Shown: positions 1 to 44,489 of the stretch, in pieces | Layout: each line of letters opens with the position of its first letter | Position numbering within the stretch: the first letter of the stretch is position 1 | Notes under the pieces: generated by a model | What the model saw: the letters and a program-made list of their open reading frames with translations, nothing else | What the model was told of the DNA's origin: nothing | Database searches by the model: none | NCBI GenBank assembly: GCA_027311065.1 | Contig: DAICZP010000018.1 | Span: forward strand, 1 to 44,489 | Reading direction: 5' to 3' | From: Thiomonas sp. | GTDB taxonomy: Bacteria > Pseudomonadota > Gammaproteobacteria > Burkholderiales > Burkholderiaceae_C | DNA length: 44,489 nucleotides | Made by a program: the position numbers and the translations under genes

Positions 1-27
1 GGTTCCAGGGTAGATGGCTGTCAGCAT
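1..27 (-). CDS. coaD: Phosphopantetheine adenylyltransferase, first nine codons only
   Basis: The reverse strand reads MLTAIYPGT from an ATG at position 27 to the window edge. This matches the start of CoaD, whose nucleotide-binding N-terminus runs on as FDPxTxGH. CoaD makes dephospho-CoA from phosphopantetheine and ATP. The gene lies 40 bases downstream of rsmD on the same strand, and rsmD-coaD is a very common bacterial pair, which supports the call. Only the first nine residues are in the window, so the assignment rests on this short match plus the neighbour. Confidence 0.75.
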
Positions 28-67
28 CGGGGGCTCGGAGAAAAGGTGTTTTGTGCGCCGCGCAAGT

Positions 68-703
68 TTAGCTGGTCTCGGTCTCCCGGCGCAGCAATGC
101 ATAGTGCACTGCGCCGGCGCGCGCCTGGCGCAGCAGGGACCATTCGCGCGCGCCACCCCAAGCCTGCAGTTGCGCCGCATCGGGGGCCTCGAGATAGACC
201 AGCCCGCCCGGGCGCAACAGGCGGCTGGCTTGGGCAAGGGCGCGTGCATGCAGGCCGGCGTCGGCCGCTGCATACGGCGGATCGATGAATACGAGGTCGT
301 ATGCCTGCGCCGCGAGCCGGGAGCTGAACTGGATGGCGTCGGCGGCATGCACCTGCACCATGTCGGCGCCGAGGCGGTCGCGGTTGGCCTGCAGGGTTCG
401 CGCCAGTCGGGAGTCGCGTTCAACCATGTCGACCGCCGCCGCGCCGCGCGATGCCGCCTCCAGCCCGAGCGCGCCGCTTCCGGCGAACATGTCGAGGCAG
501 CGCCAGCCGGACAAGTCCTGTCCGAGCCAGTTGAACAATGTTTCGCGTACGCGGTCGGGAGTGGGGCGCAGTCCGGACACGTCAGCCACCGGGAGCTTGC
601 TGCGCTTGAATCGTCCGCCGATGATGCGCACGACGCCTGGCCCCGACGGCACGCGCCCGGGAACGGGCGGTCGGGACGGTGCGGGGCGTGCCGGACGTTG
701 CAT
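68..703 (-). CDS. rsmD: 16S rRNA (guanine966-N2)-methyltransferase RsmD
   Basis: RsmD methylates G966 of 16S rRNA during assembly of the small subunit. The 211-residue protein has the family N-terminus (VRIIGGRFKRSKL), the RPTPDRVRETLFNWL segment, a class I SAM-binding motif (LDMFAGSGALGLEAASRG) and the catalytic DPPY tetrad (VFIDPPYA). Length is close to the usual ~200 residues. The start is uncertain: ATG at 703 gives the best family length, but the frame stays open to 781 with a second ATG at 745, and none has a clear Shine-Dalgarno sequence. It is divergent from ftsY, with about 125 bases between starts, and precedes coaD. Confidence 0.93.
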   Translation of the reverse strand: MQRPARPAPSRPPVPGRVPSGPGVVRIIGGRFKRSKLPVADVSGLRPTPDRVRETLFNWLGQDLSGWRCLDMFAGSGALGLEAASRGAAAVDMVERDSRLARTLQANRDRLGADMVQVHAADAIQFSSRLAAQAYDLVFIDPPYAAADAGLHARALAQASRLLRPGGLVYLEAPDAAQLQAWGGAREWSLLRQARAGAVHYALLRRETETS

Positions 704-828
704 GTGATCGGGGATCGTCAGAGAGGTTGCAAGCCGTCGAAGCATAGCGCGCACGCATGACCGGCGTGCCGTGGGCGACAATATCCCATTGCGCCTCGCA
801 CTCGCGCGGCGACACCCGATTGCACGCC

Positions 829-1854
829 ATGTTCAGATTCTTCAAACGCAAGTCTTCCGCGCCAGACCCGCAACCGGACCTGGAAAGCGTTGCGGCGACT
901 CCCGCGGGGGTCGTACCCGATGCCGCCCCCGCGCAGCCCGATGCGCCAACCGGTTGGTTCGCGCGGTTGCGGCACGGACTGCGCAAGACAGGGGCCGGCA
1001 TTTCCGGATTGTTTGGAGGCGGCAGCGTCGACGAAACCCTGTTCGAAGAACTTGAATCGGCGCTGATCATGGCGGACGCCGGCATGCCGGCCACCCGCCA
1101 CGTCCTCGACACACTGCGGCGCGCTGTGCGCGCCAGCGGGGCGCAAACGCCGCAGGAGGTGAAATCCCTGCTGCGTGACGTCCTCGCAACCTTGCTCGCG
1201 CCCCTGGAAAAGACGTTGGACATCGGGCGCTCGACCCCGACGGTGATCATGATGGTGGGGGTCAATGGCGCTGGCAAGACGACCGGCATCGGCAAGCTCA
1301 CGCGCCATCTTCAACACGCGGGCTGCCAGGTCCTGCTCGCGGCGGGGGATACGTTTCGCGCCGCCGCGCGTGAACAGCTCGCGGCCTGGGGGGAGCGCAA
1401 TGCCGTGCAGGTCATCTCGCAGCAGGGCGGGGACCCGGCGGCGGTTGCGTTCGACGCCGTCAGCGCCGGCCGCGCGCGTGGTGCCGATGTCGTCATTATC
1501 GACACGGCGGGGCGCCTTCCCACGCAGCTGCATCTCATGGAGGAGCTGCGCAAAGTCAAGCGGGTGCTTGGCAAGGCCATGGAGGGTGCGCCGCACGAGG
1601 CGCTGCTGGTGATCGACGCGACCAATGGCCAGAATGCCCTGGCGCAGTTACGGGCGTTCGATGATGCCATCGGACTGACCGGCATCATCCTGACCAAGCT
1701 CGACGGCAGCGCCAAGGGTGGGGTGATCGCGGCCATCGCCCGGGAGCGCCCGGTGCCGATCTATTTCATCGGCGTCGGCGAATCGCTCGAAGACCTCCAG
1801 ACCTTCGATGCGCGGGCGTTCGCGCGGGCGCTGGTGGACGAAGAGGCAGTATGA
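829..1854 (+). CDS. ftsY: Signal recognition particle receptor FtsY
   Basis: FtsY is the membrane-associated GTPase that docks ribosome-SRP complexes at the Sec translocon. The 341-residue protein starts MFRFFKRK, has a short low-complexity acidic/Pro-Ala N-terminal region, then the NG domain. Visible motifs are the G1 loop GVNGAGKTTGIGKL, DTAGR, and TKLDGSAKGG. The A domain is much shorter than in E. coli FtsY (497 residues). ATG 829 was chosen because the upstream in-frame residues (to 757) do not look like FtsY. The stop overlaps the next gene's start by four bases (ATGA, 1851-1854), suggesting coupled translation. Confidence 0.96.
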   Translation: MFRFFKRKSSAPDPQPDLESVAATPAGVVPDAAPAQPDAPTGWFARLRHGLRKTGAGISGLFGGGSVDETLFEELESALIMADAGMPATRHVLDTLRRAVRASGAQTPQEVKSLLRDVLATLLAPLEKTLDIGRSTPTVIMMVGVNGAGKTTGIGKLTRHLQHAGCQVLLAAGDTFRAAAREQLAAWGERNAVQVISQQGGDPAAVAFDAVSAGRARGADVVIIDTAGRLPTQLHLMEELRKVKRVLGKAMEGAPHEALLVIDATNGQNALAQLRAFDDAIGLTGIILTKLDGSAKGGVIAAIARERPVPIYFIGVGESLEDLQTFDARAFARALVDEEAV

Positions 1855-2579
1855 GCGAACGTCCTCCCGCGCCCGATGCGCAGCCGGTGGGCGCTGCCCT
1901 GCCGCACTGGCGCCCACCGCCGCGTCCGGCCCACGCACCAATGCGCGGACGTTACGCCGTGCTGGAGCCGCTGCGGGGCACGCATGGGGCATCACTTTGG
2001 CGGGCGTTTGCGCGCGACACTGACGGATCGACGTGGACGTACCTTCCAGACGGCCCCTTCCGCGAGCCTGGTGCATTCGCCGCACTGGTTGATGCACGCG
2101 TGGCGTCGGCCGATCCGATGTTTTTCGCCGTGCTGCGTGACGGCCAGGCCTGTGGCATGGCCAGTTTCCTGCGTATCGATCCGCGCAATGGTTGCGTCGA
2201 AATCGGTCACCTGGCGTTCGCCCCGGAACTGCAGCGCACCCCCGCCGCGACCGAGGCCCTGCATCTGATGCTGGCGCACGTGTTCGCGATTGGCTACCGA
2301 CGGGTGGAGTGGAAATGCAATGCCCTGAACGCACCGTCGCGCCGCGCCGCCGTGCGCCTGGGTTTTACCTACGAGGGGACGTTCAGGCAGGCGGCAGTCG
2401 TGAAGGGGCACAACCGCGATACGTCCTGGTACGCAATGCTCGATCACGAATGGCCCGCGCGCCAGGCGGCACAGCGCCAGTGGCTCGCGCCTGCGAACTT
2501 CGGTCCGGATGGCGCACAAGTCCTGGCGCTGAGCGCGCTGACCGCGCTGAGCGCTGGCGGCGAGGGCATCCTCCCCTAG
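1851..2579 (+). CDS. GNAT-family N-acetyltransferase, RimJ/RimL type
   Basis: The 242-residue protein has a GNAT fold like the RimJ/RimL group that acetylates protein N-termini or small molecules. The central region reads as in that group: GQACGMASFLRIDPRNG, then the EIGHLAFAPELQRTPAATEA segment that forms the acetyl-CoA pocket, and VEWKCNALNAPSRRAAVRLGF near the C-terminus. The substrate cannot be told from sequence. Residues 1-35 are Pro/Ala-rich and probably unstructured, and the last ~25 residues (LALSALTALSAGG) are a low-complexity tail. The ATG lies within the ftsY stop, so the two are likely translated together. Confidence 0.85.
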   Translation: MSERPPAPDAQPVGAALPHWRPPPRPAHAPMRGRYAVLEPLRGTHGASLWRAFARDTDGSTWTYLPDGPFREPGAFAALVDARVASADPMFFAVLRDGQACGMASFLRIDPRNGCVEIGHLAFAPELQRTPAATEALHLMLAHVFAIGYRRVEWKCNALNAPSRRAAVRLGFTYEGTFRQAAVVKGHNRDTSWYAMLDHEWPARQAAQRQWLAPANFGPDGAQVLALSALTALSAGGEGILP

Positions 2580-2623
2580 GAAATGCTGTTTTGTTGCGCC
2601 AGCGCAGGGAACTTTTCCGGGGC

Positions 2624-2650
2624 TTAGCACTCTCATGACCTGAGTGCTAA
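2624..2650. promoter_or_regulatory. CIRCE operator (HrcA binding site) upstream of rpoH
   Basis: The sequence is TTAGCACTC, nine bases, GAGTGCTAA. This matches the CIRCE inverted repeat, TTAGCACTC-N9-GAGTGCTAA, in all 18 arm positions. CIRCE is bound by the heat-shock repressor HrcA, whose folding depends on GroEL. It lies 30 bases before the rpoH start codon, so rpoH itself appears to be under HrcA control. The site is seen directly; regulation is inferred from the known role of CIRCE. Confidence 0.95.
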
Positions 2651-2653
2651 AAT
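2624..2653 (+). promoter_or_regulatory. Putative sigma-70 promoter of rpoH embedded in CIRCE
   Basis: TTAGCA (2624-2629, four of six matches to TTGACA) and TAAAAT (2648-2653, five of six to TATAAT) are separated by 18 bases. The -35 hexamer is the start of the left CIRCE arm and the -10 hexamer overlaps the end of the right arm. HrcA bound here would cover both promoter elements. Transcription would start near 2660, giving a leader of about 20 bases before the AAGGAGG ribosome binding site at 2665-2671. The hexamers are seen; promoter activity is inferred. Confidence 0.6.
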
Positions 2654-2680
2654 GTGTCATGGATAAGGAGGAGTACGCAC

Positions 2681-3592
2681 ATGCTTGAAGGTGTTCTCAC
2701 CCTGCAAGGCGCTGATACCCAGGACGCCTACGCGGTTGGTTTTCCGTCCCAGGTGCCAAGCCTCGGGAATCTGGAGTCCTACATCGCTGCCGTGAATCGC
2801 ATGCCCATGCTCAGCAATGAGGAAGAGCGCCATCTCGCCCATGCCTGGCGTGAGCGCCAGGACCGCGACGCGGCGGGGAAACTCGTGCTCTCGCATCTGC
2901 GCGTGGTGGTGTCGGTGGCGCGCCGTTATCTCGGCTATGGGCTTCCGCATGCCGACCTGATCCAGGAAGGCAACATCGGGTTGATGAAGGCGGTGCGCCG
3001 GTTTGATCCCGGGCAGGGCGTGCGCCTGGTGAGCTACGCGCTGCACTGGATCAAGGCCGAGATCCACGAGTACATTCTCCGCAATTGGCGCCTGGTCAAG
3101 GTCGCGACCACCAAGGCGCAGCGAAAATTGTTCTTCAATCTGCGTTCGATGAAGCAGGAGTTCGACGGCTTCCACGATGCCGAAATCGATGCCGTCGCGC
3201 GTGAGCTCAATGTCAAGCGCACCGATGTGATCGAGATGGAGCAGCGCATGACCGGCGCTGATGTGTCGATGCAGCCGGTTGGCGACGATGGTGGCGAGTC
3301 ATTCGGGCCTGGCGCGTATCTGTCGGACCGTGGTGACGAGCCCGACGCGGTGCTCGAGGCGCGCGGGCGTGAGCAGCTGCAGACGCACGGCCTGGCGCAG
3401 GCTCTCGAGGGGCTTGATGCGCGCAGCCGCAGCATCGTCGAGCAGCGTTGGCTGGCGGTTGCCGATGACGGCAGTGGCGGCAAGACCCTGCACGAGCTGG
3501 CAGCGGAATATGGGGTGTCGGCCGAGCGTATCCGGCAGATCGAAGTCGCCGCCATGAAGAAGATGCGCAAAGCGCTCGCTGCCTACGCCTGA
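2681..3592 (+). CDS. rpoH: Heat-shock sigma factor RpoH (sigma-32)
   Basis: RpoH directs RNA polymerase to chaperone and protease promoters. The 303-residue protein has sigma region 1.2/2 (LGNLESYIAAVNRMPMLSNEEE; LRVVVSVARRYLGYGLPHADLIQEGNIGLMKAVRRFDP), the RpoH box (QRKLFFNLRSMKQ) that is diagnostic for sigma-32 against other sigma factors, and region 4 with the helix-turn-helix (LHELAAEYGVSAERIRQIE). ATG 2681 is preferred because a strong AAGGAGG lies 9 bases before it; the upstream in-frame codons to 2654 fall in the promoter. The gene has its own CIRCE/promoter and a strong terminator (3605-3633), so it looks like a single-gene transcript. Confidence 0.97.
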   Translation: MLEGVLTLQGADTQDAYAVGFPSQVPSLGNLESYIAAVNRMPMLSNEEERHLAHAWRERQDRDAAGKLVLSHLRVVVSVARRYLGYGLPHADLIQEGNIGLMKAVRRFDPGQGVRLVSYALHWIKAEIHEYILRNWRLVKVATTKAQRKLFFNLRSMKQEFDGFHDAEIDAVARELNVKRTDVIEMEQRMTGADVSMQPVGDDGGESFGPGAYLSDRGDEPDAVLEARGREQLQTHGLAQALEGLDARSRSIVEQRWLAVADDGSGGKTLHELAAEYGVSAERIRQIEVAAMKKMRKALAAYA

Positions 3593-3604
3593 ACGTCGGT
3601 CGAG

Positions 3605-3633
3605 AAAAAGCCGCCGCGAGGCGGTTTTTTTTT
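3605..3633 (+). terminator. Rho-independent terminator of rpoH
   Basis: A CCGCC-GCGA-GGCGG hairpin (3611-3624) is followed directly by nine T residues (3625-3633) and preceded by a run of A residues that extends the pairing. It begins 12 bases after the rpoH stop codon. The A-run makes it potentially active on the reverse strand too, but no gene approaches from that side nearby. Confidence 0.93.
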
Positions 3634-3856
3634 CGACTTTCGTCAATGTGCGCGTCGATCATGCTGGTTACCACTAGATGCAGTCGGCGCTGCCAGCCCG
3701 CATACTCCTGGCACTAAATCGAAATGCCAGGGCCATCGGTCTGGACACCACCAGGCGGCGCGTGCGGCGCCCGCGCGATGGCGTTGCCTGCATCCACCAT
3801 CTTTCGAATGCATTTGCGGGTCTTGCACCCGCTTCCCACCCCGAGGAGTTTCCCCC

Positions 3857-4423
3857 ATGCTTCAACCCGCCAAGCTTTGTTGCAATGCGCTGGCGCGCAC
3901 CGTCGTCATCGTCGCATTGGCTGGCGCGACCAGTCTGGCGCAAGCGGCCGATCCGGTGTTGATGTCGCCGCAGTGGGCGCAGAATTTCTGCGAGGCATGG
4001 AATCACACCCCCGCGCTTGCTGACGGGCTTGCAGGCGAATGGTTGCATGACGACAAGGGTCGCGGCTACAAAATCATCGAGATGTATCGCTCGGACTGTG
4101 GCAAGAAGTCCATGGTCGAGCTCAAGATCGTGCCGAAGGACGGCAAGGCCGCGTGCGCGGCTGGCGGCACGGCATCTCTGGCGCCGGATTTCGGTGTCGA
4201 TTTCCTGATGTACGCCGACACTGCCGATTGGGAGTCGATGGGCAACGGCAGCCCCGGCCCGATGTGGGCGATGATGAGCGGCAAGCTGCAGTTCCAGGGA
4301 CCGAAAATGGTTGCCATGCGCGCCATCGAGCCCTTCAAAAGCTTCCTGCGGCTCGTGGGCAAGGTTGCTTACGATGCCAGGACCTGTCCATCGGGCGCCG
4401 TGCAAACCAGCGCAGCACGGTAA
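3857..4423 (+). CDS. Exported SCP2-like protein of unknown function
   Basis: The 188-residue product begins with a Sec signal peptide: basic/cysteine start, hydrophobic core VVIVALAGATSLAQA, probable cleavage after residue 30 (AQA-ADP). The mature part contains FGVDFLMYADTADWESMG, then GPMWAMMSGKLQFQGPKMVAMRAIEPFKSFLRL. This pattern resembles the SCP2 sterol-carrier fold, where a gate helix is followed by a 'GKLKVKGD' strand and a lipid-tunnel helix. Four cysteines in the mature protein could form disulfides. SCP2 proteins bind lipids, but no ligand can be assigned here. A GAGGAG ribosome binding site (3842-3847) supports the start. The 223 bases between the rpoH terminator and this gene hold no clear promoter that I can defend. 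SCP2 membership is my reading of a partial match. Confidence 0.6.
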   Translation: MLQPAKLCCNALARTVVIVALAGATSLAQAADPVLMSPQWAQNFCEAWNHTPALADGLAGEWLHDDKGRGYKIIEMYRSDCGKKSMVELKIVPKDGKAACAAGGTASLAPDFGVDFLMYADTADWESMGNGSPGPMWAMMSGKLQFQGPKMVAMRAIEPFKSFLRLVGKVAYDARTCPSGAVQTSAAR

Positions 4424-4516
4424 GGTCGTGTGCGTGGCGACGGCGGTGGACGCTGCCGCCGCGCCGTTGGCCGGTTCGCGTCACACGCGCGGCTCGTCTG
4501 CACGCCCGTCAGCACC

Positions 4517-6010
4517 TCAGAGCAGAACGATATCGAACTGGTGCTGGCCGAAACCAGGTTCGGCCCGCAGTGCGATGGGCTTGCCGATGAAGTCGGACAG
4601 TTCGGCAAGGTGGGTGCTTTCCTCCTCGAGAAACAGATCGACCACCGCGTTGGAGGCGACGATGCGGAACTCTCGCGGATTGAACTGCTTGGCCTCCCGA
4701 AGGATTTCGCGCAAGATGTCGTAACAGGCCGTGCGCGCCGTCTTCACCTGGCCTTGGCCATGGCAGGCCGGGCAGGGCTCGCACAGCATGTGCGCAAGGG
4801 ATTCGCGGGTGCGTTTCCTGGTCATCTCGACCAGCCCGAGTTGCGAAAAGCCGTTGACCGTGACCTTGACGTGGTCGCGCTGCAGCGCGCGTTTGAGTTC
4901 ATCGAGCACCGCCGCGCGGTGCTGGAGATTGGCCATGTCGATGAAGTCGAGCAGGATGATTCCGCCAAGGTTGCGCAGCCGGAGTTGACGCGCGATGGCT
5001 TGCGAGGCTTCCAGGTTGGTCTTGAAGACGGTGTCATCGAAATTGCGGGCACCGACGAATCCTCCGGTGTTGACGTCCACCGTGGTCATCGCCTCGGTCT
5101 GGTCGATGATGAGATATCCCCCCGACTTCAAATCGACACGGCGCCCCAGGGCTTTTTCAATTTCCTCGTCGACGTTATAGAGCTCGAATAGCGGTCGTTC
5201 GCCACGATACAGCTGCAGTCTGTCGACGACGGAGGGCATGTAATCAGTGGCGAATTCGCGCAGACGCTCAAAGTTTTCACGCGAGTCAACCTGAATCACA
5301 CGCGTGGCGTCTGTGACCAGATCACGCAGCACACGTTGCGCCAGACTGAGCTCCTGGTAGAGCAGCGCCGGTGCACGCGCATCCCGGACGCGCTGGTTCA
5401 GGGCCGTCCAGGTCTTGCGCAAATAAGCGATGTCTTCGCGCAATTGCGCGTCGCCTGCATCTTCGGCGTTGGTGCGCACGATGAAACCCATGCTTGCGTG
5501 TGCATCATGTTCCTGTGCCAGCTCGGCAACGCGTTGGCGCAGACTGTCGCGCAACGCCGGATCATCGATTTTCTGCGACACGCCGATGTGATCGTCCTGC
5601 GGCAGGTGCACCAGCAAACGCCCGGCAAGGCTGATCTGGGTCGACAACCGGGCGCCCTTCGCACCGATGGGATCCTTGATCACCTGAACCAGGAGCGATT
5701 GCCCTTCGAACACCAGTTTTTCGATCGGAATCTGCACCGACGTCGTGGTGTGCGCGGCCATGCGCTGCCACAGGTCAGCCACGTGCAGGAAGGCCGCGCG
5801 TTCGAGCCCGATGTCGACAAAAGCAGACTGCATGCCAGGGAGAACCCGGGCGACTTTTCCCAGGTAAACGTTTCCCGCCAGCCCGCGTTCGAGGGTTCGC
5901 TCGATGTGTATTTCCTGCACTGCCGCGTGGGATACCAATGCAACGCGGGTCTCCTGGGGAGTGATATTGACCAGGAGGTCTTCCTGCATTGCGCCGTGGT
6001 TCATGGTCAT
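4517..6010 (-). CDS. rng: Ribonuclease G
   Basis: RNase G is the RNase E-family endonuclease that matures the 5' end of 16S rRNA and cleaves some mRNAs. The 497-residue protein has the start DLLVNITPQETRVALV, an embedded S1 domain (RGLAGNVYLGKVARVLPGMQSAFVDIG), catalytic acidic motifs TVDVNTGGFVG and LLDFIDM, and the Zn-link motif CPACHGQG. It lacks the long RNase E scaffold, so G rather than E. ATG 6010 overlaps the maf stop by four bases; a second ATG at 5989 (MQEDLLVN) would give a start closer to E. coli RNase G. It is probably cotranscribed with maf. Confidence 0.95.
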   Translation of the reverse strand: MTMNHGAMQEDLLVNITPQETRVALVSHAAVQEIHIERTLERGLAGNVYLGKVARVLPGMQSAFVDIGLERAAFLHVADLWQRMAAHTTTSVQIPIEKLVFEGQSLLVQVIKDPIGAKGARLSTQISLAGRLLVHLPQDDHIGVSQKIDDPALRDSLRQRVAELAQEHDAHASMGFIVRTNAEDAGDAQLREDIAYLRKTWTALNQRVRDARAPALLYQELSLAQRVLRDLVTDATRVIQVDSRENFERLREFATDYMPSVVDRLQLYRGERPLFELYNVDEEIEKALGRRVDLKSGGYLIIDQTEAMTTVDVNTGGFVGARNFDDTVFKTNLEASQAIARQLRLRNLGGIILLDFIDMANLQHRAAVLDELKRALQRDHVKVTVNGFSQLGLVEMTRKRTRESLAHMLCEPCPACHGQGQVKTARTACYDILREILREAKQFNPREFRIVASNAVVDLFLEEESTHLAELSDFIGKPIALRAEPGFGQHQFDIVLL

Positions 6011-6609
6011 ACGCCAGCTTGCCTCAGGAGTTGTGTTGTCTCATACAGGGGCAGGCCCATGATGCCAGAGTAGCTTCCTGTGATGCGGGAAATGAAGCAG
6101 GCAGCGCGGCCCTGGATGCCGTAGCCTCCGGCCTTGCCGAAAGGCTCACCGCTCGCCACGTAGGCTTCCCGCTGCGCGGCGTCGATCGCATCCATTCGGA
6201 CCTGACTGATGCTCAGAGAGCTTGCAACTTCGCGCTCCCATGCCACGGCGACGGCCGTCAGGACACGGTGACTGCGCCCGCTCAGCGATGCAAGCATGCC
6301 GAGGGCTTGCGCGTGGTTGACTGGTTTGCCCAGGATACGGCGTCCCAGCGCCACCGTGGTGTCGGCGCACAGCACCGGCGCCGGGGGAAGGCCGTGGCGC
6401 TGCATCCGTGCGCGTGCGGCGTCCAGTTTCAGCAGCGTGACCCGGACCACATAGGCGGCGGGGGGTTCGCCGCGCAGCGGCACTTCGAGCGCCTCGGCGT
6501 CCTCGTCGGGCCCCGGCGCGAGCAGCGTGAAGTCGACGCCGATCTGCCGGAGCAATTCCTGGCGTCGGGGGCTGGCGGAGGCGAGATACAGCGATGGTTC
6601 AGCGGTCAT
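6007..6609 (-). CDS. maf: Nucleoside triphosphate pyrophosphatase Maf (YhdE type)
   Basis: Maf proteins hydrolyse non-canonical or excess nucleotides (dTTP/UTP for the YhdE subgroup) to monophosphates. The 200-residue protein opens SLYLASASPRRQELL, carrying the SxRR substrate loop, followed by the catalytic ADTTVALG segment and KAGGYGIQG. The closing EKAGG/GLPLYETTQLL pattern is nearer YhdE than YceF. ATG 6609 is chosen because the longer frame (to 6804) runs antisense through the uup start. The gene is divergent from uup, and its stop overlaps the rng start (ATGA). Confidence 0.93.
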   Translation of the reverse strand: MTAEPSLYLASASPRRQELLRQIGVDFTLLAPGPDEDAEALEVPLRGEPPAAYVVRVTLLKLDAARARMQRHGLPPAPVLCADTTVALGRRILGKPVNHAQALGMLASLSGRSHRVLTAVAVAWEREVASSLSISQVRMDAIDAAQREAYVASGEPFGKAGGYGIQGRAACFISRITGSYSGIMGLPLYETTQLLRQAGV

Positions 6610-6636
6610 GGAGGGGGCGCGTGGCGACAGTGGTCG

Positions 6637-6671
6637 ATCATAGCCGGCGCGCGCGCCGGCGGTGGCACAAT
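6637..6671. promoter_or_regulatory. Divergent maf/uup promoter region with an 18-bp GC palindrome
   Basis: A perfect 18-base palindrome, GCCGGCGCGCGCGCCGGC (6643-6660), sits between the two genes. On the minus strand TATGAT (6642-6637) immediately flanks it and could be the maf -10. On the plus strand TGGCACAAT (6663-6671) is an extended -10-like sequence for uup, starting 3 bases after the palindrome. No good -35 hexamers are present on either side. The palindrome and hexamers are seen; promoter roles are inferred. Confidence 0.35.
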
Positions 6672-6700
6672 GCACGGTCGCATCAACCGGGCCCGCGTCG

Positions 6701-8578
6701 ATGGCTGTCCTTACCTGTTCTGATCTGAGTCTTGCCTTTGGCCACGTGGCCTTGCTGGACCACGCCGCGTTCTCCCTCGAGGCCGGGGAGCGCGTCGGTC
6801 TCATCGGGCGTAATGGATCGGGAAAATCGTCGCTCCTGCGGATCCTGGCCGGCCTGGAGCAGCCCGACGATGGCGCCGTCCAGATGCAGCAGGGCGTACG
6901 TCAGGTGTTCGTGGCCCAGGAGGCGGCATTCGCATCCGACGCCCTGGTGTTCGACATCGTCTCCGAAGGTGTCGCCGAGGCGCGCGACTTGCGCGCGCGC
7001 TACGAAGTCCATGCCCCGGGCGATGACCTTGATGCGTTGCAGACACGTCTGGAGCTGCTCGATGGCTGGAACTGGGAGCAGCGCGTCACGCAGACGCTGC
7101 AGCGTCTGCATCTGGATGGTGCGGCGCGCGCGGGCGACCTCTCGGGTGGGTTGCACAAACGCGTCGCACTGGCGCGGGCCCTGGTGGCCGCGCCCGACCT
7201 GCTGTTGCTGGACGAACCGACCAACCACCTCGATCTGGACGCCATCCGCTGGCTCGAGGACCTGCTGGTGGGGTTCCGGGGCGGGGTCGTCCTGGTCACC
7301 CATGACCGCGCCTTCCTCGACGCGGTTTCCACCCGTATCGTCGAACTGGATCGGGGGATTCTGCGCAGTTATCCAGGACGGTTCAGCGCCTTCGAGGCGC
7401 GCAAGGCGCAGGAGCTTGCGGACGAGTCGCTGGCATGGGCGCGCGAGGACAAGCTCCTGGCGCAGGAGGAGGTCTGGATCCGCAAGGGGGTCGAGGCGCG
7501 GCGCACACGCAGCGTCGGCCGCGTGCAGCGACTCCAGGCCTTGCGCGCGCAGCGGGCGGCGCGCCGCGACGTGCTCGGACGGGTGCGTCTGGATGTCGAT
7601 CGGGGGGATGCCGGTGGACGCATCGTCGCCGACCTGCAGCATGTCGGCAAGCGCTTCGGCGACCGCGAGATCGTGCGTGATTTCTCCGCCACGATTCTGC
7701 GCGGTGACAAAGTGGGAATCATCGGGCCAAATGGTGCCGGGAAGACCACGCTGCTCAAGCTCATTCTCGGCGAACTCGAGCCCGACGCGGGCTCGGTGCG
7801 CCTCGGCAGCCGGATGCAGGTGGCGTACTTCGATCAGATGCGCGCCGCGCTCGACCCCGACGCCACCTTGGCAGACACCATCAGCCCGGGCAGCGAGTGG
7901 ATCGAGATCGGCGGTACGCGCAAGCACGTGATGAGCTATCTCGGCGACTTTCTGTTTGCCCCGGCGCGCGCCAACGCCCCCGTGCGTTCGCTGTCCGGAG
8001 GGGAGCGCAACCGGTTGTTGCTCGCCCGGTTGTTTGCGCGTCCGGCGAACCTGCTCGTGCTGGATGAACCCACCAACGACCTGGACATCGAGACCCTGGA
8101 GTTGCTGGAGCAGCTGCTGCAGGAATTTCCCGGGACGGTGTTCCTGGTCAGTCACGATCGCCGCTTCCTCGACAACGTCGTGACCAGCACGATCGTGTCC
8201 GAGTCCACGCCCGCAACCCCCGGCCTGTGGCGCGAATACGAAGGAGGCGTCGAGGATTGGTTGCGGCAGTCGATGCGTGCCGGGCTCCCCTCGGGGGCGA
8301 AACCCGAGCGCGCCGAATCCGCGCGGCAGGCGGCCGCGTCGGCACCGATGGCGGCGCGTCGCAAGCTCAGCTACAAGGAGCAGCGCGAACTGCAGGATCT
8401 TCCACGACGCATTGCAGAGCTCGAGGCCGAGCAGAAGTCGTTGGGGGCACGTTTGGCGGATCCGGTGTTGTACCGGGACGCGCCCCAGGAGATCGCCGCG
8501 CTGCAGGCGCGCTTTGGTGCCATCGACGAGGAATTGTCGCGCTTGCTGGAGCGCTGGGAAACGCTCGAGAATCCGTAG
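6701..8578 (+). CDS. uup: ABC-F family ATPase Uup
   Basis: ABC-F proteins have two ATPase domains and no membrane part; they act on ribosomes, and Uup also affects DNA precise excision and branched DNA. The 625-residue protein has Walker A GRNGSGKSS and signature LSGGLHKRVALARAL in domain 1, and GPNGAGKTT and LSGGERNRLLLARLF in domain 2. Between them is a charged linker (EDKLLAQEEVWIRKGVEARR) that fits the Uup P-site tRNA interaction motif. A C-terminal coiled coil (~residues 555-622) marks Uup among ABC-F types. ATG 6701 (MAVLTCSDLSLAFG) is preferred over GTG 6662. It runs against rlmH and away from maf, splitting a conserved gene block. Confidence 0.93.
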   Translation: MAVLTCSDLSLAFGHVALLDHAAFSLEAGERVGLIGRNGSGKSSLLRILAGLEQPDDGAVQMQQGVRQVFVAQEAAFASDALVFDIVSEGVAEARDLRARYEVHAPGDDLDALQTRLELLDGWNWEQRVTQTLQRLHLDGAARAGDLSGGLHKRVALARALVAAPDLLLLDEPTNHLDLDAIRWLEDLLVGFRGGVVLVTHDRAFLDAVSTRIVELDRGILRSYPGRFSAFEARKAQELADESLAWAREDKLLAQEEVWIRKGVEARRTRSVGRVQRLQALRAQRAARRDVLGRVRLDVDRGDAGGRIVADLQHVGKRFGDREIVRDFSATILRGDKVGIIGPNGAGKTTLLKLILGELEPDAGSVRLGSRMQVAYFDQMRAALDPDATLADTISPGSEWIEIGGTRKHVMSYLGDFLFAPARANAPVRSLSGGERNRLLLARLFARPANLLVLDEPTNDLDIETLELLEQLLQEFPGTVFLVSHDRRFLDNVVTSTIVSESTPATPGLWREYEGGVEDWLRQSMRAGLPSGAKPERAESARQAAASAPMAARRKLSYKEQRELQDLPRRIAELEAEQKSLGARLADPVLYRDAPQEIAALQARFGAIDEELSRLLERWETLENP

Positions 8579-8607
8579 CGAACTCCGGGAATGACGCCGG
8601 CCGGTGT

Positions 8608-9078
8608 TCAGGCGCGGTGATAGGGGTGGCCGTTCAGCAGGGTGTGGGCACGATAGAGTTGCTCCGCCACCAGGACTCGCACCAGACCGTGGGGCAGTGT
8701 CAGGTCCGACAGGCGTCGTCGCGCGTCGGCGCGTTGTTTGATGCGTGGCGCCAGGCCGTCAGCTCCGCCGATCAGCAGCGCGACGTCGCGTCCGCCCTGA
8801 CGCCAACGATCGAGTTCCCGCGCCAGCGACACCGACGTGAGGGGTTCCCCGTGTTCGTCAAGTGCGACCACGAATGCCCCCGGTGGCATCGCCGCGTCGA
8901 TGCGCTGCGCCTCGCGCTCCATGACCACTTCAGCGCTGATGCTCGACCCGCGGGCCTCGGCGCGAATTTCCTTCAGGATCAGCGGCGTTTCCGGCGGAAG
9001 CCGCTTGGCGTAGTCGGAAAATGCCTCATCCACCCACCCCGGCATGCGCTGGCCAACTGCGACAAGCCACAGCTTCAC
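8608..9078 (-). CDS. rlmH: 23S rRNA (pseudouridine1915-N3)-methyltransferase RlmH
   Basis: RlmH is a SPOUT-class enzyme that methylates pseudouridine 1915 of helix 69 on assembled ribosomes. The 156-residue protein (E. coli 155) reads VKLWLVAVGQRMPGWVDEAF at the start, with the SAM knot LLIGGADGL, LPHGLVRVLVAEQLYRA, and the invariant C-terminus HPYHRA. The first codon is GTG at 9078, overlapping the rsfS stop as GTGA; longer frames run into rsfS. It is the last gene of the hemF-nadD-rsfS-rlmH group before the convergent uup. Confidence 0.95.
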   Translation of the reverse strand: MKLWLVAVGQRMPGWVDEAFSDYAKRLPPETPLILKEIRAEARGSSISAEVVMEREAQRIDAAMPPGAFVVALDEHGEPLTSVSLARELDRWRQGGRDVALLIGGADGLAPRIKQRADARRRLSDLTLPHGLVRVLVAEQLYRAHTLLNGHPYHRA

Positions 9079-9683
9079 GAATTCGCAGTCGTCTTTCGCG
9101 CCGCCGGCGCCTTGCGAGCCGGCTTCGCCGAGCCCACCGTCGATGTCCGCGATTTCGCGGCTGTCGCGCGTGGTGCACCGGTCTTCGACGCTGCCGATTT
9201 CACGGGTGTTTTCTTGACTGCCGCGCTCTTCGCCGCCGGTTTTTTCGAGACAGGCCGCGTCGTGGCTGCGCTCCTCGTGGCGGATCCCCTGGCGGGTGGC
9301 CGGGCGGCACCGGCCGTCGTCGCCGGGCCGGTCGGTGGCTGCAGGCTCTTGAGGTGCACGGTCTTGCCACCCCAGATGTCTTCGAGTTTGTAGTAGGCGC
9401 GAATGACCGGCTGCATGATGTGAACCACGGCATCGCCACAATCGACCAGCACCCACTCGCCGCTGGCGTCCCCCTCCGGGCTTTTCACCGTTCCGCCCGC
9501 ATCCTTGACGCAGTCGCGCACGCTGGCCGCCAAGGCTCGGGTCTGGCGATTCGAGGTTCCGCTGGCGACGATCACGCGGTCGAAGAGGCTGGTCAATCCC
9601 TCGGTGTTGAAGACCTTGATGTCTTGCGCCTTCACGTTTTCCAGCGCATCGACGATGATGCGTTGCAGCTTGCGGATGTCCAT
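9075..9683 (-). CDS. rsfS: Ribosomal silencing factor RsfS with a long basic tail
   Basis: RsfS binds L14 (uL14) and blocks subunit joining in starvation. Residues 1-115 form the whole conserved domain (MDIRKLQRIIVDALENVKAQDI; FVIASGTS-like VIVASGTSNRQTRA; WVLVDCGDAVVHIM; YYKLEDIWG). The remaining ~86 residues (117-202) are almost only A, K, R, T, S and P, with 11 Lys, 8 Arg and no acidic residue, like histone H1 tails. E. coli RsfS is 105 residues, so this tail nearly doubles the protein. ATG 9683 is chosen because upstream codons to 9722 overlap nadD's end. nadD ends 7 bases upstream; the stop overlaps the rlmH GTG. Confidence 0.94.
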   Translation of the reverse strand: MDIRKLQRIIVDALENVKAQDIKVFNTEGLTSLFDRVIVASGTSNRQTRALAASVRDCVKDAGGTVKSPEGDASGEWVLVDCGDAVVHIMQPVIRAYYKLEDIWGGKTVHLKSLQPPTGPATTAGAARPPARGSATRSAATTRPVSKKPAAKSAAVKKTPVKSAASKTGAPRATAAKSRTSTVGSAKPARKAPAARKTTANS

Positions 9684-9690
9684 TCGGTTT

Positions 9691-10302
9691 TTAGTGGTTG
9701 GAATAAAGGTGATGTTGTTCAATATAGCGCGCGACGCGGGCCGGGACGAGATCGTCCACGGTCAGGCCTTGCGCACATCTCGCGCGAATGCGCGTGGCCG
9801 AGATGTCGCGGAGTGGCATCTCGATCGTGCTGACTGTGCGCGCACGCGCGCCCAGCGCCGCCGCCAGATCGGCTGCAACCCGCCATGGCTCTCCCGGGCG
9901 GGGCGCCACTGCAAGGTCCGCCAGATCCAGAATGTGGGTCCAGTCCTTCCAGGTCGTGAAGTTCAGCAGTTGATCGGCTCCGAGCAGCAGCGTGAACCGG
10001 GCATCCGGGTGTCGCGCCCGCAACGTGTTGAGGGTGTCGATGGTGTAGCTGTTGCCAGCGCGCGTCAACTCGACATCGCAGAGTTCCAGGCCCTTCTCGC
10101 CCGATATCGCCAACGCCACCATGGCACGCCGGTGTTCGGGCGAGGCACCCAGCGACGCGCGTTGCCACGGCGTGCGCGCGGGCACGAGCCAGACGGCGTC
10201 GAGGCCGAGGGTGCGGCGTGCGGCATGCGCGAGTTCGAGATGCGCGCGGTGCACAGGGTCGAAGCTGCCGCCGAGCAGGCCGATGGCGGCGTCAGCCCTC
10301 AT
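9691..10302 (-). CDS. nadD: Nicotinate-mononucleotide adenylyltransferase NadD
   Basis: NadD converts nicotinate mononucleotide and ATP to deamido-NAD in NAD synthesis. The 203-residue protein has the nucleotidyltransferase HxGH-type motif in the form GGSFDPVHRAHLELA, substrate residues in VWLVPARTPWQ, LLLGADQLLNFTTWKDW, and the second ATP motif ISATRIRA. It lies 10 bases after hemF and 7 bases before rsfS, all on the minus strand; nadD-rsfS is a widely conserved pair. Confidence 0.96.
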   Translation of the reverse strand: MRADAAIGLLGGSFDPVHRAHLELAHAARRTLGLDAVWLVPARTPWQRASLGASPEHRRAMVALAISGEKGLELCDVELTRAGNSYTIDTLNTLRARHPDARFTLLLGADQLLNFTTWKDWTHILDLADLAVAPRPGEPWRVAADLAAALGARARTVSTIEMPLRDISATRIRARCAQGLTVDDLVPARVARYIEQHHLYSNH

Positions 10303-10312
10303 GCCCCCAACC

Positions 10313-11224
10313 TCACGCGCCGATCCAGTCGCGCGGAGGGAGGAAGTCCTCGTAAAGCCGGGCTTCCGGTGTCTCCGGTTCCGGATGCCAGTCGTAGCGC
10401 CATTGTGCCACCGGGGGCATGGACATCAGGATGGATTCGGTGCGCCCACCCGATTGCAGCCCGAACAGCGTACCCCTGTCCCACACCAGGTTGAACTCGA
10501 CGTAACGACCGCGACGCAGCGCCTGAAACGCACGTTCACGTTCCCCGAACACCAGCGCGCGGCGGCGCTCGACGATGGGCATGTAGGCGCCGAGGAAGGC
10601 GTCGCCAACGGCACGCATCAACCTGAAGCCATCGTCAAAGTCCTGCCCGGTGTGGTCATCGAAAAAGATGCCACCGATGCCGCGGGCTTCCTTGCGATGC
10701 TTGAGGTAGAAATACATGTCGCACCACGCCTTGAAGCGGGGATGAAGCAGGGGATCGATGGCGTCGAGGGCCTGTTTGCAGCAGCGGTGAAAGTGGCGTG
10801 CATCGTCCTCGAATCCGTAATAGGGCGTGAGATCCATGCCACCACCGAACCACGCCACAGTTGGTCGACCCTCGGGGCGTGCGATGAGCATGCGTACATT
10901 CAGGTGCACGGTTGGCACGAACGGGTTGCGCGGATGCAGCACCAGGGAAACGCCCATCGCGTCGAATGGCGCGCCGGCCAGTTCTGGTCGGTGCTGTGTC
11001 GCCGATGGCGGAAGGTGGCGGCCGCGCACCGACGAAAAATTGCAGCCGCCGCGTTCGAACAGGTTTCCCTCCTCGATCACACTGGTTGCGCCGTCCCCTT
11101 GCAAGTCGTCTCCCGGTGGTCTGGTCCAGAGCTCGCGACGAAACGCCACGCCGTCAGCCGCCTCCAGGGCCTCGAGGATCCGGCCCTGCAGGCCGAGCAG
11201 ATAGGAACGGACGTCGGTGTGCAT
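10313..11224 (-). CDS. hemF: Oxygen-dependent coproporphyrinogen III oxidase
   Basis: HemF oxidatively decarboxylates coproporphyrinogen III to protoporphyrinogen IX with O2 in heme synthesis. The 303-residue protein shows the family's [20 protein letters not shown] block, [26 protein letters not shown], and [31 protein letters not shown] 11224 ([13 protein letters not shown]) gives normal length; longer frames run into mltD. Its presence implies aerobic or microaerobic heme synthesis. It follows mltD after 62 bases and heads the hemF-nadD-rsfS-rlmH run. Confidence 0.97.
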
Positions 11225-11286
11225 CGGGGTCGCGCGAATGGGGTCAGGCGTGCGGGGCGCAAGGCCCCGGGGTGAACATCGGATGA

Positions 11287-12963
11287 TCAGCGCTGCGCGA
11301 CGCGCACGTGGTGGCGGGCGGACGCGCGCATGGTGGCGCGCAATCCGTGGATGCGCCGGGTCTTGAATCGGGTCGACGCCACCACCACATGCCGCGCGTG
11401 CCGCAGATGCACGGCATGGCGGACATGTCGGGAGGCCACGAGCACGCGACGGCCACGATGGGCAGGCGCACGCCTGCTTGCGCGCGGCGGGGTATGGACA
11501 AACACCACCACCATGGCATGTCGCTTGAAGTGCGTCGATGGGCCGACGTGGTTCCAGCGGGCGACTTCGTCCGCGCGCAGGTGGAAGCGACGCGCGATGC
11601 TGGCGGGTGTATCGCGCAGTCCGGCGCGCACGTGCAGCCTCCGGCCAGGTGGACGCGCTGGCGCGAGCGCAAGCACGGCGTTTTGCGCGACATTGGCGCT
11701 GACGTCGCGGTCGTCCTCCGGGGACTTCGGGATCAGCAGCGTCGACCCGGCCTTCACCAGGGTGCGCGGCGGAATGCCATTGACGCCGCGCAGGGTCGCC
11801 TCGCTGAGGTGCAGGGTCCGGGCCAGTTCCGAGGGTGAGGTGGTGGCGCGCACGGTGTATGCGGTCCAACTGGCAAGCGGCGCGTCGCGGGAGGCAAGGG
11901 CCTGTTCGAACGCCGTCGCATTGTCGTAGGGAAGCAGCAGACGCGGCTTGGTGGCAGCCAGGATCACCGGCTTGCGGAACGAGGGATTCAGCGCGCGGAA
12001 TTCACCGACGGAGATGTTGGCGAGCCTGGCAGCGACGTCCACATCGATGTCCTGCTGCACCGTGAGGATCTTGAAATAAGGATGATCCGGGATATCAGGC
12101 AGCGTGATGCCGTATTTTGCCGGGTTTTCGATGATGTCCTTCACCGCTTGCAGCTTCGGGTAATAGTTCCGCGTCTCGGCCGGCATGTTCAGGCTGGCGT
12201 AGTCGGTTGGAAGTCCGCGCGCCTGGTTGGCGGCGACCGCCCGCTGCACGCCGCCTTCGCCCCAGTTGTAGGCTGCCAGGGCCAGTTGCCAGTCGCCGAA
12301 CATGGCATGCAGCTTGGTCAGGTAGTCCAGGGCCGCACGCGTCGAAGCCAGCACGTCACGACGCCCATCCTGGAACATGGTCTGCTGCAGGTTGTAGTGC
12401 TTCCCGGTGCTGGGAATGAACTGCCACATGCCGGAGGCTTTCGCGGTCGACAGCGCATCAGGATTGAACGCGCTTTCGACGAACGGCAGCAATGCCAGCT
12501 CCGTGGGCAGCCCGCGTCGCTGCACTTCCTGGAGGATGTAGAACATGTACTTGCGCGAGCGCTCGGTCATCCGTGCGACATAGTCCGGACGCGCGCTGTA
12601 CCACTGGATCCATTGCTCGACATACGGCGTCATCCTGGGGTCTTGCATGTCGGGCACGGCAAACCCGGCGCGAACACGTTCCCAGATGTTTCCGTAGTGC
12701 ACCTCCGCGTCGTTGGCCGCCTGTGCCGCGGCGCGCAGTTCCATCGCATCATCGGCGTCGATCTGCTCCTGGTTCGGCGGAGTCGGGGACCCGGCGACCT
12801 CGGTCCGTGGCGCTGCATCCGTGGTGGAGGAGGTGGTTGCTGCGGCGCCGGCCCGTGCGCCGGAGGACTGCGGGGTGATCGCGCAACCCGCCATCGCGCC
12901 CAGAGCAATGGCAAGCGCCCAGATTCTCAGTCCTCGCAAATCCACCATCCTGTCAGTCTCCAA
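11287..12963 (-). CDS. mltD: Membrane-bound lytic murein transglycosylase D
   Basis: MltD cleaves peptidoglycan glycan strands to 1,6-anhydro products. The 558-residue protein has a lipoprotein signal with lipobox AMAGC, a low-complexity linker, then an SLT domain with catalytic Glu in [27 protein letters not shown] and [13 protein letters not shown]. Two LysM-like repeats follow ([20 protein letters not shown]...; [29 protein letters not shown]). Residues 487-558 are a His/Arg-rich tail (10 His in 72). ATG 12948 (MVDLRGLR), with GGAG about 10 bases upstream, is an equally good or better start than 12963. It lies 6-21 bases after gloB and is probably cotranscribed with it. Confidence 0.93.
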
Positions 12964-12969
12964 CGCAAC

Positions 12970-13731
12970 TCAACATTGATCTTTCCACCCGCGCAGCCAG
13001 GCAAATGCTTCAACCCGGTCCACAGGAAGTCGTCCCGCACGCATCGCAAGCGACTGCCGGACGGCATCGGTATGCACACGCAAAAACGGGTTTACCAGCA
13101 ACTCCTGCCCGATCGTACCCGGCAGCGTGGGCGCATCGTCCGCCCGTCGTTGCTCGCACCATGTCGTGTACGACGCCATGTCTGCGTTCTCCGGTTCAAC
13201 CCGCCGCGCGAATTGTAGATTGCTCAGCGTGTACTCATGCGCGCAATGCACTTTCGTATGTGCGGGCAATGCCGCCAGACGTTCGAGCGAGCCCAGCATT
13301 TGCGCCGGCGAGCCCTCGAACAGGCGTCCGCACCCGGCGGAGAACAAAGTGTCTCCGCAAAACAGGGCATCAGCGCCTGCGTAGGCAACGTGGCCCAGGG
13401 TGTGACCGGGAACATGCATCACCTCGAACATGACATCCATGCCGGGGGGCTGGATGCGGTCACCGTCGCGCACCGCATGCGTGCGGCCGGGGATCGGCTC
13501 ATCCGCGGGACCCCAGACCGGGACCCGTTGACGGTCCAGCAGCGGGACGATGCCATCCGTGTGGTCGCGGTGGTGGTGGGTGACTAGAATGCCTGCAAGT
13601 TGCAGGCCCTGTGACTCGCAGGCCGCCACGACCGGCGCGGCAGCCCCCGGATCCACGACCAGCGCCCGGCGCCCGTCGTGAACCAGCCAGAGATAGTTAT
13701 CGCGAAAAGCGCGCAGCGCGACGATATGCAT
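12970..13731 (-). CDS. gloB: Hydroxyacylglutathione hydrolase (glyoxalase II)
   Basis: GloB hydrolyses S-D-lactoylglutathione to lactate and glutathione, finishing methylglyoxal detoxification. The 253-residue protein has the metallo-beta-lactamase Zn motif THHHRDHTDG, further metal ligands in VMHVPGHTLGH and FCGDTLFSAGCGR, and the glutathione-site segment KVHCAHEYTLSNLQFA. ATG 13731 ([17 protein letters not shown]) fits the family start; the frame remains open to 13857 inside the neighbouring gene. The start codon shares the palindrome ATGCAT with the start of the divergent methyltransferase. Confidence 0.96.
   Translation of the reverse strand: MHIVALRAFRDNYLWLVHDGRRALVVDPGAAAPVVAACESQGLQLAGILVTHHHRDHTDGIVPLLDRQRVPVWGPADEPIPGRTHAVRDGDRIQPPGMDVMFEVMHVPGHTLGHVAYAGADALFCGDTLFSAGCGRLFEGSPAQMLGSLERLAALPAHTKVHCAHEYTLSNLQFARRVEPENADMASYTTWCEQRRADDAPTLPGTIGQELLVNPFLRVHTDAVRQSLAMRAGRLPVDRVEAFAWLRGWKDQC
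13726..13731. other. Shared ATGCAT: overlapping divergent start codons
   Basis: ATGCAT reads as ATG on both strands. It holds the most likely start of the methyltransferase (plus, 13726) and the start of gloB (minus, 13731). If both starts are right there is no intergenic space, and each gene's promoter and ribosome binding site lie inside the other's coding region. The alternative for the plus gene is an ATG at 13678, deeper in gloB. Confidence 0.6.
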
Positions 13732-14508
13732 GTAAGCCCCGAGGTCAGCGCGAGTATAGGTCTCCACGACTGGTTGCAGACTCCGCCGGGGAAGTATGTT
13801 CTCGCCTGGGAGCAGGCGCAGGTGGACCGCGCCGTTTCCGACATCTTTGGCTTCCACGCGCTGCAGCTTGGCTGCGCACCGCTACGGGCACTGCATCACA
13901 ACCGCATGCCGCATCAGTGGCTGGCGTGCGAGAACGCCGGGGCAGCGTCGCACACGGATTGCGCCCTGGCGTGCGATTTCACCGACTTGCCGTTCGCCAC
14001 GCAGAGCCTGGATCTTGTCGTGCTTCCGCATGCCCTCGAGCTTGTATCCGACCCCCACGCGTGTCTGCGCGAGGTGGATCGGGTTCTGGTGGCCGGAGGG
14101 TACGTGGTGATCACGGGCTTCAATGCGTTCAGCTTGTGGGGCGCGCGGCAGGCGCTGGCGCGCATCGGCGCTTCGATGGTGCTGCCACAGCATGGTGAAC
14201 TGATTTCGCCGCGTCGTGTACGTGATTGGTTCAAGCTCCTGAGCTTCGAGGTCACGGCAGGGCGCTATGGCTGTTACCGTCCTGCGGTGCGCACGCAGTC
14301 CTGGCTCGATCGCTGGAATTTTCTCGAGAAGGCAGGCGACCGCTGGTGGCCGGTGTTCGGTGCCGCCTATGTGATGGTCGCCACCAAGCGCGTGCGCTCG
14401 ATGCGTCTCGTCGGGCGCGCCTGGTCGGGCCAGGCGCGCAAGGCGCGTGTGGCGCCGCCCGTCGCACACGGGCGGCATGTCCCTTTTTCAATGCAGGATC
14501 CCTCCTGA
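13726..14508 (+). CDS. Class I SAM-dependent methyltransferase
   Basis: The 260-residue protein is of the methyltransferase type that sits beside gloB and rnhA in many betaproteobacteria. It begins [21 protein letters not shown]; the Rossmann part has a degenerate motif I ([14 protein letters not shown]), then [23 protein letters not shown] (motifs II/III) and [21 protein letters not shown]. The C-terminal part ([29 protein letters not shown]) matches the same group. Substrate unknown. ATG 13726 gives a sensible N-terminus; ATG 13678 would add 16 residues encoded antisense to gloB. The stop overlaps the rnhA start by one base (TGATG). Confidence 0.85.
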
Positions 14509-15002
14509 TGACCAGTAAAACGATCGACGGTGCGCAAGGCACCGAAGCTGCAGCGCCGGCAACGCGGCATGTCGTGCGCGCCTACACCGACGGCGCGTGC
14601 CGCGGCAATCCCGGACCCGGGGGCTGGGGTGTGCTGCTCGAATCCCAGGGACGAAACAAGGAATTGTTTGGGGGTGAAACAGCCACCACCAACAACCGCA
14701 TGGAGTTGATGGCGGCGATCATGGCGCTCGAGTCGTTGCGTGGTCCGTGCGAGGTCGAGCTGTTCACCGACTCCCAGTACGTCATGAAGGGCATCACCGA
14801 ATGGATTGGAGGCTGGAAATCGCGGGGGTGGAAAACCGCGGATCGGCGTCCGGTCAAGAACGTCGACCTATGGATGCGCCTCGATCTGGCGCGGGCAGCG
14901 CACGCCGTACGTTGGAACTGGGTGCGCGGCCATCAAGGGCACCCGGGCAACGAAGCGGCGGACGTGCTGGCCAACCGCGGCGTCGACCAGATCCTGCGTT
15001 GA
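14508..15002 (+). CDS. rnhA: Ribonuclease HI
   Basis: RNase HI degrades RNA in RNA-DNA hybrids such as R-loops and primers. The 164-residue protein has the catalytic acidic residues in [35 protein letters not shown] and [12 protein letters not shown], and the conserved His in [10 protein letters not shown]. The lysine-rich handle region [19 protein letters not shown] is intact. About 20 extra residues precede the domain. ATG 14508 overlaps the upstream stop (TGATG), indicating coupling. It is followed by dnaQ, the usual partner. Confidence 0.97.
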
Positions 15003-15044
15003 CGGCCGTTCACGACAACAACCCCACCGCGCATTGCAAATCCG

Positions 15045-15752
15045 ATGACACGTCAGATCATTCTCGACACCGAAACCACCGGCCTGAATCCGAACGCGGG
15101 CGACCGGATCATCGAAGTCGCTGCGGTCGAGCTGGTGCGGCGCCGACCCACGGGCGCGCACTTTCAGCGTTATGTCAACCCACAGCGTCCAAGTCACCCT
15201 GACGCGCTTCGGGTGCATGGGCTGACGGAAGAGTTCCTCGCCGACAAACCCTTATTCGGTCATGTCGTGGCGGATTTACTCGCGTTCGTCCGCGACGCCG
15301 AGATCATCATCCACAATGCGGCGTTCGACGTCGGCTTTCTCGACGCGGAGCTCGAGCGCCTGGGTCTGCCTCCGTTCGAGCAGCATTGCGGAGGGATCAC
15401 CGATTCGCTGGCGCTGGCACGCGCGCAATTCCCCGGCAAGTTCAACAGCCTCGATGCGCTTTGCAAGCGCTTTGGCATCGACAACAGCAGGCGCACCGTG
15501 CACGGTGCGCTGCTCGACGCCGAACTCCTCGCCGAAGTCTATGTCTGGCTCACGCGCGGGCAGGACAGTCTTGCGATGGAACTCGATGCACCGCCGCAAT
15601 CCCTGGATGCAGCCGGTGTCGATTTTGCCAGCGCGACACTGCCCCGGATCATGGCCACGCCGGAGGAGATCGGGCAGCACGAGGCGATTTTGCGCGCGCT
15701 TGAAAAATCGGCGGCGGACGGTTCGGTGTGGAAACCGTCTTCCCAAAATTGA
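15045..15752 (+). CDS. dnaQ: DNA polymerase III epsilon subunit (proofreading exonuclease)
   Basis: DnaQ is the 3'-5' proofreading exonuclease of Pol III core. The 235-residue protein has Exo I (ILDTETTGLNP), Exo II (IIHNAAFDVGFLDAEL), and Exo III-epsilon (HGALLDAELLAEVYVWLT) motifs, with all four acidic ligands and the catalytic His. The C-terminal ~55 residues would bind the polymerase subunit alpha. It follows rnhA by 42 bases, and its last codons overlap the promoter region of tRNA-Val. Confidence 0.96.
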   Translation: MTRQIILDTETTGLNPNAGDRIIEVAAVELVRRRPTGAHFQRYVNPQRPSHPDALRVHGLTEEFLADKPLFGHVVADLLAFVRDAEIIIHNAAFDVGFLDAELERLGLPPFEQHCGGITDSLALARAQFPGKFNSLDALCKRFGIDNSRRTVHGALLDAELLAEVYVWLTRGQDSLAMELDAPPQSLDAAGVDFASATLPRIMATPEEIGQHEAILRALEKSAADGSVWKPSSQN

Positions 15753-15760
15753 GTTTTCTA

Positions 15761-15769
15761 TGGCATAAT
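15761..15769 (+). promoter_or_regulatory. Extended -10 promoter of tRNA-Val
   Basis: TGGCATAAT is a TGn-extended -10 element (CATAAT, five of six matches). It lies 11 bases before the tRNA 5' end, followed by a GC-rich discriminator (TGGGGC), which is typical of growth-rate-controlled stable RNA promoters. No good -35 hexamer is seen at normal spacing. It begins 9 bases after the dnaQ stop. Confidence 0.5.
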
Positions 15770-15779
15770 TTGGGGCTTC

Positions 15780-15854
15780 GGGTGGTTAGCTCAGCGGTAG
15801 AGCACTGCCTTCACACGGCAGGGGCCACAGGTTCGATCCCTGTACCACCCACCA
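15780..15854 (+). tRNA. tRNA-Val (anticodon CAC)
   Basis: A full cloverleaf folds. The acceptor stem GGGTGGT pairs with ACCACCC, there is a D-arm with AGCTCAGCGGTAGAGC, the anticodon stem CTGCC/GGCAG carries loop TTCACAC, and the T-arm is ACAGG-TTCGATC-CCTGT. The anticodon CAC is at 15812-15814 and reads GUG. The CCA end is encoded (15852-15854). Its place after dnaQ is common in betaproteobacteria. No integrated element is seen at its 3' end. Confidence 0.98.
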
Positions 15855-15882
15855 GACAGGCGTGCACGCAGGTGCGCCGAAG

Positions 15883-15922
15883 GCCGCAAGCCCCAGAGAA
15901 ATCATGGACTTGCGGCTTTTTT
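15883..15922 (+). terminator. Rho-independent terminator after tRNA-Val
   Basis: GCCGCAAG (15883-15890) and CTTGCGGC (15909-15916) form an 8-bp perfect stem with an 18-base loop, followed by six T residues. It ends the tRNA transcript about 30 bases after the mature 3' end. The following 183 bases to pbpG are AT-rich and probably hold its promoter; TTGATC (16041-16046) with TTTGAT (16065-16070), 18 bases apart, is the best candidate and is weak. Confidence 0.9.
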
Positions 15923-16105
15923 CATGCGCGATTGGGTGTGGAAAGCCGCGTCCGTGGGTCTGGGCCCCGATCGGCGCAGCGCGAGTCAAACCGCGATATA
16001 CAAAAATTTCGCATATTTCTTAAAAGTGCTTCACAAATTTTTGATCTTGCATGGATTTTTCCTGTTTGATACGCTTCGAAGCCAGGGCCGATAATTAAAC
16101 AAATC

Positions 16106-17389
16106 ATGCGCGACCGTTCAGGAATCACAACGTCATGCAGAGTGCTGGCATGGGCCGCGCTGACTGCAGCCCTGCTGGCTTGGTCAGCGGGAGAAGGGCG
16201 CGCCGCCGAAGCCATCGGTCACAAGACCGTGCACAAGCACGAGGCCGTGCACAAGCCCAGGCACAAGGTACTCCACCACCGCGGGCGGCACGTGACGCAC
16301 CCCCTGCGTCACCATGTCGTGTTCCATGGGCACCGCAGCCACGCGGCAGTCCTGCATCGCCATGTCCATCGGGTGGCGCACGCTGTTCTCGCCCATCACA
16401 CCGTGGCCAGGGGTGAGTCCATGCAGTTGCACGCGACCGATCGGCTGGATCCGCGGTCGGTGGCGCTGGTGGAGCAGGATCGTGCGCGTCTGATGCATGC
16501 GAAAGCGGTTGGATCGGTGGTGCCGGCGCCTGCGCAGGGGCGCATACCGGCGGTGCGCGACGTCTCGCTGGCGCCCGGGGTGGGTGACCCTGTGCCCCTG
16601 CGCTCGGGTTCGGCGCTGGTGATCGACGCGCGGACCAACCAGGTCCTGCTCAGCAAGAATGCAAATGAGGTGCGGCCGATCGCGTCGCTCACCAAGCTGA
16701 TGACGGCGGCGGTGACGCTGGATGCGCATCTCCCCATGGATACCCCGATCGAGATCACCGATGCGGATATCGACACGCTCAAGTGGAGCAGTTCGCGGCT
16801 GCGGCCTGGGGTCATTCTGCCGCGCGAGGAGTTGCTCCGACTGGCGCTGATGTCATCCGAGAATCGCGCCGCGCATGCGCTCGCGCGAACCTATCCCGGC
16901 GGCATCACCGCATTCATCGCGGCGATGAACCGCAAGGCGCGATCGCTGGGCATGGATCACACCCACTACGAGGACCCTACCGGCCTGACGCCGCATAACG
17001 AATCCACGGCACACGATCTTGCCCTGCTGGTCAAGGATGTCCGCGGCTACCCCTTGATTCGCCAGTTTTCGACCGATCCCAAGGGCACGGTCCTTGCCGG
17101 GCGGCAGGAGCTTCAGTATCGCAACACCGATCATCTGATTTTCAATCGTGGCTGGGACATCCTGCTGCAGAAGACGGGCTATATCAATGAGGCGGGGCAT
17201 TGCCTGGTGCTCAATACGGTGGTGCAGGGGCGCAACGTGATCGTCGTTCTCCTCGACGCCTGGGGCAAGTATTCGCATTTTGGTGACGCCGAGCGGATCC
17301 GCAACTGGATGCAGACGTCGGGTCGGACGCTGTTATCCCGCGTCGATGCCTTGCCCGATGCGCCCAGCGGCACCGCGGTTCGCGAGTGA
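16106..17389 (+). CDS. pbpG: D-alanyl-D-alanine endopeptidase (PBP7/PbpG type) with His-rich linker
   Basis: PBP7 is a periplasmic serine enzyme that cuts DD-cross-links in peptidoglycan. The 427-residue protein has a signal peptide (hydrophobic VLAWAALTAALLAW, cleavage near residue 34), then a linker, then the S11 transpeptidase-like domain. Catalytic motifs are SLTK (194-197), SEN (251-253) and KTG (356-358). WSSSRLRPG, TYPGGITAFIAAMN and LQYRNTDHLIFN are typical of PbpG rather than DacA. Residues 37-100 hold 20 His with many Lys/Arg, an unusual insert between signal peptide and enzyme. It stands alone, with the opposite-strand iclR downstream. Confidence 0.93.
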   Translation: MRDRSGITTSCRVLAWAALTAALLAWSAGEGRAAEAIGHKTVHKHEAVHKPRHKVLHHRGRHVTHPLRHHVVFHGHRSHAAVLHRHVHRVAHAVLAHHTVARGESMQLHATDRLDPRSVALVEQDRARLMHAKAVGSVVPAPAQGRIPAVRDVSLAPGVGDPVPLRSGSALVIDARTNQVLLSKNANEVRPIASLTKLMTAAVTLDAHLPMDTPIEITDADIDTLKWSSSRLRPGVILPREELLRLALMSSENRAAHALARTYPGGITAFIAAMNRKARSLGMDHTHYEDPTGLTPHNESTAHDLALLVKDVRGYPLIRQFSTDPKGTVLAGRQELQYRNTDHLIFNRGWDILLQKTGYINEAGHCLVLNTVVQGRNVIVVLLDAWGKYSHFGDAERIRNWMQTSGRTLLSRVDALPDAPSGTAVRE

Positions 17390-17457
17390 GCGCAGGGACG
17401 CACGGCACTGCGCGTTCCGGAGGGATGGGGGTTTCGCGTCGGCCGTGCGACGTGGCG

Positions 17458-18267
17458 TTACGAGCGTCGCGCCACGCTGGCTGCTGGCTTGGGACGGTAA
17501 CCGAGAGCGGCGGAAATCGTCGCGGCAGTGTCCACCACCTTCCCGAGCCAATCTTCGTGCAGACGGTCTGCCGGCGCAGATAGCGACAGGCCGGCAACGA
17601 GGCGCCCGCTGTCGTCGTAAATACCGGCTGCCATGCAACGCACCCCAAGCTCCAACTCCTCGTTGTCGCGTGCGTAGCCAAGTTGGCGGACGCGCACCAG
17701 TTCACTCTCGAGCTGCGACACATTCGTGATGCTGTTGCGTGTGTGCCCAACCAGTCCGGTGCGCAAGGCATAGGCCTTGACCCGCTGCGGATCTTCGCTG
17801 GCGAGAAAAAGCTTGCCCACCGAGGTCAGATGCAGGGGGGCGTGTCCACCCACCGTGCGCACCACCTGCATGCCCGAGCGCTCGCTGTAAGCGCGCTCGA
17901 CATAGACGATTTCGTCACCCTGTCGGAGGCTGAGATTGACGGGTTGATGGGTGATGCGGTGCAGCTCGCGCATCGGGACGAGCGCGGCGTCGCGGACGTT
18001 GAGCCGGGCTTTGACCAGATTGCCGAGTTCCAGCAGTCGCATGCCGAGTTGATAGACGCCGGGCTCGCAGCGATCGATGAGGTGGCCGATGGCCAGATCG
18101 TTGAGGATGCGATGCGCCGTGGACGTGTGCAAACCAGTGCGCTCGGCGATCAGTTTGAGCGGCATTGGCTCTGCGTGCGATGCCAGCGCATCGAGGACGG
18201 CGAAAATGCGCGAGACGACCTGAATGGCCGGCTGATCGCGCATGGGCATTGGTTCTGAGCGTTTCAC
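17458..18267 (-). CDS. IclR-family transcriptional regulator
   Basis: The 269-residue protein has the IclR layout: an N-terminal winged helix-turn-helix (~residues 14-75, with LIAERTGLHTSTAHRILNDL) and a C-terminal effector-binding GAF-like domain (VNLSLRQGDEIVYVERAYS, PLHLTSVGKLFLA, CMAAGIYDDSGRLVAGLSLSAP). IclR proteins usually control catabolic or acetate/aromatic pathways, but no such target lies beside it, so its regulon is unknown. The first codon is GTG 18267, with ATGs at 18249 and 18243 as alternatives; no clear ribosome binding site exists. A palindrome (18279-18305) overlaps its likely promoter and suggests autorepression. Confidence 0.9.
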   Translation of the reverse strand: MKRSEPMPMRDQPAIQVVSRIFAVLDALASHAEPMPLKLIAERTGLHTSTAHRILNDLAIGHLIDRCEPGVYQLGMRLLELGNLVKARLNVRDAALVPMRELHRITHQPVNLSLRQGDEIVYVERAYSERSGMQVVRTVGGHAPLHLTSVGKLFLASEDPQRVKAYALRTGLVGHTRNSITNVSQLESELVRVRQLGYARDNEELELGVRCMAAGIYDDSGRLVAGLSLSAPADRLHEDWLGKVVDTAATISAALGYRPKPAASVARRS

Positions 18268-18273
18268 GAGGCC

Positions 18274-18309
18274 ATTTTAGATGGCGAAACTACAAATTGC
18301 CATCTGAAA
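18274..18309 (-). promoter_or_regulatory. Palindromic operator and -10 element before iclR
   Basis: AGATGGC (18279-18285) and GCCATCT (18299-18305) are perfect 7-base inverted arms with 13 bases between; TTTT/AAAA runs lie just outside. On the minus strand TAAAAT (18279-18274) is a good -10, giving a start near the GTG codon, so the transcript might be leaderless. The arms are not followed by a T-run on the minus strand, so this fits an operator better than a terminator for pagP. Confidence 0.5.
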
Positions 18310-18325
18310 AATTGTCTCAACAACG

Positions 18326-18898
18326 CTAGAACTTGTAGCCTGCAAAGAAAAAGGCGACGTTTCCATTGTTCGGTGAACCATTGAATCTCGGCAGGAATGT
18401 TCCGTACAGCGTGAATTTTCCATAGCCGATCGATGCAGCTGGCAGCGCAATGGGAAATGGAAAGTTTCGCATGATGTCCGCGCGTGAGGTCACGGCCACG
18501 GTATAGCCGCCGCCGATGCGGAAATCACCAGCGAATGGATGCCAGTTCCATTGTTTGGCATAGCCCGCGATCGGCTCGGCGTTGTGATGCGAATCGGAAA
18601 AGACCATCGCATACACAAGCTCCTGATTGCCGCTCGCATCCTCGCGGTTGCGCGAGAAGCCGATGCCCCATCCACGGCTGTTCAGTGTTGCGCGCTTCGC
18701 GGCGGTGTAGGTGCCGGGATCATGCCATGTATAGCCGGGCACGAGCAGTTCGTTGCTGCCCTGGTCGTAGACGTTGTGCAGATGCTGCGAGACACGCGCG
18801 GCCCAGTTATTGATGCTGGAAAGGGGAGATGCCTGTGCAATCGGAGCCAACAATGCGGCGAACGCGCTCGATAGCGCGAGCTTCTGAATCGACATCAT
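18326..18898 (-). CDS. pagP: Lipid A palmitoyltransferase PagP
   Basis: PagP is an outer-membrane beta-barrel enzyme that moves palmitate from phospholipid to lipid A, increasing resistance to cationic peptides. The 190-residue protein has a signal peptide ([17 protein letters not shown]) and the family's catalytic triad: His in VPGYTWHD, Asp-Ser in [42 protein letters not shown] and the closing [14 protein letters not shown] with a C-terminal Phe complete the barrel pattern. ATG 18898 overlaps the bpt stop (ATGA), so it appears coupled to the N-degron enzymes, an unexpected partner. iclR follows after 58 bases. Confidence 0.93.
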
Positions 18899-19665
18899 GG
18901 ATGGGTGACGTTCGTATGAGGAACGGACGATTCTATCCAGCCATCCTTAAGCAAGATTTCATGCGGTATGAACTTGGACTTGTACGCCATTTTTTCACTT
19001 TCCGCGATCCAATATCCCAGGTACAGATACGGCAGGTCGAGATCCCTGGCGTGTGCGATTTGCCACAGGACGGCATACGTGCCGTAGCTGCTTCCCGGAT
19101 CGTCGGGCTCGAAAAAGGTGTAAACGGCGGAAAGGCCGTCCGGCAGCACGTCCACGATGCTGACGATTTTGAGTGCGCCGTCCGGATGCGCGGCGTCCGG
19201 CGGGGTGCGGAACTCGATCAGACGGGTATTGACGCGACTTTCAAGCAGAAATTGTGTGTATTGGTCGATGCCGTCCTGATCCATGCCTCCTCCCGCATGC
19301 CGCCCCGCCTGGTAACGGAGGTACAGGGCATGGTGCTCGGCGAGAAACGTGGGGTTGAGCGCGCGGGTCAGCAGGTTGGCGTGGCGTGACCACGCGCGTC
19401 GCTGCGATCGGTCCGGCCGGAAGCGCGTCGTCAATACCCGCAGGGGAATACAGGCCTTGCAGTGTTCGCAATGCGGTCGATATGTGAACAGGCCACTGCG
19501 CCGAAAGCCGTCGGCGACGAGTTCGGCGTAGACCTCGGTCCTGATGAGGTGGCCGGGCGTGGCGACCTGCGATCGCGCCAGCCGCCCGGTCAGGTAGCTG
19601 CAGGGATAGCTGGCCGTCGTGTAGAACTGGAGCGCCGTGAATGGGATGGGAGCAGGGTGTGTCAA
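18895..19665 (-). CDS. bpt: Aspartate/glutamate leucyltransferase (Bpt)
   Basis: Bpt transfers leucine from Leu-tRNA to proteins with N-terminal Asp or Glu, marking them for ClpAP through ClpS. The 256-residue protein carries the ATE N-terminal Cys cluster (PCSYL; CEHCKAC), [13 protein letters not shown], and the GCN5-like C-terminal half ([41 protein letters not shown]). I set the start at TTG 19665, giving (M)[14 protein letters not shown], which matches the family start and overlaps the aat stop as TTGA; the TTG at 19680 is less likely. It is expressed with aat, which acts on the same degron pathway. Confidence 0.93.
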
Positions 19666-20408
19666 AGCCAGTGTGCGCAATCACGCTGCAACTGCGCCCA
19701 ATCATACTGCCACGCGGCAGGGGCCGGCCGCTCCAGTGCCTCCTGCAGCTGGGTCTCGAATCGCGCTCTGGGCTGCGGCGTGGCACCCATGGAGGCGAGA
19801 TGGGCCGTCTCCTGCTGGCAGTCGATCGGGCCGAGGCCGTTCGCGAGGCAGAACCCGCACAACGCCAGCAGGACGACCTTCGAGCCGTCTGCGACGCGCG
19901 TGAACATGGACTCTCCGAACACCATGCCCCCCATTGAAACGAGGTAAAGCCCGGCGATGCGTTGCCCCTCGCTCCAGAGCTCGACGCTGTGCGCCAGTCC
20001 GCGCGCATGCAGCGCGCCATAGGCGCGGAGGATGGATGGCCCGATCCAGGTGCCCCTGGTGCCGTCGCGCGGGGCTGCGCAATCCCGCATGGTGCCGGGG
20101 AAATCGGCGTCCATGCGCAGCGCGCAGCGCGTGTCGGACATCATGCGCCGGACACTTTGGCGCAGGGAGCGCGTGACGCGAAGCGAAGCCGGCTGAAGCA
20201 CCATGCGCGGGTCCGGGCTCCACCACAGCGGTGGCTCGCCAGGCTCGAACCAGGGAAAGATGCCCCGCGCGTAAGCCCGGCACAGCGAATCCGCGGTCAA
20301 CTCGCCTCCGATGGCCAGCAGGCCTGGATAGGGGGCCTCCGCCGGAAGCGCATATTCGATCGGAGGAAACGCGTCGTCGGCGCGCAAGCGGGTGAGAGTC
20401 CAGGTCAT
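19662..20408 (-). CDS. aat: Leucyl/phenylalanyl-tRNA-protein transferase
   Basis: Aat adds Leu or Phe to proteins with N-terminal Lys or Arg, the primary step of the bacterial N-degron pathway. The 248-residue protein has the family signature [29 protein letters not shown], the substrate-site segment [20 protein letters not shown], and [40 protein letters not shown]-like [19 protein letters not shown] 20408 ([12 protein letters not shown]) is chosen over TTG 20423. It heads the aat-bpt-pagP run. The 165 bases to the divergent carbonic anhydrase start hold the promoters, which I cannot place with confidence. Confidence 0.95.
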
Positions 20409-20573
20409 GGGCGGTCCGAGCAATCGCGAAACATTGGTGCGCTGATGGCACGCCGTGAGCGGCGTTGCGTTATTCTCCCCTCGACGAGCTACTCACGCAT
20501 GGGCATGTGGTCATTGTCGCGATTGTGAAGCGCCCCGCAAACCCGTATCAAACAAGGAACTGACGAACCGATC

Positions 20574-21098
20574 ATGACCATCTTTCAACTTGGTGTGCGG
20601 CATCCCGACATCGCGCCGGATGTCTTCGTGGCCGACACCGCGCGGGTCATCGGCGACGTCAAGCTTGGCGCCGGCGCCAGCGTGTGGTTTGGCGCGGTTC
20701 TGCGGGGTGACAACGAGCCTGTTGTCGTAGGCGCGGGCAGCAACGTGCAGGAAGGTGCCGTGTTGCATACCGATGCCGGCTTCCCGCTGACGGTCGGCGC
20801 CGGTGTCACGATCGGACACCAGGCGATGCTTCATGGTTGCACGGTCGGCGACGGAAGCCTGATCGGCATTCAGGCCGTGGTACTCAACGGCGCGCGCATC
20901 GGGCGTGACTGCCTGGTGGGTGCCGGCGCCGTGGTGACCGAGGGCAAGGAATTTCCGGATGGCAGTCTCATTCTTGGCGCGCCCGCCCGCGTCGTGCGCG
21001 CGCTGAGTGCGGAGCAAATTGAAGGGCTGCGGAGCAATGCACGAACATATGTGGAGAAAGGTGCCGAATTCTTGCGCGACTTGCGGGTGATCGATTGA
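20574..21098 (+). CDS. Gamma-class carbonic anhydrase-like protein
   Basis: The 174-residue protein is a left-handed beta-helix of hexapeptide repeats ([44 protein letters not shown]-like [15 protein letters not shown]). Three histidines in VLHTD and GHQAMLHGC match the Zn/Fe ligands of the gamma-CA and YrdA/PaaY group. Members may be carbonic anhydrases, but many have no shown activity, so the reaction is uncertain. AAGGA upstream supports ATG 20574. The stop overlaps the hslO ATG by one base (TGATG), so the two are coupled. Confidence 0.9.
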
Positions 21099-22063
21099 TG
21101 GGCGACGACGTGGCAGGGGAGGTCGCCGTTGCTGGAGACACCCTCCTGAAATTCATGCTTGGCGAGGGCAACGTGCGCGGTGTCGTGGTGCGCCTCGAGG
21201 ACAGTTGGCGGGAAATGCAGCGGCGCCGTCATCACGATGGTGCGGTGCGGTCCCTGCTGGGCGAGATGACAGCGGCGTCGGCCTTGCTCGCGGGCAGCCT
21301 CAAGTTCGACGGCACGTTGGTGCTGCAGATCCAGGGTGATGGCCCGTTGCGCCTCGCGGTGGCGGAATGTCAGCCCGATTTCGGCCTGCGGGCCACCGCG
21401 CACGCGGAGGCGGGCGCCGAGGCAGCCCCTCATCTGGCCGCCCTCGCCAATGCACACGGGATGGGTCGCTGCGCGCTGACGCTCGATCCACGCGCGCGCA
21501 AGCCAGGTCAGACGCCATACCAGGGCATCGTCGCGCTCACGGACGACACCGGGCAGAGCCATACGGATCTCGCTGCCGTGCTCCGGCAGTATCTCGAGAA
21601 ATCCGAGCAGATTCCTTCCTGGGTGATACTGGCCGCGGACGACGATCGGGCCTGCGGTCTGCTGGTGCAGCGCATGCCCGACGCCGGCGGAGGCTCGGCT
21701 GCCGGGCGGGAAAAAGTCGATGAGGATTTCGCCCGCGCCATGTATCTGGCGGCCACCCTTGGTCGCGCCGAGTTGTTGCGCGAGGCGCCGGAAGTCTTGC
21801 TGCGCCGCCTGTTCTGGGAGGAGTCTCCCAGAGTGTTCGAGCCGCGTACCCCGCATTTCCATTGCACCTGCTCGCGAGCACGCGTTGCGGACATGCTGCG
21901 CATGCTCGGACGCGATGAAGTGGAGTCGGTGCTGAAGGAGCGTGGCCAGGTCGATGTCGCCTGCGAATTCTGCGGCGCCGGCTACGCCTTCGATCTGGTG
22001 GACGCCGCGCAGCTTTTCAAGGCCGACATCGACCAGCCGCCAAGCCCGTCACACCCGCAGTGA
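21098..22063 (+). CDS. hslO: Redox-regulated chaperone Hsp33
   Basis: Hsp33 is a holdase switched on by oxidation that unfolds its C-terminal Zn domain. The 321-residue protein has the FMLGEGNVRGVVVRL start, LLGEMTAASALLAGSLKFDGTLVLQIQGDGPL, and the redox Cys set HCTCSRAR...CEFCGAGY (CxC plus CxxC). A ~17-residue Pro/Ser tail follows. ATG 21098 is preferred over the TTG at 21095 because it sits in the TGATG overlap with the preceding gene. I see no convincing sigma-32 promoter upstream of the operon. Confidence 0.96.
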   Translation: MGDDVAGEVAVAGDTLLKFMLGEGNVRGVVVRLEDSWREMQRRRHHDGAVRSLLGEMTAASALLAGSLKFDGTLVLQIQGDGPLRLAVAECQPDFGLRATAHAEAGAEAAPHLAALANAHGMGRCALTLDPRARKPGQTPYQGIVALTDDTGQSHTDLAAVLRQYLEKSEQIPSWVILAADDDRACGLLVQRMPDAGGGSAAGREKVDEDFARAMYLAATLGRAELLREAPEVLLRRLFWEESPRVFEPRTPHFHCTCSRARVADMLRMLGRDEVESVLKERGQVDVACEFCGAGYAFDLVDAAQLFKADIDQPPSPSHPQ

Positions 22064-22072
22064 ACAGTCCCC

Positions 22073-22087
22073 CGGCCTGCCAGGCCG
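22073..22087. terminator. Hairpin between convergent hslO and ftsB
   Basis: CGGCCT-GCC-AGGCCG forms a perfect 6-bp stem with a 3-base loop, 10 bases after the hslO stop and 24 bases after the ftsB stop on the other strand. There is no T-run on either side, so it may only be a weak or Rho-assisted terminator, or an mRNA-end stabiliser. Confidence 0.3.
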
Positions 22088-22110
22088 ACCGCGTTCCGGC
22101 GGCGCAGCGG

Positions 22111-22461
22111 TCAGGGGCGCGCGTGCGCCACTGACCGCTGCAAGGGCGCTGCCGCGGATGCCACCGGCGGCAGTGGGCTGGAAGCGGGCAGGACCTGCAC
22201 GAACACCTCGTCAGGCTTGATCATGCCCATGTCCCTGCGCGCTCGATCCTGGACCGCCTGCATGCCATCACGAAGGTCTCGCGCCTCGTCGGCGAGCGAC
22301 TGATTGTGCGCGCGCGCATCCGCATTGCCCTGCTGTCGCGCCTGCAGTTGCGCGTGCATGCGACGCACTTCGCTCCAGCTGCGCGGGCCGAACCAGAGCG
22401 ACCACTGCAGCAGGCCGAGCAGCGCCAGCAGCAGGACGGTCACCCAGCGCAGGTGGCGCAT
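22111..22461 (-). CDS. ftsB: Cell division protein FtsB
   Basis: FtsB joins FtsL and FtsQ in the divisome. The 116-residue protein has one N-terminal membrane segment (VTVLLLALLGLLQWSLWFG) and a periplasmic coiled coil (~residues 30-75, SEVRRMHAQLQARQQGNADARAHNQSLADEARDL), then the family's ERARRDMGMIKPDEVFVQVL-like segment and an Ala/Pro tail. It lies 20 bases after eno on the same strand, the standard eno-ftsB order. Confidence 0.92.
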   Translation of the reverse strand: MRHLRWVTVLLLALLGLLQWSLWFGPRSWSEVRRMHAQLQARQQGNADARAHNQSLADEARDLRDGMQAVQDRARRDMGMIKPDEVFVQVLPASSPLPPVASAAAPLQRSVAHARP

Positions 22462-22481
22462 CGCCGGTCCGGGTGCTGGGT

Positions 22482-24676
<2,195 letters not shown>

Positions 24677-24695
24677 TGACTCGATGAAGTGAAGC

Positions 24696-26357
<1,662 letters not shown>

Positions 26358-26375
26358 TCAGGCCGGTAAACACGC

Positions 26376-26381
26376 ATTATA
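26376..26381 (-). promoter_or_regulatory. -10 element of the pyrG operon
   Basis: The minus strand reads TATAAT, a perfect -10 match in GC-rich surroundings, with transcription expected near 26369 and a leader of about 20 bases. The sequence 17 bases upstream (CGCGGA) is a poor -35, so an activator or alternative spacing may matter. Confidence 0.55.
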
Positions 26382-26414
26382 GAAAGGCCGCACGCGCGTC
26401 CGCGGAACCGGGTC

Positions 26415-27242
26415 TTACGTGGGCGCCATCGCATGGACGAGATCGCGAATCGCGGTCGCCGTGGCCTCGGGCTGCTCGAACGGAAACAGATGCGTTCCGC
26501 CATGGATCCACCGCAGATTCGCTCCGACCAGGCGCCGGGTGGGAGCCATGCCGGCGAGCCGCAATTCATGCGAGTCGGTTCCACCGATGAAACCGATCGG
26601 CACCTTCGGTGGATCACGGAGCATGCGGCCGAGGCCATGGGGCAGCGTCGCATAAATCCTGGCCTCGATGTCGCGATCGAACGCCAGCGCCCGTTGTCCG
26701 GCCTCCTGGCGGGTGCCGGCGCGCGCGTAGTCGACGAGCATCTCCGGATCCCACATGGCGAACGGCGCCTTGCGCTCGAAATGGTTGGTCACCGCAGCCA
26801 GATCGGGCCACAGCCGGCGCCTGCGAAGCGCCGGTGTCACCGGGGCGAGCCGGTGGATCAAGCCGCTGCGCTTCCCGGCCCACAAGACCGCGGCCCGCCA
26901 GCCGGCGACCAGCGGCGCGTCCAGCAGAATGACGCAGCGCACGAGCGCGGGTTCGCGTTGCGCGAGCATGAGACTGAGCAGACCGCCGAGCGAATGACCG
27001 ACCAGAATGACCCTGCGCTCATGGGCATGTCGACGCACGAAGGACAGCAACTCCAGGCGCAGGTGCGGCCAACCGTCGGTGACCGGGTGCGCGGGATCGT
27101 GCCCGAGACGTGACGGCGCGCCGACCACGAACGACGGTGCCAGCAACGCGAACAGCTTGCGGTAGCTGCCCGCCGGGAAGCTGTTTGCATGCGCGAACAC
27201 CAGCATCGGCCGCGGCGGGGATCCGGATATGGCGATGGACAT
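26415..27242 (-). CDS. Alpha/beta-fold hydrolase
   Basis: The 275-residue protein has the alpha/beta hydrolase layout: oxyanion strand MLVFAHANSFPAGSY, nucleophile elbow VGHSLGGLLSLMLA, acidic residue likely in IGFIGGTDSHELR, and catalytic His in IHGGTHLFPFEQPE. Substrate is unknown; HANSFPAGSY-type proteins of this sort are often annotated only as hydrolases. It begins 3 bases after the mutS stop, so it is probably in the mutS transcript, ending before the pyrG promoter. Confidence 0.85.
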   Translation of the reverse strand: MSIAISGSPPRPMLVFAHANSFPAGSYRKLFALLAPSFVVGAPSRLGHDPAHPVTDGWPHLRLELLSFVRRHAHERRVILVGHSLGGLLSLMLAQREPALVRCVILLDAPLVAGWRAAVLWAGKRSGLIHRLAPVTPALRRRRLWPDLAAVTNHFERKAPFAMWDPEMLVDYARAGTRQEAGQRALAFDRDIEARIYATLPHGLGRMLRDPPKVPIGFIGGTDSHELRLAGMAPTRRLVGANLRWIHGGTHLFPFEQPEATATAIRDLVHAMAPT

Positions 27243-27245
27243 GGC

Positions 27246-29873
27246 TCAGGCCTCCCGCGCGGCATCGCGAAGCGCATACAACAGGGCGAGCGCGTCGCGT
27301 GGGCTCAAGGCGTCAGGGTCGAGGGCGCACAGGCGCAGCCGCAGCAGTTCCGCAGGCGCGGGCGGGTGCGGTTCCGGCGTCATGCCGAAGAGGTCAAGTT
27401 GATCGCGCTGGGCGTCACGCGCCTGTTCGAGTCGGGCCAGGCGATGACGCGCGTCGCGAATGACACCCGCCGGCATGCCGGCAAGTTGAGCCACGTGAAC
27501 ACCATAGCTGCGGCTGGCGGGGCCGGGTTGCACTTCATGCAGGAACACGATGGCGTCGCCATGCTCTGCGGCACCGACGTGCAGATTGACGGCGTCCGGG
27601 TGATGTGCCGGAAATTCAGTCAACTCGAAATAGTGCGTGGCGAACAAGGTGTGACAGCGGCAGCGTTCGTGCAGGTGTGCCGCGATGGCAGACGCGAGCG
27701 CCAGCCCGTCGAACGTGGACGTGCCGCGTCCGATCTCATCCATCAGGACCAGGCTTTGCGGTGTCGCAGAACGCAAAATGGCCGCCGCCTCGGTCATCTC
27801 CACCATGAAGGTCGAGCGCCCACCGGCGACATCGTCGGCAGCACCGATGCGCGTGTGGATCACATCGACCGGGCCAATGCGCGCCTGCGCCGCCGGCACG
27901 AAACTTCCCAACGACGCCAGCAGGACGATCAGCGCAGTCTGCCGCATATACGTCGACTTGCCTCCCATATTGGGGCCCGTGACGATCTGGGTCCGGGACT
28001 GCGGTGACAGGATGCAGTCATTGGGGACGAAGCGATCCACCTGGGTCTGGACCACGGGGTGGCGTCCGCCGCGAATCTCCAGGCCCGGCAGGGCCGAAAG
28101 TTCCGGACGCACCCAGTTCCAGGTCCGCGCCGCGCCGGCCAGCGCGGCAAGCAGGTCGAGCGTGGCCATGGCGCGCGCCGCGCGAAGCCAGCCGGCAACC
28201 GCGCCCTGCAGCGACTCGAGCAGATCGGCATAAAGTGCGCGCTCACGCGCCAGTCCACGCTCCTGCGCCGACAGCGCCTTGTCCTCGAAGCTCTTGAGTT
28301 CCGGGGTGATGTAGCGCTCCGCGCCCTTCAAAGTCTGACGGCGGCGGTAATCGTCGGGGACCTTGTCGGTTTGTCCGTGGGTGACTTCGATGGCGAAACC
28401 GTGCACTTTGTTGTAGAGCACGCGCAAATTGGCAATGCCGGTGCGCTCGCGCTCGCGCGCTTCCATTTGCAGCAGGAACGCGCCGCAGTCATGGCTGATT
28501 GCGCGCAGTTCGTCGAGCTCGGCGTCGAACCCGTCGCCGATGACGCCACCGTCACGCAGGTTCAGCGCGGGAACGTCAGCCAGCGCACGCTCCAGCAGCG
28601 CGCCGTGGGCAGGGTCAAGGGTGATGCGGTCCGCCAGCGCGTCGAGGGTCGGGTCGCCGAAGCATCGCGTGCACGCGGCGAGGTCGGGAAGCCGGCGCAA
28701 GGTGTCGCGCACCGCTGCGAGTTCGCGGGGACGTGCCTGCCGCAGCGCGAGGCGGGCGGCGATGCGCTCGAGGTCTGCCAGGCCTTGCAACCGCGCATGC
28801 ACGGTATCGAGCGCACCGGACAACAGCGCCGCAATGGCGGCATGCCGGGCCCGGGCCGTATCCTGGGATCGCGGCGGCGCCCCCAGCCATTGGCGCAGCA
28901 AGCGACTGCCGGCGGCGGTGCGGCAGGTATCGAGCACCGAGAACAAGGTCGGTGCCGGCTCGCCGCGCAGGGTCGCAAAAAGTTCGAGATTGCGCCGCGC
29001 ATTGGCGTCGAGCAACACGGTGTCGTCGCTGCGCTCGACTTGCAGCTCCTGGATGTGTGCAACCGCGCGCCCCTGCGTCTTGTCGGCATACCCCAGCAAA
29101 GCCGCCGCGGCGGCATGGGCGCGGTCCAGGTCGTCAGCGCCGAACGCCTCCAGTGACCGCACACCAAGCTGCGCGCACAGGCGAGAGCGCCCGGCGTCGG
29201 TATCGAATTGCCACGTTGCGCGCGTGCTGATGCACAGACCGTTGAGGGCTTCTGGCAGTGGAACGTCCTGCGGCCACAGCACTTCGGATGGCTGGATGCG
29301 CGCCAGCCACGTTTCGAGGTCACCGGCAGGGCATTCGGCGAGTCGCAATGATCCGCTGGAAAGGACCAGCCAGGCCAGTCCGAAATGGGGCGTCCTGCGA
29401 CCAGCACCGGGCGCCAGCGCCAGCAGGGCGCAATCCGCGCGTTCGTCGAGCAAGCCGTCGTCCAGGCGGGTGCCGGGCGTGACGATGCGCTCGACGCGCC
29501 GCTCAACCGGTCCCTTGGCAGCAGCCGGAACGCCAACCTGTTCACAGATCGCCACCGATTCGCCCAGACGGACGAGCTTGGCAAGATAAGTGTCCAGCGC
29601 CTGTACCGGAACGCCGGCCATGATGATGGGTTGCCCCGCTGACTGCCCGCGCCGGGTCAGGCTCAAGTCAAGCAGGCGCGCCGCCTTTTCAGCATCCGCA
29701 TAAAACAGTTCGTAAAAGTCTCCCATGCGGTAGAGCACAAGCACATCGGGGTGATCGGCCTTGATGCGCAGGTACTGCTGCATCATCGGCGTATGTGCGG
29801 AAAAGTCTTGCGTTTCCCTCTGGGAAGGAGGTTGTTTTTCGTTGTTTTCAGAGAGAAGAGTCATCTTGGCCAT
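27246..29873 (-). CDS. mutS: DNA mismatch repair protein MutS
   Basis: MutS recognises mismatches and starts repair with MutL. The 875-residue protein has the mismatch-binding Phe-x-Glu in [20 protein letters not shown], the connector and lever domains, the clamp, and the ATPase with Walker [15 protein letters not shown], Walker [17 protein letters not shown] and the closing LFATHYFEL. One oddity is [16 protein letters not shown], where most MutS proteins have the pattern AGIPYHA; the Tyr-His pair is Val-Gln here. ATG 29873 is used; ATG 29864 is possible. An unusual leader region lies upstream (see 29874-30361). Confidence 0.97.
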
Positions 29874-29916
29874 CGAGCCATGTTGTCCTGTGTTGAATCA
29901 TTGTCACGCCATGCGG

Positions 29917-29965
29917 TTCCGCCAAGTTCCGGTGTCCCCCCAAAATCAGGGCGCACTTGGCGGAA
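29917..29965. repeat. Perfect 11-base inverted repeat in the mutS leader
   Basis: TTCCGCCAAGT (29917-29927) and ACTTGGCGGAA (29955-29965) are exact reverse complements with 27 bases between, including a run of six C (29935-29941 region). No T-run follows on either strand, so it is not a classic terminator. It could be a hairpin in the mutS 5' leader, a protein-binding palindrome, or the relic of a mobile-element end; the sequence alone does not decide. Confidence 0.6.
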
Positions 29966-30119
29966 GCAGTCGAGCATGACCGCCAACGGCTATTCCAGCT
30001 GCACGATGCGCGGCGTCAAACCCAAGAAGGCAGCCCAACCGCAGAAGGTCGGCCAAGATCCAGCCGGCCAGTTCCAGTCGAACGACGTCGCGCGTATGTT
30101 TGGTGATTGATGTTTCCAT
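29946..30119 (-). CDS. Possible 57-codon leader reading frame upstream of mutS
   Basis: From ATG 30119 the minus strand encodes 57 residues starting METSITKHTRDVVRLELAG, with a Leu-rich middle (WILADLLRLGCLLGF). A GGGGGGAG run lies just upstream but only 3 bases from the ATG, which is short spacing. The frame ends within the loop of the inverted repeat, 72 bases before mutS. Third-position G/C use is clearly lower than in neighbours, which argues against a long-standing protein. No family recognised. It may be a leader peptide, a decayed gene fragment or chance. Confidence 0.25.
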   Translation of the reverse strand: METSITKHTRDVVRLELAGWILADLLRLGCLLGFDAAHRAAGIAVGGHARLLPPSAP

Positions 30120-30155
30120 GGACTCCCCCCGTTTCGCAATGCCAAGGATGCCGAG

Positions 30156-30183
30156 ATCATAGGTTTGGGAGTAGATGCCGCAA
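30156..30183 (-). promoter_or_regulatory. Possible promoter for the mutS leader transcript
   Basis: On the minus strand TTGCGG (30183-30178) and TATGAT (30161-30156) are 16 bases apart; the -10 matches five of six. Transcription would begin near 30149, run through the small reading frame and the inverted repeat, and reach mutS with a leader of about 275 bases. Inferred from hexamers only. Confidence 0.4.
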
Positions 30184-30361
30184 GTGCCCTGTCGCGTGGT
30201 TTTGACCTGCCCCCTGCAGGCGTACCAGCGTTACGGCATGAGTCCGGGGTTCAACGGGGTAGCGGGATCTCGCGTCGCTTGGGGCACCGCGATATTTCAC
30301 TAGCATGAGCATGGCCGCAATTGGCCCGTTCCGGGCCCAGGGCCGGACTGGAGCAGCACGG

Positions 30362-31444
30362 ATGACCACCCGCATCGCCGATTTGCACATTCTCAGCGAG
30401 GAACAACTCCCAGCGCCGAGCGACCTGCGCGCGCAAGTGCCGATCGACGATGCCGGTGCGGCGGCAATCGCGGCCGCGCGCGGCGCGGTGCGCGGCATCA
30501 TGCGCGGGCACGATGATCGGCTTCTGGTTGTCACCGGGCCATGCTCGATCCACGACATCGCCGCGGCGACCGAGTACGCGCGCCGATTGCGCGACGTTGC
30601 CCCGCGCTTCGCAGACGCGCTGCTGCTGGTGATGCGTGTCTATTTCGAGAAGCCACGCACGCGCCTCGGATGGAAAGGCCTGATCTACGATCCCGACCTC
30701 GATGGGCGCGGGGACATTCACAAGGGTCTGCTGCAAGCGCGCGCGTTGCTGGTGACCTGCGCTGAACTCGGGATCCCGGCCGGATCGGAAATTCTCGATC
30801 TGGTTACGCCGCAGTACTACGCCGAGCTGTTGGCCTGGGGCGCCATCGGCGCGCGCACCACCGAAAGCCCGCTGCACCGCCAAATGGCCTCGGCACTATC
30901 CGCCCCGCTCGGTTTCAAGAACCCGACCAGCGGCAAGCTGCGCACCGCGGTCGATGCCATCATGGTTGCAGGGCAGTCGCACCGCTTTCCCTCCATTTCG
31001 CTGGATGGCCGTGCCATCGTCGTCACCACTTCGGGCAACCCCGACTGCCATCTGATCCTGCGCGGCGGCGACGCCGGTCCGAATTTTGACGCCTCCAGCG
31101 TGGCCGCGGTGGTGGCGACGCTGCGGGAGTCCGACGTGACATCACGCGTGATGATCGACTGCAGCCATGCCAACAGTGGCGGTGACCATACCCGTCAGCC
31201 CGGGGTGGCGAAAGACGTCGCGACACAGCTCGCGGTCGGCAGCAGGAACATCTTCGGCGTGATGCTGGAAAGTCACCTTGTCGAAGGTCGGCAGAACGTT
31301 GACGCCGGTGTCTCGGCGCTGCGCTATGGGCAGAGTATCACTGACGGCTGCATCGGATGGGAAGCGACCCTTGAGGTGCTCGAAATGCTGGCTTCCGGGG
31401 TACGCGCGCGGCGTGTTGCGACTGCGGCGCGTCCGGCGGGATGA
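30362..31444 (+). CDS. 3-deoxy-7-phosphoheptulonate synthase (DAHP synthase, class I)
   Basis: DAHP synthase condenses PEP and erythrose-4-phosphate, the first step of the shikimate pathway. The 360-residue protein is of the AroF/AroG/AroH type: metal Cys in VTGPCSIHDIAAATEYA, FEKPRTRLGWKGLIYDPDLDG, ARTTESPLHRQMASAL, GFKNPTSGKLRTAVDAI, metal ligands in VMIDCSHANS, VMLESHLVEG and SITDGCIGWE. Which amino acid inhibits it cannot be read safely from sequence. ATG 30362 (MTTRIADLHI) fits the family start; the upstream in-frame ATG at 30305 does not. It is a single gene, followed 86 bases later by hyi. Confidence 0.94.
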   Translation: MTTRIADLHILSEEQLPAPSDLRAQVPIDDAGAAAIAAARGAVRGIMRGHDDRLLVVTGPCSIHDIAAATEYARRLRDVAPRFADALLLVMRVYFEKPRTRLGWKGLIYDPDLDGRGDIHKGLLQARALLVTCAELGIPAGSEILDLVTPQYYAELLAWGAIGARTTESPLHRQMASALSAPLGFKNPTSGKLRTAVDAIMVAGQSHRFPSISLDGRAIVVTTSGNPDCHLILRGGDAGPNFDASSVAAVVATLRESDVTSRVMIDCSHANSGGDHTRQPGVAKDVATQLAVGSRNIFGVMLESHLVEGRQNVDAGVSALRYGQSITDGCIGWEATLEVLEMLASGVRARRVATAARPAG

Positions 31445-31530
31445 GGCCGACGCGGCACGCTGAAGCGTTTACGGTCCCATGGGTGAAGTGGGCGTTGTGA
31501 TGCTGTCGTTTCATGCAGGAGAGAAGGATC

Positions 31531-32301
31531 ATGCCCAAGTTCGCCGCCAACCTCACGATGCTGTTTGCCGAGGTGCCGTTTCTGGATCGCTTCGAGCGCG
31601 CGGCCGCCGCCGGATTTGATGCGGTGGAATTTCAGTTTCCCTACGGCCATGACGTGACCGAGATCAGGGCCCGCCTCGATGCCAACGGATTGAAGCCGGT
31701 TCTGCACAATCTGCCAGCCGGTGACTGGGAGCATGGCGACCGTGGAATTGCCTGCCAGCCCGATCGCCGCAATGCGTTCCGCGCGGGGGTTGCACGTGCC
31801 ATGGACTATGCCATTGCGCTGGGCGTACCGCGACTCAACTGCCTTGCCGGTAAAGCACCCGACGGTGTCGGTGCTGCGGTGTTGCGTGCCACCCTGGTCG
31901 ACAACCTGCGTTTTGCCGCCGAGATGCTTGCAAAGGCGGGGCTGGAGCTGTTGGTGGAGCCGGTCAACAACCGTGACATTCCCGGGTTCTACCTCAGCCG
32001 GACCGATCAGGCGCTGGACATTCTCGAAGCGGTCGGCATGGGCAACGTGCTGGTCCAGTATGACGTCTACCACGCCCAGCGCACAGAAGGCGAATTGGCG
32101 GCGACCCTGGAACGACACCTGGAACGCATCGGCCATATCCAGATCGCGGACAACCCCGGCCGACATGAACCCGGCACGGGCGAGATCAACTATCCATTTC
32201 TGTTTGCGCACATCGATCGCATCGGCTACCAGGGGTGGATCGGTTGCGAGTACATCCCGCGGGCCACGACCGAGGCGGGGCTTGGGTGGTTGCGGCGGTG
32301 A
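31531..32301 (+). CDS. hyi: Hydroxypyruvate isomerase
   Basis: Hyi interconverts hydroxypyruvate and tartronate semialdehyde in glyoxylate/glycerate metabolism. The 256-residue TIM-barrel protein (E. coli 258) has FAANLTMLFAEVPFLDRF, AVEFQFPYGHD, catalytic Glu in LLVEPVNNRDIPGFYLS, VQYDVYHAQRTEGEL, IQIADNPGRHEPGTGEINY and Glu in IGCEYIPRATTEAGLGW. AGGAGAGAAGG before ATG 31531 supports the start. The usual partners gcl and glxR are not in the window, so its pathway role is uncertain. Some Hyi-like proteins have other sugar substrates. Confidence 0.9.
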   Translation: MPKFAANLTMLFAEVPFLDRFERAAAAGFDAVEFQFPYGHDVTEIRARLDANGLKPVLHNLPAGDWEHGDRGIACQPDRRNAFRAGVARAMDYAIALGVPRLNCLAGKAPDGVGAAVLRATLVDNLRFAAEMLAKAGLELLVEPVNNRDIPGFYLSRTDQALDILEAVGMGNVLVQYDVYHAQRTEGELAATLERHLERIGHIQIADNPGRHEPGTGEINYPFLFAHIDRIGYQGWIGCEYIPRATTEAGLGWLRR

Positions 32302-32339
32302 GGTGGTGACCTGGCAATGCCCTGGATACCCGGCCGCAG

Positions 32340-32433
32340 GATAGGCTTGATGTTTATCTGAAGGCAACATCATGTAAAAATAATGACAAAGGGAGCAAGA
32401 ATTAAAACCCAATGAAACTGGGGTTCATTCGTT
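32340..32433 (+). promoter_or_regulatory. AT-rich upstream region of the two-partner secretion locus
   Basis: About 75 of these bases form one of the most AT-rich stretches in the window, with TGTAAAAATAATGACAAA and AAGAATTAAAACCC. It probably holds the tpsB promoter, but I find no -35/-10 pair with normal spacing (TTGATG at 32347 has no partner). AT-rich leaders of this kind often bind silencing proteins of the H-NS/MvaT type; that is inference. Confidence 0.4.
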
Positions 32434-34152
32434 GTGTTGTTCCCGATATTCCGGCTCATCGTCCTGATTTCGCTCCCGGGCATGGCGCGTGCAGCGCCAT
32501 CGGATTCGCTGGCCGATGATTCCTTGCGCAGGCAGGAGGCATTGCAGTCGCAGGCACAGCAGTTCCTGCCGGAAGCGCCCAATCGCCTGAAAAGGCGCCC
32601 CAAACCGCCGTCCATCGGGGCGGATCTGCGCCACCTTCCCGCGGATGCGCCGTGTTTCCCAGTGCATCGTGCCGTGCTGACCGGGCCGCATGCGACCCGC
32701 GTGCCGTGGCTCGTCGCGCAATTGGCGGCGCTCGAGGGACAGTGCATCGGCACCAGGAGCCTGCATGCCATCGCCAACGTCCTGGATCACGCATTGTTCG
32801 CGCACGGACTGATCACCAGCCGCGTGGGCTTCGATCCGCAGAATCTCACCTCCGGCGTTCTGGGCATCCGGCTCGATCTGGGGACCGTGTCCGCAGTCCG
32901 CATGGTGCGCAAGGATGACGGCGCCGAGGATCGTGCCCGGGGCGGCTGGCGCAGCGCCTTTCCGCTGCGCAGCGGCGACGTGCTCGACTTGTACGCCATT
33001 GATCAGGGCATCGAACAGATGGAGCGCCTGGGCAGCCAGTTGGTGCGGGTCCGCATCGAGCCGGCCGATGCGCCGGGCACCAGCGCGCTGGTGATCGAGC
33101 GCGACCACACCCGTCTGCGCGACCGTGTGCACGGTGTCGCCGCGCTGGGCAACGGCGGCAACCGCGCGATCGCGTCCGGTCAGGCCGCGGCGGTGGTCGC
33201 GGTCGATCAACCGGGTGGCTGGAACGACCAGCTCATCCTCAGCGCAAGCTCGAATGTTCATCCCGGCCCGCGTCGCCACAGCCAGAGCGTCGCGATGAGC
33301 TACAGCGTGCCATCCGGCTATGACCTGTTTACCGCTTCCGCGAGCTGGGCCGGGGTGGCACAACCGGTGCGGCTTCGCTTCAACACCTACACGTCCGAAG
33401 CGGCGTCGCGTGCGTTGCGCCTGCAATGGGGTCGTACCGTGTGGCGCATCGGAACGGCGCGTCTCACGGTTCACGCAGCACTGCAGGCGCGCCGTGGCCA
33501 TGCCAACTTCGCCGGGCAGGATATCCAGGTCCAACGTCGACGCAGGGTGGGCGTGGCATTCGGCGCCAGCATGCTGACGCTGCGTCCCGATGGCGGCGAC
33601 TTCACCGGCATGGTGGAGTTCCGGCACGGAATCGGTGCGTTGCGCGCCACGCCCGACATTCCCGATGCCGAGCATGGCGGAATGACCTTGCGACCTCGGG
33701 TCGTCGATGTGCAGGCGCAGTGGCGCATTCCGCTGCCTGGCAGGGGGCGGGGATGGCAGGCGGCCATCGCATTGCGGGCGCAGGGCACGCTCGATCGACT
33801 GATTGACGAAGATCGCTTCAGCATCGCGGATCGCGGTGCTGTGCGCGGCTACAGCCGTGATCGCGAAGTGCTGGGCGACAACGCCATCCTGGTGCGCACC
33901 AATGCGCTGCGCTGGGTCACCGGGGCTGGCAAGCGAGGGGTACTCGGCTACGTGGGGCTGGACGCCGGCCGCGCCTGGGGCGGCCATGCGCGCCACGGGG
34001 CTGGGGTCGGACTGGCGGGCGCAACGGTCGGCATCCACGCGCTGCACGACAGCGTCGCGCTCGATCTCGCAATCAGCGCACCGCTGCTGCGCCCCCCCGA
34101 TATGCAGCACTTTTCTCCTGTTTTTCAGGCTTCAATGCAACTGGGATTCTGA
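32434..34152 (+). CDS. Two-partner secretion transporter TpsB (ShlB/FhaC/HecB family)
   Basis: TpsB proteins are Omp85-superfamily outer-membrane barrels that export one TpsA partner. The 572-residue protein has a signal peptide (LFPIFRLIVLISLPGMARA, cleavage near residue 20), a basic linker, POTRA regions (CFPVHRAVLTGPHATRVPWL, EGQCIGTRSLHAIANVLD, LGIRLDLGTVSAVRM) and a 16-strand-type barrel. The L6 loop motif VRGY is at residues 470-473 (AVRGYSRDREVLGDNA), and the chain ends in Phe (MQLGF), as barrels do. The start is GTG 32434 or TTG 32437; a nearby ATG at 32412 is out of frame. It is 2 bases before tpsA. Confidence 0.93.
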   Translation: MLFPIFRLIVLISLPGMARAAPSDSLADDSLRRQEALQSQAQQFLPEAPNRLKRRPKPPSIGADLRHLPADAPCFPVHRAVLTGPHATRVPWLVAQLAALEGQCIGTRSLHAIANVLDHALFAHGLITSRVGFDPQNLTSGVLGIRLDLGTVSAVRMVRKDDGAEDRARGGWRSAFPLRSGDVLDLYAIDQGIEQMERLGSQLVRVRIEPADAPGTSALVIERDHTRLRDRVHGVAALGNGGNRAIASGQAAAVVAVDQPGGWNDQLILSASSNVHPGPRRHSQSVAMSYSVPSGYDLFTASASWAGVAQPVRLRFNTYTSEAASRALRLQWGRTVWRIGTARLTVHAALQARRGHANFAGQDIQVQRRRRVGVAFGASMLTLRPDGGDFTGMVEFRHGIGALRATPDIPDAEHGGMTLRPRVVDVQAQWRIPLPGRGRGWQAAIALRAQGTLDRLIDEDRFSIADRGAVRGYSRDREVLGDNAILVRTNALRWVTGAGKRGVLGYVGLDAGRAWGGHARHGAGVGLAGATVGIHALHDSVALDLAISAPLLRPPDMQHFSPVFQASMQLGF

Positions 34153-34154
34153 CC

Positions 34155-37100
34155 ATGCCTTCCATCATCTCCATCAGCGTGCCTTGGCGGCACCCGATCC
34201 TCACCATGCTCGTCGGCTTTAACTCCGTCGCTTGCGCGGTCGCAGATGTCGTTCCCTGGAGCGGCGCAGTGCAGGCCGACGGACCGCACGTGACCCATGT
34301 CGACGGTGTCGAGGTGGTCAACATCGCCGCGCCGAACGGCGCAGGCGTCTCGGTGAATCACTTCGCCACCTTCGACATCGCGCCTGCTGGTGTGGCCTTG
34401 AACAACAGCCAGCATGGGGTCGATTCCCAGCTTGCCGGAGCGCTGGCGGCGAATCCCGCACTCGGCGGCGGGCCTGCATCCCTCATCATTCATGAGGTGC
34501 ATGCGACCCACGCATCCACGCTGCAAGGCCCCCTGGAGGTGGCCGGAACGCGTGCCGACGTCATCATCTCCAACCCGGTCGGCTTGCATTGCGACGGGTG
34601 TGGATTCATCAATGCAAACAAGGTCATTCTCACCACCGGGACGCCGACCCTCGACTTCATCGACGGCTCGTTGGTGAGTCTGGGTGAGCCCGGCGGCGGC
34701 ATCAGCATCGGTCCCCAGGGTGTGCGCACATGGCCCAACAGTGCGCCGGAGCTCGAGCTGTATGCGCGGTCGCTACTGGTCAACGGGCCGATCGAGGTCC
34801 AGCAACTGACTGGCACGGCGGCTGGCTCCAACCCGTCACACGGGTCGCAGGAAATCGAAGGCGAAGAGCCTGCCGTGGCCATTGCACTCACCAGCAATTC
34901 CATGCTCCGGGCGCAGCACGTCACGTTGGTGGCCACGCGCAAGGGCGCTGGAATTCATGCACGTGGGCGTATCGATACCGAACAGTTGCGCATCAGCGCG
35001 GGCGGAGAGTTGTACCTTGACGGCGCAGCGCTCAACGTTGCATCAGTCCAGGGAGGCGCTGCCGCTGCACTGGAAGGGCCACTGGTGCTGCTCGAACCGC
35101 CTGGATCCGAGTCCCAGGAGGAAGTGTCCGCGTTCGCGTCGCCGCGGCGGGAAATCGAGCACCGCGTGCCAAGCCAGGGTGTCGAGTCACGCGTACCAGG
35201 TCAAGGCGTCGGGTTCGCGACGCAAGCCAGCCTCGAGGGCGAATCGATCAAGATGCGTGCCTCCACGCTGACCGTCGATCAGGGGCGCTTGTACATGGAT
35301 GCGCGGATGGGTTCATTGCAAAGCGAGATGTCCACGGTGCAGGCCGACACGCTGCTCGACGTGCGTGCGCACGGCCGGATTGCGCGCGGGTACGGACAGT
35401 GGGGCAGCGGTGGTGATTTTCGGGTGCATGCCGGGAGTTTCTGGAACGAGGGTTCGCTCATTGTGGCGCAAGGCGACGCCACGCTGCACGCCGATGTGCT
35501 GGCGAACCCCGGCTCCGGCATCAAGGCACGCAGCCTGCGTCTCGATGCCTACAAAATCGACAACCGTGGCGGCACGCTGTGGGGCGAGTCCGACGTCGTG
35601 ATTCACGCAAACAAACTCGACAATCGCGCGCTGCCGAAGCCCGTCGCTGCCGATTTCCGCACGCACCCGATGCGTGACGTGCGTCTCACCGAGGGGCTGA
35701 CCCCCGGCGCAAGCGCGCAGTTCTCTGCGCCCGACGAGGCATCCCATGGCATCCCGGGTCTCGTCGCCAGCGGCGGAACCATGTCCTTGCGCCTGCATCA
35801 ACTCGATAACCAGGACGGCGCGATCTACAGCCATGACGCGCTGGATCTCGACGTGCGTGGCGAACTCGGCAATGTCCATGGTTCGATCGCATCGAGTGAT
35901 TCCGTGCTTCGCATCGATGCAGGCGGCGCGGTCGACAACACCCAAGGGTCTCTGGAGGCGGGGCGGGCCCTCGCTTTGCACGGGGCTGGAACCCTGCATA
36001 ACGGTGGCGGCAGGATCGCATCGATGGGGGACGTACGTCTGATCCTGGCGTCGGGTAGTCCGGCTGCGTTGCCCGCCGGGGGCGTCCTGAACAATGGGCC
36101 AGTGGGAAGCAATACTGGCTTGATCCAAGCTGGTGGTGCCCTCGAGGTCGTCGCGGCCGAGGTGGATAATCGTCAGGGCTTCGCTCACGGCAAGCAAGTC
36201 GATTTCCGGGTCATGCAGCTGCGCAACCGCCTCGGATCGGTGCGAAGCGACCAGGATCTGAAGGTGTCGTTCGACATCTTGCGCAATGGCGCCGGAAAAC
36301 TCGACGCGGCGCGCAACGTGCTTCTGCAGGGAACACAGATGCCGGCGGGCGCGGGTACCGTCAACGCGGGCGGCGACCTGCGCATGAACGTGCTGGAAAT
36401 TGAGGCTGATGCCAAATCCTCACTGCGCGCTGCCGGCGATGTCGAACTCAATGGTGAATACATCCACTTGCCCGAGGGCGGCGCGATCCAGGCTGACAAA
36501 AAGCTGACCGTCACGGTCGAGGCACTCGAGACTGCCGGAACCCTCGAATCCGCTGCCGACCTGCAGGTACGCGCCGGGCGCCGCTTGCGCAATGTCGACG
36601 GCCGAATCGCATCGGCGCGGGGCGACGTCGAGCTTGCGTTGGGCCATGGCCATCTTTTCAACCTTCGGGGGAAGAAGCAGGGGGGCCTGATCGTGGCCGG
36701 TGGTGGCATGCGGGTGTCATCCGGCGTGCTTGACAACACCGAGTCCAGGCTGGAAGCGGGGGGTGCCATGGAGCTCCATGTGCGTGGCGCGCTCAAGAAC
36801 GAGGGGGGCACGCTGCAGGCTGGCAGGACCCTGCAGGCAAGCATCGATGGCGCGCTTCGCAACAACGTCGGACTGATCGCGGCGCCCGATGTCCTCTCGC
36901 TGCGCGCGGGTGGCGCGATTGACAACAGGACCGGGCAGATCCGCAGCACCGCAACCGAGGTGGCACCCGCGGACGCTGCAGCGGGGCGCGTGACGGTCGA
37001 GACGCCGCGCAATCTGTTCGATAACCGCGAGCGGGGCATGGTCTGGGCGCGCGGCCCGGCGCTGGTTTCGGCCTCCGATCTTGAGAACGGCTCTGGGTTG

Positions 37101-37331
37101 ATTCGCGGAAGCGCGGTGACCATCAGCGCCGACGAAGCGCGCAACGGCAACGCAGGTCGCGTCAAGGCCGACGTCGACGGGTTGACCGTGCACGCGCGCA
37201 CGCTCGACAACAGAACGGGCAAGCTGCGCAGCGTCGGCGCCTTGAATTTGCAACTCGACGACGTCGCGCACAGCGTCGTTGGCGACGCGCGTACCGAGGA
37301 GGGACCCATGCGGATTGATGCGCTGCGGTGA
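34155..37331 (+). CDS. Two-partner secretion exoprotein TpsA, compact filamentous-haemagglutinin type
   Basis: The 1058-residue protein has a plain signal peptide (cleavage near AVA-30), no extended signal region, and a TPS secretion domain (~31-270): VSVNHFATFDIAPAGVALNNS (residue 68 on), NPALGGGPASLIIHEV, ISNPVGLHCDGCGFINANK with CxxC at 146-149, LTTGTPTLDFIDG, GVRTWP. The rest is degenerate ~20-residue haemagglutinin repeats (GGAVDNTQGSLEAGRALAL, GALKNEGGTLQAGRTLQAS) forming a beta-helix. It ends abruptly (MRIDALR) after the repeats, with no pretoxin/VENN region or toxin domain, so it is small for this family. It may be a small adhesin or a C-terminally lost remnant; the frame itself is intact. 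Confidence 0.9.
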   Translation: MPSIISISVPWRHPILTMLVGFNSVACAVADVVPWSGAVQADGPHVTHVDGVEVVNIAAPNGAGVSVNHFATFDIAPAGVALNNSQHGVDSQLAGALAANPALGGGPASLIIHEVHATHASTLQGPLEVAGTRADVIISNPVGLHCDGCGFINANKVILTTGTPTLDFIDGSLVSLGEPGGGISIGPQGVRTWPNSAPELELYARSLLVNGPIEVQQLTGTAAGSNPSHGSQEIEGEEPAVAIALTSNSMLRAQHVTLVATRKGAGIHARGRIDTEQLRISAGGELYLDGAALNVASVQGGAAAALEGPLVLLEPPGSESQEEVSAFASPRREIEHRVPSQGVESRVPGQGVGFATQASLEGESIKMRASTLTVDQGRLYMDARMGSLQSEMSTVQADTLLDVRAHGRIARGYGQWGSGGDFRVHAGSFWNEGSLIVAQGDATLHADVLANPGSGIKARSLRLDAYKIDNRGGTLWGESDVVIHANKLDNRALPKPVAADFRTHPMRDVRLTEGLTPGASAQFSAPDEASHGIPGLVASGGTMSLRLHQLDNQDGAIYSHDALDLDVRGELGNVHGSIASSDSVLRIDAGGAVDNTQGSLEAGRALALHGAGTLHNGGGRIASMGDVRLILASGSPAALPAGGVLNNGPVGSNTGLIQAGGALEVVAAEVDNRQGFAHGKQVDFRVMQLRNRLGSVRSDQDLKVSFDILRNGAGKLDAARNVLLQGTQMPAGAGTVNAGGDLRMNVLEIEADAKSSLRAAGDVELNGEYIHLPEGGAIQADKKLTVTVEALETAGTLESAADLQVRAGRRLRNVDGRIASARGDVELALGHGHLFNLRGKKQGGLIVAGGGMRVSSGVLDNTESRLEAGGAMELHVRGALKNEGGTLQAGRTLQASIDGALRNNVGLIAAPDVLSLRAGGAIDNRTGQIRSTATEVAPADAAAGRVTVETPRNLFDNRERGMVWARGPALVSASDLENGSGLIRGSAVTISADEARNGNAGRVKADVDGLTVHARTLDNRTGKLRSVGALNLQLDDVAHSVVGDARTEEGPMRIDALR
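35160..35213 (+). repeat. Two-copy 27-base tandem repeat inside tpsA
   Basis: Two adjacent 9-codon units encode HRVPSQGVE and SRVPGQGVG. The DNA copies differ at several positions, mostly synonymous. They sit between the TPS domain side and the repeat region and may be a short flexible spacer. Confidence 0.6.
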
Positions 37332-37344
37332 GCCAGTGTGGGAT

Positions 37345-37374
37345 GGGCGGTGCAGTCGGCTGAACTGCCCGTCC
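37345..37374 (+). terminator. Hairpin after tpsA
   Basis: GGGCGG-T-GCAGT (37345-37356) pairs with ACTGC-CCGTCC (37364-37374): 11 pairs including one G-T, with one bulged T and a 7-base loop. It starts 14 bases after the tpsA stop. No T-run follows, so termination would be weak or Rho-assisted; the downstream 67 bases to surE must also hold any surE promoter. Confidence 0.4.
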
Positions 37375-37441
37375 GGTCTCGCCGAACACCAAAGTCGCAA
37401 AAGATTAGGCGGTCGGCGCGGCGGCCGATAACATTGCCTGC

Positions 37442-38224
37442 ATGCGCATCCTTCTCTCCAATGACGACGGCTACACGTCCCCTGGCTTGCACGCCCTGTA
37501 CGCGGGGCTGCAACGCATCGCGGAAGTCACGGTGGTGGCCCCCGAGCAGAACGCCAGTGCGGCGTCCAACGCGCTCACACTGAACCGGCCACTGTCGGTC
37601 TACGAGGCCCCGAACGGATTCCGCTACATCAACGGAACACCATCCGACTGCGTACACGTCGCGCTCACCGGCCTGCTATCGTTCCGTCCAGACCTTGTTG
37701 TAAGCGGGGTCAACAACGGCGCGAACCTTGGTGACGATACCATTTATTCGGGTACCGTTGCTGCGGCGACCGAGGGGTTTCTGTTCGGTGTGCCGGCGCT
37801 GGCGGTATCGCTGGTTGACAAAGGGTGGGCACATCTCGATTGCGCGGTGGATGTCGCGGTCGGCGTGGCAGCGGAGTTGCTGCGCGAATTGACGCATGCG
37901 GGGACACCGGTACCAGCGTTGTACAACCTGAACGTGCCTAACGTGACGCGCGCAGCGTTGCGGGGTCTGCAGGTCGTGCGCCTGGGCAAGCGCCATCCGA
38001 GCCAGCCGGTCGTGATGCAAAAAGACCCGCGCGGCGAGCCGATCTACTGGATCGGCGGGGCGGGGGGCGCGCGCGATGACGTCGCGGGTACCGACTTTCA
38101 CGCCATCGCGCAGGGGTATGCCTCACTGACGCCGCTGCAGCTTGACCTCACCCACTACCAGATGCTCGATGCTTGTCGCTCGCGCTTCGCCGTCGACGCG
38201 GCCGCCGAAGGCCCCACTACATGA
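37442..38224 (+). CDS. surE: 5'/3'-nucleotidase SurE
   Basis: SurE is a metal-dependent nucleoside monophosphatase linked to stationary-phase survival. The 260-residue protein has the metal-binding Asp pair in [16 protein letters not shown], Ser in [29 protein letters not shown], and Asn in [25 protein letters not shown]. Full length. Its stop overlaps the pcm ATG (ATGA, 38221-38224). It begins the surE-pcm-nlpD-rpoS stress block. Confidence 0.97.
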
Positions 38225-38997
38225 CGGCAAACGGCCAGCGGCCGACGACACGGGCGCGCTTCCCGGCGCGCATGCCCGGGGCCACCGATTCCACCTCCGA
38301 CGCGGTCTGCGCACCCGGTCGGGACCAGCTCGCGACACGACGTGTACCCAGTGGGCAAGGCATGGATTCCGAGGCGGTGCGCGCGCGCATGGTGGAGCGA
38401 CTGCAAGCGCTCGGCGGCATGGAGCCAGCCGCGCTGCAAGCCATGCGGGCGGTGCCGCGCCATCTGTTCCTGGAACCTGGCCTGGCAGCACAGGCCTATC
38501 TGGACAACGCGCTACCCATCGGCCACGGTCAGACCATCTCCAAGCCGTCGGTTGTCGCACGCTGCGCCTCGGTGGTGCTGCATGCGTTGGGCGGGCGTCC
38601 CGCGCGCATGCTGGAAGTCGGCACCGGGTGTGGCTACCAGGCTGCCGTCTTGAGCCACATCGCCGACGAGGTCTATTCGGTTGAACGCGTTCGTGCGCTG
38701 CACGAACTCGCGCGTCGCAACCTGCGCGCCCTGCGGGTTCCGAACCTGCGTCTGCTGCTGGGCGACGGTACCGAGGGCGCCGCCGCGGGCGCGCCGTTCG
38801 ATGCGGTCGTCAGCGCCGCGGCGAGTGACGACGTTCCGCAGGCCTGGCTGCAGCAACTGCGTGCAGGTGGCGTGCTGGTTGCGCCGATCGGTCTGCCACA
38901 GCGTCTCATGGCGTACCGACGGCTCGCGGGAAACAAGGTTGAGTCGTGGTGCGTCGAGGATGCACATTTTGTGCCTCTAAAATCAGGCATCGTCTGA
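38221..38997 (+). CDS. pcm: Protein-L-isoaspartate O-methyltransferase
   Basis: Pcm repairs isoaspartyl damage in ageing proteins. The 258-residue protein has a ~45-residue basic, Pro/Arg-rich N-terminal extension ([18 protein letters not shown]...) before the conserved part, which contains [35 protein letters not shown] motif [30 protein letters not shown], and the closing RLMAYRR. E. coli Pcm is 208 residues. ATG 38221 overlaps surE; a later ATG (~38362, [10 protein letters not shown]) would remove the extension. Confidence 0.94.
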
Positions 38998-39046
38998 AGC
39001 ATGGCGTTCTCTGACGCCGTTTGAACCGCCTCGCCCCGACCCCATC

Positions 39047-39955
39047 ATGCGATTTCCCGCGCTGCTGCTCCTGCTCACCGTCTCGCTGGCCGCTTGCACC
39101 AACGTGCCGCTGAACCAGGCGCCCGTGGAACGCGGTGGCTTCACGCCCGCCACGCACCCCGGTGCCGGCGCTGCCCCCACCGGGGGGGCGCTGGCGGCGC
39201 ACGCCGGCGAGCCGGGTTATTACACGGTCAAGCCCGGTGACACACTGCTGCGCATCGCCTTGCAGGCTGGCCAGAGCTGGCATGCGCTGGTGCGCTGGAA
39301 TGCATTGGCCAATCCGAACGTCATCGAGGTGGGACAGGTCCTGCGCGTGGCGCCTCCCGACGCGGCGAACCCGCCGCCGCTGCCGCCTGGCAGCGGTGCA
39401 CAAGCGTTTGCCGTGGCGCCGGCGCCGGGCCTTGCGGCGGTGCCAGCCACGCCTGCGGCGGCGTCATCTCCGAACGCTGCTGCTTCCAGCCCCGTGCGAA
39501 ATGTTGCCAAAGTGCGCTCGCCAGCAGTGGTTGCACCGCCGCCAGCGCGCGCGCCCGTCATCAAGTCGGGTCCGGTGGTGGCCGATGCCGATCTGCGTTG
39601 GGGGTGGCCGGCGCAAGGCAAGATTCTGCAAGGTTTCAACGGGACGAGCAGCAAGGGCCTGGACATTGCCGGACGCGCTTCGGATCCCGTGTTGTGCGCT
39701 GCGGCAGGGCGTGTGGTCTATGCAGGCAATGAATTGCGAGGCTTTGGCAATCTTGTGATTGTCAAGCACAACGCCGATTACATTTCGGTTTATGCGCACA
39801 ATGAAAAGCTGTTGGTGAAAGATGGCGATGACGTCAAGAAGGGCCAGAAGATCGCCCTGATGGGTTCGACGGATGCGCCGCACGTGGAGCTGCATTTCGA
39901 GGTGCGCTTGCGAGGCAAGCCGATTGATCCGATGCAGGTCCTCCCCCCGCGTTGA
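39047..39955 (+). CDS. nlpD: Lipoprotein NlpD, amidase activator
   Basis: NlpD is an outer-membrane lipoprotein that activates the amidase AmiC in daughter-cell separation. The 302-residue protein has a lipoprotein signal with lipobox LAAC, a LysM domain ([28 protein letters not shown]), an Ala/Pro linker (~105-180), and a C-terminal LytM/M23 domain ([58 protein letters not shown]). The HxxxD zinc pair of active M23 enzymes is not intact (SSKGLD), as in NlpD generally, so it should not be a hydrolase. rpoS follows after 22 bases. Confidence 0.95.
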
Positions 39956-39977
39956 GCTTCCAGCACTGGACCTACCG

Positions 39978-40937
39978 ATGTCGCGCGACTCCGATGCTTC
40001 CCGAACCGAGCCCGATGACGAAGCGCACGATGGTGAGTGGCCTGCCGCGGCTGATCCCGCAGCCTCGCGCGACGTTGCGATTGGCGCGGATGGCGTCGAT
40101 GCCGCCAGCCAAAGCGTGCTTCAGGCCTACCTGAACCAGATTCGCGGCAAGCCGCTGCTGACACCACAACAAGAGTTTGAAACGGCAACCCGCGCTCGCC
40201 ACGGTGACTTCGCCGCTCGGCAGGCGATGGTCGAGCACAACCTCAGGCTGGTGGTCAGTATCGCCAAAGGCTATTCCGGTCGTGGCGTGGCACTGGCGGA
40301 TTTGATCGAAGAAGGAAACCTCGGTCTGATGCACGCCATCGAGAAGTTCGAGCCCGAGCGCGGGTTCCGGTTCTCGACCTACGCGAGCTGGTGGATTCGC
40401 CAGAACGTCGAGCGCGCCATCATGCAGCAGGCGCGCACCATCCGGCTCCCGGTGCAGGTGATTCGCGAACTTAACCAGGTGCTGCGCGCGAAGCGCCACC
40501 TCGAGGAGTCGAATCCCACCGGGGTGGCGTCGCTGGAGGATATCGGCGCGTTGACCGGGCGAAGTGGCGACGAAGTACAGGACTTGCTGACCCTCTGTGA
40601 AATTCCCGCGTCGCTCGACCTTACCCGCGAAACCAGCGGGGGGGACAGTTACAGCGACCAATTTGCCGACGAGCAGGCGCCGGGCCCGGACGAGGCCGCC
40701 GAGGTTGAGGAGATCGGGCACTTGCTCGACATTTGGCTCAAGGCCCTCGGGGAGCGCGAACGGGAAGTCATCGAGGCGAGGTTCGGGCTGTACGGGCGCG
40801 ATGCCGAAACCCTCGAGACCGTGGCGCGACGCCTGGACCTGACGCGCGAGCGTGTTCGCCAGATCCAGCAAGAGGCCTTGCTCAAGCTCAAGCGCCGGCT
40901 GACGCGCAGCGGTGTCGATAAATCATCGGTGCTTTGA
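39978..40937 (+). CDS. rpoS: Stationary-phase sigma factor RpoS
   Basis: RpoS directs the general stress response. The 319-residue protein has sigma region 1.2 ([26 protein letters not shown]), region 2 ([64 protein letters not shown]), region 3 and region 4 ([32 protein letters not shown]). The acidic N-terminal region is short compared with RpoD, which has the much longer 1.1. ATG 39978 is used; the frame opens inside nlpD. The nlpD coding region may hold an additional rpoS promoter, as in E. coli. Confidence 0.96.
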
Positions 40938-40963
40938 CGCAAACCGAGGCAACGCAGGACCCC

Positions 40964-41779
40964 ATGCCCCCTCCCATTGTCGTTTTCGATATTGAAACCG
41001 TTCCCGATGCGCGCGCCGTACGCGCTGCCGGTCTCGCCGATCCAGGATCCGACGATATCACCGCGATTGCACAGGCCATGCAACGGCGCAGGGACGCCAC
41101 GGGCAGCGATTTCCTTCCCATCGTGTGTCACCGCGTGCTGGTGATTTCGTGCATCTTCCGGGATCCGGGCAAGGGCCTGCGGGTGCACTCGTTCGCCGAT
41201 GACGGCGGCAAGGAAGCCGCCGCGCTGCAATGGTTTTTTGGTCTGGTCGACAAATACGAGCCGCAGCTCGTGTCCTGGAACGGCGGTGGCTTCGACCTCC
41301 CCGTCATGCACTACCGCGCCATGGTGCACGGCGTGCAGGCCCCGAAGTACTGGGATCTGGGTGAGGACGATCGCGAATACAAATGGAACAACTATATTTC
41401 CCGCTATCACAACCGGCACCTGGATCTGATGGACTTGCTGGCGCTGTATCAGCCGCGCGCCGCAGCCGGCATGGACGTGCTGGCCCAGCTCTGCGGTTTG
41501 CCCGGCAAGCTCGGCATGGACGGCAGTCAGGTCTATGAGGCATTTCTGCGTGGCGAGCTCGATGCCGTGCGCCGCTACTGCGAAACCGACGTGCTCAACA
41601 CCTATTTGCTGTACTGCCGCTTTTTGCTGATGCGTGGCGGGCTGGGTAGCGAGGCCCATGCGATGGAGGTCCGATTGGTGCGCGAGTCGCTGGCGAATTG
41701 GGCGCAGGCCCCCTCCGAATCGCACTGGGCGGAGTATCTGCAGGCCTGGGGCGGCCTGGACAGCGCCGGGGCGGTCTGA
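40964..41779 (+). CDS. Predicted 3'-5' exonuclease, PolB-exonuclease-like
   Basis: The 271-residue protein has DnaQ-fold exonuclease motifs: Exo [11 protein letters not shown], Exo [19 protein letters not shown], Exo [21 protein letters not shown]. The segment [22 protein letters not shown] is typical of the predicted PolB-like exonuclease family beside rlmD in betaproteobacteria. No polymerase domain is present. Substrate and role are unknown. ATG 40964 ([11 protein letters not shown]) is preferred; TTG 40934 would overlap the rpoS stop as TTGA and add ten residues. Confidence 0.88.
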
Positions 41780-41784
41780 AGAAG

Positions 41785-43131
41785 ATGAAAAAAGCAGTCG
41801 TTTCTGAAGAGTGGTTGCGCGTCGAGTCCCTGGATCTCGAGGCGCGCGGCGTCGCCCACCGTACCGACGGCAAGGTGGTTTTCGTCAGCGGCGCCTTGCC
41901 GGGCGAAGAAGTACGCGCGGCGATCGGTCGCAGCAAGTCCAAGTGGGAGCAGGGCGATGCCGTGGCGTGGCGTCGTACCGCCAGCACGCGGGTGGTGCCA
42001 CGGTGTCCGCATTTCGGCGTGTGCGGTGGATGCAGCATGCAGCACATCGACCCTGCGGCGCAGCTGGCTTTCAAGCAGCGTATTCTCGAAGACAATCTCT
42101 GGCATCTCGCGCAAGTGCGGCCGCAGATGGTGCTGCGCCCTCTGGCCGGGCCTGACTGGGGCTATCGCCACCGAGCGCGTCTGACTGTGCGGCTGGTGCC
42201 GAAAAAGGGCGGCGTTCTGGTGGGGTTCCATGAGCGCGGTTCCAGCTATGTCGCGGATATGCGCAGCTGCGCCATCCTGCCGCCGCGCGTTTCGGCATTG
42301 CTGGTACCCCTGCGTATTCTGATTGGCGCGTTGTCATGCCCCGACCGCCTCCCGCAGATCGAGCTCGCGCTGGGCGACGGACCGTTGGTGCTGGTGCTGC
42401 GCAACCTGCAGCCTCTGGATGATGACGATCTCGACTTGTTGCGGGCCTTCGGCGACGTTCATGATGTCCAATGGTGGTTGCAGCCCGGTGGGCCCGATAC
42501 GGCGGCGCCGATCGATGCGCCGGCCGCGGAGGCGCCGCGGCTGACGTATGTCCTGCCCGAATTCAACGTGACGATGCCGTTCAAGCCGACCGACTTCACG
42601 CAGGTCAACCACCGCATGAACCAGGCGCTGGTGTCACGCGCGCTGCGACTGCTGGATGTACAGCCCGATGACCGCGTCGCCGACTGGTTCTGCGGCCTGG
42701 GTAACTTCACCTTGCCGTTGGCGCGTCTGGCCGGCAGCGTCTTCGCTGTCGAGGGCAGCGCCGCGTTGGTGCAGCGCGCGCGCGACAACGCCGTGCATAA
42801 CGGTCTGGCGGCGCGCGCGGTGTTCGAAGCCCGCAATTTGTTCGAGATGGACGCTGCATCCCTGCAAGCGCTGGGGGCATTCGACAAGTGGCTGGTGGAT
42901 CCGCCGCGCGAGGGCGCGCTGGCGTTGTGCAAGGCGCTGGCAGACGCTTGCGCAGCCGGCCTTCCGCGGCCACGCCGCATCGTTTATGTTTCGTGCAACC
43001 CGGCGACGCTCGCGCGTGACGCCGGCTTGCTGGTCCATCAGACCGGCTATCGGTTACGCGCCGCCGGTGTGGTCAACATGTTTCCGCATACATCGCACGT
43101 GGAATCCATCGGGGTGTTCGACATCGAATGA
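41785..43131 (+). CDS. rlmD: 23S rRNA (uracil1939-C5)-methyltransferase RlmD
   Basis: RlmD methylates U1939 of 23S rRNA. The 448-residue protein has a TRAM domain ([33 protein letters not shown]), the 4Fe-4S cysteines in [14 protein letters not shown] plus C in [25 protein letters not shown] motif [23 protein letters not shown] and the catalytic Cys in [15 protein letters not shown] 41785 follows the exonuclease gene by 5 bases, so they are coupled. It is the last gene of the surE-rlmD run. Confidence 0.96.
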
Positions 43132-43146
43132 GCGGGCACGCAAGTC

Positions 43147-43175
43147 GCTGCGGGAGTCGCTCACTCCCAAGCAGC
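43147..43175. terminator. Hairpin between convergent rlmD and the BI-1 gene
   Basis: GCTGC-GGGAGT (43147-43157) pairs with ACTCCC-AA-GCAGC (43163-43175): 11 pairs with a 2-base bulge and a 5-base loop. It sits between two converging stops (43131 and 43210). There is no T-run, so it may be a bidirectional, Rho-assisted end or an mRNA stabiliser. Confidence 0.4.
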
Positions 43176-43209
43176 GCCGGGGCCTGATGCACGACCGCAT
43201 GGGTCTCGG

Positions 43210-43917
43210 TCAGCGTCGCTGGCCGCCGAAGATGCTCAGAAGTGACAGCAGGTTCACGAACACGTTGTACAGATCGAGGTAGATCGCCAGCGTTGCCGTG
43301 ATGTAGTTGGTCTCTCCACCATCGAGGACGCGTCGCACGTCGATCATCATGAACACGGAAAAAATACCAATCGCAGCGACCGAAAACAGAATCATCAGCG
43401 AGGGCATTTTCAGCCAGATGTTCGCTACGCCGACGACCATCAGCATCACTGCACCGATGAACATGAACTTGGTCAGTCCGCCGAGGTCCCGCTTGACCAT
43501 CGTGGCGAGCACGGACATGGCGCCGAAAATCACGGCGGTACCGCCGAACGCCAGTGCGATCAACTGCGTGCCGTTCGCCAGTCCGAGCACCATGGCCAGT
43601 AACTGGGACAGCATCATCCCCATGAAAAAGGTGAACGCCAGCAGCAGCGCCACGCCAGTACCGGAATTGCTGTTCCGCTGCACACCCCACATGAGGCCGA
43701 AGGCGCCGGCGAAGAACACCAGCATGCCCATTCCCGGATTCAGCATCATCCACTGCGCCAGGCCGATTTGCAGGCCGACCCAGGCGCCGAGTACCGTCGG
43801 GACCATCGAGATCGCCAGCAGCGTATAGGTGTTTCGAAGCACCCGGTTGCGCTCGACGGTGTAGCCGCCGTAGCCCGAACGGAGCGCCGTGGTTCTTGGG
43901 TCGAAGGGGTTGTTCAT
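43210..43917 (-). CDS. Bax inhibitor-1/YccA family membrane protein
   Basis: The 235-residue protein is of the BI-1/TMBIM type, with about seven hydrophobic segments (TYTLLAISMVPTVLGAWVGL, MGMLVFFAGAFGLMWG, GVALLLAFTFFMGMMLSQLLAMVLGLA, IALAFGGTAVIFGAMSVLA, FMFIGAVMLMVVGVANIWL, LMILFSVAAIGIFSVFMMI, LAIYLDLYNVFVNLLSLL). YITATLAIYLDLYNVF is a characteristic C-terminal motif, including acidic residues proposed to gate calcium. YccA inhibits FtsH in E. coli; whether this one does is unknown. ATG 43917 (MNNPFDPRT) is chosen over GTG/ATG codons to 43986. The 155 bases to tonB hold its promoter region, not resolved. Confidence 0.93.
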   Translation of the reverse strand: MNNPFDPRTTALRSGYGGYTVERNRVLRNTYTLLAISMVPTVLGAWVGLQIGLAQWMMLNPGMGMLVFFAGAFGLMWGVQRNSNSGTGVALLLAFTFFMGMMLSQLLAMVLGLANGTQLIALAFGGTAVIFGAMSVLATMVKRDLGGLTKFMFIGAVMLMVVGVANIWLKMPSLMILFSVAAIGIFSVFMMIDVRRVLDGGETNYITATLAIYLDLYNVFVNLLSLLSIFGGQRR

Positions 43918-44072
43918 CGTTTCGGTTCTCCTGGAAGAAAGCGCGTACGCGTCACGCACGGGATGCGAGACGCATCGCTTGCACATTCAAGTGTAGGCGC
44001 TCTTGATGAATTCAAGCTGAACATGGCATCGCTTTCGTCAACTGCCAAGCGCCAGCGCTGCGTTCCTCGGCT

Positions 44073-44489
44073 TCATGGTTCAGCGTCTTCAAGGGAAAAA
44101 CGGATCGGGATCACGACCCAGCCGGCAACCGGGGTGGTGCCAGCGCGCGCGGGGGTGAAGGTCCAACGACGGACGGCGGCCAAGGCTGCCTGGTCGAGGT
44201 CGTCATAGCCGCTCGAGTCCTGCACCTCGATGCGCTCGACGTTGCCCTCGGCGCCGACCTGCACATGCAACAGCACCGTGCCTTCCTCGCCCATGCGTCT
44301 CGCCATGCGCGGGTAGGCGGGCTTGGGATGATCGAGATAGTCGGCGCCGACGCGCGGTTGGGGCGGCGGCGCCGATGTGGCAACGGGCGCCGGCGCGGAC
44401 GCAGGCACGCGCGACGGCACAGCTGGTGCCGCGACAGCTTGCGGGTCAGGGGAGACGGCGGGCGTGGGCGGCGTCGATGTCGGTGTCGC
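44073..44489 (-). CDS. tonB: TonB-family energy transducer, C-terminal part
   Basis: TonB couples the proton motive force of ExbB/ExbD to outer-membrane receptors. The window holds the last 138 codons: a Pro/Ala-rich periplasmic linker (PPTPAVSPDPQAVAAPAVPS...) then the TonB C-terminal domain (YLDHPKPAYPRMARRMGEEG, TVLLHVQVGAEGNVERIEVQDSSGYDDLDQAALAAVRRWTF, GWVVIPIRF). The frame is open to position 44489, so the N-terminal anchor is outside the window. The GTG at 44420 is an internal codon, not the start. Confidence 0.92.
   Translation of the reverse strand, partial: ATPTSTPPTPAVSPDPQAVAAPAVPSRVPASAPAPVATSAPPPQPRVGADYLDHPKPAYPRMARRMGEEGTVLLHVQVGAEGNVERIEVQDSSGYDDLDQAALAAVRRWTFTPARAGTTPVAGWVVIPIRFSLEDAEP

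Follow-up and report, generated by a model that had tools for sequence, protein, structure and literature searches.

The window, by which we mean the whole stretch of DNA analysed here (44,489 nucleotides), belongs to a Thiomonas sp. genome of 2,758,368 bases in 143 contigs that is 91.93% complete, and carries near its beginning a gene for the heat-shock sigma factor sigma-32 (Table 1). The score of this gene against its family model confirms that the gene placed under HrcA control by an earlier reading of the same DNA (the sequence-only reading) is rpoH. The remaining RpoH matches in the source genome show 26-31% identity; one, inside the window, scores as rpoS, and at 39047-40937 an nlpD-like gene (recognized by eye) is followed by a sigma-factor gene of the rpoS type (TIGR02394, 380.2 bits with a cut-off of 378.7). 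The interval between ftsY and rpoH is occupied by a GNAT acetyltransferase gene (1851-2579), in place of the ftsE and ftsX genes of E. coli K-12. The genome also encodes the regulators relevant to the analysis below. The sequence-only reading had made its prediction depend on the presence of hrcA, and this gene was found as a single copy (TIGR00331, 300.4 bits with a cut-off of 197.2; PF01628). A gene for RpoE is present as well (TIGR02939, 272.4 bits with a cut-off of 236.15), adjoined by an rseA-type gene with an RseA_N domain.

Table 1. Features of the rpoH region of the window, with predicted regulatory elements.
Feature	Position	Strand	Basis or remark
ftsY (context)	757..1854	+	TIGR00064, 328.7 bits
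GNAT acetyltransferase gene, directly 5' of the rpoH switch (context, outside the switch)	1851..2579	+	PF13302 and PF00583, above cut-offs
Sigma-E-type -35, GGAACTT	2608..2614	+	sequence, motif score
CIRCE (HrcA operator, predicted)	2624..2650	.	left arm 2624-2632, loop 2633-2641, right arm 2642-2650
Sigma-70 -35-like hexamer TTAGCA, within the CIRCE left arm	2624..2629	+	promoter scan
Sigma-E-type -10, TCTCA	2631..2635	+	end of the left arm (two bases) and start of the loop (three bases); N16 spacer to the -35
Extended -10 TGCTAAAAT	2645..2653	+	promoter scan; TG 2645-2646, hexamer TAAAAT 2648-2653
Ribosome-binding site AAGGAGG	2665..2671	+	sequence
rpoH (sigma-32, 303 aa)	2681..3592	+	TIGR02392, 396.5 bits with a cut-off of 323.1; ATG 2681

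The predicted operator upstream of rpoH reads TTAGCACTC-TCATGACCT-GAGTGCTAA and agrees with CIRCE at 18 of 18 arm positions (0 mismatches), as the sequence-only reading had stated; it is a 9-N9-9 inverted repeat of the form TTAGCACTC-N9-GAGTGCTAA. A chance match is ruled out by the count in 100 shuffles (mean 0.01, largest 1). Within 3 mismatches the window holds no other CIRCE, and a search of the source genome at the same tolerance gave one second site and no further one. This second site lies upstream of groESL, where the sequence-only reading had suggested looking for it. The end of the operator is separated from the rpoH start codon by 30 bases, and the whole switch is compact: the operator and two likely promoters fit into about 46 bases.

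The first of these promoters is of the sigma-70 type. A scan of 2400-2800 returned a single sigma-70-like site, TTAGCA-N18-TAAAAT, with 9/12 matching positions and a TG preceding the -10 (mean of 0.1 sites in shuffles), which is the pair of hexamers 18 bases apart that had been proposed before. The hexamer TTAGCA alone is weak evidence, since it belongs to the CIRCE consensus and is identical to TTGACA at only 4/6 positions; the case for the putative promoter rests on the extended -10. The proposal that CIRCE contains this promoter holds for the overlap of the two elements but not for full containment, since the -10 bases 2651-2653 fall outside the operator.

To place the site in a wider context, rpoH loci were compared in three sets of relatives. 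The named relatives found by RpoH are mostly members of Burkholderiales genera (the nearest one found, L008, with 81% identity in RpoH), and from these genus names we take the order sampled to be Burkholderiales and the class to be Gammaproteobacteria in the GTDB sense. In the order, 200 genomes from 50 families were searched; 197 of these genomes have rpoH, and 100 loci representing 39 families were taken among the matches listed; families f8, f11, f19, f26, f38, f40, f41, f44 and f47 (weaker RpoH matches) as well as f30 and f45 (no RpoH match) lie outside this sample. The class search gave rpoH in 130/140 genomes, two of them from the source family, and 40 of the others, weighted to the top ranks and coming from 40 other families, were taken. 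A CIRCE was present at rpoH in 79/80 loci of the named set within 2 mismatches, the remaining locus (L042) being unjudgeable as its contig starts 12 bases before the RpoH match. It was likewise present in 96/100 order loci within 5 mismatches (none in 41 loci, a single one in 36), including at least one locus in each of the 39 sampled families, and in 35/40 class loci within 4 mismatches. The overlap of operator and promoter, which the sequence-only reading had singled out as the point of interest, is not special to this DNA and is the usual state in the sampled relatives; the arrangement is old and common and no oddity of the source genome, because most of it is shared by related genomes. L013, L070 and L071 each contain, somewhere in the locus, a further CIRCE-like match with up to 5 mismatches.

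The occurrence of the operator closely follows that of its cognate repressor gene, which was sought in 120 genomes (80 of the 100 from the order, and all 40 from the class). Where hrcA is present, CIRCE is found at rpoH within 4 mismatches in 110/112 genomes (75/75 order, 35/37 class); where it is absent, in 0/8 (0/5 order, 0/3 class). The Fisher p-value is 5e-11, although this and the other p-values given here are guides only, because the sampled genomes share descent. One of the two hrcA-bearing exceptions (G295) has a CIRCE-like repeat at rpoH with an 8-base loop and 3 mismatches; in the other (G261, the genome of locus L284) no CIRCE was found at rpoH, which makes it the single clear exception among the 112. 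Retention of the site with hrcA and its absence without it argue that HrcA binding at rpoH is under selection. As far as a comparison of genomes goes, the HrcA control of rpoH proposed by the sequence-only reading is thus supported by the presence of hrcA, by the groESL CIRCE and by this distribution.

The same distribution bears on the possibility that CIRCE is present but minor, with rpoH being set mainly after transcription, as it is in E. coli, and HrcA repression being slight at most. Predicted folding of the 5' portion of rpoH is no better than that of shuffles (z of 0.21 for 2660-2900 and of 0.82 for 2642-2780), and such values near zero neither show nor exclude a temperature-labile structure masking the translation start, the E. 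coli-type thermosensor that the sequence-only reading had set against HrcA control. Some encouragement for a minor role comes from a rhizobial case, where, in the part of PMC3989490 dealing with it, a CIRCE consensus was insufficient to ensure strong heat induction. On the other hand, a site of little consequence would hardly be expected to be retained and lost with hrcA in the way described above, which implies selection for HrcA binding, and we regard a minor role as rather improbable.

The groESL operators of the order genomes allowed us to separate the contributions of operator and promoter to the conserved sequence. A groES match was obtained in 60 of 61 genomes searched, and each of these 60 was taken; CIRCE lies at groESL in 55 of them, and the five without it are the same five that have no hrcA. 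The operator at groESL is the same as that at rpoH and is absent from the same hrcA-less genomes, but its right arm is not fused to a -10. This difference was quantified in 55 genomes of 37 families with both CIRCE sites. Position +29, which completes the -10, is a T at 54/55 rpoH sites versus 5/55 groESL sites (p 5e-24), and the dinucleotide A28-T29 is found at 46/55 versus 5/55. The first base of the -10 (position 24) is T in 55/55 rpoH sites; 7/55 groESL sites have C there. We therefore rejected the -10 as a mere by-product of the CIRCE consensus, and likewise as a flank required by HrcA, given that the completing T is missing from the groESL operators of these genomes. A variant form was seen in two loci of family f12 (L126 and L127), where the right arm AAGTGCTAA is followed by AGT, giving a fused -10 of TAAAGT.

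Genomes without hrcA bear on the same question. In 5/8 of them (L107, L161, L169, L189 and, from the class, G320) the extended -10 TGNTANNAT persists in the 200 bases preceding the rpoH match, with CIRCE gone; shuffles give 0.71 on average, with a maximum of 4 in 1000. The best CIRCE-arm matches in these genomes have 5 to 8 mismatches of 18 (loops of 7-11 allowed). They are not above chance, since shuffles of the region upstream of E. coli rpoH give the same 5 to 8 mismatches in 195/200 cases, and visible remnants of the arms were for this reason rejected. L169 is perhaps an exception, its arm match having 5 mismatches, a loop of 9 and the same place; upstream of rpoH this locus also retains GGAACTT-N16-TCATA. 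In L151 (hrcA-less genome G114) a palindrome CAGGCACTC-N7-AAGTGCCTG, preceded by a TGAACTT -35 recognized by eye, stands at the usual place of CIRCE upstream of rpoH, and may represent a changed or decaying operator. Overall, a -10 that is kept at rpoH and not at groESL, and that survives as TGNTANNAT without hrcA where the arms can no longer be told from chance, leads us to conclude that operator and promoter appear to be under separate selection despite the bases they have in common.

The single-promoter account given by the sequence-only reading stands as regards the -10 fused to the right arm, which is borne out by conservation, but it is incomplete, as a sigma-E-type promoter running through the operator had been overlooked. 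For scoring we used GGAACTT, a spacer of 15-17 bases and TCNNA, which we take to be the sigma-E consensus. The window motif GGAACTT-N16-TCTCA (2608-2635) attains 10/10 on this scale. Among the 96 order loci with CIRCE, a score of at least 8 is reached by 71 (shuffled flanks: mean 2.1, maximum 7) and of at least 9 by 54 (mean 0.2, maximum 2), and a score of 10 occurs in shuffled flanks at most once in 96 loci. When the scored stretches were moved 60-180 bases upstream, 1 or 2 motifs were obtained at score 8. With one locus per family the motif is found in 31/39 on average versus 0.73 when shuffled. It extends to the other families of the class sample (31/35 versus 0.69 shuffled, maximum 5; 26 in the register of the window). 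At the groESL CIRCE sites, in contrast, it is found in 1/55.

The sigma-E -10 starts at +7 of CIRCE, as in the window, in 51 loci of 29 families, the commonest register; other starts are +9 (9 loci of 6 families) and +11 (5 loci, all of one family and unlike the window), and in 6 loci the -10 is placed upstream of CIRCE. The -35 is in register with the loop: a good pair is kept in 48/53 loci, whereas 1000 swaps of loops averaged 37 and never exceeded 44.

RpoE is absent from 8/80 order genomes (TIGR02939, E at most 1e-30; these are the 80 used for the hrcA test). Leaving out 4 genomes without CIRCE (76/80 remaining), the motif at a score of at least 8 accompanies CIRCE in 52/69 genomes with RpoE versus 0/7 without it (p 1.6e-4), and at score 9 in 36/69 versus 0/7 (p 0.012). 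In the class sample RpoE is absent from 2/40 genomes, both of them without CIRCE. Other counts speak against a sigma-E input: the motif is missing at 17/69 RpoE-bearing loci, only 46/79 loci of the named set reach a score of at least 8, and the five same-family loci use the register +11, which is not that of the window. In 4/39 families (f7, f9, f12 and f17) no motif attains score 8; those of f12 include the above-mentioned L126 and L127, where RpoE is present.

An alternative is that the sigma-70 promoter alone is under HrcA/CIRCE control, as the sequence-only reading proposed, the sigma-E-like motif of the window being a relic or a chance match and sigma-E being uninvolved. In its favour, L008, the nearest relative found, has CIRCE and TAAAAT with no sigma-E motif, and a genome-wide search of the source genome with the strict motif proved unproductive as a way to a sigma-E regulon, with 5 sites versus 11 in the reversed control and hence no enrichment; two of the four strict-motif sites besides rpoH (L294 and L296) have no obvious envelope-stress gene by eye. 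This explanation would, however, leave the perfect score of the window motif in the commonest register to an event nearly unmatched in shuffled flanks; it also has to contend with the rpoE gene and its rseA-type neighbour in the source genome and with the lack of the motif in every testable RpoE-less genome. We consider it unlikely, if still deserving of some weight.

We therefore favour, with reasonable though not full confidence, a three-input node at rpoH, in which one HrcA operator would occlude both a sigma-70 and a sigma-E promoter. This reading of the sequences builds on elements that are directly observed, as are their conservation, their geometry and their presence or loss together with hrcA and rpoE; from these we infer HrcA binding, the two start sites, occlusion and GroEL titration at rpoH. 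HrcA is kept active by free GroEL, and titration of GroEL by damaged protein inactivates it. HrcA bound to the CIRCE at 2624-2650 would cover the -35 and most of the -10 of the sigma-70 promoter together with the -10 of the sigma-E promoter. Once damaged protein occupies GroEL, HrcA would be released and both rpoH promoters would open. Polymerase with sigma-70 would then produce rpoH mRNA from a predicted start near 2660 with a leader of about 20 nt, and polymerase with sigma-E would add to it under envelope stress from a predicted start near 2642 with a leader of about 39 nt. The resulting sigma-32 would act on groESL, and the increase in GroEL would restore repression by HrcA. Such a return path is suggested by the hexamer CTTGAA, an element as in sigma-32 promoters, which lies within 45 bases upstream of CIRCE at 43/55 groESL versus 5/96 rpoH sites, so that sigma-32 could feed groESL and GroEL could restore HrcA.

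The predicted starts also bear on the idea that CIRCE acts at the RNA level, by forming a hairpin in the leader of rpoH, rather than as a DNA operator. Judging from gene order, read-through from the upstream acetyltransferase gene would indeed transcribe CIRCE. However, the predicted sigma-70 start lies after CIRCE, a transcript from the sigma-E start would have the right arm only, and the site vanishes with hrcA, which is not required of a hairpin. We rejected an RNA hairpin as the main role of CIRCE on these grounds and attach hardly any probability to it.

A broader evolutionary reading, which we put forward tentatively and with somewhat less than even confidence, would make the rpoH upstream region of the ancestor of beta- and gamma-proteobacteria one fused element, with a single HrcA operator gating a housekeeping and an envelope-stress promoter in the manner of an AND gate. 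Taken as a whole, this reading would imply that free GroEL decides if sigma-E may raise sigma-32 at all, and that the CIRCE loop, usually taken as a free spacer, encodes the sigma-E -10. It would further imply that lineages losing hrcA kept the promoters and lost the operator, the E. coli promoter P3 being such a survivor, with post-transcriptional control as the replacement. In E. coli K-12, TGAACTT-N16-TCTGA is found at a distance of 120 bases from the rpoH ATG, on its upstream side; we take this site to be P3, and it has the same N16 sigma-E spacing as the window. Unlike the window, E. coli has no CIRCE: its best arm match has 7/18 mismatches, the level of shuffles, and we rejected it as a visible CIRCE remnant, the identical spacing being the feature from which we would infer descent.

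The interest of the case lies in a three-way element that is conserved and that is lost along with hrcA or rpoE. The common view of heat-shock control is drawn from E. coli, in which rpoH is governed mainly after transcription. In the sampled relatives, by contrast, this master sigma factor would be subject to a repressor that senses GroEL and whose operator has bases in common with two promoters. If this is true, the loss of a master regulator's wiring could be followed through a natural series of genomes, namely those that have hrcA, those that lack it and those that lack rpoE.

Parts of this arrangement have counterparts in known systems, although among the open-access papers listed in literature searches none was seen to unite HrcA, sigma-E and rpoH in a single element. 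The closest likeness on the operator side is Geobacter sulfurreducens, where a CIRCE at -51 from the rpoH translation start was predicted and hrcA is in the genome (PMC545781). Unlike here, that CIRCE is a prediction only, and an arm-fused -10 and a sigma-E promoter through the operator do not form part of the account, as far as its relevant sections go. The same paper cites a survey of beta-, gamma- and epsilon-proteobacteria (Permina and Gelfand 2003), in which a CIRCE at rpoH of beta-proteobacteria may already be described. A table in PMC3135505 gives no HrcA for Neisseria gonorrhoeae and N. meningitidis. On the sigma-E side, SigE of Bordetella bronchiseptica transcribes fam, the rpoH homologue, in vitro, according to the portion of PMC3490749 describing it. 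In that case the main text leaves operator overlap untreated and HrcA unmentioned, but a sigma-E-type promoter likewise lies just upstream of a beta-proteobacterial rpoH. Finally, in Burkholderia pseudomallei RpoE is reported to control an rpoH promoter that is induced by heat (Vanaporn 2008, as cited in passages of PMC5994319 and PMC5552950); while CIRCE goes unmentioned in these citing passages, they describe in a related genus the same sigma-E input to rpoH.
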